From assembly GCA_016193485.1 (NCBI GenBank), contig JACPRZ010000010.1, forward strand, positions 1-64,000: 64,000 nt of DNA, given 5' to 3'. Shown one piece after another: positions 1 through 64,000 of this stretch; within the stretch, counting starts at the first letter, position 1, and the number at the start of each line of letters is the position of its first letter. The DNA is from Bacteroidota bacterium. GTDB lineage: Bacteria; Bacteroidota; Bacteroidia; JACPRZ01. Below the pieces are notes generated by a model. That model saw nothing but the letters and a program-made list of their open reading frames with translations, was not told where the DNA came from and did not search any database. A program made the position numbers and the translations under genes.

Positions 1-139
1 TTGACTACTACGTACAAGTAGCCCCACAACTTAACGAACCCCTGCCTGCCGGCAGGCAGGGCTGTATGCGAGACCCGCACGTACAGTGGTGTGAGAGCCC
101 CCCCCCGTCATGTTCTATTGGCGGGGCGGGCTACTCGAT
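1..139 (+). mobile_element. Group II intron 3' end (domains V and VI)
   Basis: The catalytic and branch-point domains of a group II intron can be folded by eye. Domain V: 38-40 and 61-70 pair with 76-90 (A38-T90, C39-G89, C40-G88, G61.T87, C62-G86 and so on to G70-C76), with the characteristic two-base bulge at 80-81. Domain VI: 93-100 pairs with 128-136, leaving A133 unpaired about seven bases before the 3' end, which is where a branch-point adenosine sits. The intron seems to end at about 139 with CTACTCGAT. The rest of the ribozyme and any reverse transcriptase would lie to the left, outside the window. A 20-bp palindrome interrupts domain V, so splicing is doubtful. The class cannot be fixed from this tail. 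Confidence 0.75.
41..60. repeat. 20-bp dispersed palindrome inserted in intron domain V
   Basis: The perfect palindrome CCTGCCTGCCGGCAGGCAGG sits exactly between C40 and G61, two bases that would be stacked neighbours on the 5' strand of domain V. Removing it restores a continuous helix. The same palindrome recurs at 3820-3839 and 54523-54542, and a split, longer derivative lies at 50128-50183. Confidence 0.9.
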
Positions 140-543
140 TAGGCGCTGTTGTTTTTTATTTTTCTGTCCAGCATTTTAGTGTCTTTTAGTTGACATTCCC
201 AAAATCGCAAAACTGTCCATCCGTTGTTACGAAAATGTTTTGTTACTTGTCTGTCCCGTTTTATGTTGCGAGCAATTTTATTTTTCCAATAAACTTTATT
301 GTCTTGTGGAACTGTCCCACGGCAGTTGTGTCCGTGCCAAAAACAGCCGTCAACGAAAATTACTGTCTTGGTATGTGGAAATATAAAGTCAGGTTTGCCG
401 AATAGTTTTTTATTTCTTCTCCAACCCGTAATGTGTCTGTCTCTGAAATACTGAACTAATTTTATTTCTGTGGATTTGTTGCGACTGCTTTTTACTTGGC
501 GCATTATGTGACTGCGTGCCGATTTTGAGAAGGTGTCAGCCAT
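139..543 (-). CDS. vsr: Very short patch repair endonuclease (Vsr)
   Basis: The product is a 134-residue Vsr-type mismatch endonuclease. It nicks DNA 5' of T in the T:G mismatches left when 5-methylcytosine deaminates, so it protects genomes carrying a C5 methylase. Family hallmarks visible are the N-terminal RSxIMRxVKSxxNKSTE segment, the GKPDFIFP strand with the catalytic Asp, the VFVDGCFWHGHNC-like block (zinc/active-site Cys and His) and a late NGWTVLRFWECQL segment. Length is normal. It overlaps the upstream endonuclease gene by 8 bp, so it is the third gene of a methylase-nuclease-vsr operon. Its last codons read AGC GCC TAA, and the stop codon touches the end of the group II intron. 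Confidence 0.93.
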   Translation of the reverse strand: MADTFSKSARSHIMRQVKSSRNKSTEIKLVQYFRDRHITGWRRNKKLFGKPDFIFPHTKTVIFVDGCFWHGHNCRGTVPQDNKVYWKNKIARNIKRDRQVTKHFRNNGWTVLRFWECQLKDTKMLDRKIKNNSA

Positions 544-1285
544 TTCTAATTACAGTAATCCATGATTTATCAAAACCAAGCGCCTTCAAAATATTTTCCT
601 TGTCAAGTTTCTTTGGTTGTTTGATACGAATTACCAAACTTTTTTCGGGAACATTTTCTACGATTGTAAACTGTGAGCCGTGCGGTTGCCAAGTAAAACG
701 ATGCTCTTCAGTTTTTTTATCGATGCCAATTAGATTTTTATTTTTGTTCCATTCCCATTTAAAAAGTTCGTTGTCGTAACGAATGGTTTCAAACTCAAAA
801 ACCGAAACCTCTGATAAGTCATTTGCTTTTACAAGAACAACTGTCCGCAAGTGTTTAAATTTTTCTCTGATGGCAGAAACTCTTTCATTCCAAATATCCA
901 AAACAAGTTTGCCGATTAAATCGGGTTTTGTTTTTGTGTCAATTCGTTCACCGAAAGAATAAATCGGAGAGTTCCTTCCAGAAATTAAACGAACAGTTTT
1001 TTGATTTGCAGGATGCGTAGATTTTACCGTCTTTGCTCCCCACGCTGTATTTCCCATAACAACATCATCAAGCCCTACATTAGAGGGTTTCCATTGTGCG
1101 CCAATACAGTTCGCAAAAATATTTTCCCATTCAGAACCTTCAAGGTCGGGCTTACCTTTTGATGCAAGTAAGTAGATTAACTCTTTTCCCAATAGAAAAG
1201 GGAAGTTCTTCGGAAATTCGTTGAGTGGAAAAGCCGATACTGATTTATTTACAGTCCGAAGTTTTGGTGATTTATCTTTTGCCAT
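536..1285 (-). CDS. Probable type II restriction endonuclease
   Basis: I do not recognise the exact family of this 249-residue protein. Its role is inferred from position: it is translationally coupled between a C5 cytosine methyltransferase (14-bp overlap) and Vsr (8-bp overlap), the usual place for the cognate nuclease. A possible PD-(D/E)xK-like core lies around residues 72-90, where an acidic DD pair is followed by a GAKTVKS segment, but the motif is not canonical. Residues 95-110 (TVRLISGRNSPIY) and the Trp-rich segment near residue 170 could form the rest of the fold. No signal peptide or membrane segment is present. The target sequence cannot be read from the protein. It could instead be an accessory protein of the methylase. 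Confidence 0.6.
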   Translation of the reverse strand: MAKDKSPKLRTVNKSVSAFPLNEFPKNFPFLLGKELIYLLASKGKPDLEGSEWENIFANCIGAQWKPSNVGLDDVVMGNTAWGAKTVKSTHPANQKTVRLISGRNSPIYSFGERIDTKTKPDLIGKLVLDIWNERVSAIREKFKHLRTVVLVKANDLSEVSVFEFETIRYDNELFKWEWNKNKNLIGIDKKTEEHRFTWQPHGSQFTIVENVPEKSLVIRIKQPKKLDKENILKALGFDKSWITVIRNG

Positions 1286-2246
1286 ATTCTACTTCATATT
1301 CTCTTAAAACCGAAGTCATATCTAAAGTTATCGCAACATACGGCAAAAGTTTTAAGATAACTGCTTTTACAATGTTTACAGGAACTGCGTTACCCGCCTG
1401 TTTTCTTGCTTGACTGTCATTACCGATAATTTTGTAAGTGTCGGGAAACCCTTGCAAGCGAAACATTTCTCTTGGAGTTAATCGTCTTTCACCATTTACT
1501 AATAGATAATTGTATGAAGCGCCAGCCCGCAAAGCACAAGAGTATGGATAGGAACAAATATTTCCCGCTTTGTTTTCGTGCCAGATAGAAAGTTTGTAAG
1601 CAGACTTATGTTTTTGTTTTCTTTTCTTATGAATATATTCGGAAGCGAAATATTTTTTATCAACCCGCTTTTCTAAAATTTCACTCAATGGTTTAAATGG
1701 TCTGACAGGCGCAGGATATGAAAAATAAATTGGCTCTCTGTGTCCAACAATAATTACTCTTTCTCTTTTTTGTGGTAGTCCGTAGTCAAGCGCATTCAGA
1801 ACTGCGTAGTGTGTATCGTAACCTAAATCTTGCAGAGTTTTTAAAATTACTTTGAGCGTTTTCCCTTGGTTGTGTCCTACAAGTTGTTTTACATTTTCCA
1901 AAACAAACGCTTTCGGTTTTTTATGTTTTAAAATTCTTGCGATGTCAAAAAAGAGCGTCCCCCGAATGTCATTGAAACCTTGCATTTGTCCGATAATGCT
2001 GAACGGTTGGCAAGGAAAACCTGCAAATAAAATATCGTGGTCGGGAATATTTTTTTCGTGAACTTGTGTAATGTCGCCCGCTGGTCTGTGTCCAAAATTG
2101 GTTTCATAACTGTCTTGACAGAATGGGTCAATGTCGGACGAAAAAACGCAGTCGGGAATGAGGTTGTTTTCTCGGCAAGCTTCGTCCATTGCTGTCCGAA
2201 AACCACCGATGCCACAAAATAAGTCAATAAATTTTATTTGTTCCAT
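1272..2246 (-). CDS. DNA (cytosine-5-)-methyltransferase
   Basis: This 324-residue enzyme transfers a methyl group from SAM to C5 of cytosine in a specific DNA site. The family motifs appear in order: motif I DLFCGIGGF (residues 8-16), motif IV GFPCQPFS with catalytic Cys79, motif VI ENVK (117-120), motif VIII QKRERV near residue 160 and motif X GNAVPV near the C terminus. The variable target-recognition region between VIII and IX is short, as in single-site modification enzymes. It is the first gene of the operon, with a TAACTTTG -7 box about 17 bp upstream of the ATG. Together with the next two genes it forms a restriction-modification-repair cassette. Confidence 0.95.
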   Translation of the reverse strand: MEQIKFIDLFCGIGGFRTAMDEACRENNLIPDCVFSSDIDPFCQDSYETNFGHRPAGDITQVHEKNIPDHDILFAGFPCQPFSIIGQMQGFNDIRGTLFFDIARILKHKKPKAFVLENVKQLVGHNQGKTLKVILKTLQDLGYDTHYAVLNALDYGLPQKRERVIIVGHREPIYFSYPAPVRPFKPLSEILEKRVDKKYFASEYIHKKRKQKHKSAYKLSIWHENKAGNICSYPYSCALRAGASYNYLLVNGERRLTPREMFRLQGFPDTYKIIGNDSQARKQAGNAVPVNIVKAVILKLLPYVAITLDMTSVLREYEVEYGKR

Positions 2247-2262
2247 TTTGCTGTCTTTGATG

Positions 2263-2270
2263 CAAAGTTA
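2263..2270 (-). promoter_or_regulatory. Predicted -7 box of the methyltransferase operon
   Basis: On the minus strand this reads TAACTTTG, matching the Bacteroidota -7 consensus TAnnTTTG. It predicts a very short leader of about a dozen bases. No convincing -33 TTG element is seen at the usual distance. Confidence 0.6.
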
Positions 2271-2356
2271 AATTTTATTTTGTTTTGGTTGTCTGTCTGT
2301 TGAAAAGTTGTCAAGTTGGTCGTATTGAAATCGTGTCGTGTCTGGGTCGCGTCCTA

Positions 2357-2439
2357 CAATAGCGCCTAACGTAAGTATATTCGCTATTATCCGCACAAAT
2401 ATAGCGTATTTCCGCATATAAATGCCGGATATGCGCTAT
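2357..2439. repeat. attC-like core motif plus imperfect hairpin
   Basis: The bases at 2361-2370 (AGCGCCTAAC) are an inverted copy of the last codons of vsr at 139-147 (TTAGGCGCT), so the methylase-nuclease-vsr operon is bounded by short inverted repeats. GCCTAAC/GTTAGGC also fits the integron core-site pattern RYYYAAC/GTTRRRY. To the right lies a 14-bp hairpin with two mismatches: arms 2401-2414 and 2426-2439, loop 2415-2425. The arm region partly repeats 2382-2400, so alternative pairings are possible. No integrase gene is in the window. Confidence 0.45.
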
Positions 2440-2513
2440 GGTTGTATCACCAGATACGCTTTCAGCGGAGACCTTTGTCCTTTTATCTTTTATCTTTGTC
2501 CTTTTCCGGTTTT

Positions 2514-3725
2514 ATGGTTCTCCGTGGAATTATTTTTTGCATACCGTTAATCCTTTCTTCATTTCTGGTACTTCCCCAGCACTTCTTCCGCGTTGATGAA
2601 CCCGTCCGTAACACCCGTGAAATTTTACCGGGCGCTTACGCAGTGGAGGAATATACTGCGCTTCTTCAGGGTAAAAATGTTGCTGTCGTTGCTAATCACA
2701 CTTCTCTGGTATTGCGCACCCACCTTGTTGACACTTTACTCAGCCGGAAAATAAACGCAAAAAAAATTTTCTGCCCTGAACACGGTTTCCGCGGTACTGC
2801 CGATGCAGGTGAAGAGGTAACCAATTCAATGGATGAGAAGTCCAAACTTCCGCTTGTTTCCCTGTATGGAAAAAATTACAAACCCAGAAAAGAGGACCTT
2901 GCCGGGATTGATGTTGTATTGTTCGACCTGCAGGATGTTGGTGTGCGGTGCTATACCTATATTTCAACACTGCATTATGTAATGGAAGCATGTGCCGAAA
3001 ACAAAATCCCTCTCATCGTTCTTGACCGCTCGAACCCGAACGGCTTTTTTATTGACGGTCCTGTGCTGGAGAATGAGTTCAGGTCGTTTACAGGATTACA
3101 TCCGGTTCCGCTGGTTTACGGGATGACCATTGGCGAGTATGCGATGATGATAAACGGTGAAGGATGGCTGCAGGGGGGGGTAAAGTGCGATCTGAAAGTT
3201 ATTAAATGCGCAAATTATACGCACAGGGATTTATACCAACTGCCGGTTAAGCCCTCTCCCAACCTTCCCGACATGATCTCGGTTTACCTTTATCCCTCTC
3301 TCTGCCTCTTCGAGGGCACATCAATCAGTGTTGGAAGAGGTACTGACAAACCGTTCCAGGTAATAGGGCATCCGAACCTTCAGACAGGCGAATATTATTT
3401 TACTCCTCAGGGCAAACCAGGAGCGAAAAATCCTCCGTTCAAAGGCGTAAAATGCCGCGGTTACGACCTTACACAGTTCGGTGATATGTTTGTGAAAAAC
3501 TACAGGAATATTTACCTTTTCTGGTTACTCGGCACCTATAAAAGTTCACCGGACAAGAAAAAATATTTCAATTCTTTTTTTGAAAAACTTGCCGGAACCG
3601 CAACCCTCCGCAAACAGGTAATTGAAGGAAAATCAGAAGAGGAAATTCGCGCCACATGGAAACCCCAGATAGATCAGTTCAAAAAAATAAGGAAGAAATA
3701 TCTTCTCTATCCCGATTTTGAATAA
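2514..3725 (+). CDS. Exo-beta-N-acetylmuramidase, NamZ / DUF1343 family
   Basis: The family (DUF1343, glycoside hydrolase family 171, NamZ) removes terminal N-acetylmuramic acid from peptidoglycan fragments, feeding cell-wall recycling. The ATG at 2514 is chosen because it begins a clear signal peptide (MVLRGIIFCIPLILSSFL); the longer in-frame reading to 2442 adds an implausible N-terminus through a hairpin region. Conserved features are ANHTSLV, the PEHGFRG block carrying a conserved Glu, the LYG segment, DLQDVGVRCYTYISTL, LDRSNPNG and the later SPNLPD and GTSISVGRGTDKPF blocks. Length (403 residues) is normal. The protein probably acts in the periplasm. An 8-G run (3173-3180) lies inside the coding sequence without breaking the frame. 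Confidence 0.88.
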   Translation: MVLRGIIFCIPLILSSFLVLPQHFFRVDEPVRNTREILPGAYAVEEYTALLQGKNVAVVANHTSLVLRTHLVDTLLSRKINAKKIFCPEHGFRGTADAGEEVTNSMDEKSKLPLVSLYGKNYKPRKEDLAGIDVVLFDLQDVGVRCYTYISTLHYVMEACAENKIPLIVLDRSNPNGFFIDGPVLENEFRSFTGLHPVPLVYGMTIGEYAMMINGEGWLQGGVKCDLKVIKCANYTHRDLYQLPVKPSPNLPDMISVYLYPSLCLFEGTSISVGRGTDKPFQVIGHPNLQTGEYYFTPQGKPGAKNPPFKGVKCRGYDLTQFGDMFVKNYRNIYLFWLLGTYKSSPDKKKYFNSFFEKLAGTATLRKQVIEGKSEEEIRATWKPQIDQFKKIRKKYLLYPDFE

Positions 3726-3750
3726 TGATCCCGTTATAATAAGTCATTTT

Positions 3751-3865
3751 TGCCACCAAATCACTAAAACACAAAATAACACTAAAAATAAAATAATTGA
3801 ATTTCGAAATTTTGTGGGACCTGCCTGCCGGCAGGCAGGTTTCGTGTTTTTGAGTTTTAGTGGCA
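3751..3865. repeat. TGCCAC...GTGGCA intergenic element with nested palindrome
   Basis: The element begins TGCCAC and ends GTGGCA, and its flanks (CACTAAAACAC on the left, GTGTTTTTGAGTTTTAGTG on the right) are roughly complementary, giving a long imperfect hairpin. Related copies lie at 58029-58122 (complete) and 50115-50232 (rearranged). The 20-bp palindrome CCTGCCTGCCGGCAGGCAGG is inserted at 3820-3839. Confidence 0.75.
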
Positions 3866-3926
3866 TTTTACTAAATTTGACTTTTTATAGTGGATGCATT
3901 CTTTTTATAGTTGACTCAATAATCGC

Positions 3927-6833
3927 ATGAAATATACCGCTTGTTATTTTATTCTCCTCGAGGGAATCACAGTAACTCCTTCTTTTTCGCAGGAGAAAAA
4001 AGGAAGCGCGCAGGATCCGCTGTTTGTTACCGAATACAAGTTGCAAAACGGGCTTACCGTTTATCTGAATGAAGATCACAATCAGCCCGCTGTATTCGGC
4101 ATGGTGGCGGTGAGGGGCGGCAGCAAACGCGATCCCAAAGATGCTACCGGCATGGCGCACTATCTTGAACATCTTCTGTTTAAGGGAACCGATAAAATGG
4201 GCACTGTTGATTATGGGAAGGAAAAAGTTATTCTCGACAGCATCCGTTTGATGTATGACGAACTTGGCAAACATAGCGCTGCCTCTGAACGTGAATCCAT
4301 ACAGATAAAAATAAACCAACTGGAAAACCGGGCATCCGTTTATGCGATCCCGAACGAACTTGACCGGCTCATAAGCGGAATAGGGGGGACCTTTTTTAAT
4401 GCTTTTACTTCAGACGAACTTATTGTTTACCTGAATATGTTCCCCGGCAGCCAGATAGAAAAATGGATGGAGATTTATTCCCACCGCTTCATTCACCCGG
4501 TCTTCAGGTTATTCCAGTCCGAACTGGAGACGGTATATGAAGAGAAAAACCGTTCAATGGATAATTTCGGGTATCTGCTGATGGAGACATTCCAGAAGAA
4601 CTTTTATAAAAACTCTCCTTACGGGCAGCAACCTACAATTGGGCTGGTTGAACACCTTAAAAATCCTTCCCTTTCAAAGATGATCGCCTACTATGACAAT
4701 TATTATGTGGCGAACAATATGGCGCTGATATTATGCGGTGATTTTCACACCAGCGAAGTGATCCCGATGATTGAGAAAAAATTCGGCACATGGCGCACAA
4801 AAGAAATTCCTCAATATGCTGAAACCGAAGAAAAACCATTCTCCGGCAGGGAATTTATATCGGAACGGCTTACTCCGGTGAGAGTCGGAATTATGGGTTT
4901 TCGCACGGTACCGATGGGCCACCCTGATGAACCGGCACTCACGGTTTGCAACAATATTTTATCCAATCAATCGGAGACCGGTTTATTCAACAAATTAGTT
5001 CTCGATAATAAACTGATTTATGCGGAGGCAATCCCGGACAACTATACCGATATGGGAGGAATGATGATTTTATTCGTTCCGAAAATCCTTGGTCAGAAGA
5101 TGGCAACTGCTGAAAAAATGATAACCGTTGAAATTGAAAAAGTAAGGAACGGAGTTTTTGATACGGTACTTGTAGAAGCGGTAAAACTGAACCTTGAAAA
5201 AGAAAATGAAAGGGGGCTGGAGGATATCCAATGGCGGGGATACCGGCTGCTGGATGCATTCCTGGAAAATAAAACATGGAGCGAGGCGCTTGCCGGAAAA
5301 AAATCTGTGGCAAATGTGCGGGTGCAGGATGTGGTCAGAGTGGCAAATAAATATTACGGAAATGATTACCTGGTCCTCCATTCAAAAATGGGTTTCCCGA
5401 AAAAACAGAAATTAGAAAAACCGCCTTATAAACCGGTAAAACCGGAAAATTCTGAAGCAAAGTCGGTTTTTGCAAAACAGATTGAACAGATGGAAGAAAA
5501 ACCGTTTGAACCGGATTTCATTGAGTTCGGAACCGGAGGTGTGGATGTGAAATATGAAAACCCGCGCGAAAAAATCCCATTCTATTATTCACATAATCCC
5601 ATAAATAAAATTTTCACGCTTACCATCAAATATGGAACGGGAACCTATAAAAATCCGGTTCTTGACCAGGCGACAGCATATATTCTTCTGTCCGGAACCG
5701 ACAGGTACAGCGTTCAGGAAATCAAAAAAGAATTTCAGAAACTTGGCTCTTCCTATTATGCCTTTGCAACGCGCGATTATTTTATTATAGAACTGGAGGG
5801 ATTTGATGCGCAATTGCCGGCTTCAGTGAAACTGCTGAATCATTTGCTCACCGGCATGAAACCGGATGATAGCCAGATCAGCAAACTTCTGGAAGAAACA
5901 AAAACCATGAGGAAAGTTGAAAAAAAGGAACCTGCCACCCTGGGTGAAGCGCTGAAAGAATACGCGATCTTCGGAGATAATTCATCCTTTCTTAACCGGC
6001 TGTCACTGAAACAAATTCAGAATCTATCTGCGGTTCAACTTATAAATGAAGCAACTGATGCTATGAAATTCGCACCTGAAATTCATTATTGCGGCACACT
6101 GCCTATGGACACCGTTACGGATTGTATAAAGAAAAATTATTTCTTCCAAAAGGAACAGAAACCCGGTGAATCTCCTGTTGACAGGACAATGGAAAAAATT
6201 GAAGAAAACACACTATTTTTTCTCAACGAACCGAGTGCCGTTCAGAGCCAGGTCTTTTTTATGGTAAGCGGAGAGCCGACTAATGACTTACAGAGAACGC
6301 TTGCTCCTGCATTCAACGAATATTTCGGTGCGGGAATGTTCTCAATCGTTTTCCAGGAAATACGGGAATTCCGTTCTCTTGCCTATTCATCTTACGCATA
6401 TTACTACAACGCTTTTCATGCGGGCAATAACGGTTATCTGACCGGCTTCATAGGCACCCAGGCCGACAAGACCATTGAAGCCCTTACCGTTTTCAGGCAA
6501 CTAGTACAGGAGATGCCGGTTCGTTCTGACCGGCTTCCGGTACTTAAGAATGCACTGATACGGTCGATGGATCCTGAACGCGGCTCTTTCCGCGAAATAT
6601 CACAGAGGGTTGCTGACTGGAGAAAGCAGGGTTATGGTGAGGATCCCAGGATAAAAAGAGCCGCATTTTACCGGACGATGGAGTTTAAGGATATTGAAGA
6701 TTTTTACAGGAAAAATTTAGCGGGTAAAAAATATTTCATAACCGTTGTCGGTGATAAATCAAGGGTTGATGTGGAAAAACTTTCTGCTTTCGGAAAAGTT
6801 ATTGTTGTGGATAAGAAGGAAATTTTCCGGTGA
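3927..6833 (+). CDS. M16-family zinc metalloprotease (two-domain)
   Basis: The product is a 968-residue pitrilysin/insulinase-family peptidase with a signal peptide ending near residue 22 (SFSQ), so it is probably periplasmic. The inverted zinc motif HYLEH is at residues 78-82, with the third ligand expected in SELETVYEEKNRS about 80 residues later. The first half is a catalytic M16 unit. The second half repeats the fold without a zinc motif, as in other two-domain family members. Substrates are probably unfolded or short peptides. It stands alone between a repeat element and a 260-bp gap. Its start lies about 60 bp after the repeat, with no good -7 box nearby. Confidence 0.92.
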   Translation: MKYTACYFILLEGITVTPSFSQEKKGSAQDPLFVTEYKLQNGLTVYLNEDHNQPAVFGMVAVRGGSKRDPKDATGMAHYLEHLLFKGTDKMGTVDYGKEKVILDSIRLMYDELGKHSAASERESIQIKINQLENRASVYAIPNELDRLISGIGGTFFNAFTSDELIVYLNMFPGSQIEKWMEIYSHRFIHPVFRLFQSELETVYEEKNRSMDNFGYLLMETFQKNFYKNSPYGQQPTIGLVEHLKNPSLSKMIAYYDNYYVANNMALILCGDFHTSEVIPMIEKKFGTWRTKEIPQYAETEEKPFSGREFISERLTPVRVGIMGFRTVPMGHPDEPALTVCNNILSNQSETGLFNKLVLDNKLIYAEAIPDNYTDMGGMMILFVPKILGQKMATAEKMITVEIEKVRNGVFDTVLVEAVKLNLEKENERGLEDIQWRGYRLLDAFLENKTWSEALAGKKSVANVRVQDVVRVANKYYGNDYLVLHSKMGFPKKQKLEKPPYKPVKPENSEAKSVFAKQIEQMEEKPFEPDFIEFGTGGVDVKYENPREKIPFYYSHNPINKIFTLTIKYGTGTYKNPVLDQATAYILLSGTDRYSVQEIKKEFQKLGSSYYAFATRDYFIIELEGFDAQLPASVKLLNHLLTGMKPDDSQISKLLEETKTMRKVEKKEPATLGEALKEYAIFGDNSSFLNRLSLKQIQNLSAVQLINEATDAMKFAPEIHYCGTLPMDTVTDCIKKNYFFQKEQKPGESPVDRTMEKIEENTLFFLNEPSAVQSQVFFMVSGEPTNDLQRTLAPAFNEYFGAGMFSIVFQEIREFRSLAYSSYAYYYNAFHAGNNGYLTGFIGTQADKTIEALTVFRQLVQEMPVRSDRLPVLKNALIRSMDPERGSFREISQRVADWRKQGYGEDPRIKRAAFYRTMEFKDIEDFYRKNLAGKKYFITVVGDKSRVDVEKLSAFGKVIVVDKKEIFR

Positions 6834-6872
6834 CTGCAGGTGGACACCGGCAAAGGGTGTATGACAAATTGC

Positions 6873-6919
6873 ACATTCCGTCCCTGTGGAATGTAGAGAC
6901 GAGACCATGTCTCGTCTCT
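6873..6919. repeat. Double hairpin, GTAGAGACG-type intergenic palindrome
   Basis: Two stem-loops lie back to back: ACATTCC/GGAATGT (6873-6879 with 6888-6894), then AGAGACGAGAC/GTCTCGTCTCT (6895-6905 with 6909-6919, three-base loop). The second could end transcription of the M16 gene but has no T-tract. It resembles the dispersed GTAGAGAC...GTCTCTAC palindromes of Bacteroidota and cyanobacteria. Confidence 0.65.
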
Positions 6920-7006
6920 GTTTCCCCATGAAAATTTAAAACATGAAAAAACGTTCACGAGCCATTGGAATAATAGGAAATAAGTTAGAATTTGACAGCC
7001 CTGAAC

Positions 7007-7042
7007 GAATACATACGTATTCCTCAAAAATATCTATATTTG
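7007..7042 (+). promoter_or_regulatory. Promoter with overlapping palindrome
   Basis: TATATTTG at 7035-7042 matches the -7 consensus 53 bp before the start of the 754-residue secreted protein. The inverted repeat GAATAC-n4-GTATTC (7007-7022) sits where the -33 element should be, so a regulator bound there could block or replace it. Confidence 0.5.
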
Positions 7043-7095
7043 TAAAATTCATTCCTGGTAGTTTTTTTCAGTGATTACATTTTATTTTAATCCAT

Positions 7096-9360
7096 ATGAA
7101 AAAATATCGGAATTTTTTACTCATTGCCTGCTTCGCAATATCCTTTTACCAGTCCTTTTCCCAGCAAATTTCAATTACCCTTGACGGCTCCGGTGCCCAG
7201 GCGCTGGGTTGTTGTAACCTTTGCGGAAATGATTACTGGTGCGTAAATAAACCGGACAGTTGCGGAACATCTGCCGCTGCAGATACAATATTTTTTTTTG
7301 ATTCCATTTCTTCCGGAAACCGTATTACCGGAATTTCACTGATTTATTACGGGGCAAGTTGCGGTGCCGGTACGGTGACCACTTTTATAAACAACATTCC
7401 TCTTGTAGCCGTTACCGATAGCGCCAATAATTGTATCTGCAGCGCATGCGATACAATCATTTCCTCAACATTTTCAGATTCATGCGGTGTTCCTGCAACC
7501 CAATATAATTATGGCAACTGGAACCTTCTCATCATTGCGCCCGATTCGGCTTTTTGCTATGACAGGATTGAAGTAATCTTTTCTTATGATTCAATTTTAT
7601 TCCTCGTAAATCCAATCAGCGGGCCTGATACTGTTTGCACCGGTGATTCTGTACAATACAGCATATTGCCTGTTGAATGTGCTGTTCTTTATGAATGGTT
7701 TATACCATCAGGGTGGACCATTGTAAGCGGGCAGGGTACAAATTCGGTAACCGTAATTTCCGACACAACTGATGGGTTGCTATCAGTGAGAATGATTTCA
7801 TCAGCCGGTGATACCGGTTTCTCCGCAATGTCAGTTTCAGCGCTTGCAGTTCCCGGTAATCCGGGAACAATTACGGGTAATACTTCAGTATGCTTTAACA
7901 CTACGGTTCCCTATTCAATCCTGCCTGTACCGGGTGCATCCTATTATATCTGGTACCTGCCGTCTTCCTGGAATATTATATCGGGTGACAGTACCGATAA
8001 TATTTCAGTTAATGTTGGAAATTCCAGCGGGAATGTGTGCGTAAGGGCGGCAAATAGTTGCGGTACAAGCGCTCAAAGTTGTATTTCGGTGACTAAAACG
8101 AATATTCCGACAATGCCAGGATCTATTTCCGGGCAGACCTCCCTGTGCAGTAATAATTCCGCAACATATTCCATCAATTCGGTTTTCGGTGCAACAACCT
8201 ATTTATGGACTGTTCCCGCGGGTTCTGTAATAACTGCAGGGCAGGGAACAACGGCAATAAATAATACCTATGGTACTTCAGGTGGGGTAATTTGCGTTTC
8301 TGCCGGGAACTTCTGCGGGTACAGCAACCCCCAATGCTTATCTGTTAATATTCTTAATCCTCCGCCCGATCCTTTTGCCATATTAGGACCTGCTACTCTC
8401 TGCGCAGGATCAAATGCGGTTTATACAATAGCCGTTGGAACTGATGGCGCAACCTGGTCGTGGTCGGTACCTGCCGGTACAAATATCAATTACGGACAGG
8501 GTAATGATACACTATACGTTACTTTTGGAACTACTTCAGGCAATATAAGTGTTATCGGAAGCAATGTATGCGGTTCAACTTCGCCAGTTTCACTATTTGT
8601 AAATGTAATTGATCTTTCCGCTGATTTATCAATAGTCAATATCCCATGTTACGGGCAATGCACCGGTTCTGCCACAGTTGTCGTTACAGGGGGGGGAGCA
8701 CCATACACTTATTTATGGAATCCTTCCGGGCAGACAGGTTCAACCGCAACAGGATTATGTGCCGGCACACACTCCTATTCGGTATGGGATAATAACGGTT
8801 GTAATCTTGCTGAGTCATTCACAATAACCCAGCCCCCAGTATTGGTTGTTTCCCCCCCCAATGACGATACAATTTGCGAGGAACAATTCACCGGCCTTAC
8901 TGTATCCGCCACCGGTGGCACAACACCCTATTCATTCACATGGGCTCCTGCTGACGGATTGAGCGCCACAACCGGCCCTGCCGTAATTGCCGGACCTGAT
9001 GCCACTACCCAATATACCATCCTTGCTATAGACGCTAACTCATGCTTTGACACGGCAATCGTAACTGTTTTTGTCGATTCCTGCAGCGGTATTGATTTTC
9101 GTTTCTTATCCAATAGATGGTCGGTATTCCCTAACCCATCAATAGGAAAGGTAATAATTGAATCGGCCTATCCCGTAGCGGAATATTTTTCCATTCAAAT
9201 TTTTGGAATCACCGGGATCAGGTTTTTGGTGGAAAATGATCATGGAATGGGTTCCCGGGTGCGGAAGACCATTGACCTTTCGGAATTACCTCGTGGAATT
9301 TATTTATTAAAAATCACGTCATCCTTACGTACGGATTTATTTAAACTTATTAAGGAATGA
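7096..9360 (+). CDS. Secreted multi-domain Ig/PKD-like protein with T9SS sorting domain
   Basis: The 754-residue protein has a signal peptide (cleavage near SFSQQ, residue 23). A Cys-rich N-terminal domain follows (about residues 30-170; CCNLCGNDYWC and CICSACD). Then come several 80-90-residue Ig/PKD-like repeats with the pattern ATYxIxxVxGAxxYxWxVPxGxxIxxGxGT...GNVCVxAxNxCG (about 175-510), a SprB-like repeat (GGGAPYTYLWNPSG...LCAGTHSYSVWDNNGC, about 525-580), one more PKD-like unit and a type IX sorting domain (VFPNPSIGKV...LPRGIYLLKI, about 675-754). It is probably exported by T9SS and attached to the surface or released, in an adhesion or gliding-related role. The ligand is unknown. Confidence 0.88.
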   Translation: MKKYRNFLLIACFAISFYQSFSQQISITLDGSGAQALGCCNLCGNDYWCVNKPDSCGTSAAADTIFFFDSISSGNRITGISLIYYGASCGAGTVTTFINNIPLVAVTDSANNCICSACDTIISSTFSDSCGVPATQYNYGNWNLLIIAPDSAFCYDRIEVIFSYDSILFLVNPISGPDTVCTGDSVQYSILPVECAVLYEWFIPSGWTIVSGQGTNSVTVISDTTDGLLSVRMISSAGDTGFSAMSVSALAVPGNPGTITGNTSVCFNTTVPYSILPVPGASYYIWYLPSSWNIISGDSTDNISVNVGNSSGNVCVRAANSCGTSAQSCISVTKTNIPTMPGSISGQTSLCSNNSATYSINSVFGATTYLWTVPAGSVITAGQGTTAINNTYGTSGGVICVSAGNFCGYSNPQCLSVNILNPPPDPFAILGPATLCAGSNAVYTIAVGTDGATWSWSVPAGTNINYGQGNDTLYVTFGTTSGNISVIGSNVCGSTSPVSLFVNVIDLSADLSIVNIPCYGQCTGSATVVVTGGGAPYTYLWNPSGQTGSTATGLCAGTHSYSVWDNNGCNLAESFTITQPPVLVVSPPNDDTICEEQFTGLTVSATGGTTPYSFTWAPADGLSATTGPAVIAGPDATTQYTILAIDANSCFDTAIVTVFVDSCSGIDFRFLSNRWSVFPNPSIGKVIIESAYPVAEYFSIQIFGITGIRFLVENDHGMGSRVRKTIDLSELPRGIYLLKITSSLRTDLFKLIKE

Positions 9361-9406
9361 TTCGGGCGAGGAACCTATTCTCTATCGGCAAAAAAACTAT
9401 TTAAAC

Positions 9407-10261
9407 ATGAAAAAAATAATAATAACTTCAACGATATTAATTTTATATTATATCGCTTTTCCGCAGACCCCATCAACTCCGCCAACCGGAATAAGCGTTT
9501 CATTAGACCCGGTGTGTGCCGGTCAGGCAACTCTTTTAACCGTTGTTGGCGGGTCGCTGGGAACCGGGGCACAGTGGCAATGGTACATCGGTAGTTGTGG
9601 CGGAATGCTTGCAGGTTCCGGCAGTACAGCAACGGTTACACTCCCAAGTACCACAACCTTTTACGTAAGGGCAGAAGGAACTGTTAACACCACAACTTGC
9701 GCAAGTGTGACGATATCAGTCAATTCCATATCAATAGCGGCTGCCAGTGTAAGTGCCGCTCCAAACCCGGTTAATTCCGGTAATTCCACAACATTATCTG
9801 TATCTGGCGGGACGTTGGGAACCGGTGCACAATGGCAATGGTATTCCGGAAGTTGTGGCGGAACATGGGTGGGATCGGGTAATACAATAACCCTTTCACC
9901 TTTAGGTACAACGACCTATTACGTCAGGGCGGAAGGCGCCTGCAATACCACAAGTTGCGTCAGTGTTACTGTTACGGTTAATCCGGTTAGCATAAATGAG
10001 ATGCTATCCAAAAACGATCAAACGCTCCTCTTCAATACAGGTACCGGTGAGTTTATCATTGATATGGAGATAACCGGACAATCGTATTTTGAAATCAAAC
10101 TGTTGACTGTTACAGGGCGGATAATTTATGAGGAAACATTAAACAATTACACCGGAAAATACCAAAAAACCGTTGACATGAGAAGTCATGCAAAAGGTAT
10201 TTACATCATTCAGGTGAAATCTGAAAAAGGCGCCATCAACAGGAAGATGATTCTTCAATAA
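9407..10261 (+). CDS. Secreted protein with two Ig-like repeats and T9SS sorting domain
   Basis: The 284-residue protein has a signal peptide ending near FPQ (residue 20). Two near-identical Ig-like units of about 80 residues follow, both containing GxLGTGAQWQWYxGSCGG and TTTxYVRAEG. The C terminus is a type IX sorting domain (EIKLLTVTGRIIYEE...AKGIYIIQVKSEKG). It lies 46 bp after the 754-residue secreted protein and may be cotranscribed. The repeats look recently duplicated. The same domain class is common in Bacteroidota adhesins. The end of the gene overlaps the convergent aminotransferase by 26 bp. Confidence 0.85.
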   Translation: MKKIIITSTILILYYIAFPQTPSTPPTGISVSLDPVCAGQATLLTVVGGSLGTGAQWQWYIGSCGGMLAGSGSTATVTLPSTTTFYVRAEGTVNTTTCASVTISVNSISIAAASVSAAPNPVNSGNSTTLSVSGGTLGTGAQWQWYSGSCGGTWVGSGNTITLSPLGTTTYYVRAEGACNTTSCVSVTVTVNPVSINEMLSKNDQTLLFNTGTGEFIIDMEITGQSYFEIKLLTVTGRIIYEETLNNYTGKYQKTVDMRSHAKGIYIIQVKSEKGAINRKMILQ

Positions 10262-11456
10262 TCGTATTGCAGGAGTATTGCTTCAACCCTTGTTGCAGGC
10301 ATTGCATTGCATTTTTGAGGGAATCAATATTAAGCACGTATCCGATCCGCACTTCATCTTTTCCCAATCCCTTTGTAGCGTAAAAACCTGTTGCCGGTGC
10401 AAGCATAACGGTACGGCCATTATGGTTGAATTTTTCAAGAAGCCACCTGCAGAATTTATCCGAATCATCAATGGGTAGTCGTGCCATTGCATAAAAGGCG
10501 CCTTTGGGCACAGGACATTGAACGCCATCCATATTATTTAACATGTCAACCAAGAGATTCCGCCTGCCGGAATATTCCTTTAATACTTTAGTAAAATAAC
10601 TTTCCGGTGTGCTTATAGCTGCCTTACCTGCAATCTGTCCGAACGTGGGCGGGCTAAGCCGTGCCTGGGCATATTTCAATGCCGCCTGTTTTATTTTTTT
10701 GTTCCGGGTTACCAGGGTTCCTATCCGCGCACCGCACATACTGTACCGTTTCGAAATGGAATCGAGCATGACCACATTTTCTTCAGCGCCTTTTAGATTC
10801 ATTACTGAAAGAAACTCCGCTCCGTCATAACAGAATTCCCGGTAAACCTCATCGGCAAGGAGATACAAATTTTTGTCCCGTACCAACTCCGATAATAAAT
10901 CCAACTCTTTCCGGGAATATAAATAACCCGTGGGGTTATTGGGGTTGCAGATAAGAATCGCCTTTGTAAGTGTAGTTATCTTCTCATTGAATTTTTCAAT
11001 TTCCGGTAATGCAAAACCGTTTTCAATGTGAGTTGTAACAGGCACTATTTTTACTCCTGCCGCAACGGCAAACCCGTTGTAATTGGTATAAAAGGGTTCC
11101 GGGATGATTATCTCATCTCCGGGATTAAGGCAGCACATCAGGGCAAAGAAAATCGCTTCTGATCCGCCTGTAGTAACGAGGATATCATCCTTTGAAACAT
11201 CAATTTTATTCTTCCTGTAATAATGAGATAATTCATTCCTGAACGATTCGATACCTGCAGAGTGGGAATATTCAAGGACCGTTATTTCAGAATTATGAAC
11301 TGCGTCAAGGGCACCGGCAGGTGTTTCAATATCAGGTTGACCGATATTAAGGTGATAAACCGTTATGCCGCGTTTTTTTGCATCTTCGGCAAAAGGGATA
11401 AGTTTGCGGATGGGTGATTCGGGCATTTCAACAGCCCGGTATGAGAGGTCAGGCAT
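10236..11456 (-). CDS. PLP-dependent class I/II aminotransferase
   Basis: This 406-residue fold-type I aminotransferase shows the family landmarks: substrate loop LNIGQPDIETP (residues 36-46), NPNNPTG (171-177), ADEVYREF (201-208), SISKRYSMCGARIG with the Schiff-base Lys236, and a C-terminal Arg segment (DEVRIGYVLN). The closest match by eye is aspartate/aromatic-type aminotransferases of the AspC group. Substrate cannot be fixed. It is cytosolic and stands alone. The last codons overlap the convergent secreted-protein gene, so the two transcripts share their 3' ends. Confidence 0.9.
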   Translation of the reverse strand: MPDLSYRAVEMPESPIRKLIPFAEDAKKRGITVYHLNIGQPDIETPAGALDAVHNSEITVLEYSHSAGIESFRNELSHYYRKNKIDVSKDDILVTTGGSEAIFFALMCCLNPGDEIIIPEPFYTNYNGFAVAAGVKIVPVTTHIENGFALPEIEKFNEKITTLTKAILICNPNNPTGYLYSRKELDLLSELVRDKNLYLLADEVYREFCYDGAEFLSVMNLKGAEENVVMLDSISKRYSMCGARIGTLVTRNKKIKQAALKYAQARLSPPTFGQIAGKAAISTPESYFTKVLKEYSGRRNLLVDMLNNMDGVQCPVPKGAFYAMARLPIDDSDKFCRWLLEKFNHNGRTVMLAPATGFYATKGLGKDEVRIGYVLNIDSLKNAMQCLQQGLKQYSCNTIIEESSSC

Positions 11457-11488
11457 AACAGGAATTTATGCGGTGTGTCAATTTATCA

Positions 11489-11496
11489 CAAAGGTA
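11489..11496 (-). promoter_or_regulatory. Predicted -7 box of the aminotransferase gene
   Basis: The minus strand reads TACCTTTG, matching TAnnTTTG, 33 bp upstream of the aminotransferase start. Confidence 0.55.
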
Positions 11497-11580
11497 AGCA
11501 ATCAGCGGTAATTTAGGGTTGTGAGATTCTTCATATTTTTGTTTACCCCATTGGAAATTCTTCCTGCGGGGTTAACTGCT

Positions 11581-12321
11581 ATGTTCATTCAATCGGCCAA
11601 ATTATCAAGGATCATCCATTTGTTAAAGACCGGGAAATTATTGTATGAAATCAAATCGCATTTACGCAGTAAAACAGGGAAAAGAGCGGATAAGATCCTT
11701 CCGGTTATTGAACTGGAAGAACTTATCGGGGATGAGGCAGAGATGAAATTAACGGAATCGGACGGCATTGACGGTAATGTTACGGATGAAGAATTGCGGA
11801 CAATTTGCCGGGTAGTGGGTTGGTTTAAACCTGAAACCATATTTGAAATCGGGACATTTGACGGACGCACTACATTAAACATGGCAATGAATGCCCCCCC
11901 TTCCTGCCGGATATACACCCTTGATCTTCCCAGGTCAAAAATATCACAAACCCGCCTGCGTATCAAAACGGGCGACCTGAAATTCATCAATAAGGAAAGG
12001 TCGGGTGCAAGATTTACGGACACTCCGTTTGAAAAGAGGATAACGCAATTTTATGCTGATTCTGCCGGTTTTGATTATTCCCCGTTTTATAACTCAATCG
12101 ATCTTATTTTCATTGACGGCTCACATTCCTATGATTATGTGGTAAGCGATACCCGTAACTGCCGCAAACTGCTCCGTAACGGGAAAGGAATCATCATCTG
12201 GCATGATTACGGATGGCATGAGGTGGTAAAAGCGCTCAATGAATTTTACCGTACCGATCCCTTTTTTGCCGGGATGAAGAATATCAGGGGTACAACGGTT
12301 GCCGTTCTGATTGCGCGATAA
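11581..12321 (+). CDS. SAM-dependent methyltransferase, class I
   Basis: A Rossmann-type methyltransferase is indicated by TIFEIGTFDGRTTLNMA (motif I, SAM binding), RIYTLDLP (end of strand 2) and DLIFIDGSHSYDYVVSDTRN with IIWHDYG near the C terminus. The IDGSHSY block is typical of the Methyltransf_24 group. The ATG at 11581 gives 246 residues; the alternative GTG at 11521 would add 20 hydrophobic residues that do not belong to the fold. Substrate is unknown, though this group often modifies sugars or lipids. A bidirectional terminator follows. Confidence 0.75.
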   Translation: MFIQSAKLSRIIHLLKTGKLLYEIKSHLRSKTGKRADKILPVIELEELIGDEAEMKLTESDGIDGNVTDEELRTICRVVGWFKPETIFEIGTFDGRTTLNMAMNAPPSCRIYTLDLPRSKISQTRLRIKTGDLKFINKERSGARFTDTPFEKRITQFYADSAGFDYSPFYNSIDLIFIDGSHSYDYVVSDTRNCRKLLRNGKGIIIWHDYGWHEVVKALNEFYRTDPFFAGMKNIRGTTVAVLIAR

Positions 12322-12410
12322 TGTTAAGGTGAAGGATAAGGCGAAGGAATTACAGATTCCGATGGATTTTTTTCCTTATCCTTTTGGATATTTTTGTAAT
12401 TCTGCGCATA

Positions 12411-12445
12411 AAAAAAACCTCTCCGGAGTGAAGAGGTTTTTTTTA
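12411..12445. terminator. Bidirectional intrinsic terminator
   Basis: An A-run is followed by the stem AACCTCT/AGAGGTT (12416-12422 with 12432-12438) and a run of T. Flanking A and T tracts let it serve both the methyltransferase gene on the plus strand and the convergent DUF1573 gene on the minus strand. Confidence 0.9.
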
Positions 12446-12461
12446 TTAATAATAAAACGTT

Positions 12462-12992
12462 TTAATTTGATTTTTCCATCGGCACTCCATCGGAAGATTT
12501 TTTAACAGGTGTTACCGGGGCGGTTACAGGTTGTTTGGTCTGCTGTGGAGCATTGGGGTCAGGCAGGACATCACCTTTGATGGTCAGCACTTTTGTGGCG
12601 GTTTTTGCATTGGATGTAAGGGTGACGGTCTTTGTGAATTTCCCGGAGCGTTTTGTATCATAACTCACTTTAATTACATTTGACTGGCCTGGCATGACGG
12701 GTTCTTTGGGCCATTCGGGAACGGTACAACCGCAGGATCCGCGCGCATTGGAAATAATAAGAGGCGTTTTTCCAACATTTTTGAATTTGAATTCCCGTAC
12801 ACCGCTGCTGCCGTGAGGGATAGTGCCGTAATCGACAGTTTCGGATTCGAAAATAATGTCCGGGGCATCCATGTTATCAATGGTGGGTTTAACCTCATCG
12901 GTAACCGGTGGTTGTTTTTCATGTTCAACCTGGGCGAAGGAAAATCCGAAAAGCAACCCGCTTGCTGCAAGGATCAACGAAAGTTTTTTCAT
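12462..12992 (-). CDS. DUF1573 domain protein, exported
   Basis: The start at 12992 begins a good signal peptide (MKKLSLILAASGLLFGFSFAQ); the longer reading to 13085 is unlikely. The mature protein is one DUF1573 unit, an Ig-like fold of about 100 residues, with DYGTIPHGSSGVREFKFKN, the ARGSCGCTVPEWP signature (SCGCT) and KVSYDTKRSGKFTKTVT. A Pro/Thr/Lys-rich tail follows. The family is abundant in Bacteroidota envelopes and has no established biochemical role. A TATATTTG -7 box lies 22 bp upstream of the start. It converges on the shared terminator. Confidence 0.85.
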   Translation of the reverse strand: MKKLSLILAASGLLFGFSFAQVEHEKQPPVTDEVKPTIDNMDAPDIIFESETVDYGTIPHGSSGVREFKFKNVGKTPLIISNARGSCGCTVPEWPKEPVMPGQSNVIKVSYDTKRSGKFTKTVTLTSNAKTATKVLTIKGDVLPDPNAPQQTKQPVTAPVTPVKKSSDGVPMEKSN

Positions 12993-13013
12993 AGGAGTTT
13001 GGTTATTTGATGG

Positions 13014-13021
13014 CAAATATA
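13014..13021 (-). promoter_or_regulatory. Predicted -7 box of the DUF1573 gene
   Basis: The minus strand reads TATATTTG, a full match to TAnnTTTG, and supports the ATG at 12992 as the true start. Confidence 0.6.
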
Positions 13022-13101
13022 AAAATATTAATGAAGTGGCGGTGTTAAAAAATGTTAATAGCCCCGTTTCTGAATACTGATCCATGCCCTTACTAATTTT
13101 T

Positions 13102-13109
13102 TACTTTTG
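13102..13109 (+). promoter_or_regulatory. Predicted -7 box of valS
   Basis: TACTTTTG, 13 bp before the ATG at 13123, matches TAnnTTTG. It lies inside the longer in-frame reading that begins at 13084, which argues for 13123 as the start. Confidence 0.6.
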
Positions 13110-13122
13110 CAACCATTATTAT

Positions 13123-15747
13123 ATGGAAATCTCCCCGCGCTATAACCCCGCAACCGTTGAAGATAAATGGTATTCCCGGTGGATGCAGAACGGGTTATTC
13201 CGTTCCGTTCCCGATGAACGGGAACCCTATACCATTGTCATTCCCCCCCCCAATGTGACCGGTGTCCTGCACATGGGACATGTTCTTAATAACACCATCC
13301 AGGATATTCTGGTGCGCAGGGCGCGGATGCTGGGTAAAAACGCCTGCTGGGTGCCGGGGACCGACCATGCTTCCATTGCAACCGAAGCGAGGGTGGTCGC
13401 CATGCTGAGGGAAAAGGGTATCAAAAAAAGTGATCTTACAAGGGATGAGTTCCTGAAATACGCATGGGAATGGAAAGAAAAATACGGTGGAATTATCCTT
13501 GAGCAACTGAAAAAACTCGGCTGTTCATGCGACTGGGAGCGCACGCGCTTTACAATGGAAAAAAGTTTGTCGGATGGCGTTATTCATGTTTTTACCGACT
13601 TGTATAATAAGGGTTATATCTACCGCGGGCACAGGATGATCAACTGGGATCCGTCCGCGCGCACTGCCTTGTCTGATGAGGAAGTTAATTATAAAGAGGT
13701 AAATTCAAAATTATACTATGTAAAATACAAAATTGCCGATGCAGATGAATATATCATCGTTGCTACTACCCGTCCTGAAACGATACTGGGCGATACAGGG
13801 CTATGCGTAAACCCGAAGGATGGCCGTTATGCGCATCTCCGTGAAAAATCGGTAATTGTACCGGTAGTTAACCGGAAAGTACCTGTTATTTTTGATGAAT
13901 ATGTAGATATGGAATTCGGAACTGGCGCCCTGAAAGTTACACCCGCACATGATTTGGCCGACTACGAACTCGGCAAAAAGCATAAACTTGAAATCATTGA
14001 TATTTTAAATGAAGACGGAACCCTGAATAAATTTTCCCAATTTTATGACGGGATGGACCGTTTTGCCGCGAGGAAAAAAATAGTTGAAGACCTTGAGAAA
14101 ACCGGACAGATTGAGAAGATTGAAAATTTTATCAATAAAGTAGGATATTCCGAAAGAACGGATGTTCCCATTGAGCCGCGTCTTTCGCTGCAGTGGTTTC
14201 TCAGGATGAACAAACTTTCCAAACCGGCACTGGAAAACATTCTCAACGGCAATATAAAACTCATACCCGGCAAATTCATTAATTCTTACCGCCATTGGAT
14301 GGAGAATGTTCATGACTGGTGCATATCGAGGCAGTTGTGGTGGGGGCACCGCATTCCTGCGTGGTACTGCGGTTGCGAAGAGTGTCCGGATGTTGTCATT
14401 GTTCAGCAGGAAAAACCACGTGAGTGCCCGCGTTGCAAATGCACAAAACACCTCAGGCAGGACGAAGATGTGCTGGATACATGGTTTTCTTCCTGGCTTT
14501 GGCCGGTTTCGGTTTTTGACGGATTCAAAGATCCCGGTAAAAAGGATATGACCTATTATTATCCGACTAATGACCTGGTAACTGCACCCGAGATTTTATT
14601 TTTCTGGGTAGCACGCATGATAATGGCCGGCTATGAATACCTCCATGAAAAACCCTTCAGCAATGTTTACCTTACCGGCACGGTACGCGACAAGCAGGGA
14701 AGGAAGATGTCAAAATCACTGGGCAATTCACCCGAGCCGCTTGACCTCATCAATAAATATGGCGCTGATGGTGTGAGGTTGGGAATGATGCTCTGCTCAC
14801 CGGCCGGAAACGATCTTTTATTTGATGAATCGCTTTGCGAGCAGGGAAGAAATTTCTGCAATAAAATATGGAATGCATTCAGGTTGGTAATGTCATGGAA
14901 AAAATCTCCGCATGCTGACATTGCAGTAAGGAAATCCGGAAAAGATGAAATTGCGGTGATATGGTTTGAATCCCGGCTGAATTCAGCAATACACGAAATA
15001 AACGACCATTTTTCGAAATTCAGAATTTCAGATGCATTGATGTCTGCGTACAAACTAGTGTGGGATGATTTCTGCTCCGTTTATCTTGAAATTATTAAAC
15101 CCGACAGAGGAGAGGTAATTGACGAAGAAATTTACCAAAAAACACTTGATTTCTTTGAAACCCAATTAATTTTGTTGCATCCGTTCATTCCCTTTGTAAC
15201 CGAAGAAATATGGCATTTAATTTCAGAAGAAAACCGGCTTGACTCCATAATGCAATCGGATTGGCCGGAGCCGGCTGAATATTCCGATGAAGTACTTTCA
15301 GGTTTCGAATTTGCACTCCAGGTGGTTTCAGCCGTGCGGAATTTCCGAAGCGAAAAAAATATCAGTTCCGCTGCTCCGGTCCGGCTATTAACACCTGATC
15401 ATAAATCACCCATTCTGCCCTATGCGGATGTTATCAAAAAACTTTGCGGACTATCGGAAGCGGCATTTTGTGCCGATATACCTGATGATTCCTCTGCAAT
15501 AGTGGTAAGATCCGTAAAATTACATCTTCTCTCTCCGGAAAGTATCAATCAGCAGGATGAAAAATTAAAAGTTGAGAAAGAACTTGCCTATACGAGGGGA
15601 TTCCTTGAATCGGTCGAAAGAAAACTCGCTAACCCGAAATTTGTGCAAAATGCGGCAGAGACGATACTTGAAAAGGAACGGAAAAAGAAATCAGATGCCG
15701 AAGAGAGGATAAAACTTCTTGAAGAGCAACTGGCATCGCTGGGTTGA
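13123..15747 (+). CDS. valS: Valyl-tRNA synthetase
   Basis: This class I aminoacyl-tRNA synthetase charges tRNA-Val. The start at 13123 (MEISPRYNPATVEDKW) is preferred. The HIGH signature is HMGH (residues 50-53) after PPPNVTGVL, and KMSKS is at 528-532. The editing domain lies between them (TTRPETILGDTG). A Cys-rich zinc-binding insertion (CGCEECPD...CPRCKCTKHLRQ) precedes the DEDVLDTWFSSWLWP block. The C-terminal end is the ValS coiled-coil arm (LAYTRGFLESVERKL...ERIKLLEEQL). Length (874 residues) is normal. A nine-C run falls in the Pro-Pro-Pro codons before HMGH, a slippery site in an essential gene. Confidence 0.97.
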   Translation: MEISPRYNPATVEDKWYSRWMQNGLFRSVPDEREPYTIVIPPPNVTGVLHMGHVLNNTIQDILVRRARMLGKNACWVPGTDHASIATEARVVAMLREKGIKKSDLTRDEFLKYAWEWKEKYGGIILEQLKKLGCSCDWERTRFTMEKSLSDGVIHVFTDLYNKGYIYRGHRMINWDPSARTALSDEEVNYKEVNSKLYYVKYKIADADEYIIVATTRPETILGDTGLCVNPKDGRYAHLREKSVIVPVVNRKVPVIFDEYVDMEFGTGALKVTPAHDLADYELGKKHKLEIIDILNEDGTLNKFSQFYDGMDRFAARKKIVEDLEKTGQIEKIENFINKVGYSERTDVPIEPRLSLQWFLRMNKLSKPALENILNGNIKLIPGKFINSYRHWMENVHDWCISRQLWWGHRIPAWYCGCEECPDVVIVQQEKPRECPRCKCTKHLRQDEDVLDTWFSSWLWPVSVFDGFKDPGKKDMTYYYPTNDLVTAPEILFFWVARMIMAGYEYLHEKPFSNVYLTGTVRDKQGRKMSKSLGNSPEPLDLINKYGADGVRLGMMLCSPAGNDLLFDESLCEQGRNFCNKIWNAFRLVMSWKKSPHADIAVRKSGKDEIAVIWFESRLNSAIHEINDHFSKFRISDALMSAYKLVWDDFCSVYLEIIKPDRGEVIDEEIYQKTLDFFETQLILLHPFIPFVTEEIWHLISEENRLDSIMQSDWPEPAEYSDEVLSGFEFALQVVSAVRNFRSEKNISSAAPVRLLTPDHKSPILPYADVIKKLCGLSEAAFCADIPDDSSAIVVRSVKLHLLSPESINQQDEKLKVEKELAYTRGFLESVERKLANPKFVQNAAETILEKERKKKSDAEERIKLLEEQLASLG

Positions 15748-15765
15748 TTCTTCAAAATACCGCAA

Positions 15766-15924
15766 TCAATCCTTCCTTGACAGAAAATCCTTTACGTGGT
15801 CTTTGTGAACGATTTCCGTTTTGAACATGTAGGCGCCTGTTTTTGGCGATTTTACCGTTTTGATCACCTTGGTAAACTCTTTACCCTTGCCGGTTTGGAA
15901 TGTTGCAACTACTTTTTTTGCCAT
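15766..15924 (-). CDS. DUF4295 small protein
   Basis: This 52-residue basic protein begins MAKKVVATFQTGKGKEFTKV and ends VKDFLSRKD. It matches the DUF4295 family, found almost only in Bacteroidota and nearly always beside rpmG. Function is unknown. Its size, charge and position suggest a ribosome-associated protein. It lies 41 bp downstream of rpmG in the same direction and shares its promoter. The usual downstream partner ftsY is absent; valS converges from the other side. Confidence 0.85.
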   Translation of the reverse strand: MAKKVVATFQTGKGKEFTKVIKTVKSPKTGAYMFKTEIVHKDHVKDFLSRKD

Positions 15925-15965
15925 TGTAACTGGAATTATAGATTATGTTAAACCTGAAGCAATGT

Positions 15966-16154
15966 TTATTTGATTTCCTTATGTAAAGTAACCTTTTTCA
16001 AAACCGGGTTATATTTCTTCAATTCTATCCGTTCAGGATGTTCTTTCTTGTTTTTGGAGGTGATATAGCGGGACATACCCGGTTTTCCCGATTTTTTGTG
16101 TTCGGTACATTCAAGGATGACCTGTACGCGGTTTTCTTTGGATTTTTTAGCCAT
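15966..16154 (-). CDS. rpmG: 50S ribosomal protein L33
   Basis: This 62-residue basic protein matches L33: [20 protein letters not shown], a [23 protein letters not shown] core and a [10 protein letters not shown] end. It carries one Cys and no CxxC pairs, so it is the zinc-free type. It is the first gene of a two-gene operon with the DUF4295 protein. In most Bacteroidota rpmB (L28) precedes it, but the 160 bp upstream code for no L28. Transcription probably starts near 16307, giving a leader of about 150 bases with a GC-rich hairpin and ACGAATT repeats at 16158-16191. Confidence 0.93.
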
Positions 16155-16259
16155 AGTATTACGAATTACGAATTAGTACGAATATACGAATAAATGCCGC
16201 AATACAAATACCAATTCAGACAGAGGATATTATTATTAGGTTTGCACTTAATGCAAATG

Positions 16260-16318
16260 GAGTGCAAAGTCCCGCACATAAAACCAGTACAAAACGCTTT
16301 ATATGCGGGGCAAAGGTA
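16260..16318 (-). promoter_or_regulatory. Promoter-hairpin unit of the rpmG operon
   Basis: Read on the minus strand, the -7 box TACCTTTG (16311-16318) is followed at once by CCCCGCATATAAA (16298-16310), a 15-base loop, TTTATGTGCGGG (16271-16282), then ACTTTGCACTC. The two arms form a stem in the early leader. The same order of parts occurs at 44310-44353 on the plus strand. A second stem, TTTGCACT/AGTGCAAA, follows in this copy only. Confidence 0.65.
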
Positions 16319-16340
16319 AGTAAAAAAGGCAAATAATACC

Positions 16341-16413
16341 GGGTAGTTAGCTCAGCAGGTAGAGCAGCTGACTCTTAATCAGCGGGCCGCGGGTTCGAAT
16401 CCTGTACTACCCA
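16341..16413 (+). tRNA. tRNA-Lys (anticodon CTT)
   Basis: The cloverleaf is complete. Acceptor arms are GGGTAGT and ACTACCC, the D arm carries AGCTCAGCAGGTAGAGC, the anticodon stem GCTGA/TCAGC holds the loop CTCTTAA giving CTT, and the T arm holds GGTTCGAATCC. The discriminator base is A and CCA is not encoded. It starts 23 bp from the divergent rpmG promoter. Confidence 0.96.
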
Positions 16414-16491
16414 CAGGGGAACATAAAATTCAAAGTTCAAAATTCAAAGGAAAAACAATAAAATTTTCGCTTTCGGGTTATGAACTTATTT

Positions 16492-16531
16492 GAAATTGAT
16501 TGAAATTAGTGGAAACTGATAGAAATTGATT
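16492..16531. repeat. Four tandem 10-bp repeats
   Basis: Four consecutive units read GAAATTGATT, GAAATTAGTG, GAAACTGATA and GAAATTGATT. The period is close to one helical turn. The array lies 60 bp upstream of a glycosyltransferase gene and could bind a protein cooperatively or be a degenerate simple repeat. Confidence 0.6.
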
Positions 16532-16590
16532 GTTTATAGTTTAAATTCAGTTTCAATAATAATATTAATATTCAATCACTTTAAGGATTA

Positions 16591-17652
16591 ATGATAATGA
16601 AGAGTACGGCTGTAGTAATTCTGAATTGGAACGGCAGGAACTTCCTGGAGAAATTTTTACCATCCGTAATGGATTTCAGTTTAAAAGATGCTGATGTATT
16701 TATTATTGACAATAATTCCGAAGATGACTCACTGGTTTTTTTAAGAAATAATTTCCCTGAAATTGAAATTATCCGTACCGGCAGAAATCTGGGATTTGCA
16801 GGAGGTTATAATGAAGGATTAAGGAAATTAAAAGAAAGCAATAAAACGAACATGTATTATGAATATTACATGTTACTTAATTCCGATGTTGAAGTGACTC
16901 CCGGCTGGCTTAAACCTCTGGTTACCCTGATGCAAAATGATAAAAGCACTGCGGCCTGCCAGCCGAAAATGCTGAATTTTAATATCCGTGATGAATTTGA
17001 ATATGCTGGTGCGGCAGGGGGGTACATAGATAAATACGGATATCCTTTCTGCAGGGGTAGAATTTTTAACCAATATGAAAAGGACAGGGATCAATACAAT
17101 GATTACCGGGAAATTTTCTGGGCGAGCGGTGCATGTTTATTTATCAGGGCTGACCTGTTTCATGACGCGGGGGGGTTTGATCCCGATTTTTTCGCTCACA
17201 TGGAAGAGATTGACCTTTGCTGGCGGCTTAAGAACCGGGGATATAAAATCATGTATTGTCCCGGTAGTGTGATTTACCATATTGGAGCCGGAACGCTTGA
17301 GAAAGTTAATCCGAAAAAAACCTATTACAATTTCCGTAACAATCTCATTCTTGTTTGCAAAAACCATGCAAAAAAATACTGGGCAATTAAAATAATTATC
17401 AGGATGGTACTGGATTCTGTTGCCGCACTGAAATTTTTATTTGCGGATGGTATTACGCATTTTTCGGCCGTTCTCAAAGCGCATTTCAGTTTTTACCGTT
17501 CTTTTCCGAAAACATGGAGAAAACGAAAGATTCTTCAGAAAGAGATTAAATGGTACGCGACAACCGGAGTGTACAATGGAAGCGTAGTTGCAGAATTCTA
17601 TCTGAAAGGCCGGAAAAGATTTTGGGATCTGGACGTCAGGAAATTTTTATGA
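16591..17652 (+). CDS. Glycosyltransferase family 2 (rhamnosyltransferase-like)
   Basis: This 353-residue GT-A transferase begins with STAVVILNWNGRNFLEKFLPSV. It has the nucleotide-binding DNNSEDDSLVFLR, the GFAGGYNEG segment, the LNSDVEV metal site (DxD type) and a later GGFDPDFFAHMEEIDLCWRLKNRGYKI block with the acceptor-side ED pair. A C-terminal amphipathic region may touch the membrane. It resembles cell-wall rhamnosyltransferases. It stands alone, converging on aroQ with a 6-bp overlap of the gene ends, well before the main polysaccharide locus. The acceptor is unknown. Initiation could be at the first or third codon, both ATG. Confidence 0.88.
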   Translation: MIMKSTAVVILNWNGRNFLEKFLPSVMDFSLKDADVFIIDNNSEDDSLVFLRNNFPEIEIIRTGRNLGFAGGYNEGLRKLKESNKTNMYYEYYMLLNSDVEVTPGWLKPLVTLMQNDKSTAACQPKMLNFNIRDEFEYAGAAGGYIDKYGYPFCRGRIFNQYEKDRDQYNDYREIFWASGACLFIRADLFHDAGGFDPDFFAHMEEIDLCWRLKNRGYKIMYCPGSVIYHIGAGTLEKVNPKKTYYNFRNNLILVCKNHAKKYWAIKIIIRMVLDSVAALKFLFADGITHFSAVLKAHFSFYRSFPKTWRKRKILQKEIKWYATTGVYNGSVVAEFYLKGRKRFWDLDVRKFL

Positions 17653-18075
17653 TTCCCTGAGGGCAAGAAAACTCTCCACCGCCAACCTGTAAGAATCCAG
17701 TCCGAAACCGATAATGCTTCCCCTGCATTTTCCGGCAATCAGAGATACATGACGGTATTCTTCGCGGGCGAAAATATTGGAGATGTGGACTTCAACAACG
17801 GGTGATTTTATAGATCCCACGGCATCGGCTATAGATACGGAAGTGTGGGTGTATCCGCCTGCATTCAGAATTATTCCGTCATAGGAAAATCCGACTTCAT
17901 GAAGTTTATTGATTATTTCTCCTTCAACATTACTCTGGAAATAATCTATCTGAATACCTGGAAAATATTTTTGTAATTCTTTCAGATAGTCATCAAATGA
18001 TTTATTTCCATACACTATGGGTTCACGGGTACCAAGTAAGTTAAGGTTTGGGCCGTTGATAATAATAAGTTTCAT
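17647..18075 (-). CDS. aroQ: 3-dehydroquinate dehydratase, type II
   Basis: This 142-residue enzyme dehydrates 3-dehydroquinate to 3-dehydroshikimate in the shikimate pathway. Visible are the N-terminal INGPNLNLLGTREP with the flexible-loop Arg, the active-site Tyr in VYG, SNVEGEIINKL, ILNAGGYTHTSVSIADA (Asn and His) and EVHISNIFAREEYR, all diagnostic for type II. Length is typical. It overlaps the upstream M23 peptidase gene by 4 bp and is probably translated from the same message. Confidence 0.97.
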   Translation of the reverse strand: MKLIIINGPNLNLLGTREPIVYGNKSFDDYLKELQKYFPGIQIDYFQSNVEGEIINKLHEVGFSYDGIILNAGGYTHTSVSIADAVGSIKSPVVEVHISNIFAREEYRHVSLIAGKCRGSIIGFGLDSYRLAVESFLALRES

Positions 18076-19805
18076 CTCGTAAACCCCGCCTTAAATGTAC
18101 ATGTATTTCCGATATTATCTTCCACCGTCAGTTCAAAGGTATGATTTCCCGGTTTTGTGCGCTCGTCAAATTTATGGGTGAGCCGTGCAATTTTCGGATC
18201 GTACTCCATCAACACCCACCTGCCGTCAATGGTAGCGCGCCAGGTATTGATTCCTGACAGGTTATCGGTAATTCTTACGGAAATTTTTTCATCTCCTGAC
18301 ATTTTTTTCCCCTCACTGATGTTTATCGGTTTTATCTCAGGAGGGGTTGTATCCGGGTAAACGGTGAAGGTTCCGAAAGTGCGCGTTTCCACACGAATTT
18401 TATTATCGCGCCAGATTCCGCCTTCAAAGTTGAGCGATCCGCCACCATTGATGCGGTATACAGCCGATTTATTTTTAATTTTATCGGGAATCTTACCGGA
18501 CCGGATGGACATGGTGTAATACGTATGAACCGGAGTATAAGGATTATGTATTGAAAAAGACGGGGTTAAAGCGCCTTTGATCGTATCTCCCCTTGAAAAT
18601 TCAAATGCGATATCATTGTACAGGACACCTGCGGGAAGAACAATTTCAATATCCTGATCCCTGAATGTATTGGGCACATCACTGGAAAAAAATTCGCGGA
18701 CATCCGGAGCAAGGCCATTTTTTTCTTTAATTGTGCCATCCTTTACCGATTTCACCGGAAAGGAAAGTTGCGATGTGTTACCGTAAACATCTTTCACTAC
18801 TAACCGGACGAAATGGTTTTCGTCATCGGTAAAATCAGCGATACCCCGGTTCACCACATCGTCATAAATATCAAGATTGTTATTAGGTTCAAGGTAGCAC
18901 CGCTGGAATTCGGCTTTATGTTTTTTCCACCAGTAGTAATCAACATGGGTATTAATAAAACGGTTTTTGAGAAAATCAAATGTCTCCATAGTATGAGAAT
19001 AAATAACCTGGCTGTCAATCATAAGGGTAACAGAGTATACTCCGCATTTATTTGAAGTAGCGGTCAACTGGTCGTACGTTTCCACCGCAAAACCGATTTT
19101 TCCATGCACTATCAGTTCACCGGGATTCCTGACCTTTAAGGATTGCCCTTTGCGGATTACGTCAATCCTTAGCGGTTTATTTGAAAAATTCACATGACTC
19201 ATTGTGTCCAGCGGTGATATAAGTAATTCATCAATTACCGGTTTAACTGAATCCCCGATATTAAATCCGAAGAGCAACGGATTGAGAGGTTCTTCATTAG
19301 CATTCCGTATTTCAAAATGCAGATGCGGAGCCGTAGAACCGCCCGTATTGCCCGAAAAGGCGATCAGTTCGCCTTTGGAATAGCGGAATTGGCCGGGTTT
19401 CGGGTAGAGTTCAATTTCAAATGATTCGTTGGCGTATTGTGCATTCCTGACATACTGGTCAATCCGTGGTTCAAAATTTTTCAGGTGGGCATACGCGCTG
19501 ATAAATCCGTTCCGGTGCCGGAGGTAGATAACTTTACCGTAACCGTTGGCGGAAATTTTAATCCGGTACACTGTTCCCTCATCAACCGCAAAAACCGGTT
19601 TACCTTCCACTCCCATGGTTTTTATATCTATCCCTCCATGAAAATGATTGTTGCGTATTTCTCCGAAGTTTCCGGCAAGAACAAGTTCAACACCGGTATC
19701 CAGCGGAGTACGGAAAATGCCTTGCGGATATTTATTCTGTGCAGATGATTCACCGCCATAGCAGAGAATAAAAGAAATGAACAATAATGGTATGAATAAA
19801 AACAT
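18072..19805 (-). CDS. M23-family metallopeptidase, exported
   Basis: The 577-residue protein has a signal peptide (first 22 residues, ending ESSAQ). An M23/LytM-type domain spans about residues 45-170, with zinc ligands visible as HxxxD (HGGID, His56 and Asp60), YAHL (His107) and HLH (161-163). About 400 residues of beta-rich C-terminal domains follow, including an Ig-like unit near the end (VEDNIGNTCTFKAGF). All catalytic residues are present, so it may cut peptidoglycan peptide bridges, or may activate another hydrolase as LytM factors do. It is the first gene of a pair with aroQ. Confidence 0.9.
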   Translation of the reverse strand: MFLFIPLLFISFILCYGGESSAQNKYPQGIFRTPLDTGVELVLAGNFGEIRNNHFHGGIDIKTMGVEGKPVFAVDEGTVYRIKISANGYGKVIYLRHRNGFISAYAHLKNFEPRIDQYVRNAQYANESFEIELYPKPGQFRYSKGELIAFSGNTGGSTAPHLHFEIRNANEEPLNPLLFGFNIGDSVKPVIDELLISPLDTMSHVNFSNKPLRIDVIRKGQSLKVRNPGELIVHGKIGFAVETYDQLTATSNKCGVYSVTLMIDSQVIYSHTMETFDFLKNRFINTHVDYYWWKKHKAEFQRCYLEPNNNLDIYDDVVNRGIADFTDDENHFVRLVVKDVYGNTSQLSFPVKSVKDGTIKEKNGLAPDVREFFSSDVPNTFRDQDIEIVLPAGVLYNDIAFEFSRGDTIKGALTPSFSIHNPYTPVHTYYTMSIRSGKIPDKIKNKSAVYRINGGGSLNFEGGIWRDNKIRVETRTFGTFTVYPDTTPPEIKPINISEGKKMSGDEKISVRITDNLSGINTWRATIDGRWVLMEYDPKIARLTHKFDERTKPGNHTFELTVEDNIGNTCTFKAGFTR

Positions 19806-19895
19806 TTATCCGGATTTATGTTTTTGAGAATGATGCTAAATTATATTTTTACCGGTATTGATTTATTACCCATGCCGTAAAATTATTAACATATT

Positions 19896-19948
19896 TATAC
19901 TGACGGAATTTGATTTTGCAAGTATACAAAATCAAATTCATCAGTATA
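19896..19948. repeat. Long intergenic hairpin
   Basis: Arms 19896-19918 (ending AATTTGATTTTG) and 19927-19948 (starting CAAAATCAAATT) pair over about 20 bp with one interruption and an 8-base loop. It lies just upstream of the promoter at 19967. It could terminate an RNA, although it has no clear T-tract, or bind a dimeric regulator. Confidence 0.6.
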
Positions 19949-19966
19949 TTTAATACTCAAAATCAT

Positions 19967-19974
19967 TATCTTTG
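19967..19974 (+). promoter_or_regulatory. Predicted -7 box upstream of the rny leader
   Basis: TATCTTTG matches TAnnTTTG. It is 360 bp from the rny start and directly abuts the 5' arm of a long-range stem, so it probably drives a non-coding RNA or a long rny leader. Confidence 0.55.
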
Positions 19975-20311
19975 CCCCCGATAATAATTTGTTTTTACCC
20001 CGTGAGCATGGATTTGCAACGGGAAGGGACCGGTAATAACAACCATACCGGATATTTGGAATTATCAGAAAGAAATGACATTTCATCAGTATATCGGAAC
20101 TTTAACGGTACGGATTTTTCCGGCCGGGCCAACCAGGATTACCAAACATATTAAATGGCAATTCATACATTTATGGTGGCTGAATATTTGAAACGGACAT
20201 TTTGTTAGGTCAGGTCATTTTCTTCAGTTTAATTTCTTACTTCCCTTATTCCGTTGCGGTAATCGTTTCAGTTCTCTTGCTTTCCGGGGGCAATCAAATA
20301 ATAGTTTTTTT
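19975..20311 (+). ncRNA. Candidate structured RNA upstream of rny
   Basis: No convincing protein is encoded here, but the ends pair. TTGCCCCCG (19972-19980) is complementary to CGGGGGCAA (20285-20293), followed by a seven-T run (20305-20311). Inside, GCAACGG (20016-20022) pairs with CCGTTGC (20251-20257) and the helix continues through GAAGGG with CCCTTATT. A local hairpin CCGGTA/TACCGG lies at 20030-20051. A -7 box sits at the 5' end. The layout suggests a transcript of roughly 320-335 bases with its own terminator. It is too long for an ordinary 6S RNA and lacks RNase P or tmRNA landmarks. It could instead be an rny 5' leader. Confidence 0.4.
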
Positions 20312-20331
20312 ATTCCTTTAATCTCCAACGC

Positions 20332-21876
20332 ATGACAACATCAATACTTATAACCGCCATTGCCTCCACTCTTTCTTTGATCGCGGGAGGCGCTATCGCC
20401 TGGATTTTCATAAAGCAAATGATAATCCGGCAGAATCGCGAACTGATACAGAATGCCGAGAAGGAAGGTGAGGCGATTAAAAAAGAAAAGATCCTTCAGG
20501 CCAAAGAGAAATTCCTTCAACTGAAGGCGGAACATGAAAAGACAATCATTGAAAAAAACAGGCAGGTGGCTGAACTTGAAGCACGGTCGCGTGACCGGGA
20601 AAAAGAATACCAGAAGAAAAAAGAGGAAATCCGGAGGAAAGAGGGTGAATTGCAATCAATGAGGGAAAATCTCAACAACCAGATGCTGATCCTGAACCGG
20701 AAGCAGGAAGATGTTGATAAATTCCACAAAAGGCAGGTGGAACAGTTGGAAGCGCTCTCCGGGCTTACTGCCGAGGAGGCGAAGAAACTGTTAATTGAAT
20801 CGCTGAAAGCCGAAGCACAGACCGATGCCATGGCGCACATCAAGGACATTGTTGACGAAGCGCGGCTCAATGCTTCAAAAGAGGCAAAAAAAGTCATCAT
20901 CCAGACCATACAGCGTGTTGCCGCGGAAGAAGCCATTAACAATTCAATTACCGTTTTTAATCTCGAAAGCGAAGAAATGAAAGGCCGGATCATAGGACGG
21001 GAGGGCAGAAATATTCAAGCGCTTGAAGCGGTTACCGGGGTTGAGATCATCATTGATGACACTCCGAATGCCATTATACTTTCCTGTTTTGATCCTTTAA
21101 GAAGAGAGTTGGCGCGTCTTGCCCTGCACCAATTGGTTTCGGACGGGCGCATACACCCTGCGAGGATTGAAGAGGTGATTGCCAAAACCCAGCGGATACT
21201 TGATGAAGAAATAATGGAAATCGGCAAAAGGACGGTGATTGACCTCGGCATTCACGGTTTGCACCCCGACCTGATACGGCTTGTCGGTAAGATGAAATAC
21301 CGCACTTCGTATGGTCAGAATCTGCTGCAACATTCCCGCGAAACCGCTAATCTTTGTTCCATCATGGCATCCGAATTGGGATTAAATGATAAATTTGCAA
21401 AGCGTGCCGGGTTGCTGCATGACATCGGAAAGGTTGCCGAGGACCAGGAATCACCTCACGCTCTGGTGGGAATGCGGCTGGCAGAAAAACACAGGGAAAA
21501 TCCTGAAATATGCAATGCCATCGGTGCCCACCATGAAGAGATTGAGATGACATCGGTGATTTCACCCATAGTACTGATCTGCGATGCCATTTCAGGATCG
21601 CGTCCCGGAGCGAGGCGCGAAGTGATGGACCAGTATGCAAAACGTTTGAAAGACATGGAAAATATCGCAACGTCATACCAGGGGGTAATGAAATCCTATG
21701 CCATACAGGCCGGAAGGGAGTTGCGTGTGATTGTGCAGAGCGAGCAGGTATCGGATCAGCAGTCCGAGAATATCGCTCTCGGCATATCGCAGCGCATTCA
21801 GAAAGAGATGACCTATCCGGGTCAGGTGAAAGTAACGGTTATCAGGGAGAAGAGGGCGGTGGCGGTGGCGAAGTGA
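20332..21876 (+). CDS. rny: Ribonuclease Y
   Basis: RNase Y is a membrane-anchored endoribonuclease that starts mRNA decay. The 514-residue protein has an N-terminal membrane helix (residues 3-25), a long charged coiled coil (about 30-150), a KH RNA-binding domain with the [10 protein letters not shown] loop (about 215-270) and an HD domain with LLHDIGK (His363, Asp364) and the preceding HSRETANL. Length and order match the family. It begins about 20 bp after the T-run of the candidate RNA, so its expression may be coupled to that element. No gene follows closely in the same direction. Confidence 0.97.
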
Positions 21877-22009
21877 CGTATATAAGATTTACTTTCCATA
21901 GTTCGTTCGTGTGGTTAATAAGTATGATAACATCAATTGCATCGGATATATCTTTTACCATCCGGTAAGTAAATTTTTTAAAGTACAGTGTTTCCGGAAA
22001 ATTGATGTA

Positions 22010-22948
22010 TCAGATAATATTATTATACATTCTTATCACCATTTCTTCAAAACCAACTTTCGGAATCCATCCTGTTGAGAGCAATTTTTTATTATCCCCT
22101 ATCAAAACCGGTTTTTTTCTTTGTATTAAAGATATATCTTCTTTAACATATTGTTTCCATTCCATATTTAAATAATTAAAAAGTACTTCAAACCAATCCT
22201 GAACTTTATGCCCTTTACCAGATGAAATGATAAAAGTATCTGGTTTTTGCAATTGTAAAATATGCCACATTGCTTCTACATAATCTAATGCGTAACCCCA
22301 GTCAGTTATTGCTGATAGGTTTCCAATTTCTATTGATTCAATATTTTTAACAAGTAATTGTTTTGTTTCGTTAATTATTTTTTTAGATAAAAAATAATCT
22401 TTACGGTAAATGGATTCATGGTTATACATAATCCCAACGGAAATAAAAAAATTATAAACACCTCTGTAATATTTTGCTGCCTCCATTGCAGCGCATTTTG
22501 TTACAGAATAAACACATCTTGGTTCCGGTGTTGTTTTTTCGTTTTGAAATGGTTGGTCAGTACCCGAAAAAATCAAAGAAGAACTGGCATAGAAAATTCT
22601 GCAAGAAGGATGATGATATTTGCATAGTTCAAGGATGCGAATAAATCCAATCTGATTTACTTTAACTGATTTTTCTATAAATTCAAAATCGGTATCGCTG
22701 TCTTCCTGTGAGGAATGATGAAATGCAGCCACATAATAAATTTCATCCGGTTTTTTCGATACAATAAAATTCGTGAGTATTGTGAAATCATCCTTTTCCA
22801 GATCGAATGAAAAATATCCGGCAAGTCCATTTAAACAGTTACCTTCATTTTTCCCAAGCCCCCAAACTTCGTAATGCTTAGATACCAGCAATTGTTTTAA
22901 TAACGTGCCATCCTGTCCTTCTGAACCAATAATTAGCGCTTTACGCAT
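22010..22948 (-). CDS. NAD(P)-dependent sugar dehydratase/epimerase, GMD-like
   Basis: This 312-residue short-chain dehydrogenase of the extended type begins ALIIGSEGQDGTLLKQLL, which resembles the cofactor loop of GDP-mannose 4,6-dehydratases (GxxGQDG). It has the YVAAFHHSS segment, SSSLIFSG and catalytic YSVTK (Tyr/Lys), then the GMD-like ITDWGYALDYVEAMW. It probably makes or modifies a nucleotide-activated deoxysugar for the surface polysaccharide. Exact substrate is uncertain. It overlaps the upstream C-methyltransferase gene by one base, so the pair is likely one transcript and may act on the same sugar. Confidence 0.8.
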   Translation of the reverse strand: MRKALIIGSEGQDGTLLKQLLVSKHYEVWGLGKNEGNCLNGLAGYFSFDLEKDDFTILTNFIVSKKPDEIYYVAAFHHSSQEDSDTDFEFIEKSVKVNQIGFIRILELCKYHHPSCRIFYASSSLIFSGTDQPFQNEKTTPEPRCVYSVTKCAAMEAAKYYRGVYNFFISVGIMYNHESIYRKDYFLSKKIINETKQLLVKNIESIEIGNLSAITDWGYALDYVEAMWHILQLQKPDTFIISSGKGHKVQDWFEVLFNYLNMEWKQYVKEDISLIQRKKPVLIGDNKKLLSTGWIPKVGFEEMVIRMYNNII

Positions 22949-24189
22949 TAACCGCCAATAATTTCAATTTCCGGAAAGGGAAATATTAGTTTACCGCCTT
23001 TATTTAAAAACTCTTGCTCCCGCCTTACAATACCATCTTTAAAATGCCAGGGTAGAACTAAATAATAGTCGGGCTTCATTTTAATGGCTTCTTTTTCTGA
23101 AATAATTGGAATGTTTGTACCAGGTGTGTAACAACCAAATTTATCCGGATTTACTTCTGCAATAGCCGGAATGTCTTCTTCAGAAAAATTGCAAAACTGA
23201 AGCAGTACATTTCCTTTTGTAGATGCACCATAGCCGAGGATATTATTGTTATCGGAATTCAATGCATCAATCAAAGTTTTCAATGATTCACGGTGTTTAA
23301 AGACCTTTTCTTCAAAATCCCTGAAAGGACGGGGAGTGTCAAAGCCCATTTGCAGTTCCTGTTCAAAAAGCCAGTTGATTAAGACATCGTTGGCTGACAG
23401 GGAAGAATCTTTTCGTGTAGCAGTAACCGCAAAACTTCCGCCATTAATGCTATTCATTTGCACATCAATAATTTTCATATCAGCCCGGTCTAAAATATAC
23501 TTGATATTATACAAAGTATAATATTCAATATGCTCGTGGCATATAGTATCGTAAGAATTCATCCTTATCATAGATGGCATATAACTTTGTTCAAAATGCC
23601 AGATACCATTTTTGCTTAAATTATCATGTATGTTTTGGGCAAATGCAATAGGATCTTCCAAATCGTAAAACATCGCAATAGAGGTAATGATTTTAACCAT
23701 TGAAGAGCCAATCTTGTTTTTTACCTCATTTGACGGGAAAAAATCAGGTATCAATTGAATTTCATCGGAATAATATTGCCTAAATTTTTCTCCGGTAGGA
23801 TCAACGCCAATCCGTTTTATTTCTTTTGCAGTATATGCTTTTAAAGAAGTGCCGTCATTACTGCCAATATCTATAACGCAATCACCGGAAAGTAAATTAA
23901 CCCGTTTTTCCAAATGATGAATTTTATTGGTTAAGTGAGTAACCATTGACTGGTTTAGACCCGAGCGATAGCCGTAATTTTCACCATACATCTCACTTAA
24001 GTCAAAAGAATGATTTAACTGAACTAAATGACAATCCTGACACCATGTTAATTCTAATCGACCCAATGTGATTTTTTCTTTTTGATTTTTCAGAAATATC
24101 CCTGTCAAAAATTGGTTCCCCAAGTTTAATACAAGGTGCAGGTTTTTGCATTTGCACAGGCGACAATTATTGATATTTTTAAATCCCAT
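22948..24189 (-). CDS. Nucleotide-sugar C-methyltransferase-like protein
   Basis: The protein has an N-terminal zinc site (CRLCKCKNL and WCQDCHLVQL), a SAM-binding domain with DCVIDIGSNDGTSLKAY and a C-terminal domain of the type found in TDP-sugar C-methyltransferases (NILGYGASTKGNVLLQFC, then a YLVLPWHF block). This three-part arrangement is typical of enzymes that methylate a ketosugar carbon to form branched sugars. I place the start at 24189 (MGFKNINN); the longer reading to 24222 adds an odd hydrophobic leader through a palindrome. The neighbouring dehydratase would supply the ketosugar. Confidence 0.85.
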   Translation of the reverse strand: MGFKNINNCRLCKCKNLHLVLNLGNQFLTGIFLKNQKEKITLGRLELTWCQDCHLVQLNHSFDLSEMYGENYGYRSGLNQSMVTHLTNKIHHLEKRVNLLSGDCVIDIGSNDGTSLKAYTAKEIKRIGVDPTGEKFRQYYSDEIQLIPDFFPSNEVKNKIGSSMVKIITSIAMFYDLEDPIAFAQNIHDNLSKNGIWHFEQSYMPSMIRMNSYDTICHEHIEYYTLYNIKYILDRADMKIIDVQMNSINGGSFAVTATRKDSSLSANDVLINWLFEQELQMGFDTPRPFRDFEEKVFKHRESLKTLIDALNSDNNNILGYGASTKGNVLLQFCNFSEEDIPAIAEVNPDKFGCYTPGTNIPIISEKEAIKMKPDYYLVLPWHFKDGIVRREQEFLNKGGKLIFPFPEIEIIGG

Positions 24190-24217
24190 TATCATTAGAA
24201 TAAGGAAATTTTCAAAA

Positions 24218-24266
24218 CACACTTTCGTGTGCCATAGTACACATCACACATCTGTGTGCGAAGATA
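24218..24266 (-). promoter_or_regulatory. Tandem CACAC/GTGTG palindromes behind a weak -7 box
   Basis: CACACTTTCGTGTG (24218-24231) and CACACATCTGTGTG (24245-24258) are two palindromes with 27 bp between centres. They lie just downstream of a minus-strand TATCTTCG box (24259-24266, one mismatch to consensus). They would sit in the leader of the C-methyltransferase operon as operators or as leader hairpins. Confidence 0.5.
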
Positions 24267-24368
24267 CAAAAATCTACCTCATTAGGTAAAACCGTTTTAG
24301 CAAGTAAGTACGACCCTGTTAAAGAGCGCTATTTAAAGGGGGGTGAATTTGTATTTTTTAACCCCCTG

Positions 24369-24386
24369 CTGAGTAGTAACAAAAAT
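24369..24386 (+). repeat. GAGTAGTAAC tail motif
   Basis: CTGAGTAGTAACAAAAAT recurs at 55832-55849 and 58139-58156 (one change), and in shortened form at 50251-50267. It always stands on the plus strand in an intergenic gap, usually just after another repeat element. Confidence 0.75.
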
Positions 24387-24424
24387 TTTAAAAATAATTT
24401 CGAAACTCAAACCGATATTTTAAG

Positions 24425-24432
24425 TAATTTTG
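24425..24432 (+). promoter_or_regulatory. Predicted -7 box of the Wzz-like gene
   Basis: TAATTTTG matches TAnnTTTG, 83 bp before the Wzz-like start. Confidence 0.5.
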
Positions 24433-24515
24433 CAGCAGATTTTTAAAATTGACATTCTGAAAGAGGATTGGGTTAGCCGTTTTTTAAGTGTTATGAAACC
24501 AAATAATTTACTACG

Positions 24516-25316
24516 ATGAATATACCAACAAGCAATCCAAATGATGTTTTTTTTGATTTGAATGATTTCATTTCTGTAATTAAAAAAAGATCGAAGTTGT
24601 TTTTCATCATTTATCTTGTATTATTTGCTGCAACTTTAATTTATGGTTTTCTTAAAAAGCCGGTATATCTGGCAAACTTTACACTCAATCTTTCCACCTT
24701 ATCAGTTGATGCCGAAGAAATTATTAATAATTTTAATATGCTTTATAATGCGAATGGCATAAACAGAAATAGAATAAAAAACGATACGCTTTCTGCAGTA
24801 ATATTAAATCTGAAACAAATAGAGGTTGAAAAAACAGATTTAAACAATCCAATCGGTACCAAACTGAAAATAAACATTTATGTGTACGAAACATCATCTA
24901 TTAACAGGATTATAAAAGAATTAATCTCTTATGGTAATAGCAATAAATATTTAGTTGAAAAAATAAAGATGGAAAATGAAAAAACAGCCAAGATTGTGAA
25001 TGGTTATAAAAAACAACTGAGTGAACTGATTATATATAAACAAAGAATAGAAAAAGAAAAAAATAATTTAGGTTCTATAACTTATTATAATGTTTACAAA
25101 GATATCGCTAATTTTATGGAGGTCATCACAAGATTTGAATATGAATTATCTGGATTTAAGGGGTTTGAGGTTTCTGTAGAACCCATTATTCCTTTTAAAC
25201 CACATGGTATTTCTTTAATACAACTCTTAATACTTGCAGGTATTTTCGGACTCATCCTGTGTGTGTTCGTTGTTTTCTTTTTTGATAAAATTTTAGGTAT
25301 TGTAAACAAACATTAA
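24516..25316 (+). CDS. Wzz-like polysaccharide chain-length / co-polymerase protein
   Basis: The 266-residue protein has the two-helix topology of polysaccharide co-polymerases: a short cytoplasmic N-terminus (DVFFDLNDFISVIKKR), helix 1 at about 31-50, a periplasmic region with a coiled-coil segment (about 145-195) and helix 2 at about 232-255, preceded by a Pro/Gly segment (VEPIIPFKPHG). Its length is below that of classical Wzz, and no tyrosine-kinase domain is fused. It probably sets chain length in Wzx/Wzy-type export. It stands at the left of the assembly genes but is separated from them by an opposite-strand block. Confidence 0.75.
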   Translation: MNIPTSNPNDVFFDLNDFISVIKKRSKLFFIIYLVLFAATLIYGFLKKPVYLANFTLNLSTLSVDAEEIINNFNMLYNANGINRNRIKNDTLSAVILNLKQIEVEKTDLNNPIGTKLKINIYVYETSSINRIIKELISYGNSNKYLVEKIKMENEKTAKIVNGYKKQLSELIIYKQRIEKEKNNLGSITYYNVYKDIANFMEVITRFEYELSGFKGFEVSVEPIIPFKPHGISLIQLLILAGIFGLILCVFVVFFFDKILGIVNKH

Positions 25317-25400
25317 GGAACCATTAATAAAACATAATTGAACGTAGATTTATAAATGAAAAGTAATTTTTTACTCAAATGATGTAATGTGTCGGGTGTG

Positions 25401-26435
25401 TCAGAGGAACCGGCCTAAAAAACGACTGACCCAGGTAGCATGTCGGCTGCGTGAAAGATCATACAATCCTGCACGAGCATTTCTATTACAAAGAACCAAA
25501 TAGAAACTGGCAAGGAGATTTACAATAGCGGCAGGGAACAATGCTATTGCCATATATACCCCACAAGACCATCCTTTTGTTTTAACTGCAATAAAATGTT
25601 TATACTCGTGCATGGAATACCCTCCGGTAGCTCTAAATAGAATGAGTTTTTTGATTAGCATCCATGGTTCTCTGTGGCAAACAACAGATTTCGACTGATC
25701 AGAAAAGTCGGAAAACGACCAAATCAATTGCGGCCATTTAAACATCCAAACCTCAAAACCACGCGATGTCCACATTGCATTGCCATAACGGATAATTATC
25801 AACGGATCCGCAATAACCTTTACCACGAATATAGCCGGATGTTGAAAAATGACTCCGACATGGATGAACACGGTGCCGTAATAGGAAGACCGGTCTCGCG
25901 CCATCCATAGATCACGTCTGATGACAACACTGCCGATGAACGAAAGGTAGTCCGCTACTTCCGAAAAAAACTTTTCTTTATCTTTTGCCGCGTACTCTCT
26001 GTCACCTTGAAACTTGAGAAAACGCATAACAAGCACTTTTGAAAAATCGACAGTTCTTACTTCGGAATTCACAACGATAAGGTCGAATGTTCCATTGATA
26101 GATTCAAGAACACGAGAAACTGCCCCAGGCCGCAAGAGATCATCGTCCGTCATAAGCCAGCAATATTCACCCCTTGCATATCCAACGGCCTTGTCATAGT
26201 CGCGGTCAACACCGGAATTTTCTTGCTCGCGGTAATAACGCATTTCCGGATAACTTGACAAATACTTCGCAATCACCTCTGGAGTGTTATCGGTTGATGC
26301 ACCATCCACAACGACAATTTCAACACCAAATTCCATCTGAATAAGAATGGAATCCAGCGTCTCACCGATGAAAAGTCCTCTGTTATAGGTCGCAATACAG
26401 ATGGAAAGTTTTGTTAATTCATTTACCATAAACAA
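25401..26435 (-). CDS. Glycosyltransferase family 2
   Basis: This 344-residue GT-A transferase opens with KLSICIATYNRGLFIGETLDSIL. It has the VDGASTDNT nucleotide segment, ENSGVDRDYDKAVGYARGEYCWLMTDDD with the metal-binding DDD, and a long C-terminal part with hydrophobic segments near residues 285-310. It resembles abequosyltransferase-like O-antigen enzymes. ATG codons at 26435 and 26429 are both possible starts. It is the last gene of a three-gene minus-strand block whose word use and proteins look unlike the surrounding genes. Confidence 0.87.
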   Translation of the reverse strand: MFMVNELTKLSICIATYNRGLFIGETLDSILIQMEFGVEIVVVDGASTDNTPEVIAKYLSSYPEMRYYREQENSGVDRDYDKAVGYARGEYCWLMTDDDLLRPGAVSRVLESINGTFDLIVVNSEVRTVDFSKVLVMRFLKFQGDREYAAKDKEKFFSEVADYLSFIGSVVIRRDLWMARDRSSYYGTVFIHVGVIFQHPAIFVVKVIADPLIIIRYGNAMWTSRGFEVWMFKWPQLIWSFSDFSDQSKSVVCHREPWMLIKKLILFRATGGYSMHEYKHFIAVKTKGWSCGVYMAIALFPAAIVNLLASFYLVLCNRNARAGLYDLSRSRHATWVSRFLGRFL

Positions 26436-26449
26436 GTTGATGGACGCTT

Positions 26450-27298
26450 TCAGACAGATACAAATTTCTGATCAGCGATCAGTGCAAATTGTTTTTCGCT
26501 TGGCAACCGGAATTTCCTGTATTGATACTGATTCTCTGCGAATTCCCGCCCTTTTATCCCACGTAAGAAGGTTTCATTGAAGAACGCGGGATCAACAAAA
26601 AACGCATTGACACCATTTCGATCCACAGTTACAAAACGATAACCATGGTTCCCGAAAAATTTTCGCCAAGCTGAAATCGACACGCCATAATAAAGCTGGG
26701 TTGGATGCACCTTCGTAAAAACAAAGTCATCTCGATACTCGACAGTTATACTTCGTTCGGGACCATAGACCGAGTTATATTCGACCACAAATATTTTTGG
26801 ATTGAAACCACCATCCATAATTGCTTTTGCAATATAATAGTCGTTCCCGTCAATATCGAGCGAGAATACATCTGGGTCATGATGAAGCGCCATGGACTTC
26901 AAGTCCTGCACATTATCCTGTGTCACGAACAAATTATGACACATAGCGCCAATGCTATAGCATGCAACCATCCGATTAGCGCGCTCCACCAGCATTGGAT
27001 TTCCATCGATCATAATACCACTGTATTTTTCCGCCACGACAAGCCAAGCAGAGTTATTTTCAATCCCATCGGATGAACCAATTTCAATAAAGTATCGGTT
27101 GTTCCTTAAAAGTTGCTGCCGCAGGACATCGAGAATACCATCCTCGCCATTCTGGCTGAACCCCGAAAACTCCCAACTTGCAGGCTGGGTTAGGTCAATG
27201 TTTCTAGCGTTCATCATTGCCGCTCCCTTACTCAAGGCAATACTGATTCGTTGACGATCCCGCGTATCAAGTAAATAATTAATGAGTTTTTTAATCAT
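26450..27298 (-). CDS. FkbM-like methyltransferase-fold protein
   Basis: The 282-residue protein has a SAM-binding-like core: FSQNGEDGILDVL, RYFIEIGSSDGIENNSAWLV (motif I) and GIMIDGNPMLVERANRM, with VFSLDIDGNDYYIAKAI further on. This is the pattern of FkbM-related proteins found in polysaccharide loci. The target is unknown. It may O-methylate a sugar or be a degenerate fold. It lies between a GT2 gene (14-bp gap) and wzx (29-bp gap) in the same direction, so it is probably cotranscribed and part of the same foreign-looking block. Confidence 0.6.
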   Translation of the reverse strand: MIKKLINYLLDTRDRQRISIALSKGAAMMNARNIDLTQPASWEFSGFSQNGEDGILDVLRQQLLRNNRYFIEIGSSDGIENNSAWLVVAEKYSGIMIDGNPMLVERANRMVACYSIGAMCHNLFVTQDNVQDLKSMALHHDPDVFSLDIDGNDYYIAKAIMDGGFNPKIFVVEYNSVYGPERSITVEYRDDFVFTKVHPTQLYYGVSISAWRKFFGNHGYRFVTVDRNGVNAFFVDPAFFNETFLRGIKGREFAENQYQYRKFRLPSEKQFALIADQKFVSV

Positions 27299-27327
27299 AT
27301 TTTCATGGTATTTTCAGATTGATTTAC

Positions 27328-28836
27328 TCAGGCAGTTAGTATTTTCTTTTTCCATCCTACACTTTTCAGTACCACTGCGAGCAATGGGGATGATACCGAA
27401 ACTGAAAGTAAAACGGCTATTAAAGCCAGTACCGCACCGCATATCAATCTCACTATTCCAGAATACTCAGCCCGTTGGAGCATGAAATATCCAATCAACC
27501 CTACCAAGAGTGACAGAATCAACGGGATACCGACACTCTGAAACAGCCATATCCTTCCAGTTCCTTTAAGTAAATTGCGATGCGTCAGCCACGTTCCTAA
27601 CAGTACATATAACACGTGCAAAATAAACCATGCCATAGCCCCACCCAATGCACCATACGACAATGCAAAAAAGATAATCAGAGGAATCAAAATAACCATC
27701 AATATGGCGTTGATTGTCAGTGGCAATCGCGTCATCCCATAAGCCAATTGCAGAGCGTATGGAAAATGCATTACGCCATTTAGCGCTGAACCAATAGCCA
27801 TAAGCGCGATAATCGGAGCTACCATTAGCGCAATATCCTGATTACCCGTCCACAAGCGCACCAAGTCCCCAGCAAAAATTACAAGCACCATCGCAATGGG
27901 AAAAAGAATTGTTGCAAGCATGCGCGTACCTAATTGATACAAGTTGGTTAGTTTTGCAGTATCACCGCCAACAACAAGCGAAGAAAAGCGCGGATATATT
28001 ACATTGAAAACAGGTGTAACCAAGACATACAATCCGCTCACTACAACCGTAGCAAGCATATAGTGGCCAAATTCCGACAATCCGAGCATTTTACTAAGAA
28101 TTATCTTATCTAATTGTGTGAATACAAGGGCTGACAAACCGATGCCGGTCATACCTGCTGAAAAACGCCATATACGCTTCAACTCATAAACATCAAAACT
28201 GATGTCCTTCAGCCGCCCTATGATCCGCCATGCCATCCACCTTATGGCAGCTGCGTAAACAAGACCCGTACATGCCTGCCAAATGAAGAAAGCCTCTATC
28301 GTTGGCGATACCCAAGCGAGCACTGCCAATGCACCCAAATTTCCAAATGTCACCATGGTGATACTAACTCCGCTAGAAATTATTAACTTTTCTGCTCCTA
28401 TCAATGCACTTTGATACAATCCGATGGGCCAACGAAAAGCCACTACTAATCCCATCAACATCACGGCATGTTCAATTGTTTGGTACGAAAGATGCTTGGG
28501 TTGCAGCCAGTATTCTGCAATAAATGGAGCCAGCGCTGCAATCAATAATACAATTATCCCTGCCATACTCCAATAGACAATGGCAAGAGTGTGCAACAGT
28601 TTCCCGGCTTCCTTCAAATTTCCGGCTGCCGAATGTCGTGCCACTTCACGGTTAATTGTTGGAACCAAACCAAAATCAAGTAGTTGAAGCATTGTCTGCA
28701 TAGTCACAAAGAAACCGATTAAACCGTATCCTTCTATTCCAAGATATTTAAGATAAAACGGAACAACCGCCAAACCAACAAGCGCTGTCCAGATTGAATT
28801 AGCCAGTCCCGCCATCAAATTTAGCCGTAACTTCAT
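27328..28836 (-). CDS. Polysaccharide flippase (Wzx/MOP family)
   Basis: The 502-residue integral membrane protein has about 12-14 hydrophobic helices. The N-terminus (NLMAGLANSIWTALVGLAVVPFYLKYLGIEGYGLIGFFVTMQ) carries the YxKxLGxExYGLIGF pattern of lipid-linked oligosaccharide flippases, and a central PVFNVIYPRFS is also typical. It would move undecaprenyl-linked repeat units across the inner membrane. As the first gene of the minus-strand block it is read toward the two modifying enzymes. Its function fits the Wzy polymerase encoded 1 kb to the right on the other strand. Confidence 0.9.
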   Translation of the reverse strand: MKLRLNLMAGLANSIWTALVGLAVVPFYLKYLGIEGYGLIGFFVTMQTMLQLLDFGLVPTINREVARHSAAGNLKEAGKLLHTLAIVYWSMAGIIVLLIAALAPFIAEYWLQPKHLSYQTIEHAVMLMGLVVAFRWPIGLYQSALIGAEKLIISSGVSITMVTFGNLGALAVLAWVSPTIEAFFIWQACTGLVYAAAIRWMAWRIIGRLKDISFDVYELKRIWRFSAGMTGIGLSALVFTQLDKIILSKMLGLSEFGHYMLATVVVSGLYVLVTPVFNVIYPRFSSLVVGGDTAKLTNLYQLGTRMLATILFPIAMVLVIFAGDLVRLWTGNQDIALMVAPIIALMAIGSALNGVMHFPYALQLAYGMTRLPLTINAILMVILIPLIIFFALSYGALGGAMAWFILHVLYVLLGTWLTHRNLLKGTGRIWLFQSVGIPLILSLLVGLIGYFMLQRAEYSGIVRLICGAVLALIAVLLSVSVSSPLLAVVLKSVGWKKKILTA

Positions 28837-29052
28837 GCAAACTTACCGTGTTATTTGTTTGTATAATATAGATGCCGTATCACAAATTCGTTTTATCAAA
28901 GATATGAATTTTTTATATTAGCATACCGAATAGGTTTGACCCATCTATTGCAAATACCTGATTACAGTAATAATCATACTCCCCATTTGTGTTCTTGTGA
29001 AATTTTCATAGTCAGGCCCAGCAGCTAAGCTACCCGATAAATGGTATTTCTG

Positions 29053-29060
29053 TATTTTTG
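29053..29060 (+). promoter_or_regulatory. Predicted -7 box of the plus-strand polysaccharide operon
   Basis: TATTTTTG matches TAnnTTTG and lies 24 bp before the ATG at 29085. It overlaps the alternative TTG start at 29058, which makes the ATG the likelier start. Confidence 0.5.
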
Positions 29061-29084
29061 CAGATATCAATTCTTAAAAAATCA

Positions 29085-29936
29085 ATGAAATTAAAAATTA
29101 CAATAGTAACCGTTTTATATAATACTCAAATTAATAACTCTAAAACCTTAAATAGCATAAAATACCTTTCGAACAGTTATGATTTATCACATTTTGACCT
29201 TATAATTTACGATAATAGCCCTGACTCACAAGATCTTCCCATCTCATTTCCGTTACATGCTTTATACTTTCACGATCAACATAACGGAGGTCTATCCGCT
29301 GCTTATAATTTTGCCTTGAATTATTGCAATGAAAAACAAATTTTCTGGATACTACTGTTAGATCAAGATACAGAGTTGACAATGGAATATTTTTCTGAAA
29401 TTGAAGTTACCGTACCGGCAATTACACAAAACAAGGAAGTAGTAGCTGTTATACCTCAAATTCTGAATGGTAAAAAAAAAATATCTCCGATTATCCTTAT
29501 GAGAGGTGGTTTTGTTAAAGAATTAAAAAGCAATGTTTATGGTGTATGCGATTTTCCCGTTACGGGTATTAATTCTGGAACATTATTGAAAGTTGATTTT
29601 ATTACGTTATTAGGTGGTTTTAATCCCTTATTTAAAATGGATATGCTTGATTATTGGTATTTTTGCATGATGTACAAAAACAACAAGAAAGCATATATCA
29701 TAAAAAGCATACTGCAACATGACTTGTCTGTTATTGATTATAAAAATGTTTCCGTTGAGCGATACGAAAATATTATTAAAGCAGAATTGACCTTCTTTCG
29801 TAATTATGGCGCCATTGATGATTGGAACATATTTAGATTGCGATTATTTTTTCGATTAATTAAGCAATGGATGACAGTTAAAAACAAAAGGATAGCAAGA
29901 ATCACATTCACATATTTATTTTGTAAAAATGTATAA
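29085..29936 (+). CDS. Glycosyltransferase family 2 (rhamnosyltransferase-like)
   Basis: The 283-residue transferase starts MKLKITIVTVLYNTQ. DLIIYDNSPDSQDLP replaces the usual DNxSxD, HNGGLSAAYNFAL follows, and ILLLDQDTEL provides the LDQD metal site typical of rhamnosyltransferases. The MDMLDYWYF segment fills the acceptor position. It opens a long plus-strand operon; its end overlaps the Wzy gene by 8 bp. It is more AT-rich than the genes 3 kb to its right. Confidence 0.85.
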   Translation: MKLKITIVTVLYNTQINNSKTLNSIKYLSNSYDLSHFDLIIYDNSPDSQDLPISFPLHALYFHDQHNGGLSAAYNFALNYCNEKQIFWILLLDQDTELTMEYFSEIEVTVPAITQNKEVVAVIPQILNGKKKISPIILMRGGFVKELKSNVYGVCDFPVTGINSGTLLKVDFITLLGGFNPLFKMDMLDYWYFCMMYKNNKKAYIIKSILQHDLSVIDYKNVSVERYENIIKAELTFFRNYGAIDDWNIFRLRLFFRLIKQWMTVKNKRIARITFTYLFCKNV

Positions 29937-31131
29937 GTCAACCATAAATATAGTACTCAATAAAATCAACAGGTTCTTATTTATTGCAGTACTTCTTGAA
30001 CTATTTATGGGTGGAGGCGGAAGGATTACGGAATTTGGTTTTTTGACACTTCGAATGATTCTTTTTTTCTTGATGATTGCCATTAATATTCCTGTATTTC
30101 TCATCTCAAAAAAAATTAATAAATATGTGATTGAATTAATGATGATTTTTACTCTTTATTTAATATTCTATTGTACCATTGGTTTTTTTAACAATATTTC
30201 TTTCGCTAAGATATTTGAAGATATTAAGCCCTTAACTTATTTTTATTCCATGTTGTTTTTTTATAATAATATTAATGAATGGTCTGACATTAAATATATA
30301 ATCAAAATACTTAAAATAAGCAGTTTGATTATGGCGGTCGTATATATTTTTATCTATTTTATAATGAATCTTGGCATAGTTGATTTTTCAACAATTTATA
30401 GTGCTCTTTCAATATCTGACGAGTTTTATTTCAGAGGGGAACATGCGTTTTTCTATAAAGGTTTTTTTTATTTGTGTATTGGCTTTATATTTTTTGTAAG
30501 TGAAAACAATGTATCATCTAAATATCTTTCAATACTGATTTTTATTGCAATTATTCTCACATTCACAAGGGGTTTTATATTATCCCTCATAGTGTCTTAC
30601 ATAATATTGGAACTGTTTTTCAAAAAAGTTTCAGTAAAAACTTTGTTTATATTAGTTTTTAATATTTTTATTCTGGTTATGATTTTTAGTTTTTTTACCA
30701 CTCAGGAAATAGGAGACAAAACGGTATCTGACAACATTAGATTAACCACCATTCGTCAGGTTTATGAAACTACCGGATTTGTCAGTTCTTTTATTGGGCA
30801 TGGATTTGGACAAGGAGTAGCAATCAGAAAAATACACATGGAAATTTCTTTCCTTGAAATTTTTCATAAACAGGGACTTTTCGGATTGTTTTTATGGCTA
30901 TATATTTTTGTTTTAATTGTAAAATTTTATAATCAAACAGTTAAAAATAAAAATAATTATTACGCAAAACCCCTATTAATATCTTCAATATTTGTCTACG
31001 TTGTATCGTTTACAAATCCTTTTATTAACAACCCTATTGGTATGTCTATGTTAATAATTTCCATGATAGGTTTAAATATTTTAGGAAACGAAAGAAAAAA
31101 CCATGATATCTGTTTGCATCCCTACCTATAA
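29929..31131 (+). CDS. Polysaccharide polymerase (Wzy-like)
   Basis: The 400-residue protein has about 10-12 membrane helices and no soluble domain. A central extracytoplasmic loop (about residues 255-295) contains DNIRLTTIRQVYETTGF and FIGHGFGQG, the GxGxG-type segment seen in O-antigen polymerases. Sequence conservation in this family is low, so the call rests on topology and context: it sits between two GT2 genes, 3 kb from wzx. It overlaps both neighbours (8 bp and 29 bp). It would join repeat units on undecaprenyl pyrophosphate at the periplasmic face. Confidence 0.75.
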   Translation: MYKSTINIVLNKINRFLFIAVLLELFMGGGGRITEFGFLTLRMILFFLMIAINIPVFLISKKINKYVIELMMIFTLYLIFYCTIGFFNNISFAKIFEDIKPLTYFYSMLFFYNNINEWSDIKYIIKILKISSLIMAVVYIFIYFIMNLGIVDFSTIYSALSISDEFYFRGEHAFFYKGFFYLCIGFIFFVSENNVSSKYLSILIFIAIILTFTRGFILSLIVSYIILELFFKKVSVKTLFILVFNIFILVMIFSFFTTQEIGDKTVSDNIRLTTIRQVYETTGFVSSFIGHGFGQGVAIRKIHMEISFLEIFHKQGLFGLFLWLYIFVLIVKFYNQTVKNKNNYYAKPLLISSIFVYVVSFTNPFINNPIGMSMLIISMIGLNILGNERKNHDICLHPYL

Positions 31132-31852
31132 CGGTGAAAGGTTTATTTATAAACAAATAAATTCTATCCTCTTACAGTTATCCCAAGAGGATGAAATAAT
31201 TATTTCTGATGATTCTTCTACAGATAAAACAATCAATATTATTAAATCTTTTCTGGATAAACGAATACATTTGTTGACAAACAATACATTTAAAAATCCC
31301 ACATTTAATTTGGAGAATGCACTGAATCATGCAAAAGGAGATTACATATTTCTTGCTGATCAGGATGATATATGGAAGGGAAACAAAGTAGCAATACTTC
31401 TTAAACATTTAGCGAATAATGATTTGGTTTTATCTAATTGCAATATTATTGATGAAAATGATAAAGTAATTCATGATAACTACTATCAATATTATTTTCA
31501 AAAAAATAAACCACAACTATCTTTTTTTAAAAACCTATATAAAAATCCATTTCTGGGATGTGCAATGGCTTTTAATAGAAAAGTGATGGATTGTGCATTA
31601 CCGTTTCCTAAAAAAATTGCAATGCATGATATTTGGATAGGAAATGTTTCGTTACTGAATTATAAAATTCAATTTATTGAAGAAACTCTTTTTTCATGGA
31701 GACGTCATAATAACAACCTTACATTTTCTATTGATTTACCCGATAATGAATTATCAAATAACAGCTTATATTATAAAATCAAATATCGGTTAGTGATTCT
31801 TTATTATTTGTTCAGGAACTTGGTATTCAAACAATACTTGGTTAAGCACTGA
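31103..31852 (+). CDS. Glycosyltransferase family 2
   Basis: The 249-residue GT-A enzyme starts MISVCIPTYNGERFIYKQINSIL. It shows IIISDDSSTDKT, the ANHAKGDYIFLADQDDIW-like metal segment (DQDD) and MHDIWIGNVSL near the acceptor site. The first 29 bp overlap the end of the wzy gene, so translation is probably coupled. Membership of the DQDDIW group suggests a rhamnosyl- or galactosyltransferase, but the sugar is not determinable. Confidence 0.85.
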   Translation: MISVCIPTYNGERFIYKQINSILLQLSQEDEIIISDDSSTDKTINIIKSFLDKRIHLLTNNTFKNPTFNLENALNHAKGDYIFLADQDDIWKGNKVAILLKHLANNDLVLSNCNIIDENDKVIHDNYYQYYFQKNKPQLSFFKNLYKNPFLGCAMAFNRKVMDCALPFPKKIAMHDIWIGNVSLLNYKIQFIEETLFSWRRHNNNLTFSIDLPDNELSNNSLYYKIKYRLVILYYLFRNLVFKQYLVKH

Positions 31853-31875
31853 CTTCTATTCCCCAGCAAACTAAA

Positions 31876-31950
31876 ATGGACTTACCAGCTTCCTGTATGC
31901 GTAGTGTCGATGATATTTTCAAAGTGGTTGAAATACTGAATAAATTGTGA
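31876..31950 (+). pseudogene. Possible 3' remnant of a lost gene
   Basis: In the gap between two GT2 genes an open frame ends MDLPASCMRSVDDIFKVVEI and LNKL before TGA. The segment reads like the C-terminal helix of a larger enzyme rather than a whole gene, and the frame is closed upstream by a stop at 31843. I cannot assign the parent family. It may be a scar of gene loss or replacement in the locus. Confidence 0.25.
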
Positions 31951-31974
31951 TCACTATTTATTATTGTCCAATTT

Positions 31975-32736
31975 ATGCTAAGATTCAGTATCATTACTGT
32001 TTGTTATAATAGCGGGAAATACATCCGCTCTGCCATTGATTCGGTGCTTCATCAGGAATATGGCAACATTGAATATATAATTATAGATGGCGCATCTTCT
32101 GATAATACGGTCGATATTATTAAAATTTTCGGTAACAAAATATCGAGCTTTATTTCTGAAAGTGATAGCGGTATTTATGATGCCATGAATAAGGGATTGA
32201 AAATGGCACAGGGGGATATTATCGGGTTATTGAATTCTGATGACTTTTATTCAAATGAAAAGGTTTTGGAATCAGTGGCCGAATATTTCAGATTAAAAAA
32301 TACCGATTGCGTGTATGGAGACCTTATTTACGTAAATCCGGAAAATACAGGTAAAACGGTACGTTACTGGAAATCGCGTGAATTTATTCCCGGAAGTTTC
32401 AGGTATGGCTGGCACCCACCCCACCCGGCACTTTTTATCAGGAACGATATATACCGGAAGCATGGCTATTTCAACCTCAATTTTAAACTGGCTGCGGACT
32501 TTGAACTGATGCTGCGTTTTTTTGAAAAAGGGAAAATATCGGCTTCCTATATGCCTGAACCCATTGTGAAAATGCGCCTCGGAGGTGCGACCAATAAAAG
32601 CATTAAAAATATCCTGCTTCAGAATATTGAATGTTACAGGGCTTTTAAATCGAACGGACTGGGTGTTTCACTGTTTTATCCGGTATATCGCCTTATCCCA
32701 AAAATGAGTCAGTATTTTTTGAAATGGAAAAATTAA
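31975..32736 (+). CDS. Glycosyltransferase family 2
   Basis: The 253-residue transferase begins RFSIITVCYNSGKYIRSAIDSVL and has IEYIIIDGASSDNTVDII, SESDSGIYDAMNKGL and QGDIIGLLNSDDFY (metal site SDD). The SDSGIYDAMNKG signature is typical of a WcaA-like subgroup acting in colanic-acid-like and O-antigen loci. GWHPPHPALF may contact the acceptor. Its last 13 bp overlap the epimerase gene. From here rightwards the base use looks more like the rest of the genome than the AT-rich genes to its left. Confidence 0.88.
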   Translation: MLRFSIITVCYNSGKYIRSAIDSVLHQEYGNIEYIIIDGASSDNTVDIIKIFGNKISSFISESDSGIYDAMNKGLKMAQGDIIGLLNSDDFYSNEKVLESVAEYFRLKNTDCVYGDLIYVNPENTGKTVRYWKSREFIPGSFRYGWHPPHPALFIRNDIYRKHGYFNLNFKLAADFELMLRFFEKGKISASYMPEPIVKMRLGGATNKSIKNILLQNIECYRAFKSNGLGVSLFYPVYRLIPKMSQYFLKWKN

Positions 32737-33641
32737 AAAAAATTCTGGTTATTGGCGGAGACAGTTTTATTGCCCGCAGGTTTATCAACCAATGTAAAGG
32801 GTATTATAAGATACGGACAATTTCGAGGATCGCTACGGGATATCCCAACGAACTTTTAACGGATGATTTTTTTCAGATTCCCCCAGATGAATTTAGGGAT
32901 GCTGATGCGGTGATTAATTTTGCAGCCATTGTCCATCCGACAAAAAAAATTAAGGATAGCGCTTATTTCCGCATCAACCGCGACCTTGCGGTAGATTTGG
33001 CCAAAAAAACAAAAATTTGCGGTGCGGACAAATTTGTCCAAATGAGCACGATTGCAGTTTATGGCAGGGTTGAGTATATAGATAAGGATACCATTGAAAA
33101 CCCGGTAACACCATACGGAATTTCAAAATATAATGCTGATTTGGACCTGATGAAAATGTCTGGTGAAAAATTCAAAGTTATCATATTGCGGCCCGCAATG
33201 GTTTACGGGGGTGACAATGCACCTGGCAATATGATGAAATTAATAAAGTTAATCGCCAAAGGATTTCCCTTGCCTTTTGGTAATATTCACTACCTCCGCG
33301 ATTTCCTTCATGTTGATAATTTAGTTTCCTTTATTGATTCTGCTATAGAAAAAGATATAACCGGTATTTGTTTACTATGTGATGGTTATCCGGTTTCGGT
33401 CACTGATTTGGTGAAAATCGCAGGAAAACATCTTGGAATAAAATTGTGGTTATTCCCGATACCGGGAATTTTACTTGAAATACTGAGAAAACTGAAGCCA
33501 TCTTTATTTGAGAAACTCTACGGTCCCCTGAGGATATCTTATTCGGATATTACTGCCAAATTTGGCTTTGTTCCCCGTGATTGCATTGATGACGGTATCA
33601 GGGATATGGTCCGGTGGCATCTTGATTCCATAAAAAAATAA
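32724..33641 (+). CDS. NAD-dependent epimerase/reductase (WbpV-like)
   Basis: This 305-residue extended short-chain dehydrogenase has the Rossmann loop VIGGDSFIARRF, the NFAAIVHPT segment, STIAVYG and the catalytic YGISK (Tyr/Lys), then LRPAMVYGGDNAPGNM. It resembles UDP-glucose 4-epimerases and especially the WbpV-type 4-ketoreductases that make UDP-QuiNAc or UDP-FucNAc. That reading is favoured because the next gene, 5 bp on, encodes a WbpL-type initiating transferase, a pairing known from Pseudomonas. The exact sugar remains inference. Confidence 0.8.
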   Translation: MEKLKKILVIGGDSFIARRFINQCKGYYKIRTISRIATGYPNELLTDDFFQIPPDEFRDADAVINFAAIVHPTKKIKDSAYFRINRDLAVDLAKKTKICGADKFVQMSTIAVYGRVEYIDKDTIENPVTPYGISKYNADLDLMKMSGEKFKVIILRPAMVYGGDNAPGNMMKLIKLIAKGFPLPFGNIHYLRDFLHVDNLVSFIDSAIEKDITGICLLCDGYPVSVTDLVKIAGKHLGIKLWLFPIPGILLEILRKLKPSLFEKLYGPLRISYSDITAKFGFVPRDCIDDGIRDMVRWHLDSIKK

Positions 33642-33646
33642 CGGAA

Positions 33647-34630
33647 ATGGGTTTTATTTTTTATCTTGTTATCCTGATTGGTTCATTTTTATTGACGTAT
33701 CTGATACGACTTGCCGCACTGAAGAAAAAAGTGATTGATGTACCTAACGAGAGAAGTTCCCATACTGTTTCTACGCCACGTGGCGGTGGACTGGCGATTG
33801 TTATTACCATATATTCTGGATGGTCATATCTTTACTTTGAAAACCTTATTGAAAAGAACTTGTTTTATGCCTTGCTCTTCGGATTGCCTGTTTCTCTTAC
33901 CGGAATATTGGATGATATAATAGGATTAAATTATAAATACCGCCTGATTATTCATAGTATTTCGGCAGGGGGGGCGCTTTGGTTTACCGGAGGTCTTTCA
34001 AAAGTAGACACCGGAATATTTACTTTAGAGAATCCGGTACTCCTCACGGGTTGCGCTTTTATCGGGATCCTGTGGTTTATCAACCTGTTCAATTTTCTTG
34101 ACGGAATTGACGGATATGCGGCAACCGAGGCCGTTTTTATCGCTGCTGCGCTTTTCGGATTTATTTCCGATCAATCTGTTTTAATAATCGCATTTTCTGC
34201 TATGGGTTTCCTAGTATGGAATTGGCAATCCGCAAAAATATTTATGGGCGATGTAGGCAGCACATCCATTGGATTTACTTTCGCGGTGTATGCAATCTGG
34301 TACCAGAATAATGAAAAATTATCACTGATAACATCGGCAATATTAACGGCCCTTTTCTGGTTCGATGCAACCATAACTCTGTACCGGAGATTAAGGAACA
34401 GGGAAATTCTCACGAGCGCGCATAAAAAACATGCCTTCCAGCGTTTAGTGCAGGCGGGTTTCAGCCATCAAAAAACCGTGTGGTTATCATTCCTGGTGAA
34501 TTTATTTTTACTTGGACTTGCAATGTTGTCTTTTATTTTCAATCTGTTCTCACCTGTGTTACTGGGGGTATCCCTTATTATTTTATATACGATTGTAAAG
34601 ATGATTGACCGGAAAAAAAGTTTTGCTTAA
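33647..34630 (+). CDS. Undecaprenyl-phosphate sugar-1-phosphate transferase (WecA/WbpL family)
   Basis: The 327-residue membrane protein belongs to the MraY/WecA superfamily (glycosyltransferase family 4 in older naming). About ten hydrophobic helices are visible, with the cytoplasmic-loop motifs VPNERSSHTVSTPRGGGLAI, LDDIIGL, FNFLDGIDG and GDVGSTSIGF in order. These Asp residues bind Mg2+ and the active site. It transfers a HexNAc-1-phosphate to undecaprenyl phosphate and so starts the repeat unit. It probably uses the sugar made by the preceding reductase. It lacks the full His-rich end of MraY. Confidence 0.92.
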   Translation: MGFIFYLVILIGSFLLTYLIRLAALKKKVIDVPNERSSHTVSTPRGGGLAIVITIYSGWSYLYFENLIEKNLFYALLFGLPVSLTGILDDIIGLNYKYRLIIHSISAGGALWFTGGLSKVDTGIFTLENPVLLTGCAFIGILWFINLFNFLDGIDGYAATEAVFIAAALFGFISDQSVLIIAFSAMGFLVWNWQSAKIFMGDVGSTSIGFTFAVYAIWYQNNEKLSLITSAILTALFWFDATITLYRRLRNREILTSAHKKHAFQRLVQAGFSHQKTVWLSFLVNLFLLGLAMLSFIFNLFSPVLLGVSLIILYTIVKMIDRKKSFA

Positions 34631-34642
34631 CACGATAAAAAT

Positions 34643-35887
34643 ATGTATTCTTATCTTGTAAAAAATAGAATTATTCCGGTCACGCTGAATAACATCATTC
34701 TATCCCTGATTATGTTGATGGTGTTTTTTATGCCGTTTTCAAGAAAAGTTATCCCTCCGTTGATAATTTGCGTGGCTATTCCCTGGTTATTTTACGGAAA
34801 TATTTTTGAAAAAATTAGGAATATTTTTCAACATTCACCTCATTATTTACTGATTCTGTTTTATTTTATTCACATCATTGGACTTGTGTATACCGACAAT
34901 ATAAATGAGGGTTTTTTTGACCTCCAGGTAAAATTAGGTCTCTTGATTTTTCCTGTTTTGATTTTTGGTCTCCCGTCATTTTTTAAAAAATATCAAAACA
35001 CAATTTTTTTGAGTTTTGTAACGGGAAATATAGTTTCTTCCCTTGTATCCGTTATTTACTCTTCCTATCGGACCATTGAATATAATGCCGATTACTTCTC
35101 TTACGGCAATCTCTCACTTTTTAAGCATACTTCTTATGCATCCATGTATGTATTGTTTTCAACGATGATTCTCATTTATTTCTTACTGAACCGAATATAT
35201 TCAAACCATGTATGGATAAGGAACATCTATATCGGTACTATTATCTTTTTCTGTATAATTATATATTTTTTAGCTTCACGGGCGGGTTATGTTTCATTAT
35301 TCATATCCGTGGTTTTTGTTGCCGGCTATTTATCCTTGCGCTTTAAAAAAAGGATTTATATTTTAATTGTAATTATTGTTATACCCAGTGTGATGTACTT
35401 GTTTGTTAGCAATCCCAGAGTTAAATACCTGGTAAACCTTCCTCAAATAGTTCAGGCGGGTAATTTAAATACTACCTATGAAGGAGTAATCGTAAGATAT
35501 TTTATTATAAGGGAATCCCTGAAAATAATAAAAGAACATCACTGGCTTGGCACCGGTACCGGTGATGTGAAGGATAACTTAGTGGAACGATACAGAAAAA
35601 GCAATATCAAATTTGCCCTCGAAAACAAACTGAATGCGCACAACCAGTTCCTTGAAACATTTATCGGGCTTGGAATCCCCGGCTTTTTAACCCTGGTTTT
35701 ACTGTTATTCTATCCGTTATATCACGCTGTTAAAAGAAGAAACTTTTTGATGATTTCATTTCTTTTGATTATTACTGTTAACTTCCTTTTTGAATCAATG
35801 CTCAATACCCAGGCAGGAATAATATTTTTTGCATTCTTTTACTCATTATTAATGGTTAACATTGATAAAACCAAATCAGATATATGA
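34643..35887 (+). CDS. O-antigen ligase family protein
   Basis: The 414-residue polytopic protein has about 11 membrane helices and a large periplasmic loop before the last helices. The segment HHWLGTGTGDVKD...ALENKLNAHNQFLETFIGLG (about residues 300-340) matches the Wzy_C domain, with the conserved HNxFLE His found in WaaL ligases. It may attach the finished polysaccharide to lipid A-core or another acceptor, or be a second polymerase; the two are hard to tell apart by sequence. It is last in the operon and converges on tamB. Confidence 0.82.
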   Translation: MYSYLVKNRIIPVTLNNIILSLIMLMVFFMPFSRKVIPPLIICVAIPWLFYGNIFEKIRNIFQHSPHYLLILFYFIHIIGLVYTDNINEGFFDLQVKLGLLIFPVLIFGLPSFFKKYQNTIFLSFVTGNIVSSLVSVIYSSYRTIEYNADYFSYGNLSLFKHTSYASMYVLFSTMILIYFLLNRIYSNHVWIRNIYIGTIIFFCIIIYFLASRAGYVSLFISVVFVAGYLSLRFKKRIYILIVIIVIPSVMYLFVSNPRVKYLVNLPQIVQAGNLNTTYEGVIVRYFIIRESLKIIKEHHWLGTGTGDVKDNLVERYRKSNIKFALENKLNAHNQFLETFIGLGIPGFLTLVLLLFYPLYHAVKRRNFLMISFLLIITVNFLFESMLNTQAGIIFFAFFYSLLMVNIDKTKSDI

Positions 35888-35905
35888 TAATAGATCATGA
35901 TCAAA

Positions 35906-38900
35906 CTACTTCCCTGTATCCATCTCCTTCTCCATTTTCTTCTTCCGGAAAAGATCCCTGAAACTGTTAAACTCCTTACGGTATGAAATTCCCACGCCCT
36001 GTTTATAAGGCGCCTGGTCAGTGTATGCGGTGTAATCATTGGAGTCGTGGAATGCTTTTACCCTGAATTTGCCGTCTTTCGAAAGGAGGTATTCAAGGTT
36101 CACATCTCCGACAATGCTGCTGGCGCTCTGGCTGCCTGCCCCTGTTGTTCCAACATTGCCGTTAACGGTAAGCCGGTCATTGAAAAGTTGGGTTGAGAGT
36201 GCGAGTTCAAGATCAGTTCCTGAGATATTATCACCCGGCCGGTATTTTACCCCGATGTCAAAATCATCGCTGATGCGCGATAGCCAGTTGCTTAACTGGT
36301 TTGAGAGAAATTCAGTTGTATTGGCACCTGCGCTTCCTCCCGCTTCTACACCTGACTCTCCATAGGGGTTGTAGATCGCCTGAAAGCGTCCGAGCACGAG
36401 GAGAGAAAAAATCTGCTTATTCATTTCCTGCTCGTTGGCTGATATCGTTTTTACGCTGCTTTTCTGTTCATCGTTTGCACCGGGCAGGTCAATATCAAAA
36501 TGGATGACCGGATTCATCAGTTTATCGCTCAGCATAAGCCGGCAATCTACAGGTACCCGTTGCGTACCTGCAGTCGTTGTATCCCTCAGGTTAAGGTCCG
36601 CAAGCGAAGCCCTGAGCGAATAAACAGCCACCAGGTTGATATCTGCATCATAGGGATCACCGTTCCATTTAATCGTACCACCTTTTTCGATTTCAAAACG
36701 CTTGTTAATTACATTTTTCAATGTAAAAAGGTAATCGCCTTTCTCAATGATAAAATCACCGTACATGTTAAAATCACCTTTTGTATTAATATACATTTTA
36801 AGATTTCCGTTTCCCCTTCCTTTTATAATATCACCCACTTTCTCATCAAAGACAATCTGTACTTCCGCATCGGGGGTAACTTCAAGATTAAAGTTTAATT
36901 GTATTCCGGTAAGGTCATTTGGTTTTCCTTCTGTCTTTAGTGCTAGGGTATCCGTGGACCCAGGTGGTAGGGCAGGAGGGGGGTTTTTAAACGTGATAAA
37001 CCCCTGTTCGCTTACTTCAGCCGCACCGCTGAGGGGAATGAAAACCTGCGTTCCTTTTTCCGATTTTGCCGAAATATCAATTTCAACATTATCCACATCT
37101 CCTTTGATTTTACAAATCCCGGTGGCAAACGCCTGTCCGTAGTATAAATCGTTCTGGGTAAAATTCGTATTAAGGCACTGAACATTTTTTGTTTCAATAG
37201 TAAAATCAAATCTGAAATTTTTAAAATAATCATGCGATACCTGTCCGTTTACAATCGCTTTATTTCCCTTCATGTCATATGCGATGAGTTCATGGATGGA
37301 GATTTCGTTTTCCCGGAACTGGATATCATGAGCAAAGGAATAACGCGTCTGGAGGTAATCAACAGTCAGGCGTGCGCGCTGAATTTTTACCGAACCCTCA
37401 ATAACGGGTTTTGCCGGATCTCCTCCGAGATGCAGCGATCCGGTGGCGACTCCGTCTATATTGGTGAATATGTCCCCTAATATCTCTTCAAGCGGATAAA
37501 TTTTGAGTTTATCAAGAATTAGGTTCACATCAAATTTATCACCGGCAGCATGCGGATCATAAGTGCCTCTTGCTGTAACCGTTTTAAGTTTACCGCGGTA
37601 TAGTTTTGCTTCAAGTTGCAACGGGCTTTCCGGGTCCACCCAGTAGGTAATCAATTCTGTTTTTCCGAGTGTATCTGACCGGTATGATAAATGTTCGATG
37701 ATCAGGTTTGACGTTACTGAAGGAGTTCCAATAGCGTTGGTGATGATCAGATTACCGAAAAGGGTACCGTCAATTTCAATTCCCGATTTTTCAAGAAGGG
37801 AACGGAAATTTGAAATTGAAAAATCCGTCAGAAGAATATTGAGAGGCACTCCTGTATTTTTCCCGGCTTCTCCGTCAATTTTCAGGAACTGCTTCCCGGT
37901 ACCAAGTTTCAGATCATTGAATGTTACCGATGAAGTATCAAACTGTATTGAGTTACCCGGGTAAATTTTCCATGTTGAATCACCAATGGTAATATAGGAC
38001 GGATGAAGGATAGCCGTAACCAGTGGATATTCCCTGAAAAAAGCATCTCCCTTGATCATACCGATGTTCGACAGTAAAGAAGCGTTCAGGTTGCCTTTAA
38101 CAGGGGGGGTAAGATGATCACCCCAGAATATCTCATAGTGCACGGTATCTTGTCCGGCATTAAGAATCATGTTAATATTGTCGGAAAAAATACTGTCTGT
38201 ATAGGAAATCTTTGCGCAGGAAGCGCTGAAATCCATGGATTTTTTACCGGCATTAAGATTAAAATTCCACCCCTTCATCACGGTACCTCCAAAAGTTACT
38301 GAAGGGATGCGCCCGTTGATGGTGGCGTCCAACAGCGAATCATCATAAAATCCCGAAAAATGTCCGCCTGCCGGTAACCGGAAGTCCGGTGTTAAAATAT
38401 CGGATAATACACTTGTCGATTTCAGATGAATTGAATAATGAAATTTCTGGCGTGCCGGAGGACTGGTTTCGGTTTCCGGCATCCTGATGGAAGGTAGGTA
38501 ATGCGATGCAAAGCGTTTCAGGGAAAGAGGCAAATCGATAAAATTGAAAGTGCCGAAAATTTCGGCATCTGCAAATTCGGAAGATAAGGTTACGGTACGC
38601 ATTTCATTGACCTTTCCGGACGAAAACAGGACGGATCCGAGCGGGTGTGTCCGATCGTTTTTAACTATCCTGATTTTTCTGAATAGTGCGGTACCCTGAA
38701 GGTCATCAGGGTTGTTTCCCCTGAAATTAACATCCACCGCCCCTGACAGTGCCAGCGTGGAATCGGCAACCGGTATGTTCAGGTTTCCCGGTTGCGCATA
38801 ATAAATCTCCGAGTTAAAATCCATTACCGGTGGATTTTGAGTGAAATCAATCTTCCCGTTAAAATCGAGATTAAGGTTTTTATCGCGTACCCGGAAAGTA

Positions 38901-40315
38901 CCGTTAAACATTTTCCTTTTTAAACTCCCGGTAATACTGGTATTTGAATATTCATAACCATTAATTTCAATCCTGTCAATTTTACCTTCCAGACCAAGTT
39001 CCGCATCCTTAAAATCCGTTCCGGAACCATTAATATGAGTATTAAGAGAAACTTTTCCCAGGATATTTTCTGATCCGAATAATTTTCCTGCCTCGAAACC
39101 TGTTGATCGCAAATTCCCGGAGAAAATTAATTTTTCTGAAGGTGAAATTTTTAATGACACATCCGATGAAAGAGTCCCAAGCAAGGAATGCAGATCCCCA
39201 TACGCCACAAAATCGTTCAGAAAACCGGTAAATTCCCCTTTGAATGAAATTTGCCCTGCCTGCCGGAAATAGACGGGAACCTCGGTATTTTCTCCGCCAA
39301 CCAACCGGTTCCGAATAATTTTTTCAATGTCGGTGCTGTACGTCAATAATTGACGGACCCGGAGATGAATATAGGTATTGCTGATTTCAGGTAAACCCGT
39401 AAGAGCGATGCTGCCTGAAAATTTGGTTTTCTCACCGAAATTTATGGATAACTTACTCCCTTTAAGGTTACTGATAGTCCCGGTCATCCGGCCGGATAAA
39501 AATATGGAATCCTGTTGTCCGGAAAAATGATGGGATAAAAAAGTCAGGTCACCCGGGTACAATACGGATGGTTTCAGAGCGATATCGTGGTAAATGGTTT
39601 TGTTGTAATTGCTGAAGTCAGACCAGGAATCATACGATAAAGTAATATCTCCTGCCACCCATGTCTTTCCGGTTGAAAATTCAAAGTTCTTTGCCGAAAT
39701 ATTTTTGTTTGAAAAACTGATCCTGCCGGACGAATATTCCAGGGACAGGCCGCATTGTTCTGAAAATGATAATCGCGCTGATGAACAGGAGGCGGAGTCA
39801 GAAGATACCGTCAGCGAATCAAATAAAGCATCCTTCAGATTTACCTGTAAATCGGTAAACCGGATTGGACCGGAACCGCCAGGTTGGTGTATTGAAATAT
39901 CCGCCAGACCGGTATCATTGAAATCCCGATAAGAAAATCGGATATTGGAAAAAGCCAGAGATCGTACCAGTATCCCGGGTATTGCGGAACTATCTGCACT
40001 GTCGGTTTTTCCGAAAGCATCCATTAAAAACCCGATATTGAGAGTATCCCCGCCACGGAATTTTTTCAGTTTAATGACTCCATCTGATAGTTTGGCTGAA
40101 GAAAAAATTATTGTATCACCCTCCGGCCAGAATTCTTTAGGAAATATAAAAAGTTTTTCGGCATAAAGCAACGTGTCCTTTTCCAGGTCTTCCAGATAAA
40201 CCTCTTCAAGTATTATTCCTTTATTCAGGGAAATATCTACACCCCCGATGGTAAATGCGGCTCTTAAATGACCTGAAATCATTGCTGTAACCCGGTTGAC
40301 CAGCCATGTCTGCAC
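35906..40315 (-). CDS. tamB: TamB/DUF490 translocation and assembly module protein
   Basis: This very large AsmA/TamB-type protein forms a periplasm-spanning beta structure that helps move phospholipids or insert outer-membrane proteins. The central part is repetitive beta-strand sequence and the last about 400 residues are the conserved DUF490/TamB domain (GKGNGNLKMYINTKGDFNMYG, FSLLVLGRFQ, SNQLSNWLSRISDDFDIGVKYRPGD). The GTG at 40315 gives 1469 residues but no membrane anchor. In-frame bases upstream encode a hydrophobic helix (SIYSLACVIILATGSYSLF) without an ATG; one base added to the TTTT run at 40429-40432 would join it to an ATG at 40446. The true start is unresolved. Confidence 0.88.
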   Translation of the reverse strand: MQTWLVNRVTAMISGHLRAAFTIGGVDISLNKGIILEEVYLEDLEKDTLLYAEKLFIFPKEFWPEGDTIIFSSAKLSDGVIKLKKFRGGDTLNIGFLMDAFGKTDSADSSAIPGILVRSLAFSNIRFSYRDFNDTGLADISIHQPGGSGPIRFTDLQVNLKDALFDSLTVSSDSASCSSARLSFSEQCGLSLEYSSGRISFSNKNISAKNFEFSTGKTWVAGDITLSYDSWSDFSNYNKTIYHDIALKPSVLYPGDLTFLSHHFSGQQDSIFLSGRMTGTISNLKGSKLSINFGEKTKFSGSIALTGLPEISNTYIHLRVRQLLTYSTDIEKIIRNRLVGGENTEVPVYFRQAGQISFKGEFTGFLNDFVAYGDLHSLLGTLSSDVSLKISPSEKLIFSGNLRSTGFEAGKLFGSENILGKVSLNTHINGSGTDFKDAELGLEGKIDRIEINGYEYSNTSITGSLKRKMFNGTFRVRDKNLNLDFNGKIDFTQNPPVMDFNSEIYYAQPGNLNIPVADSTLALSGAVDVNFRGNNPDDLQGTALFRKIRIVKNDRTHPLGSVLFSSGKVNEMRTVTLSSEFADAEIFGTFNFIDLPLSLKRFASHYLPSIRMPETETSPPARQKFHYSIHLKSTSVLSDILTPDFRLPAGGHFSGFYDDSLLDATINGRIPSVTFGGTVMKGWNFNLNAGKKSMDFSASCAKISYTDSIFSDNINMILNAGQDTVHYEIFWGDHLTPPVKGNLNASLLSNIGMIKGDAFFREYPLVTAILHPSYITIGDSTWKIYPGNSIQFDTSSVTFNDLKLGTGKQFLKIDGEAGKNTGVPLNILLTDFSISNFRSLLEKSGIEIDGTLFGNLIITNAIGTPSVTSNLIIEHLSYRSDTLGKTELITYWVDPESPLQLEAKLYRGKLKTVTARGTYDPHAAGDKFDVNLILDKLKIYPLEEILGDIFTNIDGVATGSLHLGGDPAKPVIEGSVKIQRARLTVDYLQTRYSFAHDIQFRENEISIHELIAYDMKGNKAIVNGQVSHDYFKNFRFDFTIETKNVQCLNTNFTQNDLYYGQAFATGICKIKGDVDNVEIDISAKSEKGTQVFIPLSGAAEVSEQGFITFKNPPPALPPGSTDTLALKTEGKPNDLTGIQLNFNLEVTPDAEVQIVFDEKVGDIIKGRGNGNLKMYINTKGDFNMYGDFIIEKGDYLFTLKNVINKRFEIEKGGTIKWNGDPYDADINLVAVYSLRASLADLNLRDTTTAGTQRVPVDCRLMLSDKLMNPVIHFDIDLPGANDEQKSSVKTISANEQEMNKQIFSLLVLGRFQAIYNPYGESGVEAGGSAGANTTEFLSNQLSNWLSRISDDFDIGVKYRPGDNISGTDLELALSTQLFNDRLTVNGNVGTTGAGSQSASSIVGDVNLEYLLSKDGKFRVKAFHDSNDYTAYTDQAPYKQGVGISYRKEFNSFRDLFRKKKMEKEMDTGK

Positions 40316-40404
40316 AGACGGGCTTCTGAAAAGGGAGTAACTGCCTGTTGCAAGAATAATTACGCAGGCAAGGGAGTAAATTGATATTTTTACAAATCTT
40401 TTAA

Positions 40405-40412
40405 TAACTTTG
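40405..40412 (+). promoter_or_regulatory. Predicted -7 box of tsaD
   Basis: TAACTTTG matches TAnnTTTG, 35 bp before the tsaD ATG. It lies within the region that should encode the N-terminus of the divergent TamB, so the two genes overlap at their 5' ends. Confidence 0.6.
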
Positions 40413-40447
40413 AATTTTTTTATTACTGTTTTCGGACCGGTTTCATT

Positions 40448-41485
40448 ATGTCCACCGACAAAATAATATTAGGTATTGAAACATCCTGTGATGAAACTGC
40501 TGCCGCGGTTACCATAAACGGGGTTCTGCGATCGGCAATTACCTCGACCCAGCAAATACACTCCATGTATGGCGGGGTGGTACCTGAACTTGCCTCTAGG
40601 GTGCACCAGCAGAATATTGTTCCTGTGGCCGATGAAGCGCTAAAATTAGCAAAAATCGGGTTAAGGGATTTAGACGCTGTTGCCGTGACCATCGGGCCCG
40701 GGCTGATGGGTTCATTGTTAGTGGGGGTCTCTTTTGCCAAAGGTTTTGGACTGGCAATAAATAAACCGGTAATACCTGTAAATCACATGCAGGCGCATAT
40801 TTATTCATTATTCATCCGGAAAAAGGATGAAGAAACAAAGACCGTGCCGTCATTTCCTTTTCTGTGCATGAACATTTCTGGCGGTCATACCCAGATCGTT
40901 AAAGTAAACAGTTTTTCTGATATGGAACTTCTGGGCCAGACACTTGATGATGCTGCAGGAGAAGCGTTTGATAAAGCGGCAAAAATTCTCGGGTTGCCTT
41001 ACCCCGGGGGACCTGCAATTGACCGGCTTGCAGCGGCCGGTAACCCTGGAATATTCACTTTTCCGAAACCCGTTATTCCGGATTACGATTTCAGTTTCAG
41101 CGGACTGAAAACCGCGGTACTTTATTTTATCAGGGACCGTACCCTTGCTGATCCTGATTTTATAACGAATAATATTAATGATATTTGTGCATCGGTACAG
41201 CATGTAATTGTTGGAATTTTACTTAATAAATTATCAAAGGCAATTTCCGATACAAAGATCAGTACTGTCGGCATTGCCGGAGGAGTGGCAGCCAATTCAT
41301 ATTTCAGGAAAATGACTGCACAACTGGCAGAAAAGAATCATATCCGCCTTTTTTATCCCGATCTGGAATTTTGCACCGACAATGCTGCGATGGTTGCTAC
41401 TGCCGGGTATCATCTTTTACCAGATGAAATAAATTTGAATAACAATATAACCGCAAAATCAAGAATGCATATTGCTGAGAGATAA
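40448..41485 (+). CDS. tsaD: tRNA N6-adenosine threonylcarbamoyltransferase
   Basis: TsaD installs the t6A base at position 37 of ANN-decoding tRNAs, using threonylcarbamoyl-AMP made by TsaC, with TsaB and TsaE. The 345-residue protein has the ASKHA fold landmarks: GIETSCDETAAAV, PELASRVHQQNI, GPGLMGSLLVG, the metal-binding HMQAH (His113, His117), NISGGHTQIV, LGQTLDDAAGEAFDKAAK with GLPYPGGPAID, and CTDNAAMVA near the end. Length is normal. It stands alone, divergent from tamB. Confidence 0.97.
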   Translation: MSTDKIILGIETSCDETAAAVTINGVLRSAITSTQQIHSMYGGVVPELASRVHQQNIVPVADEALKLAKIGLRDLDAVAVTIGPGLMGSLLVGVSFAKGFGLAINKPVIPVNHMQAHIYSLFIRKKDEETKTVPSFPFLCMNISGGHTQIVKVNSFSDMELLGQTLDDAAGEAFDKAAKILGLPYPGGPAIDRLAAAGNPGIFTFPKPVIPDYDFSFSGLKTAVLYFIRDRTLADPDFITNNINDICASVQHVIVGILLNKLSKAISDTKISTVGIAGGVAANSYFRKMTAQLAEKNHIRLFYPDLEFCTDNAAMVATAGYHLLPDEINLNNNITAKSRMHIAER

Positions 41486-41494
41486 AATTGAATC

Positions 41495-41544
41495 CTCTTC
41501 ACCCCATGTCCTCTCTTCAATTTGGAGAAGGGGTCGGGGGATGA
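41495..41544. repeat. GGGGTCGGGGGATGAG-type intergenic repeat
   Basis: CTCTTCACCCC...CTCTCTTC followed by GGAGAAGGGGTCGGGGGATGAG resembles a dispersed Bacteroidota repeat built from complementary CCCCTCTC and GAGAGGGG blocks. It lies between tsaD and the next gene. Short frames reading through it are unlikely to be coding. Confidence 0.5.
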
Positions 41545-41603
41545 GAAAAACGGAAATGAATTTCAATATTTTTATTACCCGGATGAGTGGTCGATTAATT
41601 AAT

Positions 41604-42317
41604 ATGAACAGTAGTTTTTTCTTTATATTGCTGATTACCATTCAACTTTCCGGAGGTTTTGTTTTTTCACAATTCCAGGATTCCCTGAAGGACCGCTTTA
41701 AAGAAAGACAGCCATTTTTAAATGTATTGAAGATAAATCCTCTGCCGATAGTATGGGGATCCGTACCTTTTACTTCAGAATACAGGGTAGTTCTTGAGTA
41801 CGTGACCGGTTCCCAGCAATCGTCCCAGGTAAGTATTGCGTACCTGGCAAAGAACTGGATGTTTAAACTTGATACCAGTGTGGCTGCTGAGGGTCTCATA
41901 ATAAGAGGTTTCCGGTTTCAGGGTACATTTAAATTTTATATGAACAATTCCATGCCCGTCCTTGCAAATTTGATAAATGATAACCCCTATGCTCCGCTTG
42001 GCCCCTACCTTGCCCCTCATGTTTCTTTCGCCACAGCGAAGATTACCTATGATTACTGGAACAGCCGTTATTATTATATCAGGGGTAACCAGTTCAATGT
42101 AGCACTGCTTGCCGGTTACCAGTTTACAATTTTAAATGTTATTGCAGTTGATCTGTTTACCGGTTTGGGATATAAAAATAACGAATGGATAACCCGTGAA
42201 GCCAATAAAATCACCAAAATTGATTTGAGAAAAGAATTAGGTGACGGATGGCTGATACGGAATTATGTTGGTCCCATAAAAACCTACCTTGGGTTCAATA
42301 TTGGCGTGGTATATTGA
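41604..42317 (+). CDS. Outer-membrane beta-barrel-like protein (DUF3575-like)
   Basis: The start at 41604 gives a good signal peptide (MNSSFFFILLITIQLSGGFVFSQ). The 237-residue protein has regularly alternating strands with aromatic ends (FLNVLKINPLPIVWGSVPFTSEYRV, YYIRGNQFNVALLAGYQF, DLFTGLGYKN) and ends in an aromatic residue (GFNIGVVY), as expected for a small outer-membrane barrel. The opening NPLPI and EYR pattern resembles DUF3575 proteins. A longer reading to 41472 passes through a repeat and is unlikely. It ends two bases before birA. Confidence 0.65.
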   Translation: MNSSFFFILLITIQLSGGFVFSQFQDSLKDRFKERQPFLNVLKINPLPIVWGSVPFTSEYRVVLEYVTGSQQSSQVSIAYLAKNWMFKLDTSVAAEGLIIRGFRFQGTFKFYMNNSMPVLANLINDNPYAPLGPYLAPHVSFATAKITYDYWNSRYYYIRGNQFNVALLAGYQFTILNVIAVDLFTGLGYKNNEWITREANKITKIDLRKELGDGWLIRNYVGPIKTYLGFNIGVVY

Positions 42318-42318
42318 A

Positions 42319-43068
42319 ATGATTTATCCTGCCCTTAATTTCTCAGTCGTCCGGCTTAAAGAGACCGATTCAACCAACAGGTATCTTGGAGGAATTCCGA
42401 ATAAGCAAGAAATTCCTGAGGGACTTGTAGTCCTTTCCGCTTTTCAATTTTCCGGCAGAGGCCAACGCGATTCAGTATGGGAGAGCGAGAAGGGAAAAAA
42501 TCTAACCTTCAGTATTTTATTAAAACCCATATTTCTTGAACCGGTAAAGCATTTTTTCCTGAGCCGGGTAATATCTCTTGCAGTGCATGATTTTATCCGC
42601 ACCGAAACCACGGAACAGGTCAGTATCAAATGGCCTAATGATATCCTGGCAGGCAATAGAAAAATTGCAGGTATTCTGATTGAAAATTCAGTCAGGAATA
42701 ATACCATTGAATATTGTATTGCCGGAATCGGAATAAATATTAACCAGGTATCATTTTCATCCAATATACCCAATCCGGTTTCACTTGCAATGCTCACCGG
42801 CTTTCGGTACCGGCTTGATGATTGCCTCGCAAGAGTTCTCAATGGGGTACAAAAATATTATCTCCAACTCCAATCCGGAGATTATTCCGGTTTGAATAGT
42901 ACCTTTGAAAAACATCTTTTTCTTAAAGGTGTGATGGCCGGTTATATCCTGTCGGGGAAAAAGATTACCGCAGCCATTGAAGGAGTGACAGATGAGGGAA
43001 TTTTACTGATGCGAAAGGAGGAGGGTGAAAAAATTCAATGTCATGGTAAGGAATTGGTCTACCCGTAG
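42319..43068 (+). CDS. birA: Biotin--[acetyl-CoA carboxylase] ligase
   Basis: BirA activates biotin with ATP and attaches it to the carrier protein of acetyl-CoA carboxylase and other carboxylases. The 249-residue protein shows RLKETDSTNRYL, QFSGRGQRDSVWESEKGKNLTFSILL (the GRGxR biotinyl-AMP loop), SIKWPNDILAGNRKIAGILIE with the catalytic Lys, and GIGININQ. A short C-terminal SH3-like part follows (IQCHGKELVYP). There is no N-terminal DNA-binding domain, so it is not a repressor. The ATG at 42319, directly after the previous stop, is preferred over 42289. Confidence 0.95.
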   Translation: MIYPALNFSVVRLKETDSTNRYLGGIPNKQEIPEGLVVLSAFQFSGRGQRDSVWESEKGKNLTFSILLKPIFLEPVKHFFLSRVISLAVHDFIRTETTEQVSIKWPNDILAGNRKIAGILIENSVRNNTIEYCIAGIGININQVSFSSNIPNPVSLAMLTGFRYRLDDCLARVLNGVQKYYLQLQSGDYSGLNSTFEKHLFLKGVMAGYILSGKKITAAIEGVTDEGILLMRKEEGEKIQCHGKELVYP

Positions 43069-43341
43069 TCAGTTACCCGGTTTCCGGATTATCGCATAAA
43101 TAGCAAAAATAAAACCGGACAAAGCAACGATAGGTGCAAGAGTGATCCTGCGGAAACTGAAAATACCTTCTGAAAAAACAGAAGGATCATCGCTTCCGCC
43201 ACCGGTCATCAGGAGAAATCCGGTAACGATCAATGCAATGCTTATCAGTAGAAGTAAGTAATTCTCTTTTCCGAAAGCCATTCCTGCTGTCGAACGTTGC
43301 TGATTTTTTTGCTGCTGCTGTTCTTTTTTCGGGTAAGCCAT
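43069..43341 (-). CDS. DUF3098 membrane protein
   Basis: The 90-residue protein starts MAYPKKEQQQQKNQQRS, then GMAFGKENYLLLLISIALIVTGFLLMTGGGSDDP (helix 1) and a C-terminal helix (LAPIVALSGFIFAIYAI). The MAFGKENY...LMTGGGSDDP signature marks DUF3098. The family sits beside ftsX in Bacteroidota and may belong to the same cell-division or peptidoglycan module. Function is unknown. It has its own -7 box in the gap after ftsX. The end abuts birA tail to tail. Confidence 0.87.
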   Translation of the reverse strand: MAYPKKEQQQQKNQQRSTAGMAFGKENYLLLLISIALIVTGFLLMTGGGSDDPSVFSEGIFSFRRITLAPIVALSGFIFAIYAIIRKPGN

Positions 43342-43356
43342 TGATTGAAAAGTATG

Positions 43357-43364
43357 CAAAGTTA
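43357..43364 (-). promoter_or_regulatory. Predicted -7 box of the DUF3098 gene
   Basis: The minus strand reads TAACTTTG, 16 bp upstream of the DUF3098 ATG and directly beyond the ftsX stop codon, so the gene can be read independently of ftsX. Confidence 0.5.
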
Positions 43365-44246
43365 TTAATAAATATCTTCCGACCTTACATGCAGGTAACG
43401 GTGAACGGCAAAAAATGAAAAAAGCCATCCGATAATTATTCCGGTTCCGATAACTGCAAGACATAAGGTCAGGACCAGATCGGCATCATTAATTTCGAAA
43501 ATTTCAGGGATGGTGTGATGCATCCACGTAATAACACCGGATAAAAATAAAATAGCAATGAAAGAACCGAAAATCCCGGATAAAATCCCCTGCAAAAGAA
43601 ACGGTCTTCGCACATAGGATGGAGAAGCGCCTACCAGGTGCATGGTGCGTATAAGGAATCGTTTGGAATGGATGGCAAGCCGGATATTATTATTTATCAG
43701 GGCAAGAAGTATAATAAACAATAAAATACTGAACCCGGCAAGAATAATATTTATCTTGTTTATATTATCATTAATTACATGAATCAGCGATCTCTGGCTT
43801 TCGATTTCAGCAATTCCGGGTATCTTCGAAAGTAATGACGAAATTGCCAAAATGCTATCGGGATTAGCGTACATGGCTTTCAAACGCAATTCGATTGATG
43901 ACGGCAGCGGGTTATGACCGTCAAGAAATTGAATAAAATCCTCACCGGGGTCAAGTTCCCGCTGAAGCGTGCTGGCGGCTTCCTGTTTACTGATATAAAT
44001 GCTTTCTTTCACAAATTTACCCCGGTCAATGGTTTTTTTAAGCAGCATTATTTCTGCATCATTAAGGTCATTCTTCAGGTACATGGTAAGAGTGATATTT
44101 TCCCTGATAAAAATGGAAATTTTCCTCGAAGTAAGAAGCAATAACCCGATAATCCCAAGTACAAACAGGACTAACGACATGCTTACCACGGTGGAAAGGT
44201 ATGATGTCTTTATCGTTTTTTCGGGTTTATCCCCTGTTCCTGGCAT
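43365..44246 (-). CDS. ftsX: Cell division ABC-type permease FtsX
   Basis: FtsX forms an inner-membrane complex with the ATPase FtsE and relays a signal to peptidoglycan hydrolases at the septum. The 293-residue protein has four helices (about 20-42, 170-192, 220-245, 262-285). An extracytoplasmic domain follows helix 1 (about 43-165), with the family pattern FIRENITLTMYLKND and DPGEDFIQFLDGHNPLPSSIELRL. ftsE is not in the window. The DUF3098 gene follows directly. Confidence 0.92.
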   Translation of the reverse strand: MPGTGDKPEKTIKTSYLSTVVSMSLVLFVLGIIGLLLLTSRKISIFIRENITLTMYLKNDLNDAEIMLLKKTIDRGKFVKESIYISKQEAASTLQRELDPGEDFIQFLDGHNPLPSSIELRLKAMYANPDSILAISSLLSKIPGIAEIESQRSLIHVINDNINKINIILAGFSILLFIILLALINNNIRLAIHSKRFLIRTMHLVGASPSYVRRPFLLQGILSGIFGSFIAILFLSGVITWMHHTIPEIFEINDADLVLTLCLAVIGTGIIIGWLFSFFAVHRYLHVRSEDIY

Positions 44247-44309
44247 ACGCCTAAATTTCCGGAGTAAAATTACCTAAAAATTCTCTTGCCTGTGGTTGGT
44301 TTTTTTTTC

Positions 44310-44353
44310 TAACTTTGCCCCGCACATAAGTTTATGTGCGGGGCTTTGCACCC
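44310..44353 (+). promoter_or_regulatory. Promoter-hairpin unit of the Zn-ribbon gene
   Basis: The -7 box TAACTTTG (44310-44317) has a TTG at 44286-44288, 21 bp upstream. It is followed at once by a perfect inverted repeat: CCCCGCACATAA (44318-44329), loop GT, TTATGTGCGGGG (44332-44343), extended by one outer G-C pair. CTTTGCACCC comes next. The same succession of box, hairpin and CTTTGCAC is found on the minus strand at 16260-16318. Confidence 0.7.
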
Positions 44354-44371
44354 TTATTAACATTACCCTAT

Positions 44372-45193
44372 ATGCCGGCAAAAGAAATCAACACCGCTTT
44401 TGTAAAAGATAAGGGCTCCCATAAAGATCTTGCAGATATTTCTATTGAGCAACGACTGAGGGCCATTTTTGAACTTCAACTGATCGATTCTAAAATTGAC
44501 GCTATCCGTTCCACTCTCGGTGAACTTCCCCTTGAGGTACGTGATCTTGAAGATGACGTCACCGGTCTGGAGACCCGCATCAGCAACGCCAATACCGACC
44601 TTGAGAATCTTGAGAATGCAATGAAGTTGAAACGCAATGACATTAAGGATGCACAGGAATTGATTAAAAAGTATCAGGGTCAGTTGGCAAAGGTTAAAAA
44701 CAGCAGGGAGTATGATTCTCTGAACAAAGAACTGGAATATCAGAAACTTGAAATCCAGGTACTGGAAAAAAAGATTAAAGACCTGAAAACTTCCTACGAT
44801 GCAAAGAAGACCCAGATAGAGGAAACCGAAGGATTGCTTAAAGAGAGAAAAAATGACCTTAAGCACAAACAGAATGAGTTGAATGATATGATTGCTGAAA
44901 CAAAAAAAGGGGAGGAAGCGCTGATGAAAAAATCCGCCTCCGCACAAAAATTGATTGAAGACCGCTTGTTGGCTGCCTATAAAAGAATCCGGTCAAATGC
45001 CCGCAACGGGTTATCGGTGGTAAAAGTGCAACGCGATGCCTGTGGCGGGTGTTTTAATAAAATTCCGCCCCAGCGTCAACTAGATATTAGGTCCCGCAAG
45101 AAAATTATTGTTTGTGAACACTGCGGAAGAATCCTTGTTGACCCGGAACTTTCCGATTCGGTCGAATCAAAAATGAGCATGCAGGAAGATTAA
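44372..45193 (+). CDS. Coiled-coil and C4 zinc-ribbon protein (COG1579 type)
   Basis: The 273-residue protein has an acidic N-terminus, a long helical hairpin (about residues 40-200, rich in E, K, L and N) and a C-terminal C4 zinc ribbon: CGGCF about 40 residues before the end and CEHCGRIL. This is the COG1579 layout, sometimes annotated as a nucleic-acid-binding or DksA-like zinc-ribbon protein. Function is not settled. The ATG at 44372 is preferred; the GTG at 44336 lies inside the leader hairpin. The gene has its own promoter-hairpin unit and no close neighbour. Confidence 0.85.
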   Translation: MPAKEINTAFVKDKGSHKDLADISIEQRLRAIFELQLIDSKIDAIRSTLGELPLEVRDLEDDVTGLETRISNANTDLENLENAMKLKRNDIKDAQELIKKYQGQLAKVKNSREYDSLNKELEYQKLEIQVLEKKIKDLKTSYDAKKTQIEETEGLLKERKNDLKHKQNELNDMIAETKKGEEALMKKSASAQKLIEDRLLAAYKRIRSNARNGLSVVKVQRDACGGCFNKIPPQRQLDIRSRKKIIVCEHCGRILVDPELSDSVESKMSMQED

Positions 45194-45268
45194 AGCGTTT
45201 TTCAAAGAACTACCGGGCAAGTTCCCGACTCATTTTTTATAGCAATTTACGAAGAAATAAACAACTTG

Positions 45269-45285
45269 TCCCGCCAAAGGCGGGA
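45269..45285. repeat. TCCCGCC/GGCGGGA palindrome
   Basis: TCCCGCCAAAGGCGGGA touches the stop codon of the FadL-like gene and could end either convergent transcript. A near-identical copy (TCCCGCCATAGGCGGGA) lies at 50098-50114. Confidence 0.8.
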
Positions 45286-46749
45286 TTAAAATTTATAGCC
45301 AAGGGTTACTAAGAAATTATGAGAGAAATTTGTTAGCCCGGCAGCCGGTACAAAAGCCGGATCATAAAGATAATAACTTTCATTGTATTTCGTATAAGAA
45401 TAACCGAAATCGAGAAAGTACCCTTCCTCACGAAGTCCAAATCCGCCAGAGTAAACCGTTGCGGTACCCTCCGTAAGCCCTTTTTTAAACGGGCTTCCGT
45501 ACACTCCCCAGCCCGCCCTGATACTGAATGATTCAAGAAGCCATTCCGTACCGATTTTAATATTGTTCGCTTCGGTATATTTGCTTTCAATGGATTTGTT
45601 CTCATCAAAATATTTATAGTATGATGAACGCAGGCGCGGTTCACCGTAATCTAAAAATTCATAATCAATGTTGACGGAACCGATTTTTTTAACGATAATT
45701 CCCAAACTGCTTGTGAATTTTAATGGGGTATTCAGTTGGTAATTCATAGCGCCATCGGCTTTATCCGAATATTCAGTTCCATCTCTAAATTCTGAACGGA
45801 CAGCGTTTGTATATTCATCTGACAACTGCAGGAAAGTGGGCGTGTGCACCGCTCCGCCAAACCTTACCCAGTTATTGATCCGGTAGATAAAACCGAACTT
45901 AAAATTAACTCCATAACCCTGGGTAACCAGGTCCTGGTTGAATGAATATTGAGATAACGGGGAAATGGTATCATCCTGCAATATTTCCTGGAAAGAGGTT
46001 GTTTCTTTATAGTAGAGAACCGGTACTCCGACTGTTGCACCAAGATATAAACGGTTTGAATAATTTCCTCCCAGGGAAAAAATCCATTCACCAAGGGAAC
46101 CGGATGCTTCTTTATTTTTCCGCTGAAGAAGTTTTGCCCCATCCTGGATTACGCTTACATAATAATTGGTGGTATCGAATGTGTCGGAAGGATTCACCAG
46201 GTAAGTATTCCAAAAGAGTTCTTCATCCATAGGATTCATTTCCGATAGTAATTTCCCGTCACCGGAGTTCATCCGGTTAATAAATATATTAAGGAACGAA
46301 CTGGTAGTATTAATTCCCTCAATATCCATACGGTTGTGAAAGGAAGCGAGACGGTTATATCCGAGGCCAATACCCGATCCAAACCAACCGGTTGTTTTTT
46401 CTTCACCCCAGTAGGAACCAATTACCAATCCCGCATTCCCGATGTTAAAACCGTATTTATTGTTTGACAACACCGTGCCATTATAATCGGAAACAGTATT
46501 GCCCGCAAAAATGGAAGGCGTAAAGGTAAGTTCGGATTTTTTATAAAGGGCAACTCCTGCCGGGTTAAAACTGAGATTGGAGAAATCGGCTCCAAGTGCG
46601 CCAAAGGATCCGCCCATTGCTGTGTACCTTGCAGTTCCTGATAGGAACGGCCGTGAGTATCTCAATGCGTCAACTTCATTCTGCGCGGAAACCGTACCCG
46701 TTATGGTCAACCCTATGAATAGAATGGATTGAGTTGTGATTGTTTTCAT
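45286..46749 (-). CDS. OmpP1/FadL-type outer-membrane transport protein
   Basis: The 487-residue protein has a signal peptide (MKTITTQSILFIGLTITGTVSA). It opens with the family block YSRPFLSGTARYTAMGGSFGALGADFSNLSFNPAG, the NPAG segment of FadL-like barrels, followed by alternating amphipathic strands. The end (NFSHNFLVTLGYKF) terminates in Phe as outer-membrane barrels do. FadL-type proteins pass hydrophobic compounds across the outer membrane. In Bacteroidota the related PorV serves type IX secretion; this one is longer than usual PorV and stands alone, so I do not assign that role. Substrate is unknown. Confidence 0.85.
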   Translation of the reverse strand: MKTITTQSILFIGLTITGTVSAQNEVDALRYSRPFLSGTARYTAMGGSFGALGADFSNLSFNPAGVALYKKSELTFTPSIFAGNTVSDYNGTVLSNNKYGFNIGNAGLVIGSYWGEEKTTGWFGSGIGLGYNRLASFHNRMDIEGINTTSSFLNIFINRMNSGDGKLLSEMNPMDEELFWNTYLVNPSDTFDTTNYYVSVIQDGAKLLQRKNKEASGSLGEWIFSLGGNYSNRLYLGATVGVPVLYYKETTSFQEILQDDTISPLSQYSFNQDLVTQGYGVNFKFGFIYRINNWVRFGGAVHTPTFLQLSDEYTNAVRSEFRDGTEYSDKADGAMNYQLNTPLKFTSSLGIIVKKIGSVNIDYEFLDYGEPRLRSSYYKYFDENKSIESKYTEANNIKIGTEWLLESFSIRAGWGVYGSPFKKGLTEGTATVYSGGFGLREEGYFLDFGYSYTKYNESYYLYDPAFVPAAGLTNFSHNFLVTLGYKF

Positions 46750-46781
46750 CGGAGTTGTTTTTGTATTGTTTATTGAATCTG

Positions 46782-47027
46782 TTAGCGACCCCTTTTCATT
46801 GGTGATCCTCCTGAATGTCCTGATGGATTTGAAGGCCTTGGCGAAACATTTTGGTGGCTTCCAGAATTTGAATTGTTATTATTATTTCTGGCAGGAGGGG
46901 AATAATTACCTGAATTATTATAGGAATCATGATTTGCCGGGCGGTTATATTCATAGGTCTTTGGAGTGCTGTTATTTTGACTCCTCTCATTCCCTGAATT
47001 GTTCACCGGCTTTTCAGGACGGGTAAT
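46782..47027 (-). pseudogene. Frameshifted C-terminal part of the Tyr-rich lipoprotein
   Basis: In the +1 frame relative to the upstream lipoprotein, about 80 codons read TRPEKPVNNSGNERS and then Asn/Ser/Pro-rich sequence ending SGGSPMKRGR. The style (TRPxKPVN) continues the last repeats of the upstream frame (NTRPVNHNPVRS). Joining the two needs a single indel in the short stretch 47022-47033. No good independent start exists apart from a GTG at 47006. It is either a real frameshift, a sequencing error or programmed slippage. Confidence 0.45.
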
Positions 47028-48411
47028 TTATGACCGTTTTTACACTATTTCCTTTATTTTCGGACCTGACTGGATTATGATTTACCGGACGGGTATTTTT
47101 AGTATCCTGCGTGGTTTCTCCTTTTACCGGAGATACCGGTGTTTTAACGGTATTGCCACTCGTTTTGACAGGTTCTGAATACCTGATTCCGTTATTGACC
47201 GGACCTTTTATATTTGATCCGGGATCTTTCCCCGTTTGACCGGAAGTATATACCGGTTCTGAATATTTAGTTTCATTTCCGGTTTGCACCTTACCGCCCG
47301 AAACAGGTTCCCTGGTGACAGTTCCAGGTGTTTTTACCGGTTCCGAATATTTAACTTCATTAGTGGTATTTCCTTTCACTTGAGTCACCGGTTCTTTAAC
47401 AACACCCGGATTGCCGGTTTTCACCGGATCAACTTTTGTGGTAACCGAATTTGTTCTTACCGGTTCCTGCTTTACCGCGTTTACCGGTTTTTGAATTGTA
47501 CTGACAGGTACGCTGGAAATATTTACCTTTTCTATCTCAGCTTTTTTAATCTTAACAGCATTTTCATATTTCTGGCCAAGCGTGACCGGTTGCTTAACGC
47601 TGTTTGAACTGTAACTGTCGCGTGGCCCGTAATTAACGGTTTCGTCATAACTGTTGTAGTAATACGGGTTTACGCTGCTGTAATATCCATCATAATAGCC
47701 GTCATTATAGCCATCGTAATATCCGTTCGCGTACCCATTATTGTAACCATTGTAATACCCGTAATTATAGTCATTATAATGGTAAGGATTATTGTAATTA
47801 CCATACCCGTAATAACCATAAGGGTAGCAATGCGATGCCCAGTAATGATGGTGCCAGTTATGATTCCATGAAGAATAATACCACGGATCATAATTGTAAT
47901 AACTTCCGTAGTAGGGATATCCCCATGAAAATGAGAATGAAAAACCGGGATTGGAATAGGCGACTACCGGACCCCACCAAGGATAACCGAGATAAACGCT
48001 TACGCCCCAGTCCCAGGGATCATAAGAGTACAAGTAGGAATTTGTATAGTAATTATCATAGTATCCGTAAGAATAAACCGGGTGATAAAACCTTTTCATC
48101 CGTACGGCATAAGCATAATCGTAGTAATCATCCATATCATAATTGTAATAATTTTTATTGGTCACGTATGTATTACCGCTTTCATCCTGATAGGATTCAA
48201 TAACGGTAGAATCAGGCAATGCTTCTTCTACCGGTTCTGCTGCCGTGTAATTATCCGGATTATCAACCGGCTGTTCATTAAGAACTGTTTTGTTATCAGT
48301 TTCATTAGCAGAATAATAGACATCATCATAGGTTTTTTGTGCTGTGCGGGTTGAGGAGCAGGCGCCAAGAATCATTATTGCGAGTGCTCCGGTGATTTGT
48401 AGTGTTCTCAT
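47014..48411 (-). CDS. Tyr/Asn/Gly-rich lipoprotein
   Basis: The start at 48411 gives a lipoprotein signal peptide (MRTLQITGALAIMILGAC, lipobox LGAC). The 465-residue product has an acidic stretch, a central Tyr/Gly/Asn/Trp-rich region (about 80-240; repeated GYYDGY and NGYNNGY units) and a C-terminal part with (K/R)YSEPVKTxG repeats three times between TxxPV linkers. This low-complexity style is seen in Bacteroidota surface proteins; no enzymatic domain is visible. A probable continuation of the coding sequence lies in another frame after the stop. It is divergent from proS. Confidence 0.75.
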   Translation of the reverse strand: MRTLQITGALAIMILGACSSTRTAQKTYDDVYYSANETDNKTVLNEQPVDNPDNYTAAEPVEEALPDSTVIESYQDESGNTYVTNKNYYNYDMDDYYDYAYAVRMKRFYHPVYSYGYYDNYYTNSYLYSYDPWDWGVSVYLGYPWWGPVVAYSNPGFSFSFSWGYPYYGSYYNYDPWYYSSWNHNWHHHYWASHCYPYGYYGYGNYNNPYHYNDYNYGYYNGYNNGYANGYYDGYNDGYYDGYYSSVNPYYYNSYDETVNYGPRDSYSSNSVKQPVTLGQKYENAVKIKKAEIEKVNISSVPVSTIQKPVNAVKQEPVRTNSVTTKVDPVKTGNPGVVKEPVTQVKGNTTNEVKYSEPVKTPGTVTREPVSGGKVQTGNETKYSEPVYTSGQTGKDPGSNIKGPVNNGIRYSEPVKTSGNTVKTPVSPVKGETTQDTKNTRPVNHNPVRSENKGNSVKTVINYPS

Positions 48412-48440
48412 AATTTGAAATATTAAGGGTTTTAAATTGC

Positions 48441-48448
48441 TACTTTTG
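48441..48448 (+). promoter_or_regulatory. Predicted -7 box of proS
   Basis: TACTTTTG matches TAnnTTTG, 21 bp before the ATG at 48470. It lies inside the longer in-frame reading from 48437, which excludes that start. Confidence 0.6.
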
Positions 48449-48469
48449 CCCTTCAAAGATTCAAAGATC

Positions 48470-50002
48470 ATGCCAGTAAATAGTGAGGGCAGGATGGGAG
48501 AAAGTAATGAAAAAATTAATAGTAAGATGTTTGAAAAAAAGAATAACCAAACAGAAGAAGCAGGGACAGGCCAGTACAGCGATCTTGTAGTAAGAGCAGG
48601 CCTCGCGGAGTATTCAGATGTAAGGGGTTGCATGATCATTAAACCTTACGGGTATTCTATCTGGGAAAAAATGCAGGCGGTACTGGACAAGATGTTCAAA
48701 GATACCGGCCACACAAATGCTTATTTTCCCCTGTTTATCCCAAAGTCCTACTTCAGCAGGGAGGCATCTCATGTGGAAGGATTTGCCAAGGAATGTGCGG
48801 TTGTAACTCATTACCGGTTAAAAAATACTGCAGACGGCAGTGGGGTTGAGGTGGATCCTGACGCTAAACTGGAGGAAGAACTTGTCATCAGGCCTACTTC
48901 GGAGACCATTATCTGGAATTCGTATAAAAAATGGATACAATCATACCGGGACCTCCCATTATTGATAAACCAATGGGCTAACGTTGTGCGGTGGGAAATG
49001 AGGACGCGGCTTTTCTTACGGACCACCGAATTTTTATGGCAGGAGGGTCACACTGCCCATGCAACAAAGCAGGAGGCAGTTGAAGAAGCGGAAACGATGC
49101 TTGATGTATATGCCCGTTTTGCCGAAGATTTTATGGCGATGTCAGTGCTCAAGGGAAAAAAGACACCCTATGAACGGTTTGCCGGTGCAGAAGAGACCTA
49201 CTGCATTGAAGCGCTGATGCTTGACGGTAAAGGTTTGCAGGCGGGAACATCCCACTTCCTCGGGCAGAATTTTGCCAGGGCGTTTGATGTTAAATTTTCT
49301 ACTAAAGAAGGAACCCAGGATTTCGTTTGGGCTACTTCATGGGGAGTAAGTACGCGCCTCATTGGCGGACTTGTGCTTGTACATTCCGATGAAAAGGGAT
49401 TATGCCTTCCGCCAAAACTTGCACCCATTCAGGTAATAATTGTCCCGGTTTACAAAAAGGATGAGGAAAAATTACCGGTTGATTCGGTTTGCAGGGAAAT
49501 GCTTTTAAAATTAAAAGAAGAGGGGATAGATGCCGCTTATGATCATTCAGACACCCGTTCTCCCGGATGGAAATTTTCGGAATATGAATTGAAAGGTGTT
49601 CCTTTAAGGATCGTTGTCGGGCCGAAAGATGTCGCCAATAAAACATTTGAAATCGTCAGAAGGGATACAAGGGAAAAAAGTTTTGTTCCGGTTCAAAATC
49701 TTTTGTCCGCGGTAAAGGATTTGTTACAAAAAGTACAGGAAAATCTGTTCAGGAAGTCAGTGGAATTCAGAGAAAAAAACACCACGGTAGAAGAAAATTA
49801 TTCACATTTCAGGGAGGTAATTGAAGAGAGGGGAGGATTTATTCTCGCTCACTGGGACGGCACGGCTGAAACAGAGAAAAAGATAAAGGAAGAAACCAAA
49901 GCAACAATCCGGCTAATTCCTTTTGGAGATCAGGAACCGGGCAAATGTATTGTAAGCGGCAATCCGTCAACCGGGAGGGTTGTATTTGCCAGGGCGTATT
50001 AA
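48470..50002 (+). CDS. proS: Prolyl-tRNA synthetase (short, eukaryote/archaeal-like form)
   Basis: This class II synthetase charges tRNA-Pro. With the start at 48470 it has 511 residues; starts at 48494 and 48527 are also possible, since conserved sequence begins at [32 protein letters not shown]. Class II motif 2 is in [16 protein letters not shown] and [26 protein letters not shown]. The ATP-binding motif 3 is in [12 protein letters not shown]-like sequence. A C-terminal anticodon-binding domain follows. No editing insertion is present, so it belongs to the ProS3-like short type usual in Bacteroidota. Confidence 0.96.
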
Positions 50003-50097
50003 TGTTTTTCCACCTTTTTTTCCACAACCATCGTCTGATAGAACAGATAACTGTAAAATATTGTTACCCGGCAGGGTGATAAAAAAATAGAAATTCA

Positions 50098-50114
50098 TCC
50101 CGCCATAGGCGGGA
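50098..50114. repeat. TCCCGCC/GGCGGGA palindrome, second copy
   Basis: TCCCGCCATAGGCGGGA differs from the copy at 45269-45285 by one loop base. It begins a cluster of three repeat types in the 250-bp gap after proS. Confidence 0.8.
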
Positions 50115-50127
50115 CGAAAACACTAAA

Positions 50128-50183
50128 CCTGCCTGCTCTGACGGAGTCCGATACTCGTCAGAGTCATCGGACCGGCAGGCAGG
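50128..50183. repeat. Split palindrome with interleaved inner stems
   Basis: The outer arms CCTGCCTG (50128-50135) and CGGCAGGCAGG (50173-50183) are the two halves of the dispersed 20-bp palindrome. Between them lie CTCTGACG (50136-50143), GTCCGAT (50146-50152), CGTCAGAG (50156-50163) and ATCGGAC (50166-50172). The first pairs with the third and the second with the fourth, an interleaved order that gives either a pseudoknot or two competing hairpins. Confidence 0.8.
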
Positions 50184-50267
50184 TCCCACTAATTTTTTTT
50201 GTGATTTTTTGTGTTTTGGAGATTTTGTGGCAGGCAATTAAGGGTTAGTTGGGTAGTAACAAAACAT
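50184..50267. repeat. Right half of the TGCCAC/GTGGCA element plus GTAGTAAC tail
   Basis: CCCACTAATTTTTTTTGTG...GATTTTGTGGCA (ends 50232) matches the right half of the elements at 3751-3865 and 58029-58122. The tail motif GGGTAGTAACAAAAC follows at 50251-50265. Confidence 0.6.
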
Positions 50268-50278
50268 TTATATTTTCG

Positions 50279-50971
50279 GTGAAAAAGAATAATACCGGAT
50301 CATTGATAATCCGTCTTGTTAAGGAAAGAGCCCTTGTAAAGCAGGAAGTACAGGAAGCCGTACCTCACCTGTTCAATGAATTGAAGTTGTCCATAAGTGA
50401 TGTAACTGCAGCGATAAAAACAAAAACTGAAAAATTTGAGAAAAAAGTTCCGGTTGAGATTGAGGAGAAGAGTGAATTCCAGGTCAACCTCAGGATCGGG
50501 GAAGATGTTCTGATATTCGTTCTTCATTCAAACATTTTTTCATTTGACAGCGACCATCACCTATGGAAGACATCCTATCTTGAAGAAGACCCCGCAAGAA
50601 GTTTCTGCTCCATGATCTATGTGTACAACTTTCTTCATGATTCATTCAGGTATAACCGGATAAATGACACAGGTTACCTGATAGCCCGGATTTTTATAAA
50701 TAAAGAGCGCCATTTTTTTGTGGAGGGCAAGCGGCAATTAGGAATGTTATATAATGATTTTTCCAATGCCATTGCCGATCGCGCATCGCTTGCAAAAGTC
50801 GTGGAGTCGGCTATTCTCTATGCCCTTGACTTTGATATTTTTGTTCCTCCTTATGAAGAGGTGAAGCAGATATCGGTGCAGGAGATGCAGGACATCACCG
50901 TGAATATGAGAATAAAAACCGCTAAACGGATGGGCTTCCAGTTCCGGATTGACGAGAACCGGATTGAATAG
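50279..50971 (+). CDS. Conserved hypothetical cytosolic protein
   Basis: I do not recognise the family. The product, about 230 residues, has no signal peptide or membrane helix. The N-terminal part is basic and helical (IIRLVKERALVKQEVQ); the centre has alternating strands (FQVNLRIGEDVLIFVLHSNIFSFDSDHHLWKTSYL) and a SMIYVYNFLHDSFRYNR segment, and the end is helical (ITVNMRIKTAKRMGFQFRIDENRIE). The start is uncertain: GTG at 50279 follows directly after a TATTTTCG box, and a TTG at 50249 would read through the tail repeat. Coding potential is good and the repeat cluster lies upstream. It precedes the RloAB-like pair but is not coupled to it. Confidence 0.6.
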   Translation: MKKNNTGSLIIRLVKERALVKQEVQEAVPHLFNELKLSISDVTAAIKTKTEKFEKKVPVEIEEKSEFQVNLRIGEDVLIFVLHSNIFSFDSDHHLWKTSYLEEDPARSFCSMIYVYNFLHDSFRYNRINDTGYLIARIFINKERHFFVEGKRQLGMLYNDFSNAIADRASLAKVVESAILYALDFDIFVPPYEEVKQISVQEMQDITVNMRIKTAKRMGFQFRIDENRIE

Positions 50972-51086
50972 GCCAATTTCACTTTTCACCAAGCGCTAAC
51001 GCGCAATCATGATACCCTCCAATTATTGCTTAATGGTTTTATGACTTTGCTAAAATATGAAAGGTGATGGTAAAATTATTAGGTGT

Positions 51087-51099
51087 GAGAATTATTCTC
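51087..51099. promoter_or_regulatory. Upstream operator-like palindrome of the RloAB-like operon
   Basis: GAGAATTATTCTC is a perfect 13-bp palindrome preceded by T and followed by AAAA. It lies 10 bp upstream of the -33 TTG. Confidence 0.6.
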
Positions 51100-51108
51100 A
51101 AAATTTAC

Positions 51109-51137
51109 TTGCAATTCAAAATATTTTTCTACCTTTG
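51109..51137 (+). promoter_or_regulatory. Promoter of the RloAB-like operon
   Basis: TTG (51109-51111), an 18-bp spacer and TACCTTTG (51130-51137) give a near-ideal Bacteroidota promoter. The ATG of the ATPase gene is 39 bp beyond the -7 box. Confidence 0.75.
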
Positions 51138-51148
51138 TGGAGAAATAT

Positions 51149-51161
51149 GAGATAATTTCTC
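51149..51161. promoter_or_regulatory. Downstream operator-like palindrome of the RloAB-like operon
   Basis: GAGATAATTTCTC has one mismatch from symmetry and, like the upstream site, is preceded by T and followed by AAAA. The two centres are 62 bp apart, about six helical turns, so a pair of dimers could loop out the promoter. No regulator gene is next to the operon. Confidence 0.6.
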
Positions 51162-51176
51162 AAAAATAGATTTAAG

Positions 51177-52403
51177 ATGTTAATAGAATTCACAGTAGGC
51201 AACTACCTTTCGTTCAAGGAAAAGAAAACTCTAAGTATGGAGGCGACTGCCATTAAAGACAATCCGGGTAATGTGATAGATGCGGGGAAATATAAACTCT
51301 TGCGGAGCGTTGTCTTATATGGAGCTAATTCCAGCGGGAAAAGCAATTTTATTAAAGCGATGAGTAAGATGTGGGGAATGGTAATGTGGTCAGCCAAAGA
51401 AAGTTCAACTTCAGAAATTGATTTAACTCCTTTTTTATTAAGCGCTGAAACAGGGGGGAAACCCTCCTATTTTGAAATAGTGTTTTTAATCGGGGATATT
51501 CGTTACCGCTATGGATTTGAAGCCGATAAAAAGATGATACACTCGGAATGGTTATTTGAAAGTAAAGTCAAAAAGGAAAAGCCCTTATTCCTTCGTGATA
51601 AAAATGTTATTGAAGTAACTGATGATTTCGAAGAAGGCAAAGGCATAGAAGAAAAAACCCGTGATAATGCGTTGTTCCTTTCAGTTGTTGACCAATTTAA
51701 CGGGATTATTTCAAAAAAAATAATGAAATGGCTTAAAAACCAAATTATTTTTTCCGGATTACAACATGAAGAGATGAAAGGATTGACATCAAAATTTTTA
51801 GAAAATAAAGGATTAACTACCCAGATTAAAGATTTTTTAACTCCTTTGAATTTAGGATTTCATGACTTTTCCTTAGTTGAACTTGATGAAAACAAAAATC
51901 GCATAGTAACTTACCATAGCAAATATGATAATAAAGGAAAGGTTATTGGTAAATATGAATTTGATCTCTTGAAGCAGGAATCCTCCGGGACAAATAAGCT
52001 ATATGATATGGCAGGTAGTTTAACTTGTGGCTTAGAATTAGGTACACTTACTGTTATTGACGAATTAGATGCCAAGTTGCACCCCTTGCTGACAATGGCT
52101 ATTGTAAAACTCTTTAATTCTCCTGAACATAATAAGAATAATGGACAATTGGTTTTTGCCACACACGATACCAATCTTTTAACTCACGGTGGCTTCAGGA
52201 GAGACCAGATTTATTTTACTGAAAAAAACCGATTAGAGGCAACCGATATGTATTCATTAGTGGAATATCGTGAACCCGATGGAACCAAAATCCGAAATGA
52301 CCGTTCTTTTGAAAAGGATTATATTGCAGGTAGATATGGCGCTATTCCTTACATTGGCGACTTTTCCAAATTAATCAACGATGGCAAGAGTAGCGAAGAT
52401 TGA
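51177..52403 (+). CDS. AAA-family ATPase, RloA-like defence ATPase
   Basis: The 408-residue ABC/SMC-like ATPase starts MLIEFTVGNYLSFKEKKTLSMEA, the N-terminus usual for AAA_15/AAA_21 proteins. It has Walker A GANSSGKS (residues 49-56), an ABC-signature region about EQESSGTNKLYDMAG-like (LLKQESSGTNKLY), Walker B TLTVIDELDAKLHP and an H-loop FATHDTNLL. The 23-bp overlap with a RloB gene identifies it as the RloA partner. Homologous pairs (AbiLi/AbiLii, RloAB) are linked to abortive infection. The ATPase probably senses infection and holds or releases the nuclease-like partner. AT-rich composition fits transfer. Confidence 0.88.
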   Translation: MLIEFTVGNYLSFKEKKTLSMEATAIKDNPGNVIDAGKYKLLRSVVLYGANSSGKSNFIKAMSKMWGMVMWSAKESSTSEIDLTPFLLSAETGGKPSYFEIVFLIGDIRYRYGFEADKKMIHSEWLFESKVKKEKPLFLRDKNVIEVTDDFEEGKGIEEKTRDNALFLSVVDQFNGIISKKIMKWLKNQIIFSGLQHEEMKGLTSKFLENKGLTTQIKDFLTPLNLGFHDFSLVELDENKNRIVTYHSKYDNKGKVIGKYEFDLLKQESSGTNKLYDMAGSLTCGLELGTLTVIDELDAKLHPLLTMAIVKLFNSPEHNKNNGQLVFATHDTNLLTHGGFRRDQIYFTEKNRLEATDMYSLVEYREPDGTKIRNDRSFEKDYIAGRYGAIPYIGDFSKLINDGKSSED

Positions 52404-53070
52404 CAATGTCTGGAAAAAGCGTTTTGAAAGACAAGAAAAGAAACGCGCTATTGCTATTCGTGATGAACGGGTGTATTTTCTGATTGTTTGTGAAGGAGAG
52501 AAAACGGAACCGAATTATTTTGAAGCACTTAAAAAAGAATTGCCGATTGGAACAGTAGAAATTAAGATTGATGGAACAGGGCGAAATACAATCAGTTTGG
52601 TAGAATATACCATAAAGCAAAAAGATATTGCAAGCAGAAAGTATGACCGTGTTTGGGCTGTATTTGATAAAAATAGTTTTCCTGATAATAATTTTAACAG
52701 CGCTATCATCAAAGCGCGCGATAATAATGTAAATTGTGCCTGGACAAATGAAGCATTTGAACTATGGTTTATACTGCATTTCCAGTATCGCAATACAGGG
52801 ATGAAAAGAAAGGAGTATCAGGATTGTATTGAACAGGAAATACAAAGCAGATCGGGAGATAAAGGATATAAATACAAAAAGAATGACCCGAATACTTATT
52901 CATTGCTGAAAAAATATGGAAATCAAGAGCAGGCAATTAAATGGGCAAAAAAATTACAGCAAAACTTCACTGACGAAAGATATGCTGCTCATAATCCTTG
53001 TACCCGTGTGCATGAGTTAATTGAGGAATTATTTAATCCTAAGGAGATATTAAAAACACTGGAAAGGTAA
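52381..53070 (+). CDS. RloB-family TOPRIM-like protein
   Basis: The 229-residue protein belongs to RloB: FLIVCEGEKTEPNYFEAL (residues 34-50, first acidic TOPRIM-like motif), VWAVFDKNSFPD (92-102) and the block WTNEAFELWFILHF (121-134). RloB proteins are expected to be the nuclease effector of RloAB-type systems. In the second motif many relatives have FDxD; here it reads FDKN, so one presumed metal ligand is Asn. That could lower or alter activity. Translation is coupled to the ATPase gene by a 23-bp overlap. tRNA-Glu follows 166 bp on, a common integration neighbourhood. Confidence 0.88.
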   Translation: MARVAKIDNVWKKRFERQEKKRAIAIRDERVYFLIVCEGEKTEPNYFEALKKELPIGTVEIKIDGTGRNTISLVEYTIKQKDIASRKYDRVWAVFDKNSFPDNNFNSAIIKARDNNVNCAWTNEAFELWFILHFQYRNTGMKRKEYQDCIEQEIQSRSGDKGYKYKKNDPNTYSLLKKYGNQEQAIKWAKKLQQNFTDERYAAHNPCTRVHELIEELFNPKEILKTLER

Positions 53071-53178
53071 TGTTAAAAAACAATCCGGTTAAAAAAATCC
53101 TTTCTGTCGCAATCGTCTGCTTTTGCCAATCAGGATTTGAGATGAAGATTAAATCTGAAACCTGCAACTGAAATTTCT

Positions 53179-53186
53179 TACTTTTG
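53179..53186 (+). promoter_or_regulatory. Predicted -7 box of tRNA-Glu
   Basis: TACTTTTG matches TAnnTTTG, 50 bp upstream of the mature 5' end of tRNA-Glu. Confidence 0.55.
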
Positions 53187-53236
53187 CAAGTTCTTTTACA
53201 AAAAATAAATCATGTCTTTTTGTGTTTCGTAAATTT

Positions 53237-53310
53237 TTGGCCTGTTCGTCTAGTGGTTAGGACGTATCCCTTTCACGGATAAAACACGGGTTCGACTCCC
53301 GTACGGGCTA
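53237..53310 (+). tRNA. tRNA-Glu (anticodon TTC)
   Basis: The acceptor arms GGCCTGT and ACGGGCT pair with two wobbles. The anticodon stem TATCC/GGATA carries the loop CTTTCAC, giving TTC. The T arm is ACGGG-TTCGACT-CCCGT. Discriminator A, CCA not encoded. A T-run begins four bases later and may stop transcription. Confidence 0.95.
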
Positions 53311-53327
53311 CCGGTTTTTTTCATCCT

Positions 53328-53978
53328 TCAATACACCCGTATTTCCGTCACCGGGTGTATCTCCCATGCTGTTGCTCTCCAGTTAGTGTTTCCTTTTATA
53401 TCCAGCGAATCGGTATTGTATGCATCGTTAAGGTGTTCAGCATCCAATAATAACCAACCCTCTATTGAAACAAATTTCCCGGTAAGGGTTTCCTTTAATT
53501 TTGCTGTTGACCAGTCAACTCCCCGCTTAGCCATCTGATTACGCATGCGAGGCGTTACTTCAGCAATTACTCGCATCTCCTTTTCATGGTCCCATGTGCT
53601 TAAAATAAGTTCAATATGCGTATCGCGGAATTGCGGACTTTTGGATTTGCAGTTACAGGTTTCAACCGAACCCATTTTTACTTCATAAACATACCCGTTT
53701 ACAATAACCGCTTTATTCTCATTAAAACGGTTCCGGTCATCACCTTCCTTTAATAATGATTTAAGGGTAATGGATGTATCAATATCTTCAATTTCGGGGA
53801 ACCTGTACCGGTTTTTCAGGCGGTTGAGTTTTTCAAGTTCTTCTTTTTTCTTTCCTTTGGCTTTAACCAATCCTTCGGGCGGACATGGCTTGCCATTTTC
53901 AATAATCAGCGTATCCTGTGCAAGGGTTAACCCGACACTGAATATGAGTGTCAATACAAAGATAGAAAGCGTCTTCAT
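53328..53978 (-). CDS. Exported hypothetical protein
   Basis: The 216-residue protein has a signal peptide (MKTLSIFVLTLIFSVGLTLAQ). A Lys/Glu-rich stretch follows (about 40-62), then a beta-rich domain (about 75-215) with KAVIVNGYVYEVKMGSVETCNCKSKSP, RDTHIELILS and GKFVSIEGWLLLDAEH. The pattern is reminiscent of an OB-like fold with a CNC cysteine pair, but I do not know a named family. The last residues (ATAWEIHPVTEIRVY) resemble the end of a nuclease-inhibitor or OB domain only loosely. A TACATTTG -7 box lies only six bases upstream of the ATG, implying an almost leaderless message. Confidence 0.6.
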   Translation of the reverse strand: MKTLSIFVLTLIFSVGLTLAQDTLIIENGKPCPPEGLVKAKGKKKEELEKLNRLKNRYRFPEIEDIDTSITLKSLLKEGDDRNRFNENKAVIVNGYVYEVKMGSVETCNCKSKSPQFRDTHIELILSTWDHEKEMRVIAEVTPRMRNQMAKRGVDWSTAKLKETLTGKFVSIEGWLLLDAEHLNDAYNTDSLDIKGNTNWRATAWEIHPVTEIRVY

Positions 53979-54009
53979 GGGAACAAATGTAACTTTTTCA
54001 AATTAAAGG

Positions 54010-54017
54010 TATATTTG
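54010..54017 (+). promoter_or_regulatory. Predicted -7 box of the metal-binding gene pair
   Basis: TATATTTG matches TAnnTTTG, 35 bp before the HMA-domain gene, back to back with the minus-strand box TACATTTG at 53984-53991. Confidence 0.55.
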
Positions 54018-54052
54018 CAGGAAATAATGAGCGCATAATTAATATTCAAAAT

Positions 54053-54274
54053 ATGAAAACGCTGATATTGACAATATCCGGAATGACCTGTACCGGTTGC
54101 GAAAGGACGGTTAACCGTGTAATTGCCCAACTGCCAGGGGTTACCGAAACAACGGTCAATTACAAGACGGGACAAGCGGAGGTGAAGTTTGATGACAACC
54201 GTATTTCGGCTGAGAAAATCATGGATGCTGTAAATGATTCGGGATATAAAGTAACAAATCATAACCTGTCCTGA
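54053..54274 (+). CDS. Heavy-metal-associated (HMA) domain protein
   Basis: This 73-residue single-domain protein has the ferredoxin-like HMA fold: KTLILTISGMTCTGCERTVNRVI with the metal-binding CxxC (Cys residues in MTCTGC), then GVTETTVNYKTGQAEVKFDDN. It resembles CopZ-like copper chaperones and MerP-like domains but has no signal peptide, so it is probably a cytoplasmic Cu(I) or similar metal carrier. The next gene starts right after its stop codon (TGA then ATG), so the two are cotranscribed. No copper ATPase lies nearby. Confidence 0.85.
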   Translation: MKTLILTISGMTCTGCERTVNRVIAQLPGVTETTVNYKTGQAEVKFDDNRISAEKIMDAVNDSGYKVTNHNLS

Positions 54275-54490
54275 ATGAAAAAAACAATAATTCATAAATC
54301 GGTAATAACCTGCCCCTTGTGCGGTAATGCGAAAGAAGAAAGAATGCCTGATGATGCCTGCCTTTATTTTTATGAATGTGAGAAGTGCGGGAAAATAATC
54401 AGGCCGAAAGAAGGCGACTGCTGCGTTTTTTGTTCCTATGGTACGGTTCCATGCCCTCCCATACAGGAAGGGCACAAAAAATGTTGTTGA
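54275..54490 (+). CDS. GDCCVxC domain protein
   Basis: The 71-residue Cys-rich protein has two CxxC-type pairs (CPLCGN, CEKCGK), the signature GDCCVFC (residues 47-53) and a terminal CC. This matches the GDCCVxC family, in which some members carry selenocysteine; here the positions are ordinary Cys. Members often sit beside metal-binding or mercury-resistance genes, consistent with the HMA protein upstream. Function is unproven, probably metal or thiol chemistry. It ends just before a repeat element. Confidence 0.85.
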   Translation: MKKTIIHKSVITCPLCGNAKEERMPDDACLYFYECEKCGKIIRPKEGDCCVFCSYGTVPCPPIQEGHKKCC

Positions 54491-54497
54491 TTTCTTC

Positions 54498-54590
54498 AAT
54501 CCCCCTAACCCCCTTCTCCAAGCCTGCCTGCCGGCAGGCAGGGGGGAAATTTTGGCTCATCCCCTTTGAAAAAAAGGGGGGATGGGGATT
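54498..54590. repeat. AATCCCCCTAACCCCC element with nested palindrome
   Basis: The left end AATCCCCCTAACCCCCTT is roughly complementary to the right end AAGGGGGGATGGGGATT, giving an imperfect hairpin-type element. The 20-bp palindrome CCTGCCTGCCGGCAGGCAGG lies inside it (54523-54542). It separates the convergent GDCCVxC and Crp/Fnr genes. Confidence 0.7.
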
Positions 54591-54621
54591 TTATGACATT
54601 ACTTATGTTGTAAATGTATCT

Positions 54622-55329
54622 TCAAGCGACATTGGCAATTTTTTTAAGGCCGGGGACGTTTAGAATTTTAATCCTCTTCCACCCGCCTGCAATCAGTTTT
54701 TCTCCCTTAAATTCCGAAAGAACGCGTATCGTTGTTTCGGTAGCGGTTCCCACGAAATTGGCAAGGTCCTCCCTCGTCAGCCGGAGGTTAACCGTTGCGT
54801 TATCTTTTTCAAAACCGTAAATTTCTTTAATATGCAGAAGCGCCTCGGCAACCCGTTCCCGTACCGGCTTCTGGGCGAGATAGGTGAGATTGTTTTTAAG
54901 TTCCTTGAGTTCTTTGGCCAAAACCTTTATTACATTAATAGCGAGTTTCGGATTTTTTTCAATCAGTTGGAAGAATATTTCCCTCGAAATAAGGCATACG
55001 GTTGAATCCTCCATGGTTGTTGCCGAAAGAAAATATTTATCTCCGCTCAGCAACGCCCGGTACCCGATAAGTTCACCCGATTTTGAAAGTTGTATGATCT
55101 GTTCTTTACCATAGTCGCCAAGTTTTGATAATTTCACCTTGCCTTCGTAAATACAATAAACACCATGAGGATAGGACCCTTCATTGAAAATTACCTGCCC
55201 CTTTTTATAAACGCTGAAACCTTTTGAGGTATTGAGGAGTTCAGTATCGTCTTTTGGTAAGTCACAAAAGATAGAGGAGTGTTTCCAGAAGCATTTGTGA
55301 CAATCGGGATATTCGACTCGTTTTTTCAT
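54622..55329 (-). CDS. Crp/Fnr-family transcription regulator
   Basis: The 235-residue protein has an N-terminal Cys cluster (CHKC...C at residues 10, 13 and 22), a cyclic-nucleotide-binding-type beta barrel (about 28-140; KGQVIFNEGSYPHGVYCIYEGKVKLSK) and a winged helix with LTREDLANFVGTATETTIRVLSEFK (about 185-210). The Cys cluster suggests an iron-sulfur or redox-sensing FNR-like role, though spacing differs from E. coli FNR. An FNR-box-like palindrome lies 1.9 kb away upstream of otsB. moaA, a typical anaerobic-cofactor gene, is nearby. Confidence 0.9.
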   Translation of the reverse strand: MKKRVEYPDCHKCFWKHSSIFCDLPKDDTELLNTSKGFSVYKKGQVIFNEGSYPHGVYCIYEGKVKLSKLGDYGKEQIIQLSKSGELIGYRALLSGDKYFLSATTMEDSTVCLISREIFFQLIEKNPKLAINVIKVLAKELKELKNNLTYLAQKPVRERVAEALLHIKEIYGFEKDNATVNLRLTREDLANFVGTATETTIRVLSEFKGEKLIAGGWKRIKILNVPGLKKIANVA

Positions 55330-55372
55330 ATTTAAAATATTTTGAAGAACCGGTTATTAAAAAAATTAGTAA

Positions 55373-55405
55373 CTACTTACCACAGATTACACAGATTAAC
55401 ACAGA
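55373..55405. repeat. Left inverted repeat around the GxxExxY gene
   Basis: The 33-bp sequence, built on CACAGATTA repeats, is the inverse of 55792-55824 with 29 of 33 positions matching. It ends 11 bp before the stop codon of the enclosed gene. Confidence 0.85.
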
Positions 55406-55415
55406 AAAGACATGC

Positions 55416-55802
55416 TTACAACACAAATCTTTGTATTCCTTTTTTTAAATTTATGCTATTGAAGTTAATCAATAATCCCAATTTTACTTTTGATAGTTTC
55501 ATATAGGTAAGAATTTGCGCTTTGTGATTAGGCGCAATATCTTCCACGGATTTAACTTCAACGATTATCTTTCTTGCAACTAATAAATCAATTCTATATC
55601 CTGCATCCAACTTGATTTTGTGATAAATTAAAGGTAATTCCTTTTGTCTTTCTACAAACAACCCAGATTCATTCATTTCGTAATAGTGACATGCTTCATA
55701 AGTGGACTCCAATAAACCAGGCCCTAATTCCCTGTGTACTTTATAGGCACACCCTATAATTTTGTAAGTTATTCCATTTAGTTCTTTAAAATCTGTGCTC
55801 AT
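55416..55802 (-). CDS. GxxExxY protein (PD-(D/E)XK nuclease-like)
   Basis: The 128-residue protein has ITYKIIGCAYKVHRELGPGLLESTYEACHYYE, with the GLLESTY motif that names the GxxExxY family (PDDEXK_3), and GYRIDLLVARKIIVEVKSVE, a nuclease-like D-(x)n-ExK core (Asp in YRID, E and K in VEVKS). It may cleave nucleic acid, but no activity is established for the family. Length is normal. The start codon and first codons (ATG AGC ACA) lie inside the right inverted repeat, so repeat and gene appear to move or evolve as one unit. Confidence 0.92.
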   Translation of the reverse strand: MSTDFKELNGITYKIIGCAYKVHRELGPGLLESTYEACHYYEMNESGLFVERQKELPLIYHKIKLDAGYRIDLLVARKIIVEVKSVEDIAPNHKAQILTYMKLSKVKLGLLINFNSINLKKGIQRFVL

Positions 55803-55824
55803 CTGTGTAATCTGTGGTGAATAG
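55792..55824. repeat. Right inverted repeat around the GxxExxY gene
   Basis: This is the partner of 55373-55405. It contains the ATG of the GxxExxY gene at 55802-55800. The GAGTAGTAAC tail motif follows eight bases later. Confidence 0.85.
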
Positions 55825-55831
55825 TATCCTC

Positions 55832-55849
55832 CTGAGTAGTAACAAAAAT
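55832..55849 (+). repeat. GAGTAGTAAC tail motif
   Basis: CTGAGTAGTAACAAAAAT is identical to 24369-24386. It lies between the GxxExxY unit and the end of moaA. Confidence 0.8.
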
Positions 55850-55874
55850 CATTAAAGAAATTATTTAACGTATT

Positions 55875-56903
55875 TTATCCTCCTATCTCAACCATTTTCC
55901 GGTTATTAAGCAAAGCGCTCATTTCGGTATGCCCTCCTCTTTCTTTCTTTTTATCCCTGAGCCCCGCAATTATCAGCGGACGAATATCCTTGCCTTGCCG
56001 GAGCGCGTTCAGCAGGTCGGTCTCCATAGTAGCAAAAAGGCAATTACGCATTTTACCGTCAACCGTAAGCCGTAACCGGTTGCAATCGGAACAAAAGGGT
56101 TTTGTTACGGTACTTATCACTGCAAATGTTCCCTTATGGCCCTTAACCTGGAATTTCTTTGCAGTTGAATTCTTCGGCTCATCAAGTTTAACAACCTTGT
56201 ACTTACGCTTAATACTTTCGAGTATTTCATTCAACCCGACAACTTTCCAGTAATCCCAGTTATTGCCGGCAAAGGGCATATATTCAATGAACCTTACGTG
56301 GACGGGATAATCCAGTGTCAGATCAATAAAATCGGATATCTCGTCTTTATTCATATTGCTCATCAGGACGGTATTGACCTTGACATGAAAACCATGGTGT
56401 AGCAGAAGGTGGATATTTGACAGTACTTTATTGAAAAAATTCTCACCTGTGATTTCAAAAAACCTCTCCGGTTTCAGGGAATCCAAACTTACATTCACCG
56501 AGAGCAGGTTCGCTTTAAGGAAACAATCAATAAAGCGATCCATCAGAACGCCATTGGTGGTAACGGCAAGTTGCACAGGTAATGCGCCAAGTTTATCTAA
56601 TAATTCAGGAAAGTCCTTACGCAGCAGTGGTTCTCCACCTGTAAGGCGGATTTTTTTTATTCCGAGGGCACAAAAGGTTTTTGATATTTCATAAATTTCT
56701 GCAGCGCTCATTGAATTGCCGGCAGGAGGGGGACAGGGGTTTGTGTTGGGAATACAATATGCGCACCTGAAATTACAGGACTGGGTTACGGAGATCCGCA
56801 GGTAATCATGAATACGTCCGAAAGAATCGGTCAGGCATCCGTGTTCAGAGAAAAAAGAAGATTCATCCGGATTTTTCATCATGAAAGCAAAATAGGTCGT
56901 CAA
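55875..56903 (-). CDS. moaA: GTP 3',8-cyclase (molybdenum cofactor step 1)
   Basis: MoaA is a radical-SAM enzyme that, with MoaC, turns GTP into cyclic pyranopterin monophosphate. The 342-residue protein has the N-terminal 4Fe-4S motif CNFRCAYC (Cys43, 47, 50), the GGEP segment (LTGGEPLLRKDF), a C-terminal second cluster (FCSDCNRLRLTVDGKMRNC) and the functional C-terminal Gly-Gly. ATG codons at 56903, 56882 and 56879 are possible; conserved sequence starts at FGRIHDYLRISVT. No other moa genes are in the window. It may serve molybdoenzymes of anaerobic respiration, in line with the nearby Fnr-like regulator. Confidence 0.96.
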   Translation of the reverse strand: MTTYFAFMMKNPDESSFFSEHGCLTDSFGRIHDYLRISVTQSCNFRCAYCIPNTNPCPPPAGNSMSAAEIYEISKTFCALGIKKIRLTGGEPLLRKDFPELLDKLGALPVQLAVTTNGVLMDRFIDCFLKANLLSVNVSLDSLKPERFFEITGENFFNKVLSNIHLLLHHGFHVKVNTVLMSNMNKDEISDFIDLTLDYPVHVRFIEYMPFAGNNWDYWKVVGLNEILESIKRKYKVVKLDEPKNSTAKKFQVKGHKGTFAVISTVTKPFCSDCNRLRLTVDGKMRNCLFATMETDLLNALRQGKDIRPLIIAGLRDKKKERGGHTEMSALLNNRKMVEIGG

Positions 56904-57257
56904 TTAAACCCGATAAATGTCAGGTTTAATTTACCGTCTTTCAATGATTTCCGTCATAAAATTGACCTGAAAAACTCAACTAATTTCTACAGGTTATTGA
57001 TGTCTGATTGCTGACCGTCACGTGTTTAAGGCACTTCTCATTAATATCGGGAGTTAGTGAGATAATCAACCCCTTCAAATTCAGATTTAAAAATTCATTA
57101 ACAGAAGAAGGTCCCTGATGGTTCATAAAGCAGGAAAGAGTTGTCAACTAATCCGGCAAATTTCCTTAAAAAAAGTTGGTGGCATTGACACAAGTCAATT
57201 TAAGCGGCTGACTGATTTCCAAACTTTGCAATTTAAGCAATACCTTTACAGCCAATT
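56904..57257. other. Intergenic gap between moaA and otsB
   Basis: No gene is supported. The right half carries an FNR-like palindrome and the otsB promoter region. The left half should hold the moaA promoter, but no full TAnnTTTG box is visible there. Confidence 0.6.
57185..57228 (+). promoter_or_regulatory. FNR/Crp-like site with -7 box before otsB
   Basis: TTGACACAAGTCAA (57185-57198) is a perfect dyad of the TTGAC-n4-GTCAA type bound by Crp/Fnr proteins. With AAACTTTG (57221-57228, one mismatch to TAnnTTTG) as -7 box, its centre is about 41 bp upstream of the predicted start of transcription, the standard class II activator position. A second possible box, TACCTTTA, lies at 57241-57248. 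Confidence 0.5.
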
Positions 57258-58013
57258 ATGATAATGAAAACGATTACAGAAAAATTCTTACATGCATTAA
57301 AAAAACTTATCCTGCTTGACTATGACGGGACGCTTGTCAATTTTTCACCCGTACCTTCTGATGCGAAGCCCTCCAAACGGTTATTGAGTATTTTGAAAAA
57401 ATTAACCGGTGAACCTCAAACAAAAGTGGTAATCATAACCGGCAGAGATTATCAGGACATTGATGCCTTAATCGGTCAGTTACCCATTGATATAATTGCC
57501 GAACATGGAGCAATGGTTAAAGAAAATGGCGGGTGGAAGGAGATGTCCGGATATAATACCCGTTGGAAAAAAGATATTTTCCCGTTGCTGAACGAAGTCA
57601 CCGGAACATATCCCGGTTCATTTATTGAAGAAAAACGTTTCTCTTTGGCATGGCATTACAGAAAAGCGGAAGAAAAACTGGGTTGGGCTTATTCAGAAGC
57701 GATGGTAAGGACACTAAATGATATCACACCCCGATATGGTTTAAGGATAATTACAGGGAATAAAGTGGTTGAAATTATCAGCCGACACATAAATAAAGGA
57801 AAAGCAGTCCGGTATTTCCTTAAACACGGCACCTATGATTTTGTTCTGGCAGCCGGTGATGATACTACGGACGAAGATATGTTTAACGCACTTAGTAAGA
57901 ATAAATATGGTTTTACAATAAAAGTCGGCAATGGGAAAACATCAGCCGGTTATAAACTTGAAACGGTGGACAAGGTATTATCATTGTTGGAAAATTTGTC
58001 AGCAGGGCGATAA
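57258..58013 (+). CDS. otsB: Trehalose-6-phosphate phosphatase
   Basis: OtsB removes the phosphate from trehalose 6-phosphate, the last step of trehalose synthesis. The 251-residue HAD-family enzyme has motif I LLDYDGTLVNF (nucleophile Asp in DYDGT), motif II VVIITGRD, an AEHGAMVKENGGW segment in the cap, SLAWHYRKAE, VVEIISRHINKGKAV (motif III Lys) and motif IV AAGDDTTDEDMF. Starts at 57258 and 57264 are equivalent. It opens the trehalose gene group; the synthase lies downstream of the trehalase gene. An FNR-like box suggests regulation by oxygen or redox. Confidence 0.95.
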   Translation: MIMKTITEKFLHALKKLILLDYDGTLVNFSPVPSDAKPSKRLLSILKKLTGEPQTKVVIITGRDYQDIDALIGQLPIDIIAEHGAMVKENGGWKEMSGYNTRWKKDIFPLLNEVTGTYPGSFIEEKRFSLAWHYRKAEEKLGWAYSEAMVRTLNDITPRYGLRIITGNKVVEIISRHINKGKAVRYFLKHGTYDFVLAAGDDTTDEDMFNALSKNKYGFTIKVGNGKTSAGYKLETVDKVLSLLENLSAGR

Positions 58014-58028
58014 AAAAATACAAATTCA

Positions 58029-58122
58029 TGCCACAAAATCTCTAAAACACTAAATCCCACAAAAAAATAAGGAATTTAAAAATTAATTTAGTGAAATTTT
58101 GTGTTTTCGTGTTTTTGTGGCA
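58029..58122. repeat. TGCCAC...GTGGCA element, uninterrupted copy
   Basis: TGCCACAAAATCTCTAAAAC on the left mirrors GTGTTTTTGTGGCA on the right, forming a long imperfect hairpin of 94 bp. No inner palindrome is present, so this is the plain form of the element at 3751-3865. Confidence 0.75.
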
Positions 58123-58138
58123 GGAAATCATGGGGGTG

Positions 58139-58156
58139 CTGAGTAGTAACAATAAT
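58139..58156 (+). repeat. GAGTAGTAAC tail motif
   Basis: CTGAGTAGTAACAATAAT follows the TGCCAC element after 16 bp, the same order as at 50184-50267. It lies 17 bp before the trehalase gene. Confidence 0.75.
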
Positions 58157-58172
58157 TCATAATTGAGAATAA

Positions 58173-59354
58173 ATGATAAATATTAAACCTTATTTGCATT
58201 GCTTGCAGTATATCCGGCACTATTGGGACAAGATTACCTGTTACCGCCCCAAAGACAAACAACTGCATTTCGGGCTTCCCAAAAGATTTGTAGCGCCTAA
58301 CGCCAATATTATTTTTAAAAATGACCAGTTTTACTGGGACACTTATTTTATTATCCTTGGACTGGTAACATCAAAAAGGATTTCGCTTGCAAAAGGAATG
58401 GTTGAGAACTTATGTTATCTTTTCAACCGTTTCGGAATCATTCCCATGAGGAACAGGTACTATAACCTGGGTACATCTCAAATTCCTTTTCTTACTTCGA
58501 TGATAGTTGAAATTTTTAAAGTGGATAATAACCTGCCATGGCTGCAGAAAACATGCAAAGTGGCGGAACTTGAACTGAAAAATTACTGGATGAATAAAAA
58601 TCTTACGGAAAAACATATTGTTTATAAAGGGCTGTCGCGTTATTGCGATCACTACATTACTCATCTTGGCGCTGAACATGAATCGGGGTGGGACATGACA
58701 TCGCGCTTTAATGACCGTTGCCTGGATTACTTGCCGGTTGACCTGAACACATGCTTATATAAATATGAAGCCGATTTATCCCGCCTTTACGCAAAACTAA
58801 AAAAATATAATAAGAGTAATTATTACCGGAAACAGGCGAATAAAAGAAAAAGAAATATCTTATCGCTGATGTGGAATGACAGGAAAAAGTTTTTCTTTGA
58901 TTATGACAAACGGATTAGACAACAAAGTAAGTTTTTATCTGTAGCCGGATTTTATCCCCTTTGGGCTAAACTTGCCACTTTGAAGCAAGCGCACTTAATC
59001 CGGGATGAAATCCTGCCAAAATTTGAATATGATGGCGGTATCGCCAATACGCAATCAAAGGGATTATCCGGTGAAATCAAGCAACACGATTATCCGAATG
59101 GCTGGCCCGGCCAGCAGTGGATTGTGATTAAGGGATTGCTTAATTACGGATTTAAAACAGATGCGGAAAGAATTGCAAAAAAATGGTTAGACATGAACGC
59201 TAAAATATTTTCCAGGACTTTTAAATTATGGGAAAAGTATGATGTGGTCAATTGTGCGACCGGAGTATATAACCCGGACCGCTACGTTACCCAAAGCGGA
59301 TTTGCCTGGACGAATGCTGTTTTTACACGTCTTATTCATGAATTTTCCGAATAA
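58173..59354 (+). CDS. treF: Cytoplasmic trehalase, GH37
   Basis: Trehalase hydrolyses trehalose to two glucose. The 393-residue protein has the (alpha/alpha)6 GH37 signatures: DQFYWDTYFIILGL, ESGWDMTSRF with the catalytic acid Asp174, YDGGIANTQSKGLSGEIKQHDYPNGWPGQQW (QxDxPNGWP) and LWEKYDV with the second catalytic Glu. The usual upstream PGGRF signature is weak (LPKRFVAPN). There is no signal peptide, so it acts in the cytosol like TreF. It is shorter than enteric trehalases. It sits between otsB and otsA, so the cluster holds both synthesis and breakdown. Confidence 0.92.
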   Translation: MINIKPYLHCLQYIRHYWDKITCYRPKDKQLHFGLPKRFVAPNANIIFKNDQFYWDTYFIILGLVTSKRISLAKGMVENLCYLFNRFGIIPMRNRYYNLGTSQIPFLTSMIVEIFKVDNNLPWLQKTCKVAELELKNYWMNKNLTEKHIVYKGLSRYCDHYITHLGAEHESGWDMTSRFNDRCLDYLPVDLNTCLYKYEADLSRLYAKLKKYNKSNYYRKQANKRKRNILSLMWNDRKKFFFDYDKRIRQQSKFLSVAGFYPLWAKLATLKQAHLIRDEILPKFEYDGGIANTQSKGLSGEIKQHDYPNGWPGQQWIVIKGLLNYGFKTDAERIAKKWLDMNAKIFSRTFKLWEKYDVVNCATGVYNPDRYVTQSGFAWTNAVFTRLIHEFSE

Positions 59355-59361
59355 ACTTTGA

Positions 59362-59369
59362 TATATTTG
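59362..59369 (+). promoter_or_regulatory. Possible -7 box directly before otsA
   Basis: TATATTTG is a full match to TAnnTTTG only five bases before the otsA ATG. If used, the otsA message would be nearly leaderless. Confidence 0.4.
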
Positions 59370-59374
59370 CAATT

Positions 59375-61603
59375 ATGCGGTTAAATTTTGCGCTTATCGC
59401 ATCCATTGTTTTTGCAGTAGGACTGGTATCTTTGGCTTTTACGCTCTACCAGATTTCAAATGAAAGAGACAAATTAAACAGCGAACTTGAAAGCAGAACG
59501 GTTCGTATTGCGGAAGAATTCTGCATAAACTATTATTCATATACGCAGGATAGCGCCCGGGAGCAAATACGATATTTTGCCGACAGCATCAGCAATCAAT
59601 ATCAATTATCGGGAATAGCCGTTTATTTCAACCCCGATAGTATTGTAGCCACAAACCCTTCTGTTTTTCCTTACCTGGAAAATTCTCTTGATTATATCGC
59701 GCAATCTATAATTGCCGACACGTCCATTGGAAATATTGTTTCAGTGAGCGGTAAAGAAATATATCAATACATCAAACCGCTAAAACAATTTAACATTCCG
59801 GATCGTGCAATTATCTTTTACTCCGATGCCGGATACATTGACAATATCATCAACGGGATCTGGTTTCGCAACTTCATCCGTTGGTTCGTACAGGCATTAT
59901 TCGTCTCCTTCATTACCGTGCTGATTATTCGATGGGGAATTTTCAGCCCCATCAATAAAATTGTTGGATGGATAAAAGCGGCACGCATAGGAAACGTAGA
60001 AGAATTAAGCAGAAAGCCGCCAGCGAAATTTCTTGCGCCCTTGCATCAGGAGATTGTTCACATCGCCAAAGCCATGTTTGAAGCCAAAGCCATTGCAGAA
60101 GAAGAAGCCCGCTTGCGCTCCAGTGCCGAAGCAATCTGGACACCCGAACGGCTAAAAATAGAAATGGAAAATCTTTTACAGGGCAAAAAAATGATTGTCG
60201 TTTCCAACCGTGAACCCTATATGCACATTCACGATGGCAAAAATATTAAGTGCATTGTTCCTGCAAGCGGAATGATCACTGCAATGGAACCAATCCTGAA
60301 AGCGTGTGGCGGGCTGTGGATTGCATCCGGAACAGGAGACGCAGACAAAGAAACAGTTGGTAAAAATGACAAAGTACAAGTTCCTCCCGATGAGCCGAAA
60401 TATACGTTGAAACGGCTGTGGCTGGCAAAGGAAGAAGAAGACCATTTTTACTATGGCTTTTCAAATGAAGGATTGTGGCCGCTTTGTCATATTGCACACA
60501 CACGCCCCACATTCAGAAAAGAGGACTGGCATTATTACAAAAAAGTAAATGATGACTTTGCAAAAGCAGTTATTGAAGAAACAGCCGATGAAGAACAACC
60601 CTTTATTTTAATTCAGGATTATCATTTTGCCCTGCTGCCTGAACTCATAAAAAAAGAAAAGCCCAATGCAAAAGTCGCCATCTTCTGGCATATCCCCTGG
60701 CCTAATCCCGAATCATTCGGTATTTGTCCCTGGCAAAGAGAAATACTGAAGGGAATGCTTGGGGCGGATTTAATCGGGTTTCACACGCAATATCATTGCA
60801 ACCATTTTCTTGAAACGGTAAATAATGCCCTTGAATCAAGAGTTTCATGGGAGAATTTTTCAGTGAGGATGGAAGGGAGCACAACTTATGTAAAGCCGTT
60901 TCCTATAAGTATTGCATTCACCCTGAAGGATTATGATAATGACAACTTTTCCAAAGTGGACCCGTCACAATTGCTTGGCGAACATGGTATCAGCGCCAGG
61001 TATATGGGGGTGGGCGTGGACAGGATTGATTATACAAAGGGCATCATAGAAAGGTTTCTTGCCGTTGAACGCTTTTTGGAAAAAAATCCTGAATATCAGG
61101 GCGAATTTACTTTCGTGCAAATAGGAGCCCCCAGCCGTACCCTGCTTAAAAGTTACTCGGATATGGTCAGTACAGTTGAGAAAGAAGCCGAGAGAATAAA
61201 CTGGAAGTTCAAAGCAAAAAACCGGAAAGCGATACTGCTGTTAAAACGGCACCACAGCCACGAAGAAATAACTCCATTTTACGCCTCGGCAAATTTCTGC
61301 ATGGTTACATCATTGCACGATGGAATGAATTTAGTGGCAAAAGAATTTTTGGCGGCACGAAATCAAAATGATGGCGTTTTGATCCTCAGCCGTTTTGCCG
61401 GTGCCTCCCGGGAACTTCATGGAGCAATCATCATTAATCCCTATGATATTGAAAAATCAGCAGATGCAATAAAACAAGCATTGGAAATGTCCGCAGAAGA
61501 ACAGGAACAACGCATGAAACAAATGCGGCAGGTGATTGTAAAACACAATATTTATTCATGGGCAGCGGATTTATTAAAAACAATGGCAACCATTCAAAAT
61601 TAA
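59375..61603 (+). CDS. otsA: Membrane-sensor/HAMP-like fusion to trehalose-6-phosphate synthase
   Basis: The C-terminal about 470 residues are a GT20 synthase that joins UDP-glucose (or another NDP-glucose) to glucose 6-phosphate. Visible are MIVVSNREPY, the WHIPWPNPESFG acceptor block, LIGFHTQYHCNHFL, GVGVDRIDYTKGI (donor site) and SLHDGMNLVAKEFLAARN. Unusually, it follows a sensor-like N-terminus: helix 1 (residues 4-24), an extracytoplasmic domain (about 25-165), helix 2 (166-188) and a HAMP-like linker (about 189-250; SPINKIVGWIKAARIG). Ordinary OtsA has about 470 residues and is soluble. The layout suggests synthesis is gated by an extracellular signal such as osmolarity; this is inference. 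Confidence 0.93.
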   Translation: MRLNFALIASIVFAVGLVSLAFTLYQISNERDKLNSELESRTVRIAEEFCINYYSYTQDSAREQIRYFADSISNQYQLSGIAVYFNPDSIVATNPSVFPYLENSLDYIAQSIIADTSIGNIVSVSGKEIYQYIKPLKQFNIPDRAIIFYSDAGYIDNIINGIWFRNFIRWFVQALFVSFITVLIIRWGIFSPINKIVGWIKAARIGNVEELSRKPPAKFLAPLHQEIVHIAKAMFEAKAIAEEEARLRSSAEAIWTPERLKIEMENLLQGKKMIVVSNREPYMHIHDGKNIKCIVPASGMITAMEPILKACGGLWIASGTGDADKETVGKNDKVQVPPDEPKYTLKRLWLAKEEEDHFYYGFSNEGLWPLCHIAHTRPTFRKEDWHYYKKVNDDFAKAVIEETADEEQPFILIQDYHFALLPELIKKEKPNAKVAIFWHIPWPNPESFGICPWQREILKGMLGADLIGFHTQYHCNHFLETVNNALESRVSWENFSVRMEGSTTYVKPFPISIAFTLKDYDNDNFSKVDPSQLLGEHGISARYMGVGVDRIDYTKGIIERFLAVERFLEKNPEYQGEFTFVQIGAPSRTLLKSYSDMVSTVEKEAERINWKFKAKNRKAILLLKRHHSHEEITPFYASANFCMVTSLHDGMNLVAKEFLAARNQNDGVLILSRFAGASRELHGAIIINPYDIEKSADAIKQALEMSAEEQEQRMKQMRQVIVKHNIYSWAADLLKTMATIQN

Positions 61604-61644
61604 ATTCGGAATTTTCATGTCCTGTTTGATTTTAAGGCCAAAAT

Positions 61645-61664
61645 ATTTCTAATAAATTTCTAAT
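61645..61664 (+). promoter_or_regulatory. Direct repeat, probable response-regulator box
   Basis: ATTTCTAAT occurs twice, at 61645-61653 and 61656-61664, with an 11-bp period. OmpR-type regulators bind tandem half-sites of this spacing as head-to-tail dimers. The repeat lies where a -33 element would be. Confidence 0.6.
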
Positions 61665-61680
61665 CTTCCTTTTTGTTTTT

Positions 61681-61688
61681 TACTTTCG
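61681..61688 (+). promoter_or_regulatory. Predicted -7 box of the nhaD operon
   Basis: TACTTTCG differs from TAnnTTTG in one position and lies 36 bp before the GTG of nhaD. No -33 TTG is seen at the usual distance, as expected for an activator-dependent promoter. Confidence 0.5.
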
Positions 61689-61724
61689 TTTTTTCAGAAT
61701 ATTGCGCTCTGATTTTCTAAAACT

Positions 61725-63005
61725 GTGAGCGCGACTATTATCACAATCTTCATCTTTGGCTATATCGCCATCGCATTTGAACATTACATTAAATTAAACA
61801 AAGCCGCAAGCGCACTACTTACAGGAGTATTATGCTGGACAGTTTACATTATGTCAGGGAGCGAGGTAACCGACATTCATTTCATTTCAGAACAGTTAAT
61901 GGAGCATTTCAGCGGCATTGCCGGCATACTTTTCTTTTTGCTCGGTGCAATGACCATTGTAGAGTTGGTGGACGCACACGATGGTTTTAAAGCAGTAACC
62001 GGTTTAATTAAAACCGATGACAAGAGAAAATTGCTTTGGATTGTAAGTTTTTTCGCTTTTTTTCTATCGGCAGTATTAGACAATCTGACAACAACCATTG
62101 TAATGGTTTCACTTCTCAGGAAATTAATATCTGATAATAAAGAAAGGTTATTTTTTGCAGGAATGATAGTGATTGCAGCCAATGCCGGAGGCGCATGGAG
62201 CCCGATTGGAGATGTTACCACTACAATGTTATGGATTGGCGGGCAAATTACCACAGGAAAAATTATTCCACTGCTTATTCTTCCAAGCATTATTTGTTTA
62301 ATGGTTCCGTTAATTGTAATCTCTTTTGCCGTAAAAGGGAAGACAAATTCACCGGCCGCTGAAATTGAAAAAACGGCAACTAATCCTTTTGAAAGAAATG
62401 TTATTTTTATTACAGGCATTTGTGCGTTAATTTTTGTGCCTGTATTTAAAACCATTACACATCTTCCGCCATTTATGGGTATGCTTTTCGGGCTTAGCAT
62501 ACTTTGGATTGTTGCGGAAATTATTCATATGGGGAAAGAAGAGGAAATCAAATATCCTTTTTCAATAGTAAGAGCGTTGGAAAAAATTGACACTTCATGC
62601 GTTTTGTTTTTCCTGGGAATTTTAATTGCCATTTCAGCGCTGGAATCAACAGGATTGCTCAGGCAACTTGCCTCAACAATGGATGAAAAAATAGAAAATC
62701 AGAATATTATTGTACTGTCCATCGGTTTGCTGTCTGCAATAATTGATAATGTGCCTTTAGTTGCCGCTTCAATGGGAATGTACCCGCTATCCGTTTTTCC
62801 CACGGACCATTATTTTTGGGTATTTATTGCCTATTGCGCGGGAACCGGTGGAAGCATTTTAATTATCGGTTCAGCGGCTGGCGTGGCGGCAATGGGAATG
62901 GAAAAAATCGAGTTCTTCTGGTACATAAAAAAAATCGGATGGCTTGCCCTCTTAGGATACTTTGGCGGTGCATTTTTTTATCTATTTCAAAGCCAACTAT
63001 TCTGA
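61725..63005 (+). CDS. nhaD: Na+/H+ antiporter NhaD
   Basis: NhaD exchanges cytoplasmic Na+ (or Li+) for external protons and is common in salt-adapted bacteria. The 426-residue protein has about 12 membrane helices. Family segments are HFSGIAGILFFLLGAMTIVELVDAHDGF, SFFAFFLSAVLDNLTTTIVMVSLLR (Asp-Asn in a helix), AANAGGAWSPIGDVTTTMLWIGG and LLSAIIDNVPLVAASMGMY. Length is normal. The start codon is GTG at 61725. A response-regulator gene follows after 78 bp. Beside the trehalose genes it completes an osmotic/salt-stress set. Confidence 0.93.
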   Translation: MSATIITIFIFGYIAIAFEHYIKLNKAASALLTGVLCWTVYIMSGSEVTDIHFISEQLMEHFSGIAGILFFLLGAMTIVELVDAHDGFKAVTGLIKTDDKRKLLWIVSFFAFFLSAVLDNLTTTIVMVSLLRKLISDNKERLFFAGMIVIAANAGGAWSPIGDVTTTMLWIGGQITTGKIIPLLILPSIICLMVPLIVISFAVKGKTNSPAAEIEKTATNPFERNVIFITGICALIFVPVFKTITHLPPFMGMLFGLSILWIVAEIIHMGKEEEIKYPFSIVRALEKIDTSCVLFFLGILIAISALESTGLLRQLASTMDEKIENQNIIVLSIGLLSAIIDNVPLVAASMGMYPLSVFPTDHYFWVFIAYCAGTGGSILIIGSAAGVAAMGMEKIEFFWYIKKIGWLALLGYFGGAFFYLFQSQLF

Positions 63006-63019
63006 TTGATTCTTTACCC

Positions 63020-63027
63020 TATTTTTG
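63020..63027 (+). promoter_or_regulatory. Possible internal -7 box before the response regulator
   Basis: TATTTTTG matches TAnnTTTG, 56 bp before the regulator gene, so the two-component genes may also be read without nhaD. Confidence 0.4.
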
Positions 63028-63083
63028 CTGATAAAATCACCATTGAATTACTATCGTACTAAAGCGGCATCATCATTTTCAGA

Positions 63084-63761
63084 ATGAAAATTCTCCTGAT
63101 AGAAGATGAAGTGAAAACCGCACAATCGCTTAAAAATGGTTTGGAAGAAAATCATTTTGAAGTTGACTTGGCTTACGATGGACAAACCGCACTGCAACTT
63201 GCCCTGAAAAATACTTACCAAGTCATAATTTCCGACATAATAATTCCTCACATTAATGGTTTAGAGTTTTGTTCTAAAATCAGGGAAAAAGGAATACAAA
63301 CACCCCTGCTTATGCTCACTGCTCTTGGTACAACAGAAGATAAAGTAACGGGATTTGGTTCAGGTGCTGACGACTATCTTGTTAAACCGTTTGCGTTTGA
63401 GGAATTGATGGCAAGGGTGCGCGCCTTGATGAAACGAAGCACAGGAATTACAAATACGGGTAATTCATTACGATTTGCCGATTTGGAATTAAATCTTGAC
63501 ACAAAAACCGCATTCCGGTCGGGAAAGGAAATAATGCTCACCGCAAGAGAATTTGCCTTGATGGAATATTTTATGAGGAACAAAGGAAAAGTCGTTTCAA
63601 AAACCGATATTGCCGAGAAGGTCTGGGACATTACATTTGACACGGGGACAAATGTTATAGAAGTGTACATAAGTTACCTTAGAAATAAAATCGATAAAAA
63701 TTTTCCCGATAAACTCATCCACACCATTCATGGATTGGGCTATGTCCTAAAGGAAAAATAA
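63084..63761 (+). CDS. OmpR-family response regulator
   Basis: The 225-residue regulator has a receiver domain (about 1-115) with acidic pocket residues in LLIEDE, the phospho-acceptor Asp51 in IISDIIIPHINGLEF, a switch Thr in LTALG and DYLVKPFAFEEL (Lys). A winged-helix DNA-binding domain follows (about 128-222; LTAREFALMEYFMRNKGKVVSK, VIEVYISYLRNKIDKNF, IHTIHGLGYVLKEK). It is of the CusR/PhoP type. It probably binds the ATTTCTAAT direct repeat upstream of nhaD and so controls its own operon. The kinase gene starts at the next base after the stop. Confidence 0.95.
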   Translation: MKILLIEDEVKTAQSLKNGLEENHFEVDLAYDGQTALQLALKNTYQVIISDIIIPHINGLEFCSKIREKGIQTPLLMLTALGTTEDKVTGFGSGADDYLVKPFAFEELMARVRALMKRSTGITNTGNSLRFADLELNLDTKTAFRSGKEIMLTAREFALMEYFMRNKGKVVSKTDIAEKVWDITFDTGTNVIEVYISYLRNKIDKNFPDKLIHTIHGLGYVLKEK

Positions 63762-64000
63762 ATGCAAATCCGCACAAAATTAACTATCCGTTTCACGGTA
63801 ATTGCTGCTTCCATTCTATTTTTTTCACTCTGTTCTATTTATTATTTTTCAGAAAAACACAGAGAAAATGAATTTTACAATGCTTTGAAGAACAAAGCAT
63901 TCACAACTGCCGATTTATTAATTAAAGTTCAGGAGGTTGATTCTTCCCTCTTAAAGATTATTGACAAAAACAAAAAAGATGTCTTTCACTATGAAAATAT
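63762..64000 (+). CDS. Sensor histidine kinase, N-terminal part (cut by window end)
   Basis: The ATG follows the regulator stop codon directly. The 79 visible codons begin MQIRTKLTIRFTVIAASILFF, a short cytoplasmic start and a first membrane helix (about residues 9-30), then SEKHRENEFYNALKNKAFTTADLLIKV, the beginning of an extracytoplasmic sensor region. This arrangement is typical of kinases paired with OmpR-type regulators. HAMP, HisKA and ATPase domains would lie beyond the window, so the assignment rests on topology and position. Confidence 0.8.
   Translation, partial: MQIRTKLTIRFTVIAASILFFSLCSIYYFSEKHRENEFYNALKNKAFTTADLLIKVQEVDSSLLKIIDKNKKDVFHYEN

Follow-up and report, generated by a model that had tools for sequence, protein, structure and literature searches.

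The outputs of known bacterial receptors that pair a Cache domain with a HAMP domain are chemotaxis proteins, kinases, cyclases, or enzymes of c-di-GMP metabolism. For the glycosyltransferases of family GT20 both the donor and the acceptor are cytoplasmic, and the described trehalose-6-phosphate (T6P) synthases of this family include OtsA (e.g., E. coli, 1UQT/1GZ5, and M. thermoresistibile, 5JIO) and the OtsA-OtsB bifunctional proteins of ~740 aa that are common in the same class as the bacterium considered here. According to a survey of the Cache superfamily, signalling outputs are known for every Cache family bar SMP_2 (Upadhyay et al., 2016, PMC4822843).

The gene examined here lies in a 64,000-nucleotide stretch of a Bacteroidota contig (JACPRZ010000010.1), referred to below as the window. 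We consider it somewhat probable that its product is a one-piece transmembrane sensor-effector, in which the half of a histidine kinase that receives and transmits signals is joined to an intact T6P synthase whose output is controlled by a signal. The gene and its predicted parts are as follows, with the basis of each in brackets.

59375..61603, + strand: whole fusion gene, Cache-HAMP-GT20 trehalose-6-phosphate synthase, 742 aa (ORF, Pfam, alignment, AlphaFold2)
59381..59449, + strand: transmembrane (TM) helix 1, residues 3-25 (hydropathy; 73 homologues; model helix 2-56)
59450..59869, + strand: predicted extracytoplasmic single-Cache domain (PAS-like, WalK type), residues 26-165 (PDB profile, Foldseek, Pfam sCache_3_2)
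59870..59944, + strand: TM helix 2, residues 166-190 (hydropathy, 73 homologues, AlphaFold2 model)
59933..60094, + strand: predicted HAMP domain, residues ~187-240, with Pro192 in AS1, Gly206, and Glu226 in AS2 (profiles, kinase alignment, model)
60095..60178, + strand: signalling-helix-like linker, residues 241-268 (conservation across 73 sequences)
60188..61585, + strand: GT20 trehalose-6-phosphate synthase domain, residues 272-737 (Pfam, NCBIfam, PDB, Foldseek)

The 742-residue reading frame is uninterrupted from its ATG at 59375 to its stop at 61603. A preliminary description of this DNA had claimed some 270 extra residues ahead of the synthase, and indeed the GT20 match begins at residue 272, leaving ~270 N-terminal residues uncovered by PF00982. 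It had also placed two membrane helices around ~140 extracytoplasmic residues, with which both hydropathy and homologues agree: the N-terminal part has exactly two strong hydrophobic segments on the Kyte-Doolittle scale (~3-25 and ~166-190), and 73 full-length homologues of 730-780 aa have TM segments at ~3-25 and ~165-190. Because the two segments are similarly placed in 73 homologues from about ten phyla, the layout is not due to chance. Along the protein, TM1 is followed by ~140 extracytoplasmic residues, then by TM2, the HAMP, a linker helix, and GT20, and as GT20 substrates are cytoplasmic, the loop formed by residues 26-165 must lie outside the membrane. Sensor module and enzyme domain thus form a single polypeptide, a one-component architecture. 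Two trivial explanations were rejected: a local oddity or gene-prediction artefact is ruled out by the 73 colinear homologues, and a misread OtsA-OtsB bifunctional protein, which would be of equal length, by the extra part being N-terminal and not a HAD domain, an assessment that included inspection of the class's OtsA-OtsB proteins.

Residues 272-737 are predicted to be a catalytically intact T6P synthase. PF00982 matches with 397 bits (cut-off 32.5) over model positions 2-471 of 473, the nearest proteins in the PDB are T6P synthases, and the C-terminal model aligns with OtsA structures in a GT-B fold (Foldseek E ~1e-35). Ten catalytic and glucose-6-phosphate (G6P)-acceptor residues (Arg279, Tyr359, Trp368, Asp415, His439, Arg550, Lys555, Arg588, Asp649, and Glu657) align with those of E. 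coli OtsA and are kept in 72 or 73 of the 73 homologues; they also agree with the acceptor contacts given for mycobacterial OtsA (PMC6879718). The fusion is the sole GT20 protein of its own genome and of eight of the 11 other genomes checked. In a tree built by a quick method with several long outgroup branches, and for which we rely on the deep split alone, the fusion GT20 domains and a few sensor-less relatives separate from soluble OtsA and from OtsA-OtsB with 98% SH-aLRT.

It is conceivable that the module is sensory and that the product is another phosphorylated glucoside, such as glucosylglycerol-phosphate, instead of T6P, however we judge this to be very unlikely. The OtsA equivalog model TIGR02400 aligns in full at 416.6 bits without reaching its cut-off of 564.85, TIGR02398 also aligns to the domain, and the position of E. 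coli OtsA Gly22 is occupied by Ser in 55 of the 73 homologues, each of which would favor a different product. Against it, TIGR02400 scores higher than TIGR02398 (417 vs. 303 bits), there are conserved equivalents of the Arg, Tyr, Asp, and Arg that bind G6P, and otsB adjoins the fusion in about half of the loci, with a trehalase present at this one.

With the single window protein as query, GT20 was the only domain recovered by Pfam, with no Cache model matched and no HAMP match at E ≤ 1; recognition of the N-terminus requires the profile of 73 homologues. The N-terminal profile matches the WalK extracellular domain over residues 32-161 (PDB 5is1, E 4.8e-4), with the WalK entries 5is1, 4ywz, and 7dud together spanning E 4.8e-4 to 5e-3, and WalK likewise provides the best solved Foldseek matches to the N-terminal model (TM-score ~0.71, normalised to the WalK domain). 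Individual members of the 73 give weak Pfam matches to SMP_2 (30/73), sCache_3_2 (18/73), and dCache_1 (8/73). SMP_2 could be taken as a virulence label, but the Cache survey counts it as a Cache family (PMC4822843), and we regard it as just another weak Cache match. AlphaFold2, supplied with the 73-sequence alignment, modelled the full-length protein with a mean pLDDT of 88 and the N-terminus alone with a pLDDT of 85. The N-terminal model comprises a long helix, a helix, two strands, a helix, three strands, the long TM2 helix, a short connector, and a second helix, which as modelled is the element order of a Cache plus HAMP. Between its TM helices it has a long helix at the N-terminal end and a sheet of PAS type, features that, together with matches to solved Caches, define the Cache superfamily. 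By sequence and predicted fold, residues 32-161 are a WalK-type Cache.

The evidence for HAMP is likewise at the profile level, and consists of homology to accepted HAMP domains and a helix-connector-helix following TM2 (residues 190-249 in the AlphaFold2 model). The N-terminal profile matched chemoreceptor (MCP) and AF1503 HAMP structures at ~167-243 (E 0.0075-0.1), Pfam HAMP (PF00672) was matched by 12 of the 73 members (best 3.7e-5), and alignment of the HAMP part alone to kinases with PF00672 by hhalign gave 96.7% and E 4.3e-10, with the landmarks Pro192, Gly206, and Glu226 lining up with their kinase counterparts. The kinship extends to the entire N-terminus: residues 1-267 are colinear, without rearrangement, with four histidine kinases (99.8%, E 2.5e-28, hhalign), and a second kinase set gave 97.7% and E 1.4e-12. 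The aligned kinases bear Pfam HAMP, HisKA, and HATPase domains, with HAMP at equivalent positions, and in genome samples the N-terminal profile retrieves kinases of ~490-580 aa at 110-124 bits. One genome (G476) encodes both a fusion and a histidine kinase with a matching input module. A Pfam search of the fusion for HisKA or HATPase output found neither, with GT20 alone after the linker. As judged from these alignments, the N-terminus is homologous to the input module of histidine kinases and chemoreceptors (Cache, two TM helices, and HAMP), and the glycosyltransferase occupies the position of the kinase in its relatives. The preliminary description had suggested as much, and its proposal of a glycosyltransferase in place of a kinase output is upheld by the kinase-homologous N-terminus, the intact GT20 domain, and the lack of HisKA and HATPase. 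Its HAMP-like segment is borne out by the 73-homologue profile, the kinase alignment, and AlphaFold2, not by single-sequence Pfam. The domain search that it advised yielded matches to both Cache and HAMP, rather than the blank it had named as counting against the idea, and the structure prediction returned a Cache plus HAMP fold.

The survey across phyla that it had also proposed showed the fusion to be widespread. When the first alignment was used to search 84,980 named species, it matched at least 588 stretches, of which at least 578 encode relatives. The best 80 of these come from about ten phyla (Bacteroidota, Acidobacteriota, Elusimicrobiota, Omnitrophota, Nitrospirota, Patescibacteria groups, Methylomirabilota/Rokubacteria, Gemmatimonadota, Edwardsbacteria, and Deltaproteobacteria), and nearly all of them match from residue 1 to 742. 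One candidate (L007), whose match starts at residue 154, proved to be a HAD-GT20 protein with no sensor and was discarded. A set of 60 genomes, most of them from the same class, contained no further fusion. In samples drawn around named seed genomes, with each sampled genome assigned to the phylum of its seed, the fusion was present in all six phyla, in 1.5% to 29% of genomes: 42 of 145 in Omnitrophota (29%), about 15 of 120 in Elusimicrobiota, about 15 of 149 in Acidobacteriota, eight of 148 in Nitrospirota, eight of 240 in Patescibacteria (3%), and six of 395 in its own phylum (1.5%, window genome included), one of which has two copies. That it reaches even the small-genome Patescibacteria is of note.

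Within the N-terminus the linker is the most conserved section across the 73 members, at 2.74 bits per column vs. 1.4-2.3 elsewhere, and the Cache columns are the least conserved. The linker family motif is AxEEEARLR..(A)ES.WT.ERLK (residues 237-261 being ARaaAEEEARLR..ES.WT.ERLK), with Trp255 and Leu260 invariant in 73 of 73. An alphaproteobacterial relative of the same GT20 clade, from Aminobacter, has a single TM helix and no sensor and retains the linker WT, and because of this retention we suggest that WT packs on the GT20 domain. Three other members of the fusion clade (L078, L087, and L094) lack the Cache and have kept a TM segment, the HAMP-like region, and the linker; with a TM hairpin or single TM helix placed directly on the HAMP-like region, linker, and GT20, they constitute natural sensor deletions. 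Among divergent fusions of Acidobacteriota no HAMP is detectable by Pfam; one genome of that phylum (G462) has at least two divergent fusions with a degenerate HAMP region (L127 and L132) and holds further N-terminal relatives.

The Cache-less members and the Acidobacteriota fusions without a Pfam-detectable HAMP make anchoring alone a serious rival, in which the N-terminus is a plain anchor or scaffold that holds a dimeric synthase at the inner membrane, e.g., near substrate or partners, and the Cache is a signal-free relic of a kinase ancestor. The Aminobacter relative, anchored by one TM helix and devoid of a HAMP, and the low conservation of the Cache columns point the same way. However, Cache length and the fold-typical residues G80, P135, G144, D151, and W163 are kept in the 73 best homologues from about ten phyla, and a conserved HAMP and linker are unnecessary for a bare anchor. 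We hold anchoring alone to be possible but doubtful. Under the sensor-effector reading that we prefer, a dimeric WalK-type Cache outside the membrane would take the signal, and the external change would shift the packing of TM2 and HAMP. The linker helix might then alter the synthase domain, for instance its dimer geometry or open/closed state, and so change T6P output. The synthase domain would consume cytoplasmic NDP-glucose and glucose-6-phosphate, the neighboring OtsB would convert T6P to trehalose, and the trehalase of this operon could remove trehalose. We infer both dimerisation and the signal-dependent control of synthase activity.

The window gene order is otsB, trehalase, fusion, and nhaD, the neighbors of the fusion being:

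57258..58013, + strand: trehalose-6-phosphate phosphatase OtsB (TIGR00685, 166 bits, cut-off 68; PF02358)
58173..59354, + strand: trehalase (PF01204), ending 20 nt upstream of the fusion gene (Pfam)
61725..63005, + strand: NhaD-type Na+/H+ antiporter, next downstream (NF038006, 171.8 bits, cut-off 80)

Of 81 fusion loci, 42 encode OtsB on the strand of the fusion, mostly no more than ~50 nt away; 27 have TreT, which we identified from its sequence rather than through a family search, 25 have DUF5752, and 17 have the complete OtsB-DUF5752-TreT set. The recurrent fusion-otsB-DUF5752-TreT operon, seen in Acidobacteriota, Omnitrophota, and others (L044, L075, L100, L104, and more), pairs two trehalose routes, T6P synthase and TreT. 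DUF5752 (PF19027) looks like an unstudied trehalose-associated protein, and we found no open-access paper on it. After the fusion, nhaD is followed by an OmpR-type response regulator (61725-63761, + strand), possibly an ion-stress neighborhood. Elsewhere in the window, an AAA ATPase and a RloB-like protein (51177-53070, + strand; PADLOC AbiLi, 303 bits, and AbiLii, 98 bits) are likely an AbiL anti-phage pair, and lie just upstream of a tRNA-Glu (53239-53312).

Ion transporters adjoin the fusion at some other loci, as nhaD does here, by raw observation an apparent enrichment. They may point to ionic or osmotic stress, and osmolarity as the cue is our guess. The transporters could also be read in the reverse direction, with GT20 sensing a sugar phosphate and the Cache-HAMP half relaying that information to the outside or to a partner, be it a kinase or a transporter, in keeping with plants and fungi, where trehalose-6-phosphate and GT20 proteins are metabolic signals. 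We find this barely plausible, given that the catalytic residues are fully conserved and that a genome with the fusion usually has no second GT20 protein, the fusion gene lying beside otsB in an enzyme-like setting; moreover, we know of no precedent for an outward-signalling Cache-HAMP.

Related GT20 genes are labelled simply "trehalose-6-phosphate synthase" in public records, and for this reason the membrane half is easily overlooked. We found no description of a HAMP- or Cache-bearing trehalose synthase in the open-access literature, the scope of our search, which left subscription papers outside. Whether these proteins are widespread, apparently undescribed receptors in which a Cache-HAMP module directly and allosterically controls an osmoprotectant-making enzyme, bypassing kinase, second messenger, and transcription, is to our minds evenly balanced. 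If they are, bacteria would couple an external cue to compatible-solute synthesis directly, without a kinase or gene-regulation step, and the enzyme output would offer an easy assay for how HAMP domains drive diverse outputs.

The individual parts are each known from described systems. With OtsA the fusion shares the GT-B fold, the donor, acceptor, and catalytic residues, and the otsB neighbor, and differs in its 270-residue membrane sensor N-terminus, its separate GT20 clade, and an NCBIfam OtsA score below cut-off. OtsA-OtsB proteins, similar in length and likewise equipped with a GT20 domain, carry a phosphatase at the C-terminus where the fusion has an additional sensor at the N-terminus. 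With WalK/YycG-type kinases that have an extracytoplasmic Cache and HAMP, the fusion shares the order and spacing of TM1-Cache-TM2-HAMP and is homologous by profile and fold, but it is without HisKA or HATPase and its output is a biosynthetic glycosyltransferase. Like the Cache signal transducers of Upadhyay et al. (2016), it has an extracellular, TM-anchored Cache; a glycosyltransferase is not named as a Cache output in the sections of that survey cited here (PMC4822843), and the fusion carries one. Their union, a Cache-HAMP receptor half joined to a biosynthetic glycosyltransferase, is apparently undescribed in the open-access literature, and places the same input module on a metabolic enzyme that is kept across about ten phyla and is often the only T6P synthase of the cell.
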